Shown here: piece after piece, positions 1 to 44,410 of the stretch
Layout: every line of letters begins with the position of its first letter
Position numbering within the stretch: the first letter of the stretch is position 1
Source of the DNA: Alphaproteobacteria bacterium
GTDB taxonomy: Bacteria > Pseudomonadota > Alphaproteobacteria > RF32 > CAG-239
DNA: 44,410 bases
Assembly: GCA_017475525.1 (NCBI GenBank)
Contig: JAFVFH010000022.1
Coordinates: forward strand, 1 to 44,410
Reading direction: 5' to 3'
Notes under the pieces: generated by a model
What the model was told of the DNA's origin: nothing
Seen by the model: the letters and a program-made list of their open reading frames with translations, nothing else
Databases searched by the model: none
Position numbers and translations under genes: made by a program

Positions 1-2543
1 ATAGATTTCGGATCACCACCATGTTCGCCGCAAACGCCGAGGTGAATGTCAGGATTGACCTTTCTGCCCTCAACGCAAGCGCGTTTGACGAGTTTGCCGA
101 CACCTTCAACATCAATTGAGGCAAACGGATCTGCCACATAGATGCCGCGAGCGCGATATTCGTCCAAAATTGCGCCTGTATCATCACGGCTCATACCGAG
201 TGTTGTTTGTGTTAAGTCGTTTGTGCCGAAGCCGAAGAATGCAGCGCTTTGAGCGAGTTCTTCAGCCATCAAGGCAGCGCGAGGCAATTCAATCATCGTG
301 CCGACGATGTAGTCAATCTTTTTGCCTTTTTCAGCAAAGACTTTTTCAGCTGTTGTGTCGATAATTGCCTTCACGATATCCAATTCCTTTTTCGAGCCTG
401 TTAAAGGAACTTCGATTTCAGGAATAACCTTGATGCCTTCCTGCTCAGATTCAATCGCAGCTTCTAAAATAGCGCGAGCTTGCATTTCGGCAATTTCAGG
501 ATATGTAATCGGCAAACGGCAACCACGGTGACCGAGCATCGGGTTCAATTCATGCAAAGCATTTGAACGAGCTTTGACTTCTGCCAAAGTTTTGCCAAGC
601 TTATCAGCAAGTTCTTGCATTTCCGGATCTGTATGCGGCAAAAATTCGTGAAGCGGCGGGTCAAGCAAACGAATGGTGACCGGCAAACCGTTCATGATTT
701 TGAACAAATCTTTGAAGTCTTGCTTTTGATAAGGCAACAATCTAGCCAAAGCCTCACGGCGACCGGCTTCGTTGTCAGCCAAAATCATGGCACGCATATC
801 GGCAATTCTGTTTGCATCAAAGAACATGTGTTCCGTTCTTGCCAAACCGATACCTTGCGCACCGAATGCCAAAGCTTGTGCGGCATCTTTCGGTGTTTCG
901 GCATTCGCGCGAACTTTCAAACGACGGATTTCATCAACCCAGCCCATCAATTTGCCGAAGTCGCCTGAATTTGTATCAGCCTGAACTGTCGGAATTTGAC
1001 CTTCAATGATTTGGCCTTTAGCGCCGTCTAATGACACCCAATCGCCTTCGTTGATTTGAACACCGGCTTTTGTCTTCATTGTTTTGGCTTTAACATCAAT
1101 GGTGATGTCTGTTGAACCGGAAACACAAGGTGTGCCCATGCCGCGAGCCACAACGGCTGCGTGAGATGTCATACCGCCACGAGCCGTAATCACACCTTGA
1201 GAGGCGTGCATACCGCCGATATCTTCCGGAGATGTTTCGTTGCGGATTAAGATAACTTTTTCGCCTTTAGAAGCCCAAGCTTCAGCATCTTCTGCGCTGA
1301 ATACGGCACGACCGACAGCAGCACCAGGGGAAGCAGGCAAGCCCGTTGCGATAACGTTTTTCTTGGCTTTCGGATCAAGCATCGGGTGCAATAATTGGTC
1401 TAATTGGTCTGCACCGACGCGCACGATGGCTTCTTCATGGTTTAATAAACCTTCTTCAACCATTTCAACAGCCATACGAACGGCAGCAGCTGCTGTGCGC
1501 TTGCCGTTACGGCATTGAAGCATCCAAAGTTTGCCATGCTCAATCGTGAATTCCATATCTTGCATGTCTTTGTAGTGTGCTTCCAAATTGTTACGTGCAT
1601 CAACAAGCTCTTTGTAGAGGTGAGGCCATCTTTCTTCGAGTGATGTGCCGTCACCGATTGAGCCCATCGGTTGCGGTGTGCGGATACCGGCAACAACGTC
1701 TTCGCCTTGTGCGTTGACGAGGTATTCACCGTAATATCTGTTTTCACCGGTTGCAGGGTCACGAGAGAAGCAAACACCTGTTGCGCAGTCGTCGCCGGCG
1801 TTACCGAACACCATGGTTTGAACGTTAACGGCTGTGCCCCAGTCACCGGGGATGTTATTCAATTTGCGGTATGTGATAGCACGTGCAGACATCCAAGAAC
1901 CAAACACGGCGCCAATACCTGCCCAGAGTTGTTCCCAAGGATCTTGCGGAACGACTTTGCCGATCTTTTGACCGATTTCTTTGTATTGACGGACGAGCTC
2001 TTTCAAATCATCGGCTGTCAAATCTGTGTCAGACTTGTAGCCTTTTGATTTTTTCATGTTGTCCAATGCTTCTTCATACAAATCTAAGTCAGCACCCAAA
2101 ACAACGTCTGAGAACATTTGAAGGAAACGACGATAAGAGTCGTAAGCAAATCTTTCGCTGCCTGATGCTTTTGCCAAAGCTTTAACCGTTTCATCGTTCA
2201 AACCGAGGTTTAATACCGTGTCCATCATGCCGGGCATTGAAACACGAGCACCAGAACGCACTGAGAACAACAACGGATTTTGCTCATCGGCAAATTTTTT
2301 GCCCATAATGCCTTCAACATATTTCACAGCTTCACGGACTTGATCTTTCAAATCTTGAGGATATGTGTTGTTGTTAGCATAGTAGTATGTGCACACTTCT
2401 GTTGTGACGGTAAATCCGGGAGGAACGGGAAGGCCGACTTTGTTCATTTCAGCCAAGTTCGCACCCTTGCCACCCAAAAGATTGCGCATTAAAGCATCGC
2501 CTTCGGCACTGCCGTTACCAAATTTATAAACCCATTTACTCAT
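1..2543 (-). CDS. ppdK: pyruvate, phosphate dikinase (C-terminus cut by window edge)
   Basis: Interconverts pyruvate, ATP and Pi with phosphoenolpyruvate, AMP and PPi; in anaerobes it usually serves PPi-linked glycolysis or gluconeogenesis in the cytoplasm. The protein starts MSKWVYKFGNGSAEGDA at the ATG at 2541-2543, with a GGAGC ribosome site just upstream, and about 847 residues are visible of a family of about 880. I read the phosphohistidine loop GGMTSHAAVVARGMG near 1140-1185 and the catalytic-cysteine motif GVCGEHGGDP at the left edge. The reading frame is open from 2543 to the edge; the short ORFs on the opposite strand are shadows. The gene stands alone, with a 5' UTR of possibly 100 nt or more in which I could not fix a structure. 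The family assignment is very secure. Confidence 0.97.
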   Translation of the reverse strand, partial: MSKWVYKFGNGSAEGDALMRNLLGGKGANLAEMNKVGLPVPPGFTVTTEVCTYYYANNNTYPQDLKDQVREAVKYVEGIMGKKFADEQNPLLFSVRSGARVSMPGMMDTVLNLGLNDETVKALAKASGSERFAYDSYRRFLQMFSDVVLGADLDLYEEALDNMKKSKGYKSDTDLTADDLKELVRQYKEIGQKIGKVVPQDPWEQLWAGIGAVFGSWMSARAITYRKLNNIPGDWGTAVNVQTMVFGNAGDDCATGVCFSRDPATGENRYYGEYLVNAQGEDVVAGIRTPQPMGSIGDGTSLEERWPHLYKELVDARNNLEAHYKDMQDMEFTIEHGKLWMLQCRNGKRTAAAAVRMAVEMVEEGLLNHEEAIVRVGADQLDQLLHPMLDPKAKKNVIATGLPASPGAAVGRAVFSAEDAEAWASKGEKVILIRNETSPEDIGGMHASQGVITARGGMTSHAAVVARGMGTPCVSGSTDITIDVKAKTMKTKAGVQINEGDWVSLDGAKGQIIEGQIPTVQADTNSGDFGKLMGWVDEIRRLKVRANAETPKDAAQALAFGAQGIGLARTEHMFFDANRIADMRAMILADNEAGRREALARLLPYQKQDFKDLFKIMNGLPVTIRLLDPPLHEFLPHTDPEMQELADKLGKTLAEVKARSNALHELNPMLGHRGCRLPITYPEIAEMQARAILEAAIESEQEGIKVIPEIEVPLTGSKKELDIVKAIIDTTAEKVFAEKGKKIDYIVGTMIELPRAALMAEELAQSAAFFGFGTNDLTQTTLGMSRDDTGAILDEYRARGIYVADPFASIDVEGVGKLVKRACVEGRKVNPDIHLGVCGEHGGDPKS

Positions 2544-2712
2544 GGTGATTATTGCTCCTTTGTAGCAAGTTATAAGTTAAACACACAGCCCTAAATCCGC
2601 ACCTTAGAAAGGCACGCCTTAAAGCCAATTCAAATAAAAACTTTTTCAAGTTGGCGTCAATTTATACCAATCATTTTGATTCTTCAAGCAAAAAATGAAA
2701 GATTTGCATATA

Positions 2713-2745
2713 TAAAAAGCCTCTCGGCAGAGCAAGAGGCTTTCA
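2713..2745 (-). terminator. intrinsic terminator of the glycine-zipper lipoprotein gene
   Basis: A stem AAAGCCTCT/AGAGGCTTT, followed on the minus strand by a T-rich tract, lies about 20 nt after the stop codon of the lipoprotein gene. Confidence 0.85.
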
Positions 2746-2763
2746 AAATAAAAAGTTGATGAA

Positions 2764-3210
2764 TTAGTATCCAATCAAACGAGACGGATTACCGAGCAAA
2801 ATCATACATCTTTGCCCCGGTGAAAGCAATACATCAGAACCTTGCGTTAAGGTCATGACCTGACCGTTGTCAAGCCTAACAACATATTCATATCCCATTT
2901 GAGAAGATAACACTCCTTGAGCCTTGTCACCGGCATAACCGCCTAAAAGCGCACCACCTACTGCGCCTAAATTGTGAGCCGTTTTACCGCCACCGATGGC
3001 ATAGCCACCGACACCGCCTGCAAGAGCGCCTGCAAGCATACCGGCATTGTTATCGGATTTGACTTGCACCTGACGGACACTGATAACTGAACAAGGACTT
3101 GCAGCCGCAGCTCTGCCGACAGAACTTGTGCCGTATTGATTTGAGTTGATGTCTGCCTGACAAGCCGCCAAAAGTGCGGCGAAGCTCAAAAGAGATAATG
3201 TTTTTTTCAT
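2764..3210 (-). CDS. glycine-zipper lipoprotein (Rickettsia 17-kDa antigen / SlyB-like)
   Basis: A 148-residue outer-membrane lipoprotein candidate. The N-terminus is a lipoprotein signal peptide with lipobox LLAAC, so Cys17 would be lipidated. Residues about 57-100 are rich in glycine and alanine (AGALAGGVGGYAIGGG, then GGALLGGYAGDKA), which is the glycine-zipper 2TM pattern of the 17-kDa surface antigen and SlyB families. The C-terminal part (YEYVVRLDNGQVMTLTQ) matches the small beta domain typical of that family. AGGAG lies about 10 nt before the ATG, and a terminator follows the stop. The gene is monocistronic. Its role is probably envelope integrity, inferred from the family. Confidence 0.85.
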   Translation of the reverse strand: MKKTLSLLSFAALLAACQADINSNQYGTSSVGRAAAASPCSVISVRQVQVKSDNNAGMLAGALAGGVGGYAIGGGKTAHNLGAVGGALLGGYAGDKAQGVLSSQMGYEYVVRLDNGQVMTLTQGSDVLLSPGQRCMILLGNPSRLIGY

Positions 3211-3356
3211 GGATAAAATCTCCTAAGATGGTTAAAAATGATGATATATAATATAGAAAAAAATTTTTTTGTTGTCAATGCTAGACTTTCAAACTTTGTT
3301 GATGTATAGTGCAAAAAGTTTGAAACAAAAAATAATTAAAAAAGGATATTTAAGTG

Positions 3357-4745
3357 ATGTTAAAACGTTCAAAAATCGCAGATTTGTTGAGCTCGGATAC
3401 AGCCCAAGACAAAGTTCTGATTAAAGGTTGGGTTAAAACAAGAAGAGATTCGAAAGATTTTTCGTTTGTGGAGGTTAATGACGGCTCTTGTCTTAAAAAT
3501 ATGCAGGTTATTGCGCTTAACAGCTTAGATAATTATGAGGATATCAAAAAATTATCCACAGGTTCATCGGTGGCTGTTGAAGGAGCACTCGTTGAATCGC
3601 AAGGCGGAAGCCAAAAATATGAAATCAAAGCTGACAGAATTGAAATATACAGCATTGCGCCTGATGACTACCCGTTGCAAAAAAAGAAAATGACGGACGA
3701 ATATTTGCGCACGATTGCGCATTTAAGACCGCGCACAAACAAATATGGTGCCGCTTTCAGGATTCGCTCGGAGCTCTCATATGCTATTCATAAATTTTTC
3801 CATGACAGAGGTTTCAGATATGTGCACACGCCGATTATCACAGGTTCGGACTGCGAAGGGGCAGGTGAGATGTTTCAGGTGACAACGCTTGATTTGAGCC
3901 AAACACCCAAAACAAAAGACGGCAAAATCAACTATGCAGAAGACTTTTTTGGAAAAGAGGCGCATTTGACCGTTTCTGGACAATTAAACGGAGAAATGTA
4001 TGCTTGCGCATTGGGTGATATTTATACATTCGGACCGACTTTCAGAGCCGAAAACTCAAATACGCCGCGTCATGCCGCCGAGTTTTGGATGATTGAGCCT
4101 GAAATGGCGTTTGCAGATCTTCATGACGATATGCAGGTGGCGGAAGATATGGTTCGCTTTTGTGTGAAACATGTGATGGAAAATTGTGCCGAAGATTTAG
4201 AATTGTTTGAAAAGTTTGTTGATCCGACCTTAAAACAAACCCTTGAAAATATTGCTCACAATGATTTTGCTAAAGTGAGCTACGAAGAGGCGATTGAGCT
4301 GATGAAAAAATCCGGCAAAAAATTTGAATATGCACCGGAATACGGTATTGATATGCAAACGGAGCATGAGCGCTTTTTAGCTGAGGAATACTTTAAAAAG
4401 CCCGTGATTGTATATAACTATCCAAAAGAAATTAAAGCGTTTTATATGCGCTTAAACGATGATGGAAAAACGGTGGCAGCCATGGATGTTTTGGTGCCGA
4501 GAATCGGGGAACTCATCGGCGGATCTCAGCGTGAGGAAAGATATGATGTTTTGACTTCGCGTATTAAAGAGCTCGGAATGCGACTTGAAGACTATGAGTG
4601 GTATTTGGATTCGCGCAAGTACGGATCTGTGCCACATGCGGGATTTGGGCTTGGCTTTGAGCGTATGATGATGCTCATCACCGGTATTTCAAATATTCGT
4701 GATGTGATTCCTTTCCCAAGAACACCAAAATCGGTTAACTTCTAA
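3357..4745 (+). CDS. asnS: asparagine--tRNA ligase
   Basis: Charges tRNA-Asn with asparagine in the cytoplasm; a class IIb aminoacyl-tRNA synthetase of 462 residues, close to the E. coli length of 466. The N-terminal OB-fold anticodon-binding region ([20 protein letters not shown]) is followed by class II motif 2 ([20 protein letters not shown]) and motif 3 ([15 protein letters not shown]). The C-terminus [10 protein letters not shown] is diagnostic for AsnRS. A GTG at 3354 directly precedes the ATG at 3357; I chose the ATG because of its spacing from AAGGA at 3342-3346. It heads a plus-strand series with the secreted protein, rpoH and prmC packed closely behind. Confidence 0.97.
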
Positions 4746-4756
4746 GGAGTGTTGAT

Positions 4757-5248
4757 TTGAGGGCATTTTGGTTATTTGCTTTGTTTTTGGCGTTTGCAAT
4801 AGAGGCAAAAGCGCAAAGCGAAGATTTTTCAAAACCGGAACAGGAGCTTGGAAAAATTGAAACAATCCAAAGACCAAGATGCTCCGATAAGGCATTTGAG
4901 AAAAAAATTCAAGAGGCTGTGCAAGCATATTTTCAAACAAAACCGTCGGATTCAACTGTTGCAAAGCGTCGAAAGGTTTTGAAGCTTAAAAAATTGCACG
5001 ATTTCGAGGAAGTTTTAGCAAAAGTATTCACGCCGGATATGGACTATCGCACGGCAAATGCCTTAATTAAGATCAAAATCAATGAACATGTCAAAGAAGA
5101 TGAAATTGTTTTGTGCAAACAAGGTGCCCAAAAAGGAAAGGCAATATATGTGATAGCTTATCCTTATTTAGACAATTTTAAGGTACATATTATCAATTTA
5201 GATGAGCAAAATACGGATGATGACGCCGTTTCTTTTATTTATCCCTGA
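4757..5248 (+). CDS. secreted protein of unknown function
   Basis: A 163-residue protein with a clear Sec signal peptide (hydrophobic core at residues 4-16, likely cleavage after AKA, giving mature QSEDF). The mature part is charged, with a Lys-rich helical stretch around residues 60-80 and no family motif I recognise. The start is TTG, supported by AAGGAG at 4744-4749 with a spacing of 7 nt that overlaps the end of asnS. It lies 11 nt after asnS and 9 nt before rpoH, so it is probably co-transcribed with both. It is probably periplasmic. Confidence 0.7.
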   Translation: MRAFWLFALFLAFAIEAKAQSEDFSKPEQELGKIETIQRPRCSDKAFEKKIQEAVQAYFQTKPSDSTVAKRRKVLKLKKLHDFEEVLAKVFTPDMDYRTANALIKIKINEHVKEDEIVLCKQGAQKGKAIYVIAYPYLDNFKVHIINLDEQNTDDDAVSFIYP

Positions 5249-5257
5249 AAGCAGAAA

Positions 5258-6157
5258 ATGAGCGAGAATAAGAGTTTAGTTGTTGTTAATAACCAAAAAA
5301 ATTTGCCCGCTGTCATAGAAGATAACGGACTTGCCACTTATTTGGAAGAAATTAAAAAATTTCCGCTTTTAAGCGAAGAAGAAGAAAATGCGCTTATCAA
5401 CGATTTTGTAAACAATGGCAACTTAGAAGCAGCGCAAAAACTCATCACATCGCATTTAAGGCTGGCGGCAAAAATCGCTTTGACATACAGGCGTTACGGC
5501 TTGCCGATGCAAGATATGATTTCGGAAGCAAATATTGGTTTAATGCAGGCGGTGAAAAAGTTTGATCCGAATAAAAAAGTGCGTTTGGCAACGTATGCGC
5601 TCTGGTGGATTAAGGCTGCCATTCATGATTATATTTTGCGTTCGTGGTCGCTTGTGAAAATCGGTACGGTGGCGGCTCAAAAGAAGTTATTTTATAATTT
5701 AGGCAGGTTGAAAGCGCGTTTGGGTGTTTATGAAAACAGGGAGTTGGAGCCGAGTGAGGTCAAACAAATTGCGCACGAACTCGTCGTTGATGAAAAAGAT
5801 GTTGTTGAGATGAACAGGCGAATCGGCGGCGATAAATCGCTCAATACCCCTATTTATGGCGACGATGATGAACAAAAAGAAGGTATTGATATGCTCTCCG
5901 ATTCAAGAGAAAATATTGAAGGAAAGCTTGCAAGCAAAGAAGAATCTTTGATGCGTCGCAAAATTTTGATGGCCTGCTTGAGCGAATTAAACGAGCGCGA
6001 ACAATTTATCATCAAAAATCATGTATTGACGGATTCGCCTTTAACGCTTGATGAAATCGGTGAAAAATTTGACATCAGCCGCGAACGTGTGCGTCAGATT
6101 GAAAAACGTGCACTTGAAAAATTGAGTGCATCGGTCAAAGCAAAGATTGCGGCATAA
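5258..6157 (+). CDS. rpoH: heat-shock sigma factor RpoH (sigma-32)
   Basis: Directs RNA polymerase to heat-shock promoters. The 299-residue protein has region 1.2 (LATYLEEIKKFPLLSEEEE), region 2 with the conserved block RLATYALWWIKAAIHDYILR, the RpoH-box-like segment QKKLFYNLGRLK that distinguishes RpoH from RpoD and is linked to FtsH/core interaction, and a region 4.2 helix-turn-helix (LDEIGEKFDISRERVRQIEK). Length and order fit alphaproteobacterial RpoH. It is only 9 nt downstream of the secreted protein gene and 2 nt upstream of prmC. The protease genes clpP and clpX, likely targets in this group, lie 2.5 kb downstream. Confidence 0.93.
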   Translation: MSENKSLVVVNNQKNLPAVIEDNGLATYLEEIKKFPLLSEEEENALINDFVNNGNLEAAQKLITSHLRLAAKIALTYRRYGLPMQDMISEANIGLMQAVKKFDPNKKVRLATYALWWIKAAIHDYILRSWSLVKIGTVAAQKKLFYNLGRLKARLGVYENRELEPSEVKQIAHELVVDEKDVVEMNRRIGGDKSLNTPIYGDDDEQKEGIDMLSDSRENIEGKLASKEESLMRRKILMACLSELNEREQFIIKNHVLTDSPLTLDEIGEKFDISRERVRQIEKRALEKLSASVKAKIAA

Positions 6158-6159
6158 AA

Positions 6160-7005
6160 ATGAATAATTCCGTTTATGAAAATACGATTCGCAAACTCTC
6201 AAGCGGAGGCATTGAAAGTCCGCGTTTGGAAGCAAGACTTTTGATTGCGGATATTTTGAAAACAAGTGCAGATAATGTTGGTATTTCAACACAATTGTCT
6301 CAAAACCTTGAAAAAATACTTGAAGAACATATTGCCCAAAGGATAGCAGGCAAACCGCTTGATAAAATTATCGGGCGTAAAGGTTTTTATAAGTTTGAGT
6401 TTGAGGTTTCCCAAGATGTTTTGTCGCCACGCCCCGAAACGGAAATTTTGGTAGAAGAAGCCCTAAAAATAATCAAAGAAAACAAATTTCGAAAAGTGGC
6501 AGATTTTGGACTTGGCTCAGGGTGTATTTTGCTTTCGCTTTTAAAAGAAATTGAGGATTTGCAAGGTATGGGGATTGATGCCTCAAAAAAAGCCTTGAAA
6601 ATTGCACAAAAAAATGCGCAAGGGCTCGGGGTGGAAGATAAATGTATATTTTTGCTGAAGAGCTGGTTTGATGAAGATTTTTTTCAAGCTTTGGGCGAGA
6701 ATTTTGATATGATTGTTTCAAACCCGCCGTATATCAAAACAGATGATATCAAAACACTTGATATCGGAGTTCAAAAATATGATCCGCTACTGGCGCTTGA
6801 CGGGGGCATTGACGGCTTGAAAGACTATTTGCAAATCGCAAAAACAGCGCCGAGCGTTTTGAAAAAAGGCGGATATATTTTGCTTGAAGTCGGCTTGGGG
6901 CAGGCTTTAGATGTGCAAAAGATTTTTGAAGAACATGGCTTAGCGCACATCTCAACGCTCAAAGATTATGCCGGCATTGACCGCGTGGTTATTTTAAGAA
7001 AATAA
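6160..7005 (+). CDS. prmC: release factor glutamine methyltransferase
   Basis: Methylates the GGQ glutamine of peptide-chain release factors RF1 and RF2 using S-adenosylmethionine. The 281-residue protein has the helical N-terminal release-factor-binding region, the SAM-binding motif DFGLGSG at about 115-121 and the catalytic NPPYI motif at 188-192. LSPRPETEILVE before the SAM site is typical of PrmC/HemK. The ATG follows the rpoH stop by two bases, so translation is probably coupled. The gene ends just before the promoter of the first leader RNA. Confidence 0.95.
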   Translation: MNNSVYENTIRKLSSGGIESPRLEARLLIADILKTSADNVGISTQLSQNLEKILEEHIAQRIAGKPLDKIIGRKGFYKFEFEVSQDVLSPRPETEILVEEALKIIKENKFRKVADFGLGSGCILLSLLKEIEDLQGMGIDASKKALKIAQKNAQGLGVEDKCIFLLKSWFDEDFFQALGENFDMIVSNPPYIKTDDIKTLDIGVQKYDPLLALDGGIDGLKDYLQIAKTAPSVLKKGGYILLEVGLGQALDVQKIFEEHGLAHISTLKDYAGIDRVVILRK

Positions 7006-7013
7006 TTTTTTTC

Positions 7014-7042
7014 TTTACAAATAAAATCAATAATGTTAAAAT
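7014..7042 (+). promoter_or_regulatory. sigma-70-type promoter of leader RNA A
   Basis: TTTACA at 7014-7019 and TAAAAT at 7037-7042 are separated by 17 nt, placing the start at about 7049, exactly at the first hairpin of the leader. The same arrangement precedes the other leader copies. Confidence 0.75.
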
Positions 7043-7047
7043 ATATA

Positions 7048-7214
7048 CATCGTTTGAAAATCAAACGATGGTGTCTACAAAACACATTTGACCAAGTAGC
7101 TCCTTGTATGAGGAGTTGTTGAAATAAGCGCATTTTGTGTGACGAATAAAACAGACTGTGGTCAAACAGTTTTGTAGCTCCTCCATTTTGAAAATTTCAA
7201 GGTGGATTTTTTTT
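7048..7214 (+). ncRNA. class 1 structured leader RNA, copy A, ending in a terminator
   Basis: A leader of about 166 nt before the LRR gene at 7241. Visible elements: a first hairpin (7048-7057 with 7061-7070); conserved GGTGTCT; a long-range helix CTACAAAAC 7075-7083 with GTTTTGTAG 7169-7177; a second long-range helix TTTGACCA 7087-7094 with TGGTCAAA 7159-7166; an inner hairpin AGCTCCT 7098-7104 with AGGAGTT 7111-7117; a UUUU-loop hairpin flanked by ATAAG and GACGAATAA; and an intrinsic terminator TCCATTTTGAA 7182-7192 with TTCAAGGTGGA 7196-7206 plus eight Ts. The helices covary with copies B, C and D. AGGAG can pair instead with the CTCCTCC at the foot of the terminator. It could be a cis-attenuator or a free small RNA. 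Confidence 0.85.
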
Positions 7215-7240
7215 GATCTTAACAAAATAGGAGAACGAAA

Positions 7241-8158
7241 ATGAAGAAAAAAATTTTAGTTTTTACACTGGTGTTGTGTTGGCAGTCAAATGCCATGGCA
7301 ATCGCAAATTGCCCTCAAGGGACAACAGAAAATGTTGATTGTTGGAGTTGCGGTGTTGATTGCACGGCATATTTGAGCAATATAAAAGATGAAGCAGGAA
7401 ATATTGTGAAAGTTTCGGGGACAGAGACGGCATCTCAAAAACTGACTGTTATCGGAACAGGTGATATGCAAAACTATTCTCCTGTTTGTGATAATGGTTG
7501 CTCATCGACATCTCCGTGGTATACTTTTCGTGATTCAATTACAGATATTAAAGTGGAAGGATTGGATTCAGTAGGAGGATGGGCTTTTTCTTTTATGAAT
7601 AAAGTCTCATCGGTTGAACTTTCCGAGGGATTAAAAGAAATTAAAACAGGTGCTTTTTTTGAAAATTCCAGTTTAACATCGATTGAAATACCGGATAGTG
7701 TTGAATCAATATCAGATGCTTTTAATGATTGCGGGCTTTTATCGTCCGTGAAGCTGCCTTCAAGCCTAAAAACACTTGATGCTAGTGCATTTTCAAATGC
7801 CGCTATTGAAAATATTGTTATTCCGACAAGTGTGACGTCCGTATCTGCTGATGCTTTCGGAAATGCGACGTCAGCCGGTGGTTATTATTCAAAATCCAAA
7901 ATCATCAATGTTTATTGCAATGAGGAAATTGCCAATCAGTGTGAGGCAGCCGTGCAATGGAAAAGAGATCTGGGAAAAGAGGTCAATGTGATACCTTATC
8001 AAAAGGACGGTCATCAAATTTTTTACAATAACCATTGGTATAACAGTGCAAATGACATTTTGTTCGGCACTTATCTTAAAAAACGCGTATATACTGTTGA
8101 AGAAGCTCAAAAAGTGAGCAAAAAGACGGGAAACACATTTAAGCTCAGGTATAAATAG
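7241..8158 (+). CDS. secreted BspA-like leucine-rich-repeat protein with FKLRYK C-terminal tail (LRR 1)
   Basis: A 305-residue exported protein. Signal peptide residues 1-20 end in AMA; an N-terminal Cys-rich module (CPQGT, then CWSCGVDC) leads to a GTGDM...PW segment. BspA-type (LRR_5-like) repeats cover about 103-210, with units such as SLTSIEIPDSVESI and IENIVIPTSVTSV. After the repeats comes a conserved Cys pair (NVYCNEEIANQCEAAV), then IFYNNHWYNSANDI, and the final 27-residue tail with VYTVEEA and GNTFKLRYK, shared with five other proteins here. AGGAG precedes the ATG. The gene sits directly behind class 1 leader RNA A. LRR_5 proteins of gut bacteria are often adhesins, but the function here is not shown. 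The stop is TAG. Confidence 0.88.
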   Translation: MKKKILVFTLVLCWQSNAMAIANCPQGTTENVDCWSCGVDCTAYLSNIKDEAGNIVKVSGTETASQKLTVIGTGDMQNYSPVCDNGCSSTSPWYTFRDSITDIKVEGLDSVGGWAFSFMNKVSSVELSEGLKEIKTGAFFENSSLTSIEIPDSVESISDAFNDCGLLSSVKLPSSLKTLDASAFSNAAIENIVIPTSVTSVSADAFGNATSAGGYYSKSKIINVYCNEEIANQCEAAVQWKRDLGKEVNVIPYQKDGHQIFYNNHWYNSANDILFGTYLKKRVYTVEEAQKVSKKTGNTFKLRYK

Positions 8159-8160
8159 TT

Positions 8161-8613
8161 TTAAGCGTTTTTGAGCATTTGATTGAAGGTCGATTGCGCC
8201 ATATCGATTTCAAAGCGATCAAGCGTTCTGTCAGTGGGGATTTCAACATCCGAAACAAGGTTGACAAGGTTCAATAAAAGCTTTTCTTCTAAAAGCGCAT
8301 AATAATCTTCATCTTGAGGGATTTGCGTCAAATATAAAAGCTCTAAAAAAGTTTCTTGCTTGGAGGTTTTGACAATATCTTTTTTCAAACTTTCTGTTTG
8401 AGCCTGTAAAAATTGCCCGTTGTCATCATTGACTTTCAAAGACAGAATGACTTTATAATAAGGCTCAAATCGAGGATATGCCAAAACTTTTAGCCCGTTC
8501 AGGTTTGTCATTTCAAACGGGTCAAAATTTTGAAATTTATCGAGCTTTAATTTGTTGTCATACAAAGCCAAATCGGTCGAACGCAATTTTTCTTGTTTTT
8601 TCGGCTCAAACAT
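8161..8613 (-). CDS. conserved-looking protein of unknown function
   Basis: A 150-residue cytoplasmic protein with no signal peptide or membrane segment, mostly helical, with a charged N-terminus (MFEPKKQEKLRSTDLALYD) and Leu-rich helices around residues 95-125 (LLELLYLTQ type). I do not recognise the family. A TTG at 8631 could extend the frame, but the ATG at 8613 has AAGGAAG at a good distance within that extension, so I chose the shorter form. It converges tail to tail with LRR 1, only 2 nt apart, and is divergent from clpP. Confidence 0.6.
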   Translation of the reverse strand: MFEPKKQEKLRSTDLALYDNKLKLDKFQNFDPFEMTNLNGLKVLAYPRFEPYYKVILSLKVNDDNGQFLQAQTESLKKDIVKTSKQETFLELLYLTQIPQDEDYYALLEEKLLLNLVNLVSDVEIPTDRTLDRFEIDMAQSTFNQMLKNA

Positions 8614-8737
8614 CAATGTCTTCCTTATCAAATATTTTTCAAAAAATCTGTATCGATTTTATTTTTATTTAACTTTTATGTATTAAATCTAACGTATATT
8701 TATTAAAAAATTGTAATTTTTTTTAAGGATACAACAA

Positions 8738-9361
8738 ATGAGCAAAAGTGCAATAGAAATTTTTGATAACACACTTGTGCCGATGGTGATTGAACAAACA
8801 TCGCGCGGTGAACGGTCTTTTGATATTTTTTCGAGGTTACTCAAAGAGCGCATCATCTTTTTAACAGGTGAGGTTAATGACGAAGTATCTTCTCTTGTAT
8901 GCGCCCAACTTTTGTTTTTGGAATCGGAAGATCCGAAAAAAGATATCTTCCTTTACATCAATTCACCGGGAGGGGTTATCACATCGGGCATGGCGATGTA
9001 TGACACAATGCAATATATTTCATGCGATGTGGCAACGCTTTGTATCGGGCAGGCTTGCTCAATGGGGTCGTTTTTGCTTGCAGGCGGCGCAAAGGGCAAG
9101 CGTTTTTCGCTTCCGAATTCTCAGATTATGATCCATCAGCCTTCTGGCGGCGCAAAAGGGCAGGCGGCCGATATTGAAATTCAGGCAAGGCTCATTTTGG
9201 ATATGAGAAAACGTTTGAATGAAATTTATGCCCTAAATACAGGTCAAAAATTATCGGTTATTGAAAAAGCAATGGACAGAGATAATTTTATGACGCCTGT
9301 CGAGGCTAAAAAATTTGGTTTGATTGATGAAATTGTGAAAAACCGTGCAGAAATAAAGTAA
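8738..9361 (+). CDS. clpP: ATP-dependent Clp protease proteolytic subunit
   Basis: Serine protease that forms the double-ring degradation chamber and works with ClpX or ClpA. The 207-residue protein carries the complete catalytic triad: Ser108 in [11 protein letters not shown], His133 in MIHQPSGG, and Asp182 in MDRDNFMTP. The oxyanion-loop motif [12 protein letters not shown] is also present. AAGGA lies ahead of the ATG. It forms an operon with clpX, 10 nt downstream. Confidence 0.97.
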
Positions 9362-9371
9362 GGAGAAAAAA

Positions 9372-10616
9372 GTGAGCGACGATAAAGAATTGCATTGTTC
9401 ATTTTGCGGTAAAAGCCAAAATGAAGTTAAAAAATTGATTGCCGGACGCGGGGTTTATATCTGCGATGAGTGTATTGATGTTTGTATCAATATTGTGTCG
9501 GAAGAACTGCATCAGGAAAAGTCAAACACGCCTTTGTTTGAAGGCGAATTGCCGACACCTTCGAAAATCAAGAACTTTTTGGATCAATATGTGATTGGGC
9601 AAGATGATGCTAAAAAGGTGTTGTCCGTTGCGGTTTATAATCACTACAAGCGTTTGAACTGCCAAAGCGAACATAAAGATGTTGAGGTTTCAAAATCAAA
9701 TGTGATTTTGATTGGTTCGACAGGCTCGGGCAAAACTTTGCTTGCACAAACTTTGGCACGCATTTTGGACGTGCCTTTTGCAATAGCTGACGCCACAACC
9801 TTAACCGAAGCCGGCTATGTGGGTGAAGATGTTGAAAACATCATCTTAAAACTCGTTCAGGCAGCGGATTATGACATCGAAAAAGCCGAGCGTGGCATCG
9901 TCTATATCGATGAAATCGATAAAATTACACGCAAGACTGACGGTCCGTCTATTACACGTGATGTGTCAGGTGAGGGGGTGCAACAAGCGCTGTTAAAGAT
10001 TATTGAAGGCACGGTTGCTAACGTTCCGCCGCAAGGTGGGCGCAAACATCCGCAACAAGAATTTTTGCACGTTGACACCACCAATATTTTGTTTATTTGC
10101 GGTGGTGCGTTTGCAGGTCTAGAAAAAATTATCGGCAAACGCGGCAAAGAAACTTCCATCGGTTTCGGAGCAAAAGTTGCGAGCAAGGAAGAAGCCGGAA
10201 TCGGAGAAATCTTAAAAGATGTGCAGTCAGAAGATTTACTCAAATTCGGTCTTATCCCTGAGCTCATCGGGCGCTTACCGATTATTGCAACCTTAAATGA
10301 TTTGAACGAGGATGCCTTAATCAAGGTGATGACAGAACCGAAAAATGCCCTGATGAAACAATACAGTACGCTTTTTGAGATGGAAAATGTGAAACTGACC
10401 ATAACAGATGAGGCTTTGCGCGCGATTGCAAAAAAAGCGATTGAAAAGAAAACGGGGGCACGAGGTTTGCGCTCAATTATGGAAGGAATTTTGCTTGATT
10501 TGATGTATGAAATTCCGGATATGAAAGATGTGAGTGAAGTTATCGTTAATGAAAAAGTGGTGACTGATGCTTCAAAGCCTGTTTTGATTAAGAAGAAGAA
10601 AACAAAATCAGCATAA
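9372..10616 (+). CDS. clpX: ATP-dependent Clp protease ATP-binding subunit ClpX
   Basis: AAA+ unfoldase that recognises and feeds substrates to ClpP. The 414-residue protein has the N-terminal zinc finger (CSFCGKSQ, then CDECIDVC), Walker A GSTGSGKT, Walker [10 protein letters not shown], the sensor/arginine region [12 protein letters not shown], and the C-terminal small domain ending in a Lys-rich tail. The start is GTG, fixed by AGGAGA 5 nt upstream and by homology ([14 protein letters not shown]). It is the second gene of clpPX. Its transcript probably ends in the large inverted repeat that follows. Confidence 0.97.
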
Positions 10617-10805
10617 AAAAGCTCGGATAACGGCACATCTGGAGCAAAAACTGCAAGAGCGGAAAAATTCATGTACTTTTTTGTACACTAAAATTTTTCC
10701 GCCTTTTGTTTTTACTCTATCTGCACTGTTCTCCGAGCTTTTTAGACTAATTATTGAAGTCTATTGATTTTATATATCTGCACTGTTCTCCGAGTTTTTG
10801 TTTTG
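10617..10805. other. large structured 3' element between clpX and LRR 2 (copy 1)
   Basis: A nested inverted repeat that can act as a terminator for both convergent genes. Outer stem: AAAAAGCTCGGA near 10616 with TCCGAGCTTTTT near 10732-10743. Inner stem: GCGGAAAAATT with AATTTTTCCGC, with GTAC pairs at the tip. On the minus strand a 20-nt unit, CTCGGAGAACAGTGCAGATA, occurs twice (10775-10794 and 10718-10737). The unit is also found in a similar element at 29126-29145, again just after the stop codon of an LRR gene. A simple bidirectional terminator does not need these conserved segments. Confidence 0.7.
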
Positions 10806-10809
10806 TGAT

Positions 10810-11664
10810 TTATTTGTATCTTAATTTAAACTTGTTGCCGGTGGGTTTTGAAAGTGCAGAGGCTTCGTCTATGGTATAGATTATACGTTTGCAAGATGTA
10901 CCATTGTATCTGAATCCGTTCATGCAGGTAAAATGGCCGTTTTCATCTTTTCGGGCGCAATAATGACCGTTCCAACCATATTTTGTTGTGCATTGAGATT
11001 CATTTGCTAATTTGACCGTATTTGATATATTTTCAGTTTTCCATTGTGTGTTTTGATGGTCATAAATTGTGTAGTTTTCCAACTGACTTTTAATATTATT
11101 GCAAGATTTTTCACTTCCGCGGCAAATGACTTCAACATTATCTATCCAATCACCCAAAACTCGTCCTGATAATCCCTGAGCAATATCAGGAACAGAAACC
11201 AAGCGCAGTAAATTGCTCAAAAAAGCCGCCCATCCGATATCCGTGACAGAATCGGGTACAATAACAGATGATATACTCGTACCGTAAAAGGCAGCCTCAC
11301 CTATGCTTGAAATTGTATTGCCAAAAGTTACATTTTTTAATGAGCTAACCATTTTTAATGCACCATCCCCGACATTGCTGATGCCTTGAATATCAACGGA
11401 AGTGATGTTAGAATTATGATCTCGCCATGGTGTATCTGAGCTTTTTCCGTCATCACTTACATGATAATCATCCATCACTCCGATTGAGCCATCGGATTCG
11501 CCCGTAATCTTAAGTGTATTATCTTCAATCATCCAATTGCAGTTTGTCCCGCAAGTTCCGCAAGGATATCCGTTTTCATCGGTTCCTTGTGCACAATTCG
11601 CACGCAATTTTGAAATGCCGGCAAAAGATAAAGTTAATCCTAAAATTAAAACTGTTTTTTTCAT
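10810..11664 (-). CDS. secreted BspA-like LRR protein with FKLRYK tail (LRR 2)
   Basis: A 284-residue exported protein beginning MKKTVLILGLTLSFAG; the ATG at 11664 follows AGGAGA, so the longer upstream frame through the leader is not used. N-terminal module CAQGTDENGYPCGTCGTNCNW, then ITGESDGSIG and a TPW segment, then LRR_5-like repeats at about 95-165 (ISSVIVPDSVTDIGWAAF). A Cys pair (VICRGSEKSC) follows the repeats. An extra Cys-containing insert (CTTKYGWNGHYCARKDENG, then CMNGFRYNGTSC) precedes the shared tail ending GNKFKLRYK; the other five copies lack it. Class 1 leader C lies upstream and a structured 3' element downstream. Likely surface-exposed or secreted. Confidence 0.87.
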   Translation of the reverse strand: MKKTVLILGLTLSFAGISKLRANCAQGTDENGYPCGTCGTNCNWMIEDNTLKITGESDGSIGVMDDYHVSDDGKSSDTPWRDHNSNITSVDIQGISNVGDGALKMVSSLKNVTFGNTISSIGEAAFYGTSISSVIVPDSVTDIGWAAFLSNLLRLVSVPDIAQGLSGRVLGDWIDNVEVICRGSEKSCNNIKSQLENYTIYDHQNTQWKTENISNTVKLANESQCTTKYGWNGHYCARKDENGHFTCMNGFRYNGTSCKRIIYTIDEASALSKPTGNKFKLRYK

Positions 11665-11698
11665 AATTTTTCTCCTGTTTTCTTCATACTTCAAAAAC

Positions 11699-11858
11699 AA
11701 AAAATTCCGTCTTAAATAACCTAAAACGGAGGAGCTACAAAACTGCGGAAGACAGCTGAACTTATTCGACACAATACGGCTTATATCGTTCACTCCTCTC
11801 TAAAGGAGTCATTTTCTTCCGCGTGTTTTGTAAACACCGCAACCATTTTGGTTACGTT
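11699..11858 (-). ncRNA. class 1 structured leader RNA, copy C
   Basis: On the minus strand: first hairpin GTAACC/GGTTGC, GGTGTTT, long-range helices ACAAAAC/GTTTTGT and GCGGAAGA/TCTTCCGC, inner hairpin ACTCCT/AGGAGT, the ATAAGC...TCGAATAA junction, then the terminator TCCGTTTT/AAGACGGA with a T-run. The second long-range helix has a wholly different sequence from copies A and B but stays paired. AGGAG can pair alternatively with the downstream CTCCTCC. The RNA ends about 35 nt before the LRR 2 start codon. Confidence 0.83.
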
Positions 11859-11862
11859 TTAT

Positions 11863-11891
11863 ATTTTGCCATATCCAAAGCTAAAAGTCAA
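11863..11891 (-). promoter_or_regulatory. sigma-70-type promoter of leader RNA C
   Basis: Minus strand: TTGACT at 11886-11891, a 17-nt spacer, then CAAAAT at 11863-11868. The predicted start falls at the first leader hairpin. Confidence 0.6.
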
Positions 11892-11892
11892 A

Positions 11893-11932
11893 CAAAAAAC
11901 ACTCTCTTGAATGAAAAAGAGAGTGTTTTTTT
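11893..11932 (-). terminator. intrinsic terminator of the ECF-sigma operon
   Basis: Stem AACACTCTCTT 11898-11908 with AAGAGAGTGTT 11917-11927, T-rich on both strands. It closes the operon ending with the LTXXQ protein and directly abuts the promoter of leader C. Confidence 0.85.
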
Positions 11933-11947
11933 ATAAATGAAGTTTAA

Positions 11948-12487
11948 CTATTCTTGAACAACAACTTCTTGAGCATCAATAACTTCAATTTCCGCCGGAG
12001 ACGTGCTTTCAATATGCGCACCTCTCGGACCCATGTGCGGACCATGATGGCGCGGACCTGCCATATTTTCTTCATGTTGCGGTGCTCTGATACCGCCTCT
12101 GAAGTTATGTCTCGGAGCTTTTTGTTTGATTTGTTCAAATTTTTCTTTTTGTTCCGGTGTTAAAATATTTTCAAATTCTTCCATATTGGCGCGGCGTTTT
12201 GCATCAATTCTTTCACGCAAAGCGTTCATTTCATTCATCATCGGTTCGATTTCTTGCTTTCCGGCTTCGCGAATGGCAGCAGCTTGCTCTTGCTGTTCGG
12301 GGGTTAGATTAAGGTCTTTGGCAATTTTTTCTGCCATTTTCTTTTGGAAATCTTCACGGTTAAAGTGATGTTCCATTTTCGGGGCTTCAGCAGGCAGATT
12401 TTCTTGTGCAAAAACCGTGTTTGCGCTCAAAGAAGTGCCTGAAATGATTGTTCCTGCAAGAATAAGAGATAAAAAGTTATGTTTCAT
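11948..12487 (-). CDS. periplasmic LTXXQ (Spy/CpxP/CnrX-like) protein
   Basis: A 179-residue exported protein with a signal peptide (cleavage probably after VFA, mature QENLPAEAPK). Two copies of the family's LTxEQ signature are visible (NLTPEQQEQAAAIRE and ILTPEQKEKFEQI), set in long charged helices as in Spy, CpxP and CnrX. His-rich patches (MEHHFN near the mature N-terminus and RHHGPHMGPRGAH near the C-terminus) suggest metal binding. Its start overlaps the stop of the ECF sigma gene by 4 nt (ATGA), so they are translationally coupled. Context favours a periplasmic sensor or effector of the sigma system. A general chaperone role is the alternative. Confidence 0.8.
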   Translation of the reverse strand: MKHNFLSLILAGTIISGTSLSANTVFAQENLPAEAPKMEHHFNREDFQKKMAEKIAKDLNLTPEQQEQAAAIREAGKQEIEPMMNEMNALRERIDAKRRANMEEFENILTPEQKEKFEQIKQKAPRHNFRGGIRAPQHEENMAGPRHHGPHMGPRGAHIESTSPAEIEVIDAQEVVVQE

Positions 12488-12984
12488 TGTATTTCTCCAA
12501 GTAGTGGGATTAATGTTGTTTTTAAAAGTTCTTTTGCTTTATGGAGTCTTGATTTAACCGTTCCTTGAGGAATTTTCAACTTTAATGCAATTTCATCTAA
12601 TTTCAAATCTTCAAATTCGGCTAAAACAATAACTTCACGGTAGATTTTAGGCAAGTTATCAACGGCTTTCAAAACGATTTTTTGACGCTTTTTCTTGTCA
12701 ATTCTTTCTTCGGCAGTGCTTTTGACAGAAGCGTTTTGAAATGCGATTTCGCTTGAAACCTCAGACTTTTGAGTTTTGTATGATTTCGATTTGAAGTAGT
12801 CACGGCAGAGGTTTGCTGCAATGGTGCATATCCACTGCTTAAACTTGCCTTGATCTTGATATTGGTCCATTTTTTGCCATGTTTTTATATAGACCTCTTG
12901 CTCCAAGTCTTCATCATCACGGCCGATGAATTTACGGATGACGGCTTTGACGTGTTTTTTGTTTTCTTCAATAAAATCAGTCAT
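12484..12984 (-). CDS. ECF-type RNA polymerase sigma factor
   Basis: A 166-residue group 4 sigma factor. Region 2 (DEDLEQEVYIKTWQKMDQY, then KQWICTIAANLCRDYF) and region 4 with the helix-turn-helix LKLDEIALKLKIPQGTVKSR are both complete, joined by a Lys-rich linker; there is no region 1 or 3, as expected for ECF factors. It directly abuts the upstream small membrane-protein gene and overlaps the downstream LTXXQ gene. A GAAC-N17-CGTT promoter upstream of the operon suggests autoregulation. Confidence 0.92.
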   Translation of the reverse strand: MTDFIEENKKHVKAVIRKFIGRDDEDLEQEVYIKTWQKMDQYQDQGKFKQWICTIAANLCRDYFKSKSYKTQKSEVSSEIAFQNASVKSTAEERIDKKKRQKIVLKAVDNLPKIYREVIVLAEFEDLKLDEIALKLKIPQGTVKSRLHKAKELLKTTLIPLLGEIQ

Positions 12985-13242
12985 TTAGATAATCCATAAC
13001 AATCCGTTGCTATCGACCGGCAAACCCATATCTTCAATGGCAGAGCCGTTTTGAACCCATTCAATTTCATCGCCCCAAAAGTCGTATATCGGGGTTTTGG
13101 TCTGACGGGTGAGGTTGAAACTCAAGCCGATGGTCAAGAAAAAAACACCGAGCGTTGAACCGACGGCTAAAAGCTTGCGATTTCGTTTGCGGGTTTTATA
13201 AAGCGGTTTTGCCTCTTGAAGTAAGTCTGTGATGTTTTGCAT
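12985..13242 (-). CDS. small single-span membrane protein, candidate anti-sigma factor
   Basis: An 85-residue protein with a basic N-terminal cytoplasmic segment of about 26 residues (MQNITDLLQEAKPLYKTRKR), one membrane helix at about 27-45 (LLAVGSTLGVFFLTIGLSF) and an acidic outside part. The ATG at 13242 has AGGAGA upstream. It is first in the operon and its stop codon touches the sigma start. Size, topology and position resemble the CnrY anti-sigma family, whose short cytoplasmic tail binds the sigma factor. I see no sequence motif that proves this, so the role is inferred from context. Confidence 0.65.
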   Translation of the reverse strand: MQNITDLLQEAKPLYKTRKRNRKLLAVGSTLGVFFLTIGLSFNLTRQTKTPIYDFWGDEIEWVQNGSAIEDMGLPVDSNGLLWII

Positions 13243-13268
13243 ACCAAAATCTCCTAACAATAATATAC

Positions 13269-13293
13269 AACGACAAAACTTAAAATTTGGTTC
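13269..13293 (-). promoter_or_regulatory. ECF-type promoter, GAAC-N17-CGTT
   Basis: Minus strand: GAAC at 13290-13293 and CGTT at 13269-13272, separated by 17 nt and about 27 nt before the first ATG of the sigma operon. This matches the common ECF consensus (GGAAC, then CGTT/CGTC) and suggests autoregulation. Confidence 0.6.
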
Positions 13294-13302
13294 ACTTTTT
13301 TC

Positions 13303-13331
13303 TTGCAAGTTTTTAAAAATTATGTGATAAT
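13303..13331 (+). promoter_or_regulatory. sigma-70-type promoter of leader RNA E
   Basis: TTGCAA 13303-13308, a 17-nt spacer, GATAAT 13326-13331; the start would be at about 13338, where the class 2 leader begins. It lies back to back with the ECF promoter. Confidence 0.7.
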
Positions 13332-13337
13332 TATTTC

Positions 13338-13597
13338 TGGATAGTGAAGGTGACTTTTCTATCAAGTGTCTTGATAAGGCGCGGGGCTTTGAAATAGCTT
13401 TTTATAGAGAGCGGTGACGGATAACACCGCAAAAGGTGCTGTCCTTTTTTGTTTTTAAAGGGAAAGCATGTTATCCCCGATGTTGGTTCGGGGAGCCCGT
13501 AACGGATGTTCAAGGATTTTCCTAAAGGTTATGGGAGTCATTTCTCTCTATATGATTATTTCACTCTCCGACCGCTCTTAAAAAGACGCGGTTTTTT
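13338..13597 (+). ncRNA. class 2 structured leader RNA, copy E
   Basis: About 260 nt before LRR 3. Elements in order: hairpin TATCAA/TTGATA with GTGTC in the loop; conserved CGGGGCTTT; long-range helix ATAGAGAG with CTCTCTAT; hairpin GCGGTG/CACCGC; a variable U-rich arm; hairpin CCCCGA/TCGGGG; helix CCCGTAAC with GTTATGGG enclosing ATGTTCA-hairpin-TAAAG; conserved GGGAGTCATT; and a terminator ACCGC/GCGGT with a T-run at 13592-13597. All helices covary with copies F and G. GGAGT can pair with ACTC at the foot of the terminator. The LRR 3 ATG is about 30 nt downstream. Confidence 0.83.
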
Positions 13598-13628
13598 GTT
13601 TTAACACTTGAAGTAGAAGGAAGAACTT

Positions 13629-14573
13629 ATGAAAAAATACTTTTTAATTTTTGCACCTACTCTAATTATAGCTTTTAATTTAAATGCCGCCTCATCAGGG
13701 ATTTGCGGCGATAATTACGATGCCTGTCACTATGTTTTATCCGATGATGGAATTTTAATAATTGACGGAAATGGAGCGATGAATGATTATGATATACAAG
13801 GTGATGGTAAAATGCCTTGGGGCAACGAAGTTAAAGAAGTTAAAATGTCAGGCATCACATCCATAGGGAAGTATGCGTTTTATAATACAATAGGTATTCA
13901 TAATATTATCATTCCAAAAACTGTTGAAAAAATTAATGAAGGTGCTTTTGCAATGACTTCGCTCAAAGATGTTATATATGAAACAGATGATGCGGGAAGA
14001 ACAAAATTAACCACTATTGGCCGCGATGTTTTTGCTATGACAAACCTTAAAAATATGACTATACCTGATTCTGTTACAGATATTGGGCAAGGTGTTTTTT
14101 ATAGAGATAAAAAACTAGAAAACATTGTTATTCCGGATTCTGTTACGAGTCTTGGAATATATTTACTGACAGAGGCTTCTCAAAATGCTATCATTTATTG
14201 TCATAATACGTCAGAACGATCTTGTGCTGATTTAATTAATGAAAACAATAGCGAACAAATTGGTAAACTCAAATTGTATACTAAAGAAAAAGCATCTGAT
14301 GGTGTGAGTGATTTATATAAAACAGAAGATGGAAAATTTTATGCAACACTTGATTTGATGGGGTATGGAATAGCTTGTGATAGTGCGCAAAATTGCCAAG
14401 ATATTTTAAATGCAGCTGCTATAGGAAACACTTTTATTGTCGGAGGAAAATTTTACTCCTCACTTAATGATTTAGCATTAGGCAACTATATCAAAAAGCG
14501 TATCTATACCCTTGAAGAAGCAGAACGGGTAAGCAAACCGACAGGGAATACTTTTAAGTTGAGGTACAAATAA
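13629..14573 (+). CDS. secreted BspA-like LRR protein with FKLRYK tail (LRR 3)
   Basis: A 314-residue exported protein. Signal peptide about 1-20 (ending NAA), then CGDNYDACHYVLSDDG, an IIDGNGAMNDY...PWG segment, and LRR_5-like repeats at about 75-185 (MTIPDSVTDIGQGVF, IVIPDSVTSLG). The post-LRR Cys pair is IYCHNTSERSC, followed by IVGGKFYSSLNDLALG and the shared tail (IYTLEEA, GNTFKLRYK). The gene sits behind class 2 leader E, while LRR 1 with the same tail has a class 1 leader, so leader class and tail are not strictly linked. AAGGA lies close before the ATG. Confidence 0.87.
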   Translation: MKKYFLIFAPTLIIAFNLNAASSGICGDNYDACHYVLSDDGILIIDGNGAMNDYDIQGDGKMPWGNEVKEVKMSGITSIGKYAFYNTIGIHNIIIPKTVEKINEGAFAMTSLKDVIYETDDAGRTKLTTIGRDVFAMTNLKNMTIPDSVTDIGQGVFYRDKKLENIVIPDSVTSLGIYLLTEASQNAIIYCHNTSERSCADLINENNSEQIGKLKLYTKEKASDGVSDLYKTEDGKFYATLDLMGYGIACDSAQNCQDILNAAAIGNTFIVGGKFYSSLNDLALGNYIKKRIYTLEEAERVSKPTGNTFKLRYK

Positions 14574-14578
14574 GGCAA

Positions 14579-14698
14579 CATCGCTTGTTCACACTTAAAA
14601 AGTGTGATGCGATGGCTTTGAGATCTCTTGATGACCTGACGCACCGCGCAGGTCAAGGGATGACGGGAAAAAGAGATTAACGGGTCAAGCCCGTTAAT
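14579..14698. repeat. composite of three intergenic palindromes
   Basis: Three hairpins in a row between LRR 3 and trhP: CATCGC/GCGATG enclosing CACACTT/AAGTGTG (14579-14614), TGACCTG/CAGGTCA (14632-14655), and ATTAACGGG/CCCGTTAAT (14676-14698). Phrases such as GGGATGACGGGAAAAAG look like dispersed palindromic repeat sequence. A related palindrome plus GGATGACAG motif is found inside the pilin gene (19272-19306), and TTCGGGATGACG at 40454-40465. The last hairpin may also terminate LRR 3. Confidence 0.65.
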
Positions 14699-14742
14699 GA
14701 CAGTTTTTTTTAAGAAGGAAAGCCAGCTTAAAGTATGACATT

Positions 14743-16140
14743 TTAAGCGTTTTTGCAAAGCCTGTCAAACTCTTGAAGCTTTTTCTCATACATCGCTTTG
14801 TTTTCGTCTTGAAGGGGTGAAAATTTGCGGGCGATGGTATATTGCGGCAAAAGTTTTTTGACCTCATCAATCGGTTTGTTCCAAGATGCAGGCTTAATGC
14901 GGATTTTTTTGTTTTGACCGGCAGAAACTTTCGAACTGATTTCGCCGGTATCGGCATCTTCAAATTCAGATAATGTAAGGTCAAAAGTTTCCAAAGTATT
15001 TGGAATGAGAAACTCAATTGTTTCACCGCTGTCAATAAAATTGCGAAGCTCGAAAACAGCATCGTCTTTTTGCCACTCAACAATGGAGCCGGCAAAAAGA
15101 TATTCGCCCATCGTTCTTGTATATTCATAATTTTGACTGATATGTGTTAAATTGCCGTCATAAAAACCTAAGCAATAACCGCGGTTTTGAAGAGCGTATA
15201 GTTCTTTCATATAAACATCAGGTTTCCAATTTGCTTTATCTTTTTCATAGTCATCAATGGCTTTTCGGTAAGCGCGGGCGACCGTTCCGGCATAATATTC
15301 GGTTTTGTTGCGTCCCTCTACTTTGAGACTGTCTAAGCCAAGTTCTAAAATTTTATCAAGGCGCGGCATCATGCACATATCTTTGGAGTTGAGCAAATAA
15401 CCACCATGCTCATCTTCAACAATTTCATAGTATTCATCAGGACGGAAGTCTTCTTTTAATAAAAACTCAAACATATCTTTGTTTTGTTCATTGATTTCAA
15501 TGTCTTTGATTGTGCCGTCTTTTAATTTGAGGTGCAGTTTATAATGCCAGCGGCAGCAATGCGCACATTTGCCCATATTGGCGCTTCGATCTGCCAAAAA
15601 GTTTGAAATGAGACATCTGCCGGAATAAGACATGCACATCGCGCCGTGTATAAATGTTTCAAGCAAAATGTCAGGGCAGTCTTTTCTTATCTGTTTTGTT
15701 TCTTCATAGCTGACCTCGCGGCCCAAGACGCAAAGTTTTGCGCCCATCTTTTGCCAGAATTTGACGGCAGCTGAGGAGCAAATATTGGCTTGAGTTGAAA
15801 CAAAGCGATTGAGCTCAGGCGCATTTTCTTTTAAGTAATCAAAAACGCCGGGGTCTGCCACCAAGACACCGTCCGGTTTTAATTCACGCAAAGTAGCGAC
15901 AAATTGCGGTAATTTTTCAGCTTCTTTGTTGTGAATAAACAAATTTAAGGTCAAATAGATTTTTTTGCCATGTGCATGAACAAAATCAATACCTTCTTTT
16001 AAATCTTCAAGCGAAAATTTTGATTGTGTGCGAAGGCTCATATCGGGTGTTCCGGCATAAACGGCATCTGCGCCATACATAATGGCGGTTTTGAGTTTGA
16101 CAAGCGAGCCGGCGGGTAGGAGTAGTTCTGATTTTGACAT
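14743..16140 (-). CDS. trhP: U32-family tRNA hydroxylation protein (TrhP/YegQ-like)
   Basis: A 465-residue U32-family protein. The N-terminal TIM-barrel start LLLPAGSLVKLKTAIMYGADAVY and the cysteine cluster (HGAMCMSYSGRC, then GKCAHCCRW) match the YegQ/TrhP group, which with prephenate-dependent chemistry makes 5-hydroxyuridine at tRNA position 34. The C-terminal beta-barrel region (FELRNFIDSGETIEFLIPN) is present. The stop lies 44 nt from the palindrome repeat, and the gene is followed upstream by the DUF3108-like gene 3 nt away, suggesting a two-gene operon. U32 members were once called collagenases; RlhA-type rRNA hydroxylation is the main alternative. Confidence 0.88.
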   Translation of the reverse strand: MSKSELLLPAGSLVKLKTAIMYGADAVYAGTPDMSLRTQSKFSLEDLKEGIDFVHAHGKKIYLTLNLFIHNKEAEKLPQFVATLRELKPDGVLVADPGVFDYLKENAPELNRFVSTQANICSSAAVKFWQKMGAKLCVLGREVSYEETKQIRKDCPDILLETFIHGAMCMSYSGRCLISNFLADRSANMGKCAHCCRWHYKLHLKLKDGTIKDIEINEQNKDMFEFLLKEDFRPDEYYEIVEDEHGGYLLNSKDMCMMPRLDKILELGLDSLKVEGRNKTEYYAGTVARAYRKAIDDYEKDKANWKPDVYMKELYALQNRGYCLGFYDGNLTHISQNYEYTRTMGEYLFAGSIVEWQKDDAVFELRNFIDSGETIEFLIPNTLETFDLTLSEFEDADTGEISSKVSAGQNKKIRIKPASWNKPIDEVKKLLPQYTIARKFSPLQDENKAMYEKKLQEFDRLCKNA

Positions 16141-16143
16141 TGT

Positions 16144-16917
16144 TTATTCCTTTATTGTTAAATCTGTTATATATGCTTCAAGTTTTCCAAGCGGAGTGGA
16201 GGCGATTTCCATTTTTGCTAAAAACGGCAAATGTGATGCTTTATCAAGCATTAAATAAAATTTGATGGATCGTTCTGAAGAGACTTGCCAAAGCAAATCG
16301 CCCTTGTCAAGGTTTTCCTGATGGATGAAGGCGTGACATTCAAAAGCCTCTCCTTTCACCGGAAGCTTTTTATCATTTAAAAGTGTGCGTTTGCTGCCTT
16401 TGATGCTGATATGATAGATTTTTTTGCCGTTAAAAATAGTTTGATCCAAATCACACGATTGCGTGTCAATAAAATTTCGGATAAGGAGAGCCAAAGCTGT
16501 TTGAATGTCAAAAGCATCTATTTTTCTTTGAGGTAAAACAATGTTGACTTCTTTTTTCTCATTATCTTTTGTGCTGATGCGTTTTGCTAAAATGCCGTTA
16601 TTATTAAAAATCAACCGCTTTGTGCGTTTGTGAGCGGAAGATTGAGTCGTTTGGCGATAGTCTTGAGCTGAAAGGCGGTTTTTAAAGATAAAACCTGATG
16701 TAAAATATGAGGCTTTGAAAGAATAGAATTTATCAAACATGCCGTCGGTTTGAATTTGAGATGAGAAAGAATAGGCTTTTTCATCGAGCTGATATGATAT
16801 ATTGACGTTGGCGGCATCAAACACGCCGATTTCAACGTTGAAGCTTTGCTCAACCGTTGCGGCATTGGCGGTGAAAGTTGAAATAAAAATCAAGGTTAAA
16901 AGAAGATATTTTTTCAT
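16144..16917 (-). CDS. secreted DUF3108-like protein
   Basis: A 257-residue exported protein with a signal peptide ending TANA. The mature domain has alternating beta strands (NISYQLDEKAYSFSSQIQTDG, then KRLIFNNNGI, and a FDIQTALALLIRNF segment) resembling DUF3108 periplasmic proteins of Proteobacteria; the identification rests on pattern only. It lies 3 nt upstream of trhP on the same strand and is divergent from ddl. Its function is unknown; DUF3108 proteins are often near envelope genes. Confidence 0.6.
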   Translation of the reverse strand: MKKYLLLTLIFISTFTANAATVEQSFNVEIGVFDAANVNISYQLDEKAYSFSSQIQTDGMFDKFYSFKASYFTSGFIFKNRLSAQDYRQTTQSSAHKRTKRLIFNNNGILAKRISTKDNEKKEVNIVLPQRKIDAFDIQTALALLIRNFIDTQSCDLDQTIFNGKKIYHISIKGSKRTLLNDKKLPVKGEAFECHAFIHQENLDKGDLLWQVSSERSIKFYLMLDKASHLPFLAKMEIASTPLGKLEAYITDLTIKE

Positions 16918-16986
16918 TTGTTTTTTAGTCTTTCTTAAATAATATGACTTATACTAACAAAAAAAATAAAAGAATAAAGGGAAAAA

Positions 16987-17895
16987 ATGAAAAAAGTTGT
17001 TGTTGTTAAAGGAGGCTTTTCATCTGAAAGGGATGTGAGCCTTGTCAGCGGTGCAAAAATTGCAGAAGCTTTGCGCTCGAAAGGCTATGAGGTTATTGAA
17101 CATGACTTGACGGATGGATGGGTATTTTGCAATGTGTTGCAAAAAGAAAAGCCGGATGTTGTGTTCAATGCACTTCACGGAAACTGGGGAGAGGATGGAG
17201 AGATACAAGGTTTTTTAGATGTTTTGCAAATTCCTTATACACATTCCTCAATGAAAGCCTCACTTTTAGGGATGAATAAGGAACTGACCAAAGAAATCGC
17301 TTTCAAAAACGGTATTAAAACCGCGCCTTATGAAAAAATGACTTTTAAACAATTTCAAAAATATGGCACGAAAATAGAAATGCCATATGTTGTTAAGCCC
17401 TCATCAGACGGATCAAGTGTCGGGGTATTTATTGTGCAAAATAAAAATGATGCATCAAAAGTTTTTTATGAAGATGAAAATGCCGGGCTGATTGTTGAAA
17501 AATATATTGCAGGAAGGGAATTGACAGTTTCCGTTTTAAATGATAAATCATGTGCAGTAACGGAACTCAAGCCTGAAACAGAATTTTATGACTATAAGGC
17601 AAAATATACAAACGGAATGACACGGCATATTTTGCCGGCGGATGTTTCTGATGATGTGTGCAAAACAGCAATGGATTATGCCTTAAAAATTCATCGTTTG
17701 CTTAAATGTCAGACTGTTTCACGCTCTGATTTCAGGTTTAATGAGCAAGACGGGGTTGTGTTTTTGGAGATTAATACAAATCCTGGAATGACGCCATTGT
17801 CGCTTGTGCCCGAACAGGCAAAATATATTGGTGTTTCGTATGAAGATTTGTGTGCAACATTAGTGGAGAATGCAACATGCAGGAAAATAAAGTAA
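16987..17895 (+). CDS. ddl: D-alanine--D-alanine ligase
   Basis: Joins two D-alanines with ATP for peptidoglycan precursor synthesis in the cytoplasm. The 302-residue ATP-grasp protein has the N-terminal KGGFSSERDVSLVSG motif, the HGNWGEDGEIQG block, the ATP-grasp VVKPSSDGSSVGV strand and the C-terminal FLEINTNPGMTPLSLVP metal-binding motif. It overlaps miaA by 19 nt. AAAGGGA lies 5-11 nt before the ATG. Confidence 0.96.
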   Translation: MKKVVVVKGGFSSERDVSLVSGAKIAEALRSKGYEVIEHDLTDGWVFCNVLQKEKPDVVFNALHGNWGEDGEIQGFLDVLQIPYTHSSMKASLLGMNKELTKEIAFKNGIKTAPYEKMTFKQFQKYGTKIEMPYVVKPSSDGSSVGVFIVQNKNDASKVFYEDENAGLIVEKYIAGRELTVSVLNDKSCAVTELKPETEFYDYKAKYTNGMTRHILPADVSDDVCKTAMDYALKIHRLLKCQTVSRSDFRFNEQDGVVFLEINTNPGMTPLSLVPEQAKYIGVSYEDLCATLVENATCRKIK

Positions 17896-18800
17896 TTGTT
17901 ATTGCGGGGCCGACCGCTTCCGGAAAGTCAGCGCTTGCCATAGATTTGGCTTTGGCATTAAACGGGGTTGTGATTAATGCCGATTCTATGCAGGTTTATA
18001 AGGATATGCCGATTGTTTCGGCCGTGCCGACGGCAGAAGATAAGGCAAAAGTCGAGCACCGTTTGTATGAAATTTATGATCCGTCGTTTCGCGGCAATGT
18101 TGTCGATTGGCTTAAATCTGCGGTTGCTGAAATCAGAGATGTGTGGAGCCAAGGTAAAACACCTGTCGTTGTCGGTGGGACCGGTCTCTATCTTGAAAAT
18201 TTGATTAAGGGGATGACGCCTATTCCCGCAACGCCGGAAGATATCAGGCAAAAGGTTCAAAAAATGATTGACACCGAAGGTGTGGCAGCAGTGCATCAAA
18301 AATTGGCGGAAGTTGATCCGAAGTCAGGTCAAAAAATTGCTGAAAACGATGCGTCGCGCATTAAACGCGCATATGAAGTGTTTTTGCACACGGGGGAGCC
18401 GATGTCTGTTTGGCAGAAAAAACCGCTTATTCAAAATCTGCCGGAAGCTAAATTTTTTGTGATTAAGATTTGTCCGTCGGTTGAAGAACTTGACAGGCTT
18501 TCTTATGCAAGGTTTGATGCTATGGTGCAAAACGGTGTGATTGATGAAGTTCAAAAGCTTTATAAACGAAAACTTGATCCTTCACTGCCGGCCATGAAGG
18601 CGCTCGGTGTGCCGGAGTTGATTGAATATATGCGCGGAAAAACGAATGTTTATTTGGCTGTTCAAAATGCAAAACTGCATACCAGACAGTATGCCAAACG
18701 CCAACGCACATGGTTCAAAAACAGGTTAGATGCTGATTTTGTTTTGAGTAAATGCTATAAAGGGCATTTCCCTGAAGAGGTTTTGGCTTTGCTCAAATGA
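17877..18800 (+). CDS. miaA: tRNA dimethylallyltransferase
   Basis: Transfers a dimethylallyl group to N6 of adenosine 37 of tRNAs reading UNN codons. The 307-residue protein has P-loop GPTASGKS (residues 11-18), the NADSMQVYKDMPI block, the GGTGLYLENLIKG motif and the C-terminal RQYAKRQRTWFKNR RNA-binding stretch. I chose ATG 17877, preceded by GGAGA at 17865-17869 inside ddl, over an upstream in-frame alternative. A terminator follows the stop. Confidence 0.96.
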   Translation: MQENKVIVIAGPTASGKSALAIDLALALNGVVINADSMQVYKDMPIVSAVPTAEDKAKVEHRLYEIYDPSFRGNVVDWLKSAVAEIRDVWSQGKTPVVVGGTGLYLENLIKGMTPIPATPEDIRQKVQKMIDTEGVAAVHQKLAEVDPKSGQKIAENDASRIKRAYEVFLHTGEPMSVWQKKPLIQNLPEAKFFVIKICPSVEELDRLSYARFDAMVQNGVIDEVQKLYKRKLDPSLPAMKALGVPELIEYMRGKTNVYLAVQNAKLHTRQYAKRQRTWFKNRLDADFVLSKCYKGHFPEEVLALLK

Positions 18801-18817
18801 GAATGTTACATATCAAA

Positions 18818-18850
18818 AGCACCGTTTTTTATAAAAGACGGTGTTTTTTT
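18818..18850 (+). terminator. intrinsic terminator after miaA
   Basis: Stem CACCGT 18820-18825 with ACGGTG 18838-18843, extended by A-T pairs, followed by seven Ts. Confidence 0.88.
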
Positions 18851-18851
18851 C

Positions 18852-18880
18852 TTGCAAAAAGCAAAAAAATAAGCTAACAT
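18852..18880 (+). promoter_or_regulatory. sigma-70-type promoter of leader RNA B
   Basis: TTGCAA 18852-18857, a 17-nt spacer and TAACAT 18875-18880; the start falls at the first leader hairpin. Confidence 0.72.
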
Positions 18881-18885
18881 ATATC

Positions 18886-19051
18886 CATCGTTTGAAATCA
18901 AACGATGGTGTCTAATAAGCACATTTAGAGCATAGGCTCCTTTTTAACGAGGAGTTTCTGAGATAAGCGTATTTTGCGACGAATAAAGAAGGCTGTGCTC
19001 TAACAGTTTATTAGCTCCTCCATTTTGAAGTTTTCAAGGTGGATTTTTTTT
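18886..19051 (+). ncRNA. class 1 structured leader RNA, copy B (in front of a pilin-like gene)
   Basis: Nearly the same primary sequence blocks as copy A, but with compensated helices: CTAATAA 18912-18918 with TTATTAG 19008-19014, and TTAGAGCA 18925-18932 with TGCTCTAA 18996-19003. The first hairpin (CATCGTTTG/CAAACGATG), the inner hairpin (GCTCCT/AGGAGT), the CGTA-TTT-TGCG hairpin and the terminator ending in TTTTTTT at 19044-19050 are all present. The terminator ends 24 nt before the chosen ATG. This copy shows that the leader is not restricted to LRR genes. Confidence 0.85.
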
Positions 19052-19074
19052 ATTTGATAAATTGGAGAATGGGT

Positions 19075-19914
19075 ATGAATAAAAATGATAAAGAAGCGGT
19101 GTATGTGCGCCAAGGCGCAACACCGGTTTTGATAACATCAAATGCGCAAACCACTGGCGTCAGCCAGTGGAAAGCGAATTCCAAGCCGACTTTCAGTCGG
19201 ATTGGCAAGCGCAGCTTGGAGGGAACGGAGATACCTCCGGCGTTAGCCGGATGGTTCTTCATATCCCTTGATTCGCAGACACGGTGTGCTGCGAAATGGA
19301 TGACAGTCAAGGAATATGGGCGGTCGATGGTTGAGATGTTGGGGGTTTTGGCGATTATCGGGTTATTGTCGATTGGTGTGCTAAAAGGTTATTCGGCAGC
19401 GATAACAAAACATAAAATAAATGAAACGATTATTGCCTATGAAACAATTATAAGTGGCTTGTGGCCATACAAAAATGAACTTCAATCATTGTCAGACACA
19501 TCAACCAAAGCTGATTTAATTCCTTATATTTCAGATTTAAATCTATTGCCCGAAAAGTGGTATATTGATACAAATCCGACACCGCCGACAACTTCCGGTA
19601 CAGCTTTAATTGATCCTTTGAATAATCAATATTCTCCATTTATTCGCTTTTCTCATATTGTTATGGATCATCACATCACAAGTTCAAATATCTGGTTTTG
19701 TGTTGAGTTGATATTAAATTTTGCAAAACCTAATGCTGAAGCATTCAGTTCTATACGTTCTTGGCCGAATAATCAGTATTTCTATGGAAAGCATAATTGT
19801 AACGAGGAAAAAAAATGCATTTCATCAATTACTGCCACAGAAGCTTATCAGATGTGCACAGCTTGTGTGCAATCAGATGTTTGTTATATCTCTTTTGACT
19901 TTTTATCTTATTAA
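19075..19914 (+). CDS. type IV pilin-like (prepilin) protein with unusually long leader peptide
   Basis: A 279-residue protein. The prepilin signature GRSMVEMLGVLAIIGLLSIGVL is read from 19318; cleavage after the Gly would leave R+1 and the hallmark Glu+5, followed by the hydrophobic N-terminal helix. A mature domain with several Cys residues follows (HNCNEEKKC, then CTACVQSDVC). The ATG at 19075 has GGAG 7 nt upstream. About 80 residues precede the Gly, much longer than a normal prepilin leader, and that part is encoded by palindromic repeats. An internal ATG at 19300 (MTVKEYG) would give a normal short leader. No pilus assembly genes are nearby. Class 1 leader B lies upstream; the LRR-type tail is absent. 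Confidence 0.8.
   Translation: MNKNDKEAVYVRQGATPVLITSNAQTTGVSQWKANSKPTFSRIGKRSLEGTEIPPALAGWFFISLDSQTRCAAKWMTVKEYGRSMVEMLGVLAIIGLLSIGVLKGYSAAITKHKINETIIAYETIISGLWPYKNELQSLSDTSTKADLIPYISDLNLLPEKWYIDTNPTPPTTSGTALIDPLNNQYSPFIRFSHIVMDHHITSSNIWFCVELILNFAKPNAEAFSSIRSWPNNQYFYGKHNCNEEKKCISSITATEAYQMCTACVQSDVCYISFDFLSY
19151..19295. repeat. palindromic repeat cluster inside the pilin leader peptide
   Basis: Four hairpins in 145 nt: CCACTGGC/GCCAGTGG (19151-19170), CCGACT/AGTCGG (19186-19200) nested in TCCAAGC/GCTTGGA, TCCGGC/GCCGGA (19236-19251), and TTCGCAG/CTGCGAA (19272-19295). They are GC-richer than the flanks, run through the open frame without a stop, and end just before the internal ATG at 19300. 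The pattern resembles palindromic elements inserted in frame, as described in Rickettsia. Confidence 0.7.
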
Positions 19915-20012
19915 GTGCATGAAAAATTTGCAAATAATTCTCCAAAATATTTTGACTAGGTGATTTGATCATTGTAAAACAAAGCAGAGATGTTTTTATA
20001 AGGTTCTTAAAC

Positions 20013-20297
20013 ATGAAAAAAATTTTATTTATTTTGGGCTTTTGTTCAGCTATTGCTGCTTGTACTCATACATCTGTTCCCGTGATGCGTACAAAAGCAA
20101 AAAATCCGATTGAAATGGGCGATAAGGTAGGAACGCAGTGTTCTTTATATGTGCTCGGATTTTTCGGACCGTTCGGAAATGCTTCCATTCCGGGTGCGGC
20201 CGCAAATGGTGGTATTAAAAAAGTAACTTAGTATGACACAACACGCAAATCGTATTTCTTTTACAGTTATCGTTGTTTGAACGTATACGGATACTAA
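20013..20297 (+). pseudogene. TRL-like lipoprotein gene interrupted by an in-frame amber codon
   Basis: A 72-residue lipoprotein (lipobox AIAAC) ends at TAG 20229-20231 after GNASIPGAAANGGIKKVT. The GxASIxxAAxxGGIKK segment matches TRL-like family proteins, which normally continue with a beta-rich C-terminus. Reading past the TAG in the same frame gives YDTTRKSYFFYSYRCLNVYGY before a TAA at 20295-20297, which looks like that missing C-terminus. TAG is a normal stop elsewhere in this window (LRR 1, the DUF378-like gene), so a nonsense mutation is more likely than recoding. The ATG at 20013 was chosen from the signal peptide; AAGG lies upstream. Confidence 0.6.
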
Positions 20298-20366
20298 ACT
20301 CTAATTAAGTAAAATCACATTTTATTACAAAACGTTACATTTTTGTGAGTTTTGATAAAAATTTAC

Positions 20367-20396
20367 TTGATATTTACATCTTTTAGTGCTCTATAA
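20367..20396 (+). promoter_or_regulatory. possible promoter of the FadL-type gene
   Basis: TTGATA 20367-20372, then TCTATAA at 20390-20396 with a 17-18 nt spacer, about 45 nt before the start codon. Weak, and the flanks are AT-rich. Confidence 0.4.
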
Positions 20397-20439
20397 GCGA
20401 TGAAATGTTATATAAAGAACTTTTGGAAAGGAAAATTTT

Positions 20440-21726
20440 ATGAAAAAGCTTTTAACATTCACCGCACTGGGCACAATTTTGGCCGCTGCTCAAGTGCAAG
20501 CCGCGGGGTATCATTTGCGTGAACAATCAGCCGCTGCTCAAGGTAATGCATACGCAGGCGCGACGGCCGGCGCCGAGAATTTGTCTTATGCGTATTTCAA
20601 TGCGGCGAGTATTACACGCCAAAAAGGGACAAATATCAATGTGGGCGGCACATATATTGCCCCGAAAGCTGAAATGAAAAACGTGCGTGATGCGGGCGGA
20701 CACAGAGATCCTGATTCGCATAATGTGGTTCACGCCGCTGTGGCACCGAATATGGCAATTTCGCATCAATTAAACGACAAAGCATTTATTGCACTTGCTT
20801 TGAATGTACCGTTTGGAATGATTACAAAATATGATGAAGCTTGGGCAGGTGCAGAGCATGGTGTTACCTCGAAAATTACGGCAGTGACAGCAACACCGAT
20901 GGTTGCATATAAGGCAACAGATAAACTCTCAATCGGTGCGGGTTTACAGATTCAGTATTTAAAAGCAAAATTAACAAGTAGAAAATTTGCCGGTCTTCCG
21001 ACGCCATATTCTCCTCGTGACGGATATAATTCAACAGTTGAAGGTGATGCTGTTGATTTTGGTTGGCAGATCAGTTCAATGTATGAATTTAATGAAAATA
21101 CACGTATCGGTTTGTCATACAGAAGCAAAATTCAACATAAGTTGAACGGAAAATCAAAATTGAATCCGGCTATTTCTAATTCCGGCTTACCTTCTATCCT
21201 TCCTGAAATTGCAGACCAAAGTATTTATGCACATTTAAATACGCCTGCAATGTTCTCGATGGGTGTGTTCCACCAAATTAATGAAAAATGGTCTGTGATG
21301 GCTGAATATCAGCGCGTTTTCTGGAGCTGTTTCAGAGATTTATATATCCGTTACAAACATGGCGATGCTTTGGTTGGCGGACAAGGTGTGAGAGAAAAAT
21401 GGCGCGATACAAACTTTTATGCCATCGGTGCCAGCTACCAAATTGACAACCAATGGAAATGGCGTTTCGGCTTGGCTTATGACCAATCAGCCGTTCGTAT
21501 GAACCACAGAACACCACGTATTCCGGATTCTGACAGACTTTGGTATTCAACCGGTTTGAATTATCAATATAACGAAAAGTTGAGCTTTGATTTGGCTTAT
21601 ACATATATTTATGCGCACAAAGCTCATTTGGATACGGCAAGAACGGGTAATTCAGGCAGTCATGTGACGGCAGAATATACAAACTCCGTTCAATTGTTTG
21701 GTGTTTCTTTGAACTACAAGTTTTAA
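20440..21726 (+). CDS. FadL/OmpP1/TodX-family outer-membrane protein
   Basis: A 428-residue outer-membrane beta-barrel for uptake of hydrophobic compounds such as long-chain fatty acids. Signal peptide about 1-21 (ending QAA). The mature N-terminus AGYHLREQSAAAQGNAYAG, followed by a PNMAISHQLNDKAFIALALNVPFG segment, is typical of the FadL family hatch and first strands. The C-terminus LFGVSLNYKF ends in Phe, as BAM-inserted porins do. AGGAAA lies 8 nt before the ATG. It is monocistronic, with a terminator immediately after. Confidence 0.92.
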   Translation: MKKLLTFTALGTILAAAQVQAAGYHLREQSAAAQGNAYAGATAGAENLSYAYFNAASITRQKGTNINVGGTYIAPKAEMKNVRDAGGHRDPDSHNVVHAAVAPNMAISHQLNDKAFIALALNVPFGMITKYDEAWAGAEHGVTSKITAVTATPMVAYKATDKLSIGAGLQIQYLKAKLTSRKFAGLPTPYSPRDGYNSTVEGDAVDFGWQISSMYEFNENTRIGLSYRSKIQHKLNGKSKLNPAISNSGLPSILPEIADQSIYAHLNTPAMFSMGVFHQINEKWSVMAEYQRVFWSCFRDLYIRYKHGDALVGGQGVREKWRDTNFYAIGASYQIDNQWKWRFGLAYDQSAVRMNHRTPRIPDSDRLWYSTGLNYQYNEKLSFDLAYTYIYAHKAHLDTARTGNSGSHVTAEYTNSVQLFGVSLNYKF

Positions 21727-21747
21727 GAAAAGTAGGTTGTATCACAC

Positions 21748-21782
21748 AAAAAAAGAGCTCTCATGCAAGAGGGCTCTTTTTT
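21748..21782. terminator. bidirectional terminator between the FadL gene and the sugar-transferase gene
   Basis: Stem AAAGAGCTCT/AGAGGGCTCTTT with a T-run on the plus side and As on the other; it overlaps the last bases of the convergent gene. Confidence 0.82.
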
Positions 21783-22467
21783 AGTAGGAAACATCTTTGA
21801 ATTTTAATGTTTCAAAAACAAGAAGGATGTCTTTCAAAAAAGACATGTTTTCAAGATAGGTTAAATCAAAAAACATTGACCGACTGTGTTCAAGTGTTCG
21901 GTTTGAGTTGATTTGCGCAAGCCCTGTGATGCCCGGTTTGACCAGTAAACGCTCTGAATATCGCGAAGAGCTGATTAGAGATGCGGCATACGGTGTGTAT
22001 GGACGCGGGCCGACAAGGCTCATATCTGAAATCAAAACATTGAAAAATTGCGGAAATTCATCAATGTGTGTTTTTCTGATCAGGCGTCCGATTTTTGTGA
22101 CACGCGAATCGTTCGGCCCGGCAACAGTTTCATCATCATTTAAATACATTGAACGGAATTTGTAGCAGGTAAAAAGCTTGCCAAATTGTCCGATACGTTT
22201 TTGTTTATAAATCACGGGACCTTTAGAGCCGAGTTTGATAATCGGGGCAAGAACAATGTATAAAATAGGCAATATGCACAAACAAACCGCAAGTGAAATG
22301 CAAATATCGCAAAGCCGTTTGATTATAAAGAACAAAGGCGAGGGCAGATAGAAGGCATCAATTTGATGATTAAGGCAAAATGTTTTCTGATTTTGATGTA
22401 TCTTGATTGCACAAAGCACTTCGCGCACAATAACGCAAAATGCCAAAAAGGCAACGAATAGGGACAT
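21781..22467 (-). CDS. undecaprenyl-phosphate sugar phosphotransferase (bacterial sugar transferase family)
   Basis: Transfers the first sugar phosphate to undecaprenyl phosphate at the start of exopolysaccharide or O-unit synthesis at the inner membrane. The 228-residue protein has an N-terminal membrane segment, a re-entrant helix (FFIIKRLCDICISLAVCLC), the KQKRIGQFGKLFTCYKFRSM block, the RKTHIDEFPQFFNVL motif and the SLVGPRPYTPY signature. It is a short ExoY-like form rather than WcaJ with four N-terminal helices. No polysaccharide cluster surrounds it, so the pathway cannot be read from context. Confidence 0.88.
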   Translation of the reverse strand: MSLFVAFLAFCVIVREVLCAIKIHQNQKTFCLNHQIDAFYLPSPLFFIIKRLCDICISLAVCLCILPILYIVLAPIIKLGSKGPVIYKQKRIGQFGKLFTCYKFRSMYLNDDETVAGPNDSRVTKIGRLIRKTHIDEFPQFFNVLISDMSLVGPRPYTPYAASLISSSRYSERLLVKPGITGLAQINSNRTLEHSRSMFFDLTYLENMSFLKDILLVFETLKFKDVSY

Positions 22468-22551
22468 AAAATTTTAGAATAAGTGTTCATAATTAAAAAA
22501 ACAGTATCAGGATAACGGGTTATAGCAAAAATGTCAAATGTTTTTCACAAG

Positions 22552-22587
22552 AAAAGGCCCGAATCGCAAGATTCGAGCCTTTTTTCA
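22552..22587. terminator. bidirectional terminator
   Basis: Stem AAAAGGC-CGAATC/GATTCG-GCCTTTT with a GCAA tetraloop, T-run on both strands; it ends the small lipoprotein gene to its right. Confidence 0.85.
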
Positions 22588-22608
22588 TTAAGTTGCTTAA
22601 AACTTAAA

Positions 22609-22983
22609 TTATTTTCTATATTCCACAGCCATCGGTGCCGGTGCTTTTTGAGCGCAGAGGTTGCCGTTCGGGCATGTGTATGGTTTTTTAACATAAGATG
22701 TTTCAGAAAATGTTTTCGGTTCATAAACTGTTGTGTATGTTACATTTTTATAAACAACTTCAACCGGCTCAGAAACCGTGTAGCTACGAGGACCGCATGT
22801 GTTGCAGCCTTGAACAGGAGCTTGAACAGGAGCAGGAGCCTTCACGCCGCAAGCATGGCGCGGAGCTGGAACATTTTGAGCAGGGGCAACAGCTGGTGCC
22901 GGAGCTACTTGAGGTTCTGGTTGACGCGAAGCACAGGCAGAAATACCGGCTACGATTGCTAACATAACGATAACGTTTTTCAT
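22609..22983 (-). CDS. small Pro/Ala/Cys-rich lipoprotein of unknown function
   Basis: 124 residues. The lipoprotein signal peptide has lipobox GISAC (Cys17). A Pro-Ala-Val-rich linker (EPQVAPAPAVAPAQNVPAP) is followed by a Cys-bearing domain (RHACGVKAPA, GCNTCGPRS, YTCPNGNLC) that may form disulfides in the periplasm or at the surface. I do not recognise a family. A terminator follows. Confidence 0.72.
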   Translation of the reverse strand: MKNVIVMLAIVAGISACASRQPEPQVAPAPAVAPAQNVPAPRHACGVKAPAPVQAPVQGCNTCGPRSYTVSEPVEVVYKNVTYTTVYEPKTFSETSYVKKPYTCPNGNLCAQKAPAPMAVEYRK

Positions 22984-23232
22984 GTTTTCCCTTTCAAAAA
23001 ATGTTAAACCAAAAAAACTTTGCTTTAACGGATATATGTTGATTTATAACAGATAAACTCAAAAAATAATTTTTCAAACCTATCCGTTGGTTGAGGGCAC
23101 TATACACAAAAAAAATCTTTATGTCAATAAAAAATATTAAAAAAAGGTTAATTTTATTTTGTTTATAAATGATAAAATTCTTTGTTTTAAAACGCTTATA
23201 TGGTAGAGATATGGCAAAGATAGGAGATTGTC

Positions 23233-24354
23233 ATGCATTTTTTTGAGAAATTAACAAGCCGTATTGTTACGCAACCTGTTTTAGAAATCAACTTAAACAG
23301 GCTCATTGAGAACTATAAGCTTTTGAACCGTATTATTGCACCGTCAATAGCGAGCGCCGTTGTTAAAGATGATGCGTATGGTGTTGGGGCATCAGAGGTT
23401 GTTCGTGCGCTTTATGAATATGCCGGTTGCAGACACTTTTGGCTGGCTCATGCTGTTGAAGCTCAAAAAGTTGCGGAAGTTGCGCCCGATGCAACGATTT
23501 ATGTTTTGCAAGGCATGGGCAGTGATAGTTTGGATTTGTTTAAAAAATACAAATTCACACCTGTTATCAGCTCGCTTGAAATGTGGCGCTATTATCAAAA
23601 GCATAAAATAGATGAAGTTAAGCCCGTGATATATATTGAAACGGGGTTAAACAGACTCGGATTCAGAGAAGATGAATTAAAAAAATTATCTGCTAAAGAT
23701 TTAAAAAGTTTTTCGCTTGTGATGAGCCATTTAGCTTGTGCAGATGAAAAAGATCATTTTATGAATACACGTCAGCTTGAAAACTTTAAGCGTTTGAAAG
23801 AAAAGTATTTTAAGGATTTACCAGCCTCGCTTTCGGCCTCGGACGGTGCCTTTTTGGGTCAAGACTATTGCTTTGATATGGTGCGTTTGGGTGCCGCAAT
23901 GTATGGCATCAATACGGCGCCATACAGAGAAAATCAGATGAAAAACATCATCACCTTAAAAGCACCGGTGTTGCAAATTTCTGATTTACCGAAAGGGGAG
24001 TTTGTCGGATACAGCGCAACATACCGCGCCAATACAGACAAAAAAATTGCAATTATTTCAATAGGTTATGGCGATGGTGTGCCGCGTGTGCTTTCAAACA
24101 TTGGAAAAGTATTTTTTAAAACCGGCTCAAAGTGGTCGGAAGCCAGAATTTTGGGGCGCGTATCTATGGATAATATTATCTGCGATGTGACTGACATAAA
24201 AGACTTGAAAGTCGGCACATTTGCTTATTTGATTATGGATGATTATACGCTTGATGATATCGCAAGAGATTGTGGCACAATCAGTTATGAAATGCTTTCC
24301 AATATCGGAAAAAATACGAGATTTTTCAGAAAATATATTTTAAGTGCGAGATAA
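23233..24354 (+). CDS. alr: alanine racemase
   Basis: PLP enzyme that makes D-alanine for peptidoglycan, feeding Ddl encoded 6 kb upstream. The 373-residue protein has the PLP-lysine motif VVKDDAYGVG (Lys45), the HLACADEKDH segment, RLGAAMYGIN, and the C-terminal barrel motif SIGYGDGVPR with ARILGRVSMDNI. VVKDDAYG differs slightly from the usual KANAYGHG, but this is a known variation. AGGAGA lies ahead of the ATG. It is the first gene of a likely operon with the next two genes. Confidence 0.95.
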   Translation: MHFFEKLTSRIVTQPVLEINLNRLIENYKLLNRIIAPSIASAVVKDDAYGVGASEVVRALYEYAGCRHFWLAHAVEAQKVAEVAPDATIYVLQGMGSDSLDLFKKYKFTPVISSLEMWRYYQKHKIDEVKPVIYIETGLNRLGFREDELKKLSAKDLKSFSLVMSHLACADEKDHFMNTRQLENFKRLKEKYFKDLPASLSASDGAFLGQDYCFDMVRLGAAMYGINTAPYRENQMKNIITLKAPVLQISDLPKGEFVGYSATYRANTDKKIAIISIGYGDGVPRVLSNIGKVFFKTGSKWSEARILGRVSMDNIICDVTDIKDLKVGTFAYLIMDDYTLDDIARDCGTISYEMLSNIGKNTRFFRKYILSAR

Positions 24355-24355
24355 A

Positions 24356-25129
24356 ATGCGGAAAAAAGTTTTGATTTACCGTGATTACGGGGTTGGCGAT
24401 TTGAGCCATTTGGAACAAGGCATCAGAGCTTATTTTAAGCCGCTTGGGTTGAATGTTGGTTTTACGGATGCAACTTCAATTATTAAAGAAAATGAATTAA
24501 ATGAGAAAGTATTTTTGTTTGTGATGCCAGGAGGGGCGGCAACACCATTTTTAGAAAAGTTGAAAGTGCAAGGCAATGACAAAATCAGAGATTATGTGCT
24601 CTCAGGCGGACACTATTTGGGTGTTTGTGCCGGTGCATATTATGCATGCACCAAAGTTGCTTTTGAAACAGATATTAAGCCGCTTGCCATTGCGCGCGAT
24701 CATGAGCTTTTGGATTTGGTTGAGGCTGAAGCTGTCGGCACGCTTCATAAAGAATTTGGCATTAGACCTTATATGAAAAATGAAACGGCAGGAGCAACTG
24801 TGCGGCTTAAATGGGCAGATGATGAAATACATTTTGCACATTATCACGGAGGGCCTAAGTTTGAAGCTTTGGAAGACGGATGTGAGGTTTTGGCACGCTA
24901 TCAAGATGTTGACGGCACCCCACCGGCGGTGATTGCAAAAAATTACGGGTTAGGGCGTGTGGTGCTCTCAGGCGTGCATTTTGAAGACAAAGGCCAAGAT
25001 TTGAAAAAAGCTTTGCATGCCTTGAGAACAGATATTGTTCAAGCTTCAAAAATTGCAGATGAACTTGCAAAAAATGAAGCCTCACGTCAGAGACTTTTTA
25101 ATAAAATTATGGGTTCAATTGAAAAATGA
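24356..25129 (+). CDS. BPL-N / glutamine-amidotransferase-like domain protein
   Basis: A 257-residue cytoplasmic protein. VLIYRDYGVGDLSHLEQGI at the N-terminus, FVMPGGAATPF, and the nucleophile-elbow motif GGHYLGVCAGAYYA fit the biotin-protein-ligase N-terminal (BPL_N) family, a class I glutamine amidotransferase-like fold. A His-bearing FAHYHGGPKFE segment and a GLGRVVLSGVHFE motif complete the pattern. An in-frame GTG at 24344 inside alr is possible, but the ATG 2 nt after the alr stop was chosen. The substrate is unknown; linkage to alr and htpX does not reveal it. Confidence 0.75.
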   Translation: MRKKVLIYRDYGVGDLSHLEQGIRAYFKPLGLNVGFTDATSIIKENELNEKVFLFVMPGGAATPFLEKLKVQGNDKIRDYVLSGGHYLGVCAGAYYACTKVAFETDIKPLAIARDHELLDLVEAEAVGTLHKEFGIRPYMKNETAGATVRLKWADDEIHFAHYHGGPKFEALEDGCEVLARYQDVDGTPPAVIAKNYGLGRVVLSGVHFEDKGQDLKKALHALRTDIVQASKIADELAKNEASRQRLFNKIMGSIEK

Positions 25130-25153
25130 TTTTAGAATTTGAAAGGATTTAAC

Positions 25154-25990
25154 ATGGGCAGATTAAAAACTTTTGTATTAATGTTTGTTTTGGTTTTGAT
25201 TTTTATGACGGTCGGCGAGTTAATCGGTGGGGCAGAAGGTGGGCGTGTGGCTTTTTGGATGGCCGTTGTGATGAACTTTTTCGGTTATTTCTTCAGCGAT
25301 AAAATGGTTTTGAGGCAATATCGCGCTCGTCAGGTTCAAAAAAACAACGCACCTGAACTTTATGAAATCGTTGAATCTCTTTCACAAAAAGCTGAGCTTC
25401 CTATGCCGAAGGTGTATATAATAGATGAAAAAGTTCCGAATGCTTTTGCTACGGGGCGTAATCCGAGCCATGCAGCTGTGGCGGTGACAACAGGTTTACT
25501 GGAATTGATGAACAGAAATGAAATCGAAGGAGTTTTGGCGCACGAAATGAGCCATATTAAAAATTATGACATTTTGACTTCTTCAATTGCGACTGTTTTT
25601 GCAAGTGCAATCGGGATGCTTTCGAATATGGGACGCTATAACACTGTACCCGAAAGAAATAGGAAGGGAGGCGGATTAGCTGCTTTAGTTGGCGTTGTTT
25701 TGATGCCGGTTGCGGCGACAATTATTCGTTTTTCGATTTCACGCACAAGAGAATATGCGGCAGATGAGGGCTCAGCCAGACTGACAAAGCATCCTCAATG
25801 GCTTATCTCTGCGCTTTCAAAGCTTGAAGGATATGCAAAACAAGCGCTGATGAAAAATACGACGAACGAAACGGCGCACATGTTTATCATCAATCCTTTG
25901 TCCGGCGGAAATTTTGCTGCGCTTTTTTCAACGCATCCGTCAACAAAGGATCGTATTGAGCGCTTGGAAAAAATAGCACGGGAACTATAA
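25154..25990 (+). CDS. htpX: membrane zinc metalloprotease HtpX
   Basis: M48-family inner-membrane protease that degrades misfolded membrane proteins. The 278-residue protein has two N-terminal membrane helices, the zinc motif HEMSH at 130-134, two further helices (VFASAIGMLSNMG, then LVGVVLMPVAATIIRF), and the downstream metal ligand in SRTREYAADEGSARL. I chose ATG 25154 after AAAGGA; the longer TTG start at 25139 would bury that ribosome site. It is last in the alr operon and is followed by a terminator. Confidence 0.94.
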   Translation: MGRLKTFVLMFVLVLIFMTVGELIGGAEGGRVAFWMAVVMNFFGYFFSDKMVLRQYRARQVQKNNAPELYEIVESLSQKAELPMPKVYIIDEKVPNAFATGRNPSHAAVAVTTGLLELMNRNEIEGVLAHEMSHIKNYDILTSSIATVFASAIGMLSNMGRYNTVPERNRKGGGLAALVGVVLMPVAATIIRFSISRTREYAADEGSARLTKHPQWLISALSKLEGYAKQALMKNTTNETAHMFIINPLSGGNFAALFSTHPSTKDRIERLEKIAREL

Positions 25991-25992
25991 GA

Positions 25993-26020
25993 AAAAGCCA
26001 CCTTTTATGGTGGCTCTTTT
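25993..26020 (+). terminator. intrinsic terminator after htpX
   Basis: Stem AGCCACC 25996-26002 with GGTGGCT 26009-26015, loop TTTTAT, then CTTTT. Confidence 0.85.
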
Positions 26021-26039
26021 ATTCAAATATGTTAACTTA

Positions 26040-26717
26040 TCAGTTCTTTAATTTATTCCAGCCTTTCGGTGCTTGTTGTTGAGGCGCTTGGGGCATATTT
26101 TGAGAAGGTGTTTCCCAATTACGCACAGGCTGAGCTGAATTTTGCTTGCCAACCATTGCCTTGTCTTCATCAGAGAATGCAACACCGGTCGGCATTAACT
26201 GATTTAAGAGTGCTGGCGACACAAAATCAATACGACCCTCGGCAAAAACAGAACTAACGGCTTCAAGCGATTTTTGCGCCGGTGCGGCATTAAAGGATTT
26301 CATCGTGCCACCGTAAAAAACGGTGATTGAAGGGCAGGTATCTGAAAACAAAACATCTGTCGCGTCAATACCGCGAATAAAACGAAGCATTATTTTCGGT
26401 TCGATTTGGCAATTCGCGGATACTTCGGAAATATTTGTCGGGGTTTGGAAAAATTCTTTAATAAACACACTCTTTTCTTCGCCAAGCATACCGCAATAAC
26501 CTGTGAGAGCCATTTGATCTAAGGTGTAACCCTGATAGCCGGAAGGCGCCATTTGCACCGTGTAGCAAAAAACACGTTCCGAATTGACAATATTGTTTAA
26601 GGCTGAAGCAGGTAAATTCTTTGCAATGTAAGGGGTGATGTTTGCTGTTTGTGCATTTGCAAGCGAAGCAAAAGACAAAACAAGAGCAACAGATGATAAA
26701 AAGTGTGATATTTTCAT
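26040..26717 (-). CDS. secreted protein of unknown function
   Basis: 225 residues with a signal peptide (cleavage after ANA, mature QTANITPY). The mature part has four Cys residues in the middle (FCYTVQM, YCGMLGE, NCQIEP, TCPSI) and a C-terminal Gln/Pro-rich low-complexity tail. No family recognised. AGGAG lies before the ATG. It runs in the same direction as the next secreted gene, 112 nt away. Confidence 0.65.
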   Translation of the reverse strand: MKISHFLSSVALVLSFASLANAQTANITPYIAKNLPASALNNIVNSERVFCYTVQMAPSGYQGYTLDQMALTGYCGMLGEEKSVFIKEFFQTPTNISEVSANCQIEPKIMLRFIRGIDATDVLFSDTCPSITVFYGGTMKSFNAAPAQKSLEAVSSVFAEGRIDFVSPALLNQLMPTGVAFSDEDKAMVGKQNSAQPVRNWETPSQNMPQAPQQQAPKGWNKLKN

Positions 26718-26829
26718 AAATAAAAACTCCTTTGAATACTAATTTGTCATCTTAGTTTATCGTTATTTGTTTAAAATTTTCATAAGAAAATCTGATTTAA
26801 GGCAAATAACGTAATCAGTTTGAAACAAA

Positions 26830-27438
26830 CTAATCCGTCCCTAAAATATCGACAGTATTGAACAAAATGTTGTCAAAGCTCAAACCCGTTGCATTTTCGA
26901 TGGTGTTTAAGAAACCGACGAAAACATGGCTGAACGGATCTGAAGCATCTTGGACGTCTGTGACGCTTTCTTGAAGCTTTTGACGGTATTTCGCCGGCAT
27001 ATTTTGGACTTTTTGATTGTAGCTTTCAGGGATTTGGTAGCCCATTTTTCTTAAATGATCCAGCATGACAACCATGTTGTGACGATTGACTTCCGGTGCC
27101 AAATATTCTTGATCGCCGGTGTTAAATGTGGTGCCTTCACCTATATAGTTCAGTTTTCCTTGCTGACCGCTACCGCGCCATGTGCGAATACCGCTTCTGT
27201 CACGAGAGCGCGCCCATGGATCAACGGGCAAAATTTCGCCTCCGCCGGCATTGTTTGAATACACGGGGGCGTTTGTAATGTCGCTACCAGCAGCATTTGC
27301 AACATTGTCACCGAAATAGCCGTTGTTCGGAGAAGGAGGCTGTGCCGTCCACGGATTGGCCGGAAGCTGTGCATAAGAAACGCCTGCAAAAACAGAAAAT
27401 GTTGCAACAAGGCTCATCATTTTAAGAAAACGGAACAT
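26830..27438 (-). CDS. secreted protein of unknown function
   Basis: 202 residues starting MFRFLKMMSLVATFSVFAG with a signal peptide ending SYA. The mature protein is Asn/Gly/Pro-rich up to about residue 95 and then helical with Met-rich stretches (MVVMLDHLRKMGYQIPESY). AGGAG at 27446-27450 supports this start over a longer frame. No known motif. It lies between two other minus-strand genes with gaps of 112 and 60 nt. Confidence 0.65.
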   Translation of the reverse strand: MFRFLKMMSLVATFSVFAGVSYAQLPANPWTAQPPSPNNGYFGDNVANAAGSDITNAPVYSNNAGGGEILPVDPWARSRDRSGIRTWRGSGQQGKLNYIGEGTTFNTGDQEYLAPEVNRHNMVVMLDHLRKMGYQIPESYNQKVQNMPAKYRQKLQESVTDVQDASDPFSHVFVGFLNTIENATGLSFDNILFNTVDILGTD

Positions 27439-27498
27439 CTTTTTTCTCCTTTTAAAGCTCATAAGAAGATTATAACACAATTTTTTGTAAAAAAACAG

Positions 27499-28197
27499 TT
27501 ACAATATTGTTTCATTTTGCTTTTTTTGAGAAATAGATTCTATTTGTGTTTCTAACTCTTTGATTCTACGCTCAATTAATGCAATGTCTTCTGCAATCGG
27601 ATCTGTTAAATTTTTATCCACACCATAGGCGCAAAAAATGGTGTTTGATTTTTGTTTTTGATGGGTTTGATGCGCTGCCGGACCGACAACGGTCGTGTTT
27701 TTTTCAACATCTTTTACAACAACGGCGTTTGAACCGATTTTTGCATTATCCCCGATTTTGACAGGACCTAAGATTTGAGCGCCTGAGCCGATGACGACGT
27801 TGTTTCCGACACTAGGGTGTCGTTTGCCTGTTTTTTTGCCTTTTTCATTGAATAAATTTGTACCGCCTAAAGTGACACCGTGGTATATTGTGACCTGATT
27901 GCCGATTTCTGATGTTTCGCCAATCACAACGCCCATACCGTGGTCAATAAAAAAGCCTTCGCCGATGTGAGCTGCAGGATGAATTTCGACACCGGTTAAA
28001 AAGCGGGTGACTTGTGATAGGAATCTGGCAAGGAGGCGCCAATTTTTTTGCCACAGGAAGTGATTGATACGATAGCAAAATATGGCATGAAAGCCCGAAG
28101 AAAATAAAATTGCCTGAAGCTTGGTTGAAGTTGCCGGATCACGCGCTGTCACAGATTCTAAATCAGATAAAATTAAAGACTTGAAATTTTTTTTCAT
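27499..28197 (-). CDS. cysE: serine O-acetyltransferase
   Basis: Acetylates serine with acetyl-CoA, the first step of cysteine synthesis. The 232-residue protein has the N-terminal helical region with PATSTKLQAILFSSGFHAI and left-handed beta-helix hexapeptides from about 95 on (IHPAAHIGEGFFIDHGMGVV, IGETSEIGN, VTIYHGVTLGG). The catalytic His motif and the GKKTGKRHPSVGNNVVIGSG loop are present. It is the short EpsC/CysE type. It is divergent from the hydrolase gene, with 73 nt between them. Confidence 0.93.
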   Translation of the reverse strand: MKKNFKSLILSDLESVTARDPATSTKLQAILFSSGFHAIFCYRINHFLWQKNWRLLARFLSQVTRFLTGVEIHPAAHIGEGFFIDHGMGVVIGETSEIGNQVTIYHGVTLGGTNLFNEKGKKTGKRHPSVGNNVVIGSGAQILGPVKIGDNAKIGSNAVVVKDVEKNTTVVGPAAHQTHQKQKSNTIFCAYGVDKNLTDPIAEDIALIERRIKELETQIESISQKKQNETIL

Positions 28198-28270
28198 TTC
28201 GTGTTATATTCCTTTCATTAGAGTCTAAATATAGAAACGAAAGTTAATCTTGTAAAGAGGTTTTATTAAT

Positions 28271-29005
28271 ATGGTTGAAGTGTTGTTTAATGGTCCTGCC
28301 GGCAGATTAGAGGGCAGATATCACAAATCAGAACGTGAAAATGCGCCTGTTGCGCTTATTTTGCATCCGCACCCGCAATATGGCGGCACGATGAATAATA
28401 AGGTGGTCTACACGTTGTTTAGTTGTTTCAGGGATTTAGGTTTTTCCGTTTTAAGATTTAATTTCAGAGGAGTCGGGCGCTCGGTCGGTCAGTTTGAAGA
28501 CGGACCGGGGGAACTCGCAGATGCGACTGCCGCTTTGGATTGGTTGCAGCATGAAAATATTGATGCAAAACAATGCTGGATTGCAGGCTATTCTTTCGGG
28601 GCGTGGATTGGGATGCAACTGTTGATGCGCAGGCCTGATATCAACAACTTTATCGCTGTTTCACCACCGGCTAACGAAAAGGATTTTACGTTTTTGGCGC
28701 CATGTCCGACTTCAGGTTTGATTATTCAAGGCGGTCAAGATGAGATTGATGATCCGGATCAGGTGATGCAACTTGCAAGGCGCTTGAATATGCAGCGTCA
28801 TGCTGATGTGGATTATGCTCTTATTGAAGAAGGCGACCATATGTATAACAACCATTTGGTTGATTTATACAAAGTGACAGGCAATTATATTTTAGACATC
28901 TTAAATCATCGTCGTCCGAAGAAGAAAAAAGAATTCACGCCTGAAGAAGAAGCTTTGATGCTTCAAAATGAGGCGATGATGATGGATGATGATGACGACG
29001 AATAA
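28271..29005 (+). CDS. alpha/beta hydrolase (COG2945-like)
   Basis: A 244-residue cytoplasmic hydrolase. The motif HPHPQYGGTMNNKVV with RFNFRGVGRSVGQFEDG near the N-terminus and the nucleophile elbow GYSFGAW (Ser in the centre) are typical of this family, widespread in Alphaproteobacteria including Rickettsia. The catalytic Asp lies around GGQDEIDD and the His in EEGDHMYNNHLV. The C-terminus has a highly acidic tail (MMMDDDDDE). The substrate is unknown. A structured 3' element follows. Confidence 0.83.
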   Translation: MVEVLFNGPAGRLEGRYHKSERENAPVALILHPHPQYGGTMNNKVVYTLFSCFRDLGFSVLRFNFRGVGRSVGQFEDGPGELADATAALDWLQHENIDAKQCWIAGYSFGAWIGMQLLMRRPDINNFIAVSPPANEKDFTFLAPCPTSGLIIQGGQDEIDDPDQVMQLARRLNMQRHADVDYALIEEGDHMYNNHLVDLYKVTGNYILDILNHRRPKKKKEFTPEEEALMLQNEAMMMDDDDDE

Positions 29006-29007
29006 AA

Positions 29008-29150
29008 ACAGGGCTTGTATAATTGGTCACTAACAGGCGCTTTTTCTTCTTGTGTAGCTATTTCTACATGTCGGCGAAAAAGCGCCTATTTTTGACCTAA
29101 TTCTCCAAACCCTGTTGGTTTTATGTATCTGCCCCGTTCTCCGAACTTTT
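29008..29150. other. large structured 3' element between the hydrolase gene and LRR 4 (copy 2)
   Basis: Three nested stems: AACAGGG/CCCTGTT, GGTC/GACC and AGGCGCTTTTTC/GAAAAAGCGCCT, with GTAG/CTAC at the tip. On the minus strand, just after the LRR 4 stop, it begins with TTCGGAGAACGGGGCAGATA (29126-29145), which matches the 20-nt unit of the element after LRR 2; the following ATAAAAYCAAYAG stretch is also shared. The stems differ in sequence from copy 1 but occupy equivalent places. It can terminate transcription from both sides. Confidence 0.68.
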
Positions 29151-29160
29151 AATTTTTTAT

Positions 29161-29982
29161 TTATTTGTATCTTAGTTTAAATGTGTTGCCAGATTTTTTG
29201 CTCAATTTTTCTGCCTCATCGATGGTATAGATACGCTTTTTAAGGTGATGGCCAGAGAGAATGTCGTTTGCACTTTTATACCATTTATTGTTATAAAAAA
29301 TTTGACCGTTTGAAGATTCTTCAAAGACTTTAATTGTTGCTATATCTTTAAGAGGGGCAGGTTGTCCGGAGCTTTGATAATTGTGTGCCGTTTCAAGCCA
29401 ATCTGTGCATTTTTGAGCATTTTTTTTAGAGCAAAAAATTTGTTGTATGCCACTCAAAGCTGATACATTTAAAAATCCGTTTTCCAAAAGATTATCAGAT
29501 AATACAATTTCTGTAATACCGGATTCTGCAAATGCATTATAAGAAATTGAGGTCACACTTTGTGGTATAGAAATTTGTGTTAAGGAAGGCAGTTGTCCAA
29601 AACTCCATGAATCAATGGATTTTAAACCTTCATTTAAGGTTACATTTGTTAATCCGCTATAAACAAAAGCATCATGTCCGACAGAAGTTACAGAAGAAGG
29701 AATTTCAACGGTTGTTAAATTTTGTGCACTTTGGAAAGCATATGCTCCTATAGATGTGATGCCTGAAATAGACAATGATGATATATTTTTGCCCCAAGGA
29801 GCATCGTCGTCACCATTAAAAGTGTAATCTTTCATATTTCCCGAACCTGTAATAGTGAGCTTTCCAGAATCATCTAGACTCCAATTGCATATATCATTTT
29901 CCGTAGCACCGCAAGAGCCCGATGTTTCAGCACGCGATGAAAAAGTAAAGAACATACAAAGAATTAATATAATTTGTTTCAT
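29161..29982 (-). CDS. secreted BspA-like LRR protein with FKLRYK tail (LRR 4)
   Basis: A 273-residue exported protein; signal peptide about 1-18 ending SRA, then CGATENDICNWSLDDSGKL, ITGSGNMKDY...APWG, and LRR_5-like repeats at about 70-170 (TTVEIPSSVTSVGHDAF, QISIPQSVTSISYNAF). The Cys pair is IFCSKKNAQKC, followed by IFYNNKWYKSANDILSG and the shared tail (IYTIDEA, GNTFKLRYK). AGGAG precedes the ATG. The gene has a class 1 leader (copy D) upstream and a structured 3' element downstream, the same layout as LRR 2. Confidence 0.87.
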   Translation of the reverse strand: MKQIILILCMFFTFSSRAETSGSCGATENDICNWSLDDSGKLTITGSGNMKDYTFNGDDDAPWGKNISSLSISGITSIGAYAFQSAQNLTTVEIPSSVTSVGHDAFVYSGLTNVTLNEGLKSIDSWSFGQLPSLTQISIPQSVTSISYNAFAESGITEIVLSDNLLENGFLNVSALSGIQQIFCSKKNAQKCTDWLETAHNYQSSGQPAPLKDIATIKVFEESSNGQIFYNNKWYKSANDILSGHHLKKRIYTIDEAEKLSKKSGNTFKLRYK

Positions 29983-30003
29983 TGAACTACTCCTAAAAGC
30001 ATT

Positions 30004-30163
30004 AAAAAAAACACTTTAGAAAAATATCCAAAGTGGGAGCCAAACAACTACCTAGACATAGCCAAACTTATTCGTCCGGAAAACCGTCTTATTTCGTTTA
30101 CTCCCCATATAAGGAGTTAAGCCTAGGAAATGCCGTTTGGACACCGCAACCATTTTGGTTACG
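30004..30163 (-). ncRNA. class 1 structured leader RNA, copy D
   Basis: Minus strand: first hairpin GTAACC/GGTTGC identical to copy C, GGTGTCC, long-range helices CCAAAC/GTTTGG and CCTAG/CTAGG, inner hairpin ACTCC/GGAGT, hairpin CGG-TTTT-CCG, junction ATAAG/GACGAATAA, and terminator CACTTT/AAAGTG with seven Ts. It is the most divergent class 1 copy, so its compensating changes are the most informative. GGGAG pairs with a downstream CTCCC here, where copies A-C have AGGAG with CTCCT. Confidence 0.83.
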
Positions 30164-30168
30164 ATTTT

Positions 30169-30197
30169 ATTATGTGCTATTTTTTAGGAAAAGTCAA
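30169..30197 (-). promoter_or_regulatory. sigma-70-type promoter of leader RNA D
   Basis: Minus strand: TTGACT 30192-30197, a 17-nt spacer, CATAAT 30169-30174; the start would be at the first leader hairpin. Confidence 0.72.
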
Positions 30198-30206
30198 AGA
30201 AAAAAA

Positions 30207-30830
30207 TCAGAAATTTGATTTTTCGTTTTGAACGGTTGTTTGGTTGCCGTGGCCGGGGTATAAAACGGTGTTGTCCGGCAAGGTGAAGATTTTGTTTTGA
30301 ATGTTTTTCATCAGCTCAACATGGTTGCCGCCTGAGCCTTCAATATCCGTTCGGCCGATACCTGATAAAAAAATTGTGTCGCCCGTAAAAGCAATATGAT
30401 TTTTTTTGTCATAATAAATTGCCGAATCGATGGTGTGTCCGGGGGTTGCAATGATTTTTAAGGATATATCAGGATTTTCTTTTAAGCTGATGATATCGCC
30501 ATTTTTCAAGGGCTCAATATTTTTGATGACGTTAAAATCCGTAAAATGAGCCGATAATAAAGGGTTTGAAAGATATTCTTTTGAAGCTTCAAGGCCGAAA
30601 ATTTGAATATTGAGGACATTTGAGAGTTCTCGTGCCGCGCCGATATGGTCTAAATGAGAGTGGGTGAGCAAAATCTTTTCAATTGTCCAAGCGTTTTGAT
30701 TGATGAGATTGATGAGCTCATCTGCGTGCGCCGACGGGTCGATGACAAAGCCGTGCTTTGAGGCTTCGTCAATATAAAAATAGCAATTTGCGGCAAAGAC
30801 GTCTGTCCATTCGAGTTTTTTGACAATCAT
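30207..30830 (-). CDS. metallo-beta-lactamase-fold hydrolase (glyoxalase II-like)
   Basis: A 207-residue cytoplasmic protein with the full metal-binding set: THSHLDHIG, PGHT, TGDTIF and a final PGHGNQT. Length and motifs fit the YcbL/GloB-like subgroup, which hydrolyses thioesters such as S-lactoylglutathione. The ATG at 30830 overlaps the stop of the PQ-loop gene (ATGA), so translation is coupled; the longer frame upstream is a shadow of that gene. Confidence 0.85.
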   Translation of the reverse strand: MIVKKLEWTDVFAANCYFYIDEASKHGFVIDPSAHADELINLINQNAWTIEKILLTHSHLDHIGAARELSNVLNIQIFGLEASKEYLSNPLLSAHFTDFNVIKNIEPLKNGDIISLKENPDISLKIIATPGHTIDSAIYYDKKNHIAFTGDTIFLSGIGRTDIEGSGGNHVELMKNIQNKIFTLPDNTVLYPGHGNQTTVQNEKSNF

Positions 30831-31123
30831 TTTTGACCTACCTGATAAGTTTTGTTTGTTTTTTGATAGTGTAATGTGAGAACAAAAGTTGTTAAAATCA
30901 ATACAATGTCCCATAAGGTTGCGCAAATCAGACCAATTTCAGGGGTTTCGAGCAAAACATAGCCAAGATATGAAAAATCCGAGACAATCCAAATCAACCA
31001 ACTGGGCAAACTTAAATCATCGGCTTTTTTTGTTTTAATGATTTTATATATCTGAGGGATATATGCGATAGATTGAGAAATCGTATATATCCCAAGCAAA
31101 GTAAGGGCAATGGCGTATTTCAT
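30827..31123 (-). CDS. small PQ-loop-like membrane protein
   Basis: 98 residues with three hydrophobic segments (about 3-22, 40-58, 64-85). YIPQIYKIIKTKKADDLSLPSWLIWIV contains a PQ motif with the Pro-Gln pair and the SLPSW continuation typical of PQ-loop/SWEET-like half transporters. It overlaps the downstream hydrolase by 4 nt and lies 9 nt after the CDF exporter gene, so all three are probably one transcript. The transported solute is unknown. Confidence 0.75.
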   Translation of the reverse strand: MKYAIALTLLGIYTISQSIAYIPQIYKIIKTKKADDLSLPSWLIWIVSDFSYLGYVLLETPEIGLICATLWDIVLILTTFVLTLHYQKTNKTYQVGQK

Positions 31124-31132
31124 GTTTTTCCT

Positions 31133-32029
31133 TTACAGATCGCATTTGTGACAACAATCTTCGTTTTCAAGCTGAATGTTGCAATGATTGATTTCGAACT
31201 TTTGAGAAAGCAAGTCGCTGATTTGATGTACCAATTCTAAATCAGAGCCCTTGATATGGCACTCCAAGGAAACATCGTGTTCGCTGATACACCAAACATG
31301 GATATGGTGCACATCTTCAACACCTTTGATTTTTTTGATGGCTTTTTCAATTTTGTTCAAATCAATGTTTTCAGGCGCCGCGTTCATTAAAATATTGACA
31401 ATCGGCTTGAAAGATACAACAGACTGAAAAATCATATAGATGGCGATGATTAAGGCAACGACGCCATCAACAAAATAAACATCAAACAATACAATTGAAA
31501 CGCCCGATAAGATAACACCGAGCGATCCGAAAGCATCTGCCAAGTTGTGTAAAAAAACCATTTTCATGTTGGCATTATGGTGTGCATCGTGGTGCGATAT
31601 TTTAGCTGTTAAAGCATCGACAATTAAGGCCAAAACGGAAACAAAAATGATGAGCCACCCGTCAATTTTTTGAGGGATAATCAGGCGTTCAATTCCTTCA
31701 GCAACTAAATAGAGCCCCGAGATGAAAAGCAAAATGAGGTTGACAAACCCGCCGATGACTTCTGCGCGTTTGAAGCCGTAGGTGTATTTTTTGGTGGCTT
31801 TTTTGTGTCCGATTTTAAAGGCAATCACGGCAATCAAAATTGAAAAGGCATCAGAGGTGTTGTGAAGCGCATCGCCGATGAGTGAAACAGAGCCTGCCAC
31901 AATACCACCGATAATCTCAACGACCGACAAGAGCATATTAATGACAAATGAGATGATGAGATATTTGATTGATTTTTCGCTGACCTCACCATGATGATGG
32001 TGATGTTCGTGGTGATGAGTGTGTGTCAT
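31133..32029 (-). CDS. cation diffusion facilitator (zinc/cadmium efflux)
   Basis: A 298-residue inner-membrane exporter. A His-rich N-terminus (MTHTHHHEHHHHHGE) precedes six membrane helices; the metal sites are HNTSD in TM2 and HNLAD in TM5, and a His-rich loop (ISHHDAHHNAN) sits between. The C-terminal cytoplasmic domain has VEDVHHIHVWCI and ends in CCHKCDL. This fits the ZitB/CzcD group. The ATG at 32029 was chosen for the His-rich start, with AAGG upstream. It is the first gene of the PQ-loop and hydrolase run. Confidence 0.92.
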   Translation of the reverse strand: MTHTHHHEHHHHHGEVSEKSIKYLIISFVINMLLSVVEIIGGIVAGSVSLIGDALHNTSDAFSILIAVIAFKIGHKKATKKYTYGFKRAEVIGGFVNLILLFISGLYLVAEGIERLIIPQKIDGWLIIFVSVLALIVDALTAKISHHDAHHNANMKMVFLHNLADAFGSLGVILSGVSIVLFDVYFVDGVVALIIAIYMIFQSVVSFKPIVNILMNAAPENIDLNKIEKAIKKIKGVEDVHHIHVWCISEHDVSLECHIKGSDLELVHQISDLLSQKFEINHCNIQLENEDCCHKCDL

Positions 32030-32138
32030 GATGCTAACCTTTCTTAATGTTAATTTGCGCGTTTTATGGGTAAAAGTCAAGAATTGATTTGATGTTTTGC
32101 TTTTATTCGTGCAATCTTTGATGTAGAGGGTCAAAAAT

Positions 32139-32756
32139 ATGAGCTATTGTAATTGGGACAAAACATCGGCAGTTAATCAGGCATATCACAACAAAGAGTG
32201 GGGTGTGCCGATCCATGATGATAAAAGACAATTTGAATATTTGAGCTTAGAGGTTATGCAATGCGGTTTAAGCTGGAGCATAGTCATTAACAAGCGTGAG
32301 ATTTTAAGAGCTTGTTTCGACGGATTTGATTTTGATAAGGTTGCTTTATATGATCCGCAAGATGTGGCGCGGATTATGGCAACGGATGGAATGATTAAAA
32401 GCGTGCGTAAAATCGAGGCGATTATTTCAAATGCCAAATGTTTTCAAAAAATAAGGGAAGAATTTGGCTCATTTGATGCTTATTTATGGGAATATTCGGG
32501 CGGAAAAACAATTTTATATGACAAACATAAAAAAGGGTATATCCCTGTTTCAAACGGATTATCGATCCAAATCAGTCAAGATTTGAAAAAAAAAGGTTTT
32601 AAGTTTTTGGGGCCTGTTGTGATGTATTCTCATTTACAGGCGTGCGGTATCATCAATGATCATGATGAGAACTGCGATAGATACAAATATATCAATGCGC
32701 ATTATCCCACCATCAAAAAACGGCGGGATAACGAAACAGAGGTGCAGAAGTTTTAA
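32139..32756 (+). CDS. tag: DNA-3-methyladenine glycosylase I
   Basis: Removes 3-methyladenine from alkylated DNA. The 205-residue protein has the family start CNWDKTSAVNQAYHNKEWGVPIHDD and the FEYLSLEVMQCGLSWSIVINKR block, followed by FLGPVVMYSHLQACGIINDHDENC with the C-terminal Cys/His set. It is a single gene, divergent from the CDF gene. Two other DNA repair genes (deoxyinosine glycosylase, ogt) lie within 7 kb. Confidence 0.93.
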   Translation: MSYCNWDKTSAVNQAYHNKEWGVPIHDDKRQFEYLSLEVMQCGLSWSIVINKREILRACFDGFDFDKVALYDPQDVARIMATDGMIKSVRKIEAIISNAKCFQKIREEFGSFDAYLWEYSGGKTILYDKHKKGYIPVSNGLSIQISQDLKKKGFKFLGPVVMYSHLQACGIINDHDENCDRYKYINAHYPTIKKRRDNETEVQKF

Positions 32757-32775
32757 AAAAATAAAATTTTTTGTC

Positions 32776-32804
32776 TTGACATCAGTGTTTCAAAGGCATA
32801 TCTT
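32776..32804 (+). promoter_or_regulatory. sigma-70-type promoter
   Basis: TTGACA 32776-32781, a 17-nt spacer and TATCTT 32799-32804, about 50 nt before the interrupted gene. Confidence 0.65.
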
Positions 32805-32856
32805 CTTTTTACTTTATCAAAAATTATAGGAATTATTCTCTTAAACACTATATATT

Positions 32857-33354
32857 ATGCCTACGATTTACAAAGTTTACGGGGATGAACGCAAATGGGT
32901 TTGCGCGTCCGGGTTCTTTAATGAAGACGAGGTCTATTCCAAGCAAGAGGCGCAAAAGATTCTCAAAGGCGAGCCTGAAAGATTGGTCGTCGATGTGTAT
33001 GACATTGCGCGAAGAACTTAAGCCAATGGTCAAGGTCATGGTTACGATTTGGTTTGCTGTATGGTCGTTTGGCGACATGGCAAACGGGCTGTGGCAGCTT
33101 CTGATGTGAGCGAAGATGAGAAAAAGAAAATGCTTTACGGTCAAATTTGTGTCGGCACTTATGCCGGCTCCAATCTTCGCGCTAATGTTGCGATGAAGGC
33201 TGTTTTGACAAGTTTTGCCTCAAACTGGCAAGAACAACTTGATGAAGCCTTTGGTCCGGTGCCATATAAGGTTGACATCAGAACCCTGAACGGACATGTT
33301 TTTGCCATCGGCAAGGACAAAATGCAAATTGAGATTTTGCCTCAAATGATGTAA
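32857..33354 (+). pseudogene. hypothetical gene interrupted by an in-frame ochre stop
   Basis: ATG 32857 opens a 54-residue frame (MPTIYKVYGDERKWVCASGF...) ending at TAA 33019-33021. The same frame then runs open from 33022 to the TAA at 33352-33354, encoding a soluble alpha/beta segment (YGQICVGTYAGSNLRANVAM, then GPVPYKVDIRTLNGHVFAIG). Because both halves are in one frame with one stop between, a nonsense change in a gene of about 165 residues is the simplest reading; two separate small genes is the alternative. No family recognised. A promoter lies upstream and a terminator downstream. No clear ribosome site precedes 32857. Confidence 0.5.
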
Positions 33355-33379
33355 AAACACCACCCCACACAAAAAAACG

Positions 33380-33409
33380 GAGCTCTCAAATGACTGAGAG
33401 CTCTTTTTT
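33380..33409. terminator. bidirectional terminator before the end of nadE
   Basis: Stem GAGCTCTCA 33380-33388 with TGAGAGCTC 33395-33403, six Ts on the plus side and seven As upstream; it closes the interrupted gene and the NAD operon. Confidence 0.87.
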
Positions 33410-34187
33410 ATATTTTGATGATTTCCGCCATTTGTTTGCGCTTGAAAGTTGAATGGTCTATCAAATGTTGAACCTTTTGAACGGTTTGTTTATCAAAACC
33501 TTTTTGAACAGTTTCGTCAACGTTTTTTTGATTGTCAAAAAGCTCTATTAAAATCGCATCTAAAACAGGGTAGGGCGGAAGCGAATTTTCATCTTTTTGC
33601 CCAAGAGCCAATTCGGCAGACGGAGCGCGGGTAATGACCTTGTCGGGCAAAACCTTTCCTAATGTATTGCGCCATTTGGCAAGCTTAAAAATTGTTGTTT
33701 TATAGACACCTCCGATAGGGGCAAGACCGCCGCAAGTATCGCCATATAGGGTGCAATAGCCGGTCAAAGCTTCAGATTTGTTTGAACAAGCTAAAACAAG
33801 TCCTCCGAATTGGTTTGACCACGCCATTAAAATTTGCCCTCTGATACGCGCTTGAAGGTTTTCTTGGGTTATGCTTTTGACATCTTCTTTGAAAGCATTT
33901 TTCAAAAGATCTGTTTCATGCTCAAATAACGGATCAATATCAATTTCATGATAATCTAAATTGTTTTTTATTGCTATTTCGCGCGCAATTTCAAGGCTCA
34001 AATCAGAGGTGAATTTTGTTTTCATCATCAAAGCCGTCACATTTTCAGAGCCTAAAACATCTGCCGCTAAAACAGCGCAAACAGCAGAATCTAACCCGCC
34101 AGAAAGCCCCAAGACAACTTTTTGAAAACCGTTTTTTTCGCAGTAATCTTTCAGGCCTTGTTTTAAGGTGTTCCATAAAATTTCCAT
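33408..34187 (-). CDS. nadE: NAD(+) synthase, ammonia-type
   Basis: Amidates nicotinate adenine dinucleotide to NAD. The 259-residue protein has the PP-loop LGLSGGLDSAV near residues 24-34, the CSNKSEALTGYCTLYGD motif and APSAELALGQKDE. It lacks a glutaminase domain, so it uses free ammonia. It lies 4 nt downstream of pncB and is the last gene of a three-gene NAD salvage operon. Confidence 0.94.
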   Translation of the reverse strand: MEILWNTLKQGLKDYCEKNGFQKVVLGLSGGLDSAVCAVLAADVLGSENVTALMMKTKFTSDLSLEIAREIAIKNNLDYHEIDIDPLFEHETDLLKNAFKEDVKSITQENLQARIRGQILMAWSNQFGGLVLACSNKSEALTGYCTLYGDTCGGLAPIGGVYKTTIFKLAKWRNTLGKVLPDKVITRAPSAELALGQKDENSLPPYPVLDAILIELFDNQKNVDETVQKGFDKQTVQKVQHLIDHSTFKRKQMAEIIKI

Positions 34188-34191
34188 CGGT

Positions 34192-35664
34192 TTATCCTTT
34201 CAAGTGCTTTTGGATGAGTTTTTCTCTTAAATCATAAAGATGTTGCTCCAAACCAACCCCGTATATATGCGGATTTGAAAGGCGTTTATATGTTGCATCC
34301 AAATGTGAAAGCTCATCTTTTGTGCGGTTGTGAAGTTTAAGAAGATTGGTTTCAACCGTTTTCACAATTTTGCCGTCCGTCACAATATTTTCAAGCAGAT
34401 ACTCAGCTTCTTCACCTTTTTTGAAAATGCGGTTTTTGCCTTTTAATTCCGTAAGATTATATGAAGTGATGTTTTTGCTGAGTTTTCCGTTTTTAATCAG
34501 ATTGGTATCTGATTTTTTGCAGATGATGTCACCATCAAATAAGCCACCTTGCAAGATACGTATCACATTTGTGGCGCCGGGGATGGTTGTTTTGCCTTCC
34601 GCAACCTTGATTTGGGGTTTACCTTGATATGATTTTGTTTTAAACACCCCGCCAAGCGATGGGCTGTCATAAGCCGTAACGAGTTTTGTGCCGGCGGCAA
34701 AAATATCGTAAGGTGCTTTTTGAACGGCAATAAGGTTTTCAATTAAGTATTCATCCAAGTCGTTCGAGGCAATGAGTTTTGTGCTTTTGAAACCGGCTTT
34801 ATCAAGCATACACCGTGCCTCTTTCCCCCAATATGCCAAATCGCCCGAATCAATGCGCACACCCATCAAATCAAGCCCTGTTTCTTGAGCCGCTTTAATG
34901 GCATTGTCAATGCCTGTGCGGATGTTGTATGTGTCAACCAAAAGGCTTGTGTTTTTTGGATTAAATTTCATAAATGCCTTAAAGGCATCAAGCTCCTTTT
35001 CATAGCTCATCACAAAAGAATGTGCCATTGTGCCGGAGGAGGGGATTTGATAGTGCTTAGCCGCCGCAACATTTGAGGTTGCCGTTGTGCCGCCGATGTA
35101 TGCGGCACGTGTGGCAGAAAAACAGCCGAAATCTTGAGCACGGCGCAAACCGAATTCCAAAAGCGGACGTTCAACACCGTCTATGCATGCTGCATATGCC
35201 ATGCGAAAGGCTTTTGTTGCAATCAGGCTTTGAGAATTGAATATGTTTAAAAGCGCGGCTTCAACAAGCTCAACCTGCCATGTAGGGCCTGAAACGGAAT
35301 AGACAGGCTCATTTGTAAAAATCAATCTGCCCTCAGGAACGGCGTCAACGTTGATTTTGAGTTTTTCGTTTTGAATGAAACTCAAAAAACTTTCTTCAAA
35401 TTTTTTAGTGCCGTCGTCATATTTTTCGGCGCGCAGATAGTTGATGTCTTCTTCTGAAAAATGCCAATTTTTAAGCCATTCAACAAATTCTGCAAGGCCT
35501 GCCGAAATAACATAGCTCCCGCCGAAAGGATAGCGTCTGAAGAAGGCTTCGGATGTTTTGGACTCGTTTGCTTTGCCGTCTAAAAACCAAGTTTGTGCCA
35601 TGGACAAATGGTATAAGTCGCAAAAAAGAGGAGAGCCCGTTTGAAGTAAATTTTCTCTTGTCAT
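34192..35664 (-). CDS. pncB: nicotinate phosphoribosyltransferase
   Basis: Makes nicotinate mononucleotide from nicotinate and PRPP. The 490-residue protein has the N-terminal DLYHLSMAQTWF, the EFGLRRAQDFG block, the phosphohistidine region SSGTMAHSFVMSYE and VRIDSGDLAYWG. The length fits the long class (about 480-490). It is the middle gene of the operon, 9 nt after nadM and 4 nt before nadE. Confidence 0.94.
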   Translation of the reverse strand: MTRENLLQTGSPLFCDLYHLSMAQTWFLDGKANESKTSEAFFRRYPFGGSYVISAGLAEFVEWLKNWHFSEEDINYLRAEKYDDGTKKFEESFLSFIQNEKLKINVDAVPEGRLIFTNEPVYSVSGPTWQVELVEAALLNIFNSQSLIATKAFRMAYAACIDGVERPLLEFGLRRAQDFGCFSATRAAYIGGTTATSNVAAAKHYQIPSSGTMAHSFVMSYEKELDAFKAFMKFNPKNTSLLVDTYNIRTGIDNAIKAAQETGLDLMGVRIDSGDLAYWGKEARCMLDKAGFKSTKLIASNDLDEYLIENLIAVQKAPYDIFAAGTKLVTAYDSPSLGGVFKTKSYQGKPQIKVAEGKTTIPGATNVIRILQGGLFDGDIICKKSDTNLIKNGKLSKNITSYNLTELKGKNRIFKKGEEAEYLLENIVTDGKIVKTVETNLLKLHNRTKDELSHLDATYKRLSNPHIYGVGLEQHLYDLREKLIQKHLKG

Positions 35665-35673
35665 TTCTTTGTC

Positions 35674-36216
35674 CTAAATAATGCCCTTTTTCTTGTCAAA
35701 ATATTCTTCAATAATATGGAAATTTCGGGGACTGACAAAATTTTTCCAACGCTCATCGCCGAATTTTATCATATCACGCACCATGGAGGCTGTCACAAAC
35801 GGAAAGTTCGGATCTGTGCGATTGACAAGGCAGATGTTTTTGATATGATCCTTAAACCAATGTGCGTCATATTCGGAACCTGCGTAATAAGCATCAGGTA
35901 ACGGAATATCCGAAAAGCTTTCTTTTATAAAATCCATCACAAATGTGCCCCATTCGGCCGGATTGTTAATGTCAAACAAACCGATGATTTTGAGACGATC
36001 ATAATCTGATGTTTCACGGTAAACATTTTGAATCATCTTTTTTCGAGTTGTATAATTAAAAGGATTGCGTGATGTACCTTGTTCTTGGATGGAACCAAGT
36101 GCGATTGTGACGCGTTCACATTCTTTAAGCATTTGATCGACAAGCTTTTGATGCCCGATATGAAAAGGTTGTGCACGCATGATGGTCAGGCCATGTTTAT
36201 ATTTATATTGAGACAT
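35674..36216 (-). CDS. nadM: nicotinamide/nicotinate mononucleotide adenylyltransferase (NadM-like)
   Basis: A 180-residue nucleotidyltransferase. The motif GLTIMRAQPFHIGHQKLV gives the HxGH nucleotide site, and ASMVRDMI near 163-170 stands for the C-terminal ISxTxxR-like motif. Size and motifs fit NadM (archaeal/Francisella type) rather than the larger NadR. With pncB and nadE it would complete nicotinate to NAD, taking the adenylylation step usually done by NadD. AGGAG lies before the ATG. It is the first gene of the operon, behind the alternative-stem leader. Confidence 0.83.
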   Translation of the reverse strand: MSQYKYKHGLTIMRAQPFHIGHQKLVDQMLKECERVTIALGSIQEQGTSRNPFNYTTRKKMIQNVYRETSDYDRLKIIGLFDINNPAEWGTFVMDFIKESFSDIPLPDAYYAGSEYDAHWFKDHIKNICLVNRTDPNFPFVTASMVRDMIKFGDERWKNFVSPRNFHIIEEYFDKKKGII

Positions 36217-36239
36217 AAAAAAACTCCTTGTATTGACAG

Positions 36240-36318
36240 GAGCCGATATATAAAAAATCTATTTTCTAAACCGGCTCAGTTTAAACATATATTCTCGGCT
36301 CATAAGCCATTCGAGCCG
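36240..36318 (-). promoter_or_regulatory. alternative-stem 5' leader of the NAD salvage operon
   Basis: Four complementary hexamers in the 5' UTR on the minus strand: CGGCTC (36313-36318), GAGCCG (36296-36301), GAGCCG (36272-36277) and CGGCTC (36240-36245). Segments 1-2 and 3-4 form two hairpins, while 2-4 or 1-3 form exclusive alternatives. Segment 4 lies close to the AGGAG and ATG of nadM, so switching could open or close the ribosome site. No match to the NAD-I or NAD-II riboswitches that I can see. Confidence 0.5.
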
Positions 36319-36331
36319 CAAGAACAATTAA

Positions 36332-36359
36332 AATATATCTTAAAATTTCAAATTGTCAA
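36332..36359 (-). promoter_or_regulatory. sigma-70-type promoter of the NAD salvage operon
   Basis: Minus strand: TTGACA 36354-36359, a 16-nt spacer, TATATT 36332-36337, directly after the LRR 5 stop codon. Confidence 0.68.
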
Positions 36360-36370
36360 GAGTGATGGAG

Positions 36371-36961
36371 TTATTTGTATCTTAACTTAAAGGTATTTCC
36401 GTTTTTTTTCGAAACTCTTGCCGCTTCCTCAATCGTGTAAATGCGCTTTCCTTTATATGAAAACTTTGCGCTTGTTTTCATTTTTGGTGTATTCAAAAAA
36501 TTTGCCTTGCACTTGTCTATATCGCCATAACAACTTATTTGAAGATTTATATTCGGAATATACTGATTAAAATTATCTTGATCATACCAAACCGTTTCAT
36601 CATACATTGTCACGCTCTGCACTTTATCGACTTCATCAAAAGCACCAACATCAACAAACTGAACACTTTGAGCGAGCTCAATTGTCTCAATATTAGAACA
36701 CTGAAAAAATGCATTTCTTCCGACACTTGTTATGCCATCTTCCACAATAACGGTTTTAAAACTCCAGTTCTCGTTTTGCCATGGCTTATGCCAGCGTCCA
36801 TAATTATCATCATACCCCCACATTGCACCCGTGCCTGATACCCTCATCACACCTGTTTGCTCATCAAGCGTTGCCGTGCAATCATCTCCGCATTGGTAGG
36901 TTTTCACTTCAGCCATGGCCGGCATGGCAAAAATTATTAAAAACAATATTATTTTCGTCAT
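36371..36961 (-). CDS. short secreted BspA-like LRR protein with FKLRYK tail (LRR 5)
   Basis: 196 residues, starting MTKIILFLIIFAMPAMA (signal peptide, ATG 36961 with AGGAGA). The module CGDDCTATLDEQTGVMRVSGTG with MWGYDDNYGRWHKPW is followed by only about two LRR units (VEDGITSVGRNAFFQ, ETIELAQSVQFVDVGAF). The Cys pair is ISCYGDIDKC; the shared tail (RIYTIEEA, GNTFKLRYK) follows with no IFYNN segment. It shows that the tail and Cys pair persist even when the repeat domain shrinks. Class 2 leader F lies upstream. Confidence 0.83.
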   Translation of the reverse strand: MTKIILFLIIFAMPAMAEVKTYQCGDDCTATLDEQTGVMRVSGTGAMWGYDDNYGRWHKPWQNENWSFKTVIVEDGITSVGRNAFFQCSNIETIELAQSVQFVDVGAFDEVDKVQSVTMYDETVWYDQDNFNQYIPNINLQISCYGDIDKCKANFLNTPKMKTSAKFSYKGKRIYTIEEAARVSKKNGNTFKLRYK

Positions 36962-37007
36962 ATTTTTTCTCCTATGTAAAACATGTTTTTTAATTGTTAT
37001 CAAAACC

Positions 37008-37258
37008 AAAAAATACCGCCTATTGAGGCGGTCGGAGTGTTAGAAAATCAGACTTTGAGAAATGACTCCGATAGCCTTTAGGATAAATCCTTGAACATTC
37101 GCCATCGGCACCCCGACTTCAGCTCGGGGATAAAGTGTTATTTAAAATAAAAAAACAACACTTAAAAAACAGTGCTATCCATCACTGCTCAAAGTCAAAG
37201 CTTTCTAAAGCTCCGTGCCTATTAAGACACTTGATATAAAAATTTCTTTTTATATCTG
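37008..37258 (-). ncRNA. class 2 structured leader RNA, copy F
   Basis: Minus strand: hairpin TATCAA/TTAATA, CGGAGCTTT, long-range helix GACTTTGAG with CTCAAAGTC, hairpin CAGTG/CACTG, a U-rich arm with AAGTGTT/AACACTT, hairpin CCCCGA/TCGGGG, helix CCGAT/ATCGG around ATGTTCA-AGGATTTATCC-TAAAG, then CGGAGTCATT and the terminator ACCGCCT/AGGCGGT with six Ts. CGGAGT is perfectly complementary to ACTCCG at the foot of the terminator. About 47 nt separate the T-run from the LRR 5 start. Confidence 0.83.
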
Positions 37259-37264
37259 ACTAAC

Positions 37265-37293
37265 AGTTTGTCATATTTAAAATCACTTGTCAA
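37265..37293 (-). promoter_or_regulatory. sigma-70-type promoter of leader RNA F
   Basis: Minus strand: TTGACA 37288-37293, a 17-nt spacer, CAAACT 37265-37270 with a TG just upstream; the -10 is weak. Confidence 0.55.
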
Positions 37294-37322
37294 GAAAGAA
37301 AAAATAAAGTATATATTGATTT

Positions 37323-37811
37323 ATGATTAAATGTTTTATGCCATGGATTGATCAAAAAACGAAAGTCGTTGTGATTGGGACAATGCCAAGTGTGAAGTCT
37401 TTAGCATATCAAATGTATTACGCCCATCCCCAGAACAATTTTTGGTGTTTTATGGCAGAGATTTTAAATGGCGGTAAGGAAATTAAGCACAAAAAAGAGT
37501 TTTTATCTTCAAAACATATCGGTTTATGGGATTCTTTAAGTTCTTGTGAGCGAGAAGGGAGCCTCGATTCAAGAATAAGAGATATGGTTTACAATGATTT
37601 TCATCCATATCCGCAGATTAAATATTATCTTTTTAACGGGCAAAAAGCTTTTCGTTTTTTTAAGGTTCTAAATTCTGATTTACTTACGCAAAGTAATTAT
37701 TTTATTTTGCCCTCCACCAGTCCGGCGAATGCTTCTGTTTCAAAAAACACCAAATTAAAAGCTTGGATAGATGTTTTTTCAAAAATTGCTTTAAGCACTT
37801 CTTTTAAATAA
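37323..37811 (+). CDS. DNA-deoxyinosine glycosylase (uracil-DNA glycosylase superfamily)
   Basis: A 162-residue repair enzyme expected to excise hypoxanthine from deaminated DNA. The motif VVIGTMPSVKSLAYQMYYAHPQ, followed by NNFW, is the family-6 signature, and LPSTSPANA near the C-terminus is the second active-site loop. The start is ATG 37323, with no strong ribosome site (AT-rich upstream). It is a lone gene back to back with leader F. Confidence 0.87.
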   Translation: MIKCFMPWIDQKTKVVVIGTMPSVKSLAYQMYYAHPQNNFWCFMAEILNGGKEIKHKKEFLSSKHIGLWDSLSSCEREGSLDSRIRDMVYNDFHPYPQIKYYLFNGQKAFRFFKVLNSDLLTQSNYFILPSTSPANASVSKNTKLKAWIDVFSKIALSTSFK

Positions 37812-37926
37812 AAACCGTTTTTATTATGATATGGCTTCGTTATGAAGGTGTAAAAATTTGGTGATGATATGAAAAGCATCATGTTGTGATTAAAAAAAAA
37901 CGATCAAGGCTGTATAAATGCCCCAT

Positions 37927-37962
37927 ATATTCAATATCCTATAAATATTCAATATCCTATAA
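37927..37962. repeat. 18-bp tandem duplication over the tcdA stop codon
   Basis: ATATTCAATATCCTATAA occurs twice in direct tandem (37927-37944 and 37945-37962). On the minus strand it duplicates the last codons of tcdA together with the TGA stop. Confidence 0.9.
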
Positions 37963-38650
37963 TATCTTTGATGATTTCGCTTGCGATAATCAGCCCGACA
38001 ACCGGCGGCACAAAAGATGTGGAGCCTGGAGTTTGTTTGCGAGTATTTTCGGTATTTTGCGGCTTTATCGGTTGTTCTTTGGAATAAACAACTTTTAGTT
38101 TTTGAATGCCACGTTTTTTCAGTTCTTTTCGCATGACATGAGCCAAAGGGCAAACGGAGGTCTTATAAATATCTGCAACCTCAAAAGCTGTGGGGTTGAT
38201 TTTGTTTCCGGCTCCCATGGCGGAGATGATAGGGGTTTTTACTTTATCGGCCTCAACAATCAAGCCGATTTTTCCTGCAACGGTATCAATCGCATCAACA
38301 ACATAATCATATTGTGTAAAATCAAAAAGTCCGGATGTTTCAGGCAAATAAAATGTTTTATAAACGTTTACTTTGCAATCGGGATTGATATCTTTGATGC
38401 GATCTGCCATCACATCAACTTTATATTTGCCAACAGTGCTGTGAAGGGCAATGATTTGCCGATTAAGGTTGCTTAAAGCGACCACATCATTATCAATCAA
38501 ATCAAGCGCACCAATGCCGGAGCGGGCAAGCGCCTCAACAACATATCCGCCAACACCGCCGATGCCGAACACGGCAACGCGTGCTTTGTTTAATTTTTCA
38601 AGGGCGTTTTTCCCAAAAATAAGCTCTGTTCTTGAAAATTGTTCTGACAT
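37949..38650 (-). CDS. tcdA: tRNA threonylcarbamoyladenosine dehydratase
   Basis: ThiF/MoeB-family ATP-dependent enzyme that cyclises the t6A37 side chain of tRNA. The 233-residue protein has the FSRTELIFGKNALEKL start, the nucleotide-binding motif VAVFGIGGVGGYVVEALARSG, the DVVALSNLNRQI block and VVDAIDTVAGK. MSEQFSRTELIFG at ATG 38650 was chosen over an upstream start because AAAGG precedes it. The C-terminus ends at the tandem duplication. Confidence 0.92.
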   Translation of the reverse strand: MSEQFSRTELIFGKNALEKLNKARVAVFGIGGVGGYVVEALARSGIGALDLIDNDVVALSNLNRQIIALHSTVGKYKVDVMADRIKDINPDCKVNVYKTFYLPETSGLFDFTQYDYVVDAIDTVAGKIGLIVEADKVKTPIISAMGAGNKINPTAFEVADIYKTSVCPLAHVMRKELKKRGIQKLKVVYSKEQPIKPQNTENTRKQTPGSTSFVPPVVGLIIASEIIKDIIGY

Positions 38651-38821
38651 CTTTTGGCCTTTACTGAAAAACAGAAACAATGATAAACCGATATTATGAA
38701 CTTTTAGTTAAATGATGAAAGAAAATATTTTTGAAAGAAAGACTAAAAATAATCTTGCAAGGCAAAAAATATTCAAATATGCTAATTTTGTTTTTTAATT
38801 TTTTATGAATGGAGAAAGTTT

Positions 38822-39166
38822 ATGAAAAAAACAGTTTTAGCTTTGTTGGCGTCGTTTCTTTTTGCAAATGCATCTTATGCGCAGTTTGAAGGGCCGGCTG
38901 CCAATAATTCGGTGATAACAGTCAAACAGGCTTTGGATTTGAGCGATAATGCAAGAGTTGCTTTAAGAGGGCATATCACGAAAAGTTTAGGTGATGAAAA
39001 ATATACTTTTACCGATGGCACGGCAGAAGTTATGATCGAAATTGATGATGAAGATTGGGGCGGCCGAAAAGTAACGCCTGAAAGCACAGTTGAGATTTTT
39101 GGTGAGCTTGATAAAGAAATGTTTGAGCCGACAAAAATTGATGTCGATTCATTTAATATTCAATAA
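38822..39166 (+). CDS. YgiW/YdeI-family periplasmic OB-fold protein
   Basis: A 114-residue exported protein: signal peptide ending SYA, then the BOF-fold core (VITVKQALDLSDNARVALRG, YTFTDGTAEVMIEIDDEDW) that matches the YgiW/YdeI stress-tolerance family. The SITVxxALxLxDxxxVxLxG pattern is diagnostic. Its stop touches the ogt start, so the two are cotranscribed. The family's ligand is not settled. Confidence 0.85.
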   Translation: MKKTVLALLASFLFANASYAQFEGPAANNSVITVKQALDLSDNARVALRGHITKSLGDEKYTFTDGTAEVMIEIDDEDWGGRKVTPESTVEIFGELDKEMFEPTKIDVDSFNIQ

Positions 39167-39673
39167 ATGACGGAATATATCCATCATTATCAATCGCCTT
39201 TGGGAATATTGACTGTTTCAAGCAATGGTGACGCTTTAACAGGCCTATGGTTTGAGGGACAGAAATATTTTGCCGACACGGTTGATTTTGAAAAAGCAAA
39301 AGCGAAAAATCTTCCTGTCTTTGCGCTTTGTGATCAATGGCTTGATATCTATTTTAGCGGAAGAGCGCCTGATTTTATGCCGCCCGTTTCGTTTTCTTCA
39401 ACGCCGTTTCGCAAGGCCGTTTGGCGGATTTTGCTCTCTATTCCTTTCGGAACGGTTGTCACATACGGGCAAATTGCAGATAGGCTGGCGAAAATGAAAG
39501 GCTTAAACAATATGTCGGCACAGGCTGTCGGCGCAGCAGTCGGGCATAATCCGATTTCGATTATTGTGCCGTGTCATCGTGTGGTTGGGGCAAACGGGGC
39601 GTTAACAGGCTATGCCGCCGGCATTGATAAAAAAGCAACGTTGCTTGCGCTTGAAGGAATTCGTATATCTTAG
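39167..39673 (+). CDS. ogt: methylated-DNA--protein-cysteine methyltransferase
   Basis: Suicide repair of O6-methylguanine. The 168-residue protein has the C-terminal active-site motif IIVPCHRVVGANGALTGYAAG (nucleophile Cys in PCHR) and the preceding helix block FRKAVWRILLSIPFGTVVTYGQ. It starts directly after the YgiW-like stop (TAAATG). Confidence 0.94.
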   Translation: MTEYIHHYQSPLGILTVSSNGDALTGLWFEGQKYFADTVDFEKAKAKNLPVFALCDQWLDIYFSGRAPDFMPPVSFSSTPFRKAVWRILLSIPFGTVVTYGQIADRLAKMKGLNNMSAQAVGAAVGHNPISIIVPCHRVVGANGALTGYAAGIDKKATLLALEGIRIS

Positions 39674-39703
39674 GCCGCTAAAAAAAATTTACGATTGCTA
39701 CAT

Positions 39704-40420
39704 TTATCTATATCTTAACTTAAAGGTATTGCCTGTTTTTTTGCTCAGCGTTTCGGCCTCTTCGATGGTAAAAATACGTTTGCCTTTAATACCGATTACA
39801 TTTCTATTTTCATCGTATATGTAAATACTGCCATCGGCATGAGATATTTGCCTCAGCTGATCATCAACATAAGTCGAAACAGTTCCATCTTCGTTTTCAA
39901 TTGTATAGGGATGTCCTATAACCGTAAAACGTGATGCATCATAATTATTACCAAATTTTGTTTTCAAGGTATCGCTGCATGCCCCGGATGTGCAATTGAT
40001 TTCAACATCACCGGAAGCAAAAGCTCCTCCTTTATTTAAAAATTCCGATAAATTACTTGCATTTGCACTCAGATGAGAAACGTTGGTCAGATAAGAAAAT
40101 ACGCTAGGGCCAATGTTTGTCATTTCATCATCAATCACAAGACTTGTCACCTGATTACCCCATGTGCGCCAAGGAACGTTAACGCCCGTCCATTTGCCCC
40201 AAGACCCATACCTGTATGTCTGATATGTTTCTGTCCCTATAATATTGAGTTGCTTGTTGCCGCCTTCATTTAAATCATCCGTTAAATATGCTCTGCATTC
40301 TGAACCGCAATCAAAACAATCCGTTCCGAGTGTTGTTCCGTCAGGACAATCTACCGCTGCAACATTTGTTGCTATAATTATTCCTGAAATTGGGATTAAG
40401 GCAAATTTTTTATTGTTCAT
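39704..40420 (-). CDS. secreted protein with FKLRYR tail and degenerate LRR region (LRR 6)
   Basis: A 238-residue exported protein: signal peptide (MNNKKFALIPISGIIIATNVAA), Cys-rich module CPDGTTLGTDCFDCGSEC as in LRR 1, a VPWRTWG segment and a single or degenerate LRR unit (SLVIDDEMTNIGPSVFSYL). The Cys pair is INCTSGAC. A hydrophilic beta stretch with YVDDQLRQISHADGSIYIYD sits before the shared tail (RIFTIEEA, GNTFKLRYR). AGGAG precedes the ATG. It has class 2 leader G upstream. Of the six it is the least LRR-like, but the tail is unchanged. Confidence 0.82.
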   Translation of the reverse strand: MNNKKFALIPISGIIIATNVAAVDCPDGTTLGTDCFDCGSECRAYLTDDLNEGGNKQLNIIGTETYQTYRYGSWGKWTGVNVPWRTWGNQVTSLVIDDEMTNIGPSVFSYLTNVSHLSANASNLSEFLNKGGAFASGDVEINCTSGACSDTLKTKFGNNYDASRFTVIGHPYTIENEDGTVSTYVDDQLRQISHADGSIYIYDENRNVIGIKGKRIFTIEEAETLSKKTGNTFKLRYR

Positions 40421-40476
40421 ATATTTTCTCCTGTTTTAGATCCCGAAATAAATTCGGGATGACGTTCTTGTTAAAT

Positions 40477-40708
40477 AAAAAAATCCGCTCTCGCGAGCGG
40501 CAGGGGAGTTAGACAATCATATCATGAGCAATGACTCCTAAAATCTTTAGCTTACAAAAAGCCTGAACATACATTTTAGGCTCCCCGCCATGCGGGGATT
40601 TAAATACCAAAAAAGGCATCCGAAAAGGATACCATCTCTGGTATCTCATGATATTGAGCCGTCTAAAGCCCCGAACCTCTCGGTTCTCGATGGAATTTCT
40701 TCCATCGT
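40477..40708 (-). ncRNA. class 2 structured leader RNA, copy G
   Basis: Minus strand: hairpin GATGGAA/TTCCATC, hairpin AACC/GGTT, CGGGGCTTT, long-range helix ATATCATGAG with CTCATGATAT, hairpin GATACC/GGTATC, hairpin CCCCGC/GCGGGG, helix CCTAAAAT with ATTTTAGG around ATGTTCA-GGCTTTTTGTAAGC-TAAAG, then GGAGTCATT and the terminator CCGCTC/GAGCGG with a GCGA loop and seven Ts. Every named helix differs in sequence from E and F yet is paired. GGAGT can pair with ACTCC before the terminator. Confidence 0.83.
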
Positions 40709-40714
40709 GATTTC

Positions 40715-40743
40715 ATGATAGCAAAAAAAATCTCATTTGTAAA
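40715..40743 (-). promoter_or_regulatory. sigma-70-type promoter of leader RNA G
   Basis: Minus strand: TTTACA 40738-40743, a 17-nt spacer, TATCAT 40715-40720. Confidence 0.68.
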
Positions 40744-40917
40744 GCAAAAAAAATTTTTATAAAGTATTTGAATAAAGTCAATCTTATAATATGCCGCTTA
40801 GGGTAGAATTTTTGGTTTATAAAATCAAAAAATCAGTTGGAATTTATATATAAAATTATAAGCTGTCAGTGTGGTTCTAATGTGTTTGTAACACCAAATT
40901 TATGAAAAGGAAAAAAT

Positions 40918-41088
40918 ATGTTAAATACAGTTTGTTATTGGCTTGTTGTGATCGGTGCCTTAAACTATGGTTTAATGGCGTTTGGTTATAACTTTTTGGA
41001 AAAATTGCCGTCAAATATCGGTTCAATCGTTTCGATTGCTATCGCAGTTGCGGCAATTTTAACCATTTATGCCAAATTGAAAAAATAG
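40918..41088 (+). CDS. DUF378-family small membrane protein
   Basis: 56 residues, MLNTVCYWLVVIGALNYGLM with two hydrophobic segments (about 5-23 and 33-51) and a basic C-terminus KLKK. The LVVIGALNxGL motif is the DUF378 signature. AAAAGG lies a few bases before the ATG. The function of the family is unknown. The gene is too short for ordinary ORF cut-offs. Confidence 0.85.
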   Translation: MLNTVCYWLVVIGALNYGLMAFGYNFLEKLPSNIGSIVSIAIAVAAILTIYAKLKK

Positions 41089-41112
41089 TTTTGGAAAATA
41101 AAATTTTGATGA

Positions 41113-41139
41113 AAGCTCGGCATGATGTCGGGCTTTTTT
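41113..41139 (+). terminator. intrinsic terminator after the DUF378-family gene
   Basis: Stem AAGCTCG 41113-41119 with CGGGCTT 41129-41135 and a following T-run. Confidence 0.83.
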
Positions 41140-41293
41140 GAGGTGTTTAAAAAAATATCACACAGCCTTATCTCTCGGAAGCAAACGTGCGTTTTTTATA
41201 CCACCGTAAAATTATAATTTGATTGATGTTTTCCAAAAATCAATTTAAATAAATATGAGGATGTTGCCTTTATCGTTGCCATAGGAGGGTCGA

Positions 41294-41938
41294 ATGCAAT
41301 ATTTTTATCAAAATAATAAATCAAAAGATTTAATACTCTTTTTTGCGGGGTGGGGGTGCGATGAAAACCAGTTCGTTAATTTACACGATAAAAAAGATGT
41401 TTTGATTTTGTATGACTATCAAAATTTGGACTTGGATTTTGATTTTTCGAAATATCAAAATATTTATATCATTGCCTATTCGGCAGGCGTTTTTGTTGCC
41501 TCTGTTGTGGCAAAGTCTATCCGAAATGTGCGTTTGAAAGTGGCTGTTTGCGGCAATCCGTATTTGTTTGATGAAACTTTGGGCATCGATCAAAAAACAA
41601 TAGATGTTTTTAAGAATATCACACTTGATAATTATTTAGAGTTCAGACGAAAATATATGGTGTTTTCAGATGAAGAATATGTAAAGTATAACGAGCTCCA
41701 AACTTTGCGCACGATTGAAAGTTGCGAAAGCGAACTCAAGGCTTTGCAAGAGATGTATACAAAACAAAAAGATAAAATCGATCCGGCATTTGACAAAGCG
41801 ATAGCGGCGGAAAACGATTTGATTTTCAAGCTTGAGAACCAGAAACGGTTTTATCAAGAAAAACTCCGAGTTATCAAAAACGCAAAGCACCATATTTTCT
41901 TTAAATTTAACAAGTTTGAAGATTTGCTTTTGTTTTGA
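41294..41938 (+). CDS. DUF452/BioG-like alpha/beta hydrolase (possible pimeloyl-ACP methyl esterase)
   Basis: A 214-residue cytoplasmic protein. ILFFAGWGCDENQF and the nucleophile elbow IIAYSAGVFVA (Ser in the middle) are the DUF452/BioG signatures; BioG cleaves the methyl ester of pimeloyl-ACP in biotin synthesis. A long helical insertion (ESELKALQEMYTKQKDKI) follows and the catalytic His lies near AKHHIFF. GGAGG gives a strong ribosome site. No biotin genes are in the window, so the pathway role is inferred. Confidence 0.78.
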   Translation: MQYFYQNNKSKDLILFFAGWGCDENQFVNLHDKKDVLILYDYQNLDLDFDFSKYQNIYIIAYSAGVFVASVVAKSIRNVRLKVAVCGNPYLFDETLGIDQKTIDVFKNITLDNYLEFRRKYMVFSDEEYVKYNELQTLRTIESCESELKALQEMYTKQKDKIDPAFDKAIAAENDLIFKLENQKRFYQEKLRVIKNAKHHIFFKFNKFEDLLLF

Positions 41939-41964
41939 TTTTGCCAAAGTATCCGATAAACAAC

Positions 41965-41999
41965 AAACCCACGCTTTTAAGGCGTGGGTTTTGTGCATT
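41965..41999 (+). terminator. terminator after the DUF452/BioG-like gene
   Basis: Stem AAACCCACGC 41965-41974 with GCGTGGGTTT 41982-41991; a T-rich tract follows shortly after. Confidence 0.75.
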
Positions 42000-42013
42000 T
42001 TTTTTGGTGGAAA

Positions 42014-42604
42014 CTAGAGATTGTAGAGGTATCTCTTAATCAGGATTTCCAAAGCCCATTGAGGTGTGCCCGGCTCGAAGGGACGAGGCATATTCTGAAG
42101 CCTCGTATGCATGTCTTCTAAAATGTTGCAGGCTCTGCCGTGGGCATCTTCGTATTTCTCATCAAGTGAGGCGTAGATGGACCAGTGCGTGAGCACATAA
42201 AGGGCAACATTGTCATCTGCAAGAGCTAAGCGCGCGAGCGGATATTGTCCACTGATTTCGATAAGCCTCGATTTGCAGGGCATTTCGAGACCGGTTGAGA
42301 ATACGGCTTGAACAAAAGGGGTAAATTCTTGCCACCGGTAAAGCCTTGCGTCATACCACCCCTGATAGTCTGTCACAAAAGCGGCAAATCCCAGAAAATC
42401 TTCCTTGTAACGTTGATAAAAATCAAGGAGGAAATTTCCTTCTTTCAAATCAAGGGGAGAAGAAACTTCTTCACTGAGCAGATCATTTTCAATGGCATCG
42501 AGAGCCATTTTTAAGAATGCGGCAATCGCGTTGCGCATACCGTCGGGGGTTGCAATGTGCAAGCCGGAACGACGCTGAGTGTAATAAGATGTTAATTGTG
42601 TCAT
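42014..42604 (-). CDS. hypothetical cytoplasmic protein
   Basis: A 196-residue protein without signal peptide or membrane helix, mostly helical, Trp/Tyr-rich (GWYDARLYRWQEFTPFVQAVF, LTHWSIYASLDEKY). I do not recognise it. No ribosome site is evident before the ATG at 42604; an internal start is possible. It lies alone and is divergent from nifJ. Confidence 0.6.
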   Translation of the reverse strand: MTQLTSYYTQRRSGLHIATPDGMRNAIAAFLKMALDAIENDLLSEEVSSPLDLKEGNFLLDFYQRYKEDFLGFAAFVTDYQGWYDARLYRWQEFTPFVQAVFSTGLEMPCKSRLIEISGQYPLARLALADDNVALYVLTHWSIYASLDEKYEDAHGRACNILEDMHTRLQNMPRPFEPGTPQWALEILIKRYLYNL

Positions 42605-42776
42605 GACATAAAAGTTTTGAATTCATGAGAAAAGTATCATTTTTTGTGCGTTTTGTCAAGATGTTTTTTTATGTTCAAAAACCCCTTAAAAAATATTGCA
42701 TTTTAAGCAAAATATGATATAGAGCACTCAGATTAAAAAATCTATGTTTCGTATAACTTTAATTAAAGGAAAATAA

Positions 42777-44410
42777 ATGTCTGATAAAAAGATGAAAATG
42801 ATGGATGCCAATGAAGCGGCCGCTTCCGTGGCACATCGTATGAATGAAGTTTGCGTTATTTACCCGATTACACCATCATCTCCGATGGGTGAGTGGGCTG
42901 ACGCTTGGTCTGCCGCAAATCAAAAGAACCTTTGGGGTGTGACACCTGTTGTGCAAGAAATGCAATCTGAGGCCGGTGCGGCCGGTGCTTGCCATGGCGC
43001 TGTTCAGGCAGGAGCTTTGACAACAACCTTCACGGCTTCTCAAGGCTTGCTCTTGATGATTCCGAATATGTATAAAATCGCAGGTGAATTGAGCCCGTTT
43101 GTGATGCACGTTGCCGCACGCTCGCTTGCATATCACGCATTGTCGATTTATGGCGACCATTCAGATGTGATGGGATGTAGGCAAACAGGTTTTGCAATGC
43201 TTGCTTCAAACTCTGTTCAGGAAGCGCATGATATGGCAGCGATTGCCCAAACATCAACCTTAAGATCACGTGTGCCGTTTATGCATTTTTTTGATGGTTT
43301 CAGAACATCGCATGAAATCAAGAAAATCTCTCTTTTATCAGATGATGATTTAAGAGCAATGTTAGAGGGCGTTGATTATAAGTTCAATGCCAAGCATGCT
43401 TTGCGTCCGGAATCTCCCGTTATCAGAGGTACGGCGCAAAACCCTGATGTTTTCTTCCAAGGAAGAGAGGCTTCAAACCCGTTTTATGAAAAAGTTGAAG
43501 GCATCGTCCAAGAAGAGATGGATAAGTTCGCTAAAATTACAGGTCGTCAATATCATGTTGTTGACTACACCGGTGATAAAAATGCCGAACATGTGATTGT
43601 TGTGATGGGATCGGGTGCTGAAACGGTTGAGGAAGCAATTGAATATTTGAATGCACATGGTCAGAAATTGGGCGTTTTGAAAGTTCACCTCTATCGTCCG
43701 TTCCCGACATCAAGTTTCTTAAAAGCAATGCCGAAATCGGTCAAAACGGTTTCTGTTTTAGACCGTACAAAAGAATCAGGTGCTTTGGGCGAACCGCTTT
43801 ATTTGGATGTGGTTACAGCCCTTTCTCAAGCTTTTTCAAACGGCAAACTTGCAAACTTACCGAAGATTTACGGCGGTCGTTACGGCTTGTCTTCAAAAGA
43901 ATTTACACCGGCGATGGTCAAAGCTGTTTTTGAAAACGCAACAAGTGCTCAACCGATTAACGGCTTTACGGTCGGTATTGTTGATGATGTGACGCATAAA
44001 TCGCTTTCATATGATGAAACATTTGATGTTGAGCCGAAAGATGTTGTTCGTGCTGTGTTCTTTGGTTTAGGGGCTGACGGAACGGTTGGCGCAAACAAGA
44101 ACTCAATCAAGATTATTGCCGAAGATGCCGGAAAATACGGGCAGGGTTACTTTGTATATGACTCTCGTAAATCAGGCTCTATGACAACTTCGCACCTTCG
44201 TTTTTCAGACAATCCGATACGCTCGGCTTATTTGATTACGTCGGCTGATTTTGTGGCTTGCCATCAGTTCCAATTTATGAACAAAGTGGATATCTTAAAA
44301 ATTGCTAAGCCGGGTGCAACATTTCTTTTGAATGCTCCTTATGATCATGACAAAGTTTGGGACCATTTGCCGATTGAAGTTCAAGAGCAAATCATTGCAA
44401 AGAAACTCAA
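42777..44410 (+). CDS. nifJ: pyruvate:ferredoxin (flavodoxin) oxidoreductase, N-terminal part (cut by window edge)
   Basis: Oxidises pyruvate to acetyl-CoA with reduction of ferredoxin or flavodoxin; a marker of anaerobic metabolism. About 544 residues of the roughly 1,170 are visible: domain I (MDANEAAASVAHRMNEVCVI, then YPITPSSPMGEWAD, EMQSEAGAAGACHGAVQAGA), the YGDHSDVMGCRQTGFAML block, domain II (LKVHLYRPFPTSSFLKAMP) and the start of domain III (FFGLGADGTVGANKNSIKII). AAAGGA lies 6 nt before the ATG. The frame is open to the right edge. Confidence 0.96.
   Translation, partial: MSDKKMKMMDANEAAASVAHRMNEVCVIYPITPSSPMGEWADAWSAANQKNLWGVTPVVQEMQSEAGAAGACHGAVQAGALTTTFTASQGLLLMIPNMYKIAGELSPFVMHVAARSLAYHALSIYGDHSDVMGCRQTGFAMLASNSVQEAHDMAAIAQTSTLRSRVPFMHFFDGFRTSHEIKKISLLSDDDLRAMLEGVDYKFNAKHALRPESPVIRGTAQNPDVFFQGREASNPFYEKVEGIVQEEMDKFAKITGRQYHVVDYTGDKNAEHVIVVMGSGAETVEEAIEYLNAHGQKLGVLKVHLYRPFPTSSFLKAMPKSVKTVSVLDRTKESGALGEPLYLDVVTALSQAFSNGKLANLPKIYGGRYGLSSKEFTPAMVKAVFENATSAQPINGFTVGIVDDVTHKSLSYDETFDVEPKDVVRAVFFGLGADGTVGANKNSIKIIAEDAGKYGQGYFVYDSRKSGSMTTSHLRFSDNPIRSAYLITSADFVACHQFQFMNKVDILKIAKPGATFLLNAPYDHDKVWDHLPIEVQEQIIAKKL

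Follow-up and report, generated by a model that had tools for sequence, protein, structure and literature searches.

Class 1 leaders of an alphaproteobacterial genome: a repeated RNA family with a covarying alternative helix and the layout of a putative transcription attenuator

Leaders at the locus

The window, by which we mean the whole 44,410-nt stretch of DNA that was analysed, is the forward strand of contig JAFVFH010000022.1 from Alphaproteobacteria bacterium assembly GCA_017475525.1 (1.44 Mb, 85% complete). It carries leaders of two classes, each leading into an intrinsic terminator. The parts of class 1 leader A, the gene behind it and the remaining class 1 leaders are located as follows.

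7014-7042, + strand: candidate sigma-70-like promoter (TTTACA-17-TAAAAT, with TG before the second hexamer), from its consensus match alone
7048-7070, + strand: P0, a 5′ palindromic hairpin (inverted repeat) at the probable transcript start
7071-7212, + strand: class 1 leader A, whole element (model R1, 138.4 bits)
7071-7085, + strand: hairpin PA, GUGU 7071-7074 / ACAC 7082-7085, as judged from the PA pair types
7075-7081, + strand: PA loop CUACAAA, paired with 7171-7177 (helix P1), as judged from P1 covariation
7087-7093, + strand: 5′ strand of P2, with its partner at 7160-7166 in the loop of hairpin P5
7100-7104, + strand: segment 1, CUCCU, the 5′ arm of the inner hairpin P3
7110-7115, + strand: segment 2, GAGGAG, shared by P3 (as its 3′ arm) and the alternative helix (as its 5′ strand)
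7117-7153, + strand: P3b (7117-7120/7150-7153), the conserved internal loop and the variable P4
7120-7128 / 7143-7149, + strand: conserved internal loop, UGAAAUAAG / CGAAUAA
7156-7169, + strand: hairpin P5, CUGU 7156-7159 / ACAG 7166-7169, around the 3′ strand of P2
7171-7177, + strand: 3′ strand of P1
7178-7183, + strand: segment 3, CUCCUC, forming the 3′ side of the alternative helix; its last two bases (7182-7183) are at the same time the first of the terminator stem
7182-7206, + strand: intrinsic terminator of leader A, followed by a T run
7241-8158, + strand: gene behind leader A, encoding an LRR_5 protein of the BspA type that begins with a signal-peptide-like stretch (PF13306, E 2.8e-23)
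18908-19049, + strand: class 1 leader B (GGAG 18951-18954, CTCC 19015-19018); the gene behind it encodes a protein with a pilin-like motif
11700-11837, - strand: class 1 leader C (GGAG 11796-11793, CTCC 11734-11731)
30005-30144, - strand: class 1 leader D (GGGGAG 30106-30101, CTCCC 30039-30035)

In leader A, the inner hairpin P3 is formed by CTCCT at 7100-7104 and AGGAG at 7111-7115, and a second CTCCT occupies 7178-7182, with its final base opening the terminator stem. The terminator of these leaders consists of a hairpin and a T run, and the gene start often lies 20-40 nt further downstream; as in an attenuator, the intrinsic terminator is part of the 5′ leader and precedes the start codon. 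P0 comes in three main sequence types, scored among 85 own-genome copies as GTAACC..GGTTGC (67 copies), CGTTTGA..TCAAACG (11 copies) and ATCTGA..TCAGAT (2 copies). Sigma-70-like consensus matches occur at a frequency no higher than in shuffles. The helices, the mutually exclusive alternative pairing, its overlap with the terminator and the gene sets, as described below, are read from the sequences themselves.

Family size and distribution

A DNA search found at least 40 relatives of leader A in its own genome, and a class 1 covariance model (R1), built from 39 own-genome copies, gave 86 matches there, of which 84 are strong and complete, one is truncated at a contig end and one is weak. Leaders A-D are members of one RNA family with about 85 copies in this 1.44-Mb genome. 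Within the order, class 1 RNA is present in 90 of the 125 sampled genomes, all 90 belonging to a single family of gut and rumen Alphaproteobacteria, and a scan across the class located one or two copies in each of three genomes from outside that family. In a phylum-wide sample of 299 genomes, where stricter filters cause weak matches to be lost, the own genome alone was matched. An exact-pattern scan of species genomes identified gut and rumen Alphaproteobacteria, including Azospirillum sp. CAG:239, as carriers, and several of its 60 matches fall in unrelated organisms and are likely due to chance; for one of these, L056, the class 1 model gives no match.

No Rfam family matches the window at gathering score, and at a relaxed E-value nothing credible was obtained for the class 1 leader. 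With regard to a phage origin of the RNA, exact-pattern scans of viral contigs returned zero matches. A description of class 1 RNA was not found in the literature covered, which includes the text of the human-microbiome survey PMC8040213, and an earlier, unnamed detection is possible. In the text of that survey, HTH-XRE genes are often neighbours of its candidate RNAs.

Helices and covariation of class 1

Over the 85 own-genome copies, 94.3% of the cells of the 36 modelled pairs contain a standard pair, compared with 67.2% in shuffles, and 31 of the 36 vary on both sides (in P1, P2, P3b, P4 and the terminator); because the alignment was fitted to that structure, these counts are biased in its favour. 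An independent consensus fold recovered nearly the same class 1 helices, and sliding the partners by one column lowered pairing to 43-50%. In anchored columns, which are independent of the model pairs, the top covarying pairs correspond to the same helices (mutual information with average-product correction and sequence weighting, restricted to the 144 automatically parsable copies). P2, which joins the P5 loop to an upstream segment, has a mean longest helix of 7.4 bp versus 4.1 bp with shuffled partners. The stem of PA is kept, as GUGU/ACAC and also as GAGC/GCUC and GUGC/GCAC, and so is that of P5 (CTG/CAG in 134 of 144 copies, CTA/TAG twice); their loops can therefore pair elsewhere with the stems standing. 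These loop pairings may represent kissing or pseudoknot contacts, or stems and loop pairings may alternate. The internal loop GANAUAAG / CGAAUAAG, which we take to resemble the UAA/GAN motif, is nearly invariant across class 1 copies. Class 1 has a conserved and covarying putative receptor domain, as is characteristic of riboswitches.

Beyond these helices, the fifth base of the element covaries with the base two before CUG (z about 6). This single pair, which corresponds to 7075 and 7154 in leader A (columns S+4 and N+11), links PA to the P5 side and is paired in 97% of cases.

A second pairing between GGAG and CUCC

It was originally predicted that in class 1 the 3′ arm of the inner hairpin is also complementary to a segment at the base of the terminator. 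All four leaders A-D display this complementarity, and the resulting helix is longer than expected by chance, with a mean of 6.16 bp versus 5.38 bp for shuffled partners (maximum 5.55 bp in 2,000 shuffles), although the shuffling leaves relatedness among copies uncontrolled. Relatedness is controlled in part by the covariation rank of the variable position, by nearest-neighbour pairs and by new forms of the helix in distant families, which are given below.

We designate the base before GGAG as X and the base after the 3′ CUCC as Y. Among 174 distinct copies, X and Y form a standard pair in 161 (A-U 68, G-C 66, G-U 18, U-A 6, C-G 3); as the copies are paralogues, these cell counts are not independent events. 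The other 13 comprise 12 U/U and one C/U. Two of the U/U cells come from the own genome (L173 and L176); the other 11 exceptions (10 U/U, one C/U) come from relatives and are of a GGAGGA-U type (e.g., L049), in which the anchor lies in a shifted register and, as read from the aligned sequences, CUCCUCC can still pair with GGAGGA. In the 144 parsable copies, X-Y ranks 14th of 4,501 column pairs (z 10.2, 92% paired), beside P1, P3b and P4, and X2-Y2 constitutes a weaker second covarying position (z 5.0). Since the GGAG/CUCC core is nearly invariant, much of the support comes from the one position X-Y. Out of 87 disjoint nearest-neighbour pairs of copies, seven change X and Y together, and six of the seven keep a standard pair. 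Types absent from the window include GGUGGAG/CUCCACC and GGCGGAG/CUCCGCC, as well as GAGGGAG/CUCCCUC in two copies from a distant family (L271 and L274) and GGGGGAG/CUCCCCC in another distant family (L272).

The relation between X and Y is not a shadow of P3, because own-genome copies keep U as the P3 5′ base (U-A 38, U-G 32) when X goes from A to G and Y from U to C. In relatives with X = U or C, the 5′ arm of P3 changes too (UCCACC/GGUGGA, UCCGC/GCGGA), so segment 2 keeps two partners; the rows with a 5′ arm UCCAC or UCCGC were read by eye. The coordinated A-to-G and T-to-C change in leader D had been taken as a sign that the second pairing is real. The pairing in D is indeed intact, and comparison with copy L014 (CTCC--CAC in D, CTCCTCCAC in L014) makes a 2-nt deletion a better reading than a T-to-C change; true substitutions at X-Y are also present in the wider class 1 data. 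Overall, the sequence data, with covariation that includes types absent from the window, strongly support the second pairing in class 1, and its geometry is that of an antiterminator.

Overlap with the terminator and folding energies

The helix GG(X)GGAG/CUCC(Y)CC excludes the inner hairpin P3 and overlaps the foot of the terminator, which is the arrangement expected of the alternative helix of an attenuator. When the helix was extended outward in each copy and the 3′ part was folded alone, it overlapped the 5′ arm of the terminator by 1-4 nt in 154 of 174 copies, most commonly by 2 nt, and the overlap persists across the indel variants CUCCUCC, CUCCCC and CUCCCA, in which the segment lacks one or two bases. 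The original prediction left open whether the pairing is a pseudoknot or an antiterminator, and the latter is the better reading because the helix competes with P3 and shares bases with the terminator foot, although a pseudoknot with P1/P2 is another form that it could take.

On average, the alternative duplex has an energy of -12.6 kcal/mol, versus -10.6 kcal/mol with shuffled partners (shuffle minimum -10.8), and the P3 hairpin and terminator have mean energies of -8.1 and -11.4 kcal/mol, respectively. In a nearest-neighbour model without pseudoknots, the alternative helix belongs to the minimum-energy structure of the full-length leader in 1 of 174 copies only, and the terminating fold (P1, P2, P3 and terminator) is favoured by 10.4 kcal/mol on average; for transcripts ending before the complete terminator, the same model favours it by 6-7 kcal/mol. 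Formation of the alternative helix would therefore need a factor, or a pseudoknot form that keeps P1 and P2.

Class 2 leaders

The second class is represented in the window by three leaders:

13355-13602, + strand: class 2 leader E (GGAGT 13534-13538, ACTCTCC 13563-13569)
36980-37260, - strand: class 2 leader F (CGGAGT 37070-37065, ACTCCG 37038-37033)
40480-40720, - strand: class 2 leader G, the third window copy, with approximate ends

The family comprises about 40 copies, with 39 DNA matches in the own genome and leader G outside those 39. It is frequent in the genus and weak in G010, a genome of another genus with no class 1 match. By inspection of 27 copies, its plan includes AGCU[loop]AGCU, the loop of which matches the segment just before CUCUCCG, and a second hairpin AGUCAU[loop]AUGAUU, with a loop matching an upstream segment. 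Both classes would then consist of two hairpins with distant loop pairing, followed by a CUCC-containing segment and the terminator, the class 2 arrangement being the one seen by inspection.

The proposal that a conserved GGAGT pairs with ACTCC before every leader terminator, providing both classes with a common switching logic, fares differently here. The complementarity exists in leader F, but GGAGU is present in 15 of 27 copies, with AGAGT or GAAGT in the remainder, so that neither its conservation nor the word "every" applies to class 2. Covariation between the two segments, strong in class 1, is absent in class 2, where pairing of GGAGU with the 3′ segment is no better than shuffled (-6.27 versus -6.50 kcal/mol, 176 of 200 shuffles as low); the GGAGU pairing does not qualify as the alternative helix of an attenuator, and a switching logic shared through GGAG/CUCC is not borne out. 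The stem that ends in GGAGU covaries instead with its own 5′ arm (-6.36 versus -3.50 kcal/mol shuffled, 0 of 200). The class 2 5′ GCGCGGAG and CUCCGACCGC, both nearly invariant, gave no support for a pairing with each other (-9.33 versus -9.42 kcal/mol). Class 2 also contains further possible pairings, such as GGAUAA/UUAUCC.

Genes behind the leaders

In the own genome, 49 of 78 proteins downstream of class 1 leaders match LRR_5 (BspA type) and six match RHS repeats; a pilin-like GRSMVEMLGVLAI motif is present in several others, and most of the proteins start with a signal-peptide-like stretch (both by eye). Conversely, 75 of the 88 LRR_5 gene clusters have a leader no more than 1.1 kb upstream (class 1, 50; class 2, 25); of the remaining 13, eight begin no further than 600 nt from the start of a contig. 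The LRR_5 proteins (e.g., 7241-8158) have a common C-terminal motif with the consensus KRIYTxEEAxxxSKxTGNTFxLRYK, which is possibly a sorting or assembly signal.

In relatives, many class 1 leaders directly precede proteins of 70-100 aa, several of them of HTH type. Where distant families have one or two copies, a protein of 75-80 aa directly follows three of the four leaders, and both of the proteins scanned match HTH families. Loci with small proteins directly behind the leader include L271, L274, L272 and many loci of relatives. These small HTH proteins may be autoregulated RNA-binding regulators, and the distribution suggests an older link of class 1 RNA to small regulators, followed by its spread to surface-protein genes.

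Proposed mechanism and alternatives

Class 1 leaders probably act in cis as transcription attenuators with a pseudoknot-capable receptor domain. Segment 1 (the 5′ arm of P3) and segment 3 (CUCCYCC) would compete for segment 2 (GGXGGAG). Pairing of 1 with 2 would leave segment 3 free and allow the full terminator to form, and pairing of 2 with 3 would break P3 and take bases from the terminator foot, so that the terminator is weakened or moved away from the U run and RNA polymerase reads through. The balance would be set by a signal read by the conserved core, i.e. the P1/P2 loop pairings and the GANAUAAG / CGAAUAAG internal loop. We infer transcription of the leader, termination, switching and its polarity from this layout; termination would be the default state, since the nested fold with the terminator has an average advantage in stability of about 10 kcal/mol.

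The GGAG/CUCC helix might instead be a constitutive structural pseudoknot beside P1 and P2 with no role as a switch arm. It does cross P1 and P2 at a distance of 1-2 nt from the P1 3′ strand, its mean energy exceeds that of P3 (-12.6 versus -8.1 kcal/mol), and at least two copies that lack a stable P3 by the energy test (L135 and L084:7103) keep it. Nevertheless, P3 is preserved in nearly all copies, its 5′ arm changes with X in relatives, which would be pointless if P3 never formed, and the helix overlaps the terminator foot, making a purely structural role unlikely. Still less can be said for the absence of any second pairing, with GGAG conserved for P3 and CUCC as a pre-terminator tract and their complementarity a by-product: the core hardly varies, and the two CUCC segments (5′ and 3′) resemble a direct repeat (UAGCUCCU), yet Y tracks X over four Watson-Crick types and through indels, whereas the P3 5′ base often does not, and we give this explanation hardly any credence.

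Given an attenuator, the nature of its signal has to be considered. The arrangement of 1:2/3:4 against 2:3 is the logic of amino-acid operon leaders, in which a ribosome translating a leader peptide decides between the folds. However, only one of the 85 own-genome leaders has an ATG frame of at least five codons with an SD-like sequence, which led us to reject a trp-type leader peptide, the lengths of GTG-frame peptides vary widely, Rfam leader matches are absent from the window, and the sequences of P1 and P2 vary freely, so no codon run is kept; ribosome-mediated attenuation is very improbable here. It is possible, if somewhat doubtful, that the signal is a protein, most likely a small HTH protein that would bind the leader RNA and regulate both its own gene and those for surface proteins. 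The position of such proteins directly behind many leaders of relatives and behind three of the four leaders in distant families, with HTH matches for the two scanned, agrees with this option, but a single conserved RNA core would have to be recognised by many divergent HTH paralogues, the usual target of HTH domains is DNA, and out of 10 small proteins two are without a Pfam match and a third has only a weak one, to an unrelated family.

Comparison with known systems

The attenuator proposed for class 1 resembles terminating riboswitches with an antiterminator in having a structured 5′ leader, a covarying receptor domain with pseudoknots, an intrinsic terminator and an exclusive alternative helix, and differs from them in finding no Rfam match at gathering score and in its number of about 85 copies in 1.44 Mb. 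With trp-type attenuators it shares four segments, of which 1:2 and 3:4 would terminate and 2:3 would allow read-through, but it has a large structured domain and no conserved leader peptide. In T-box leaders, too, an antiterminator competes with the terminator foot; the T-box family model is not matched in the window at Rfam gathering score. The PyrR binding site (RF00515), a protein-responsive attenuator leader, aligns weakly with 7098-7214, and was rejected as a chance-level match (20 bits versus a gathering score of 54, E 0.96).

With respect to its gene set, class 1 recalls c-di-GMP riboswitch regulons, in which one RNA class precedes many surface-protein, pilin and regulator genes. Rfam gave no match in the window at gathering score, and with GGDEF matches limited to one strong and one weak in the own genome, no guess at the ligand can be based on them. 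Tentatively, the two sequence-unrelated classes of one architecture may respond to one common signal and switch almost the entire secreted LRR repertoire of this small gut alphaproteobacterium on or off, class 1 having served small HTH regulators first and having then been copied before surface-protein genes in one genus. If so, a gut symbiont would place most of its secreted LRR proteins under the control of a single checkpoint at the RNA level. With about 85 class 1 and about 40 class 2 copies in 1.44 Mb, RNA attenuation would be unusually dense, and class 1, with its putative receptor domain, switch helix and gene set all defined by sequence, offers a clean system for finding a new ligand or RNA-binding regulator.

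Some class 1 leaders are arranged in tandem (L194, L137/L208, L219 and L084). The L194 pair (G000:C7:25952-26083 and 26157-26291) is located directly upstream of a gene for a small HTH-like protein.
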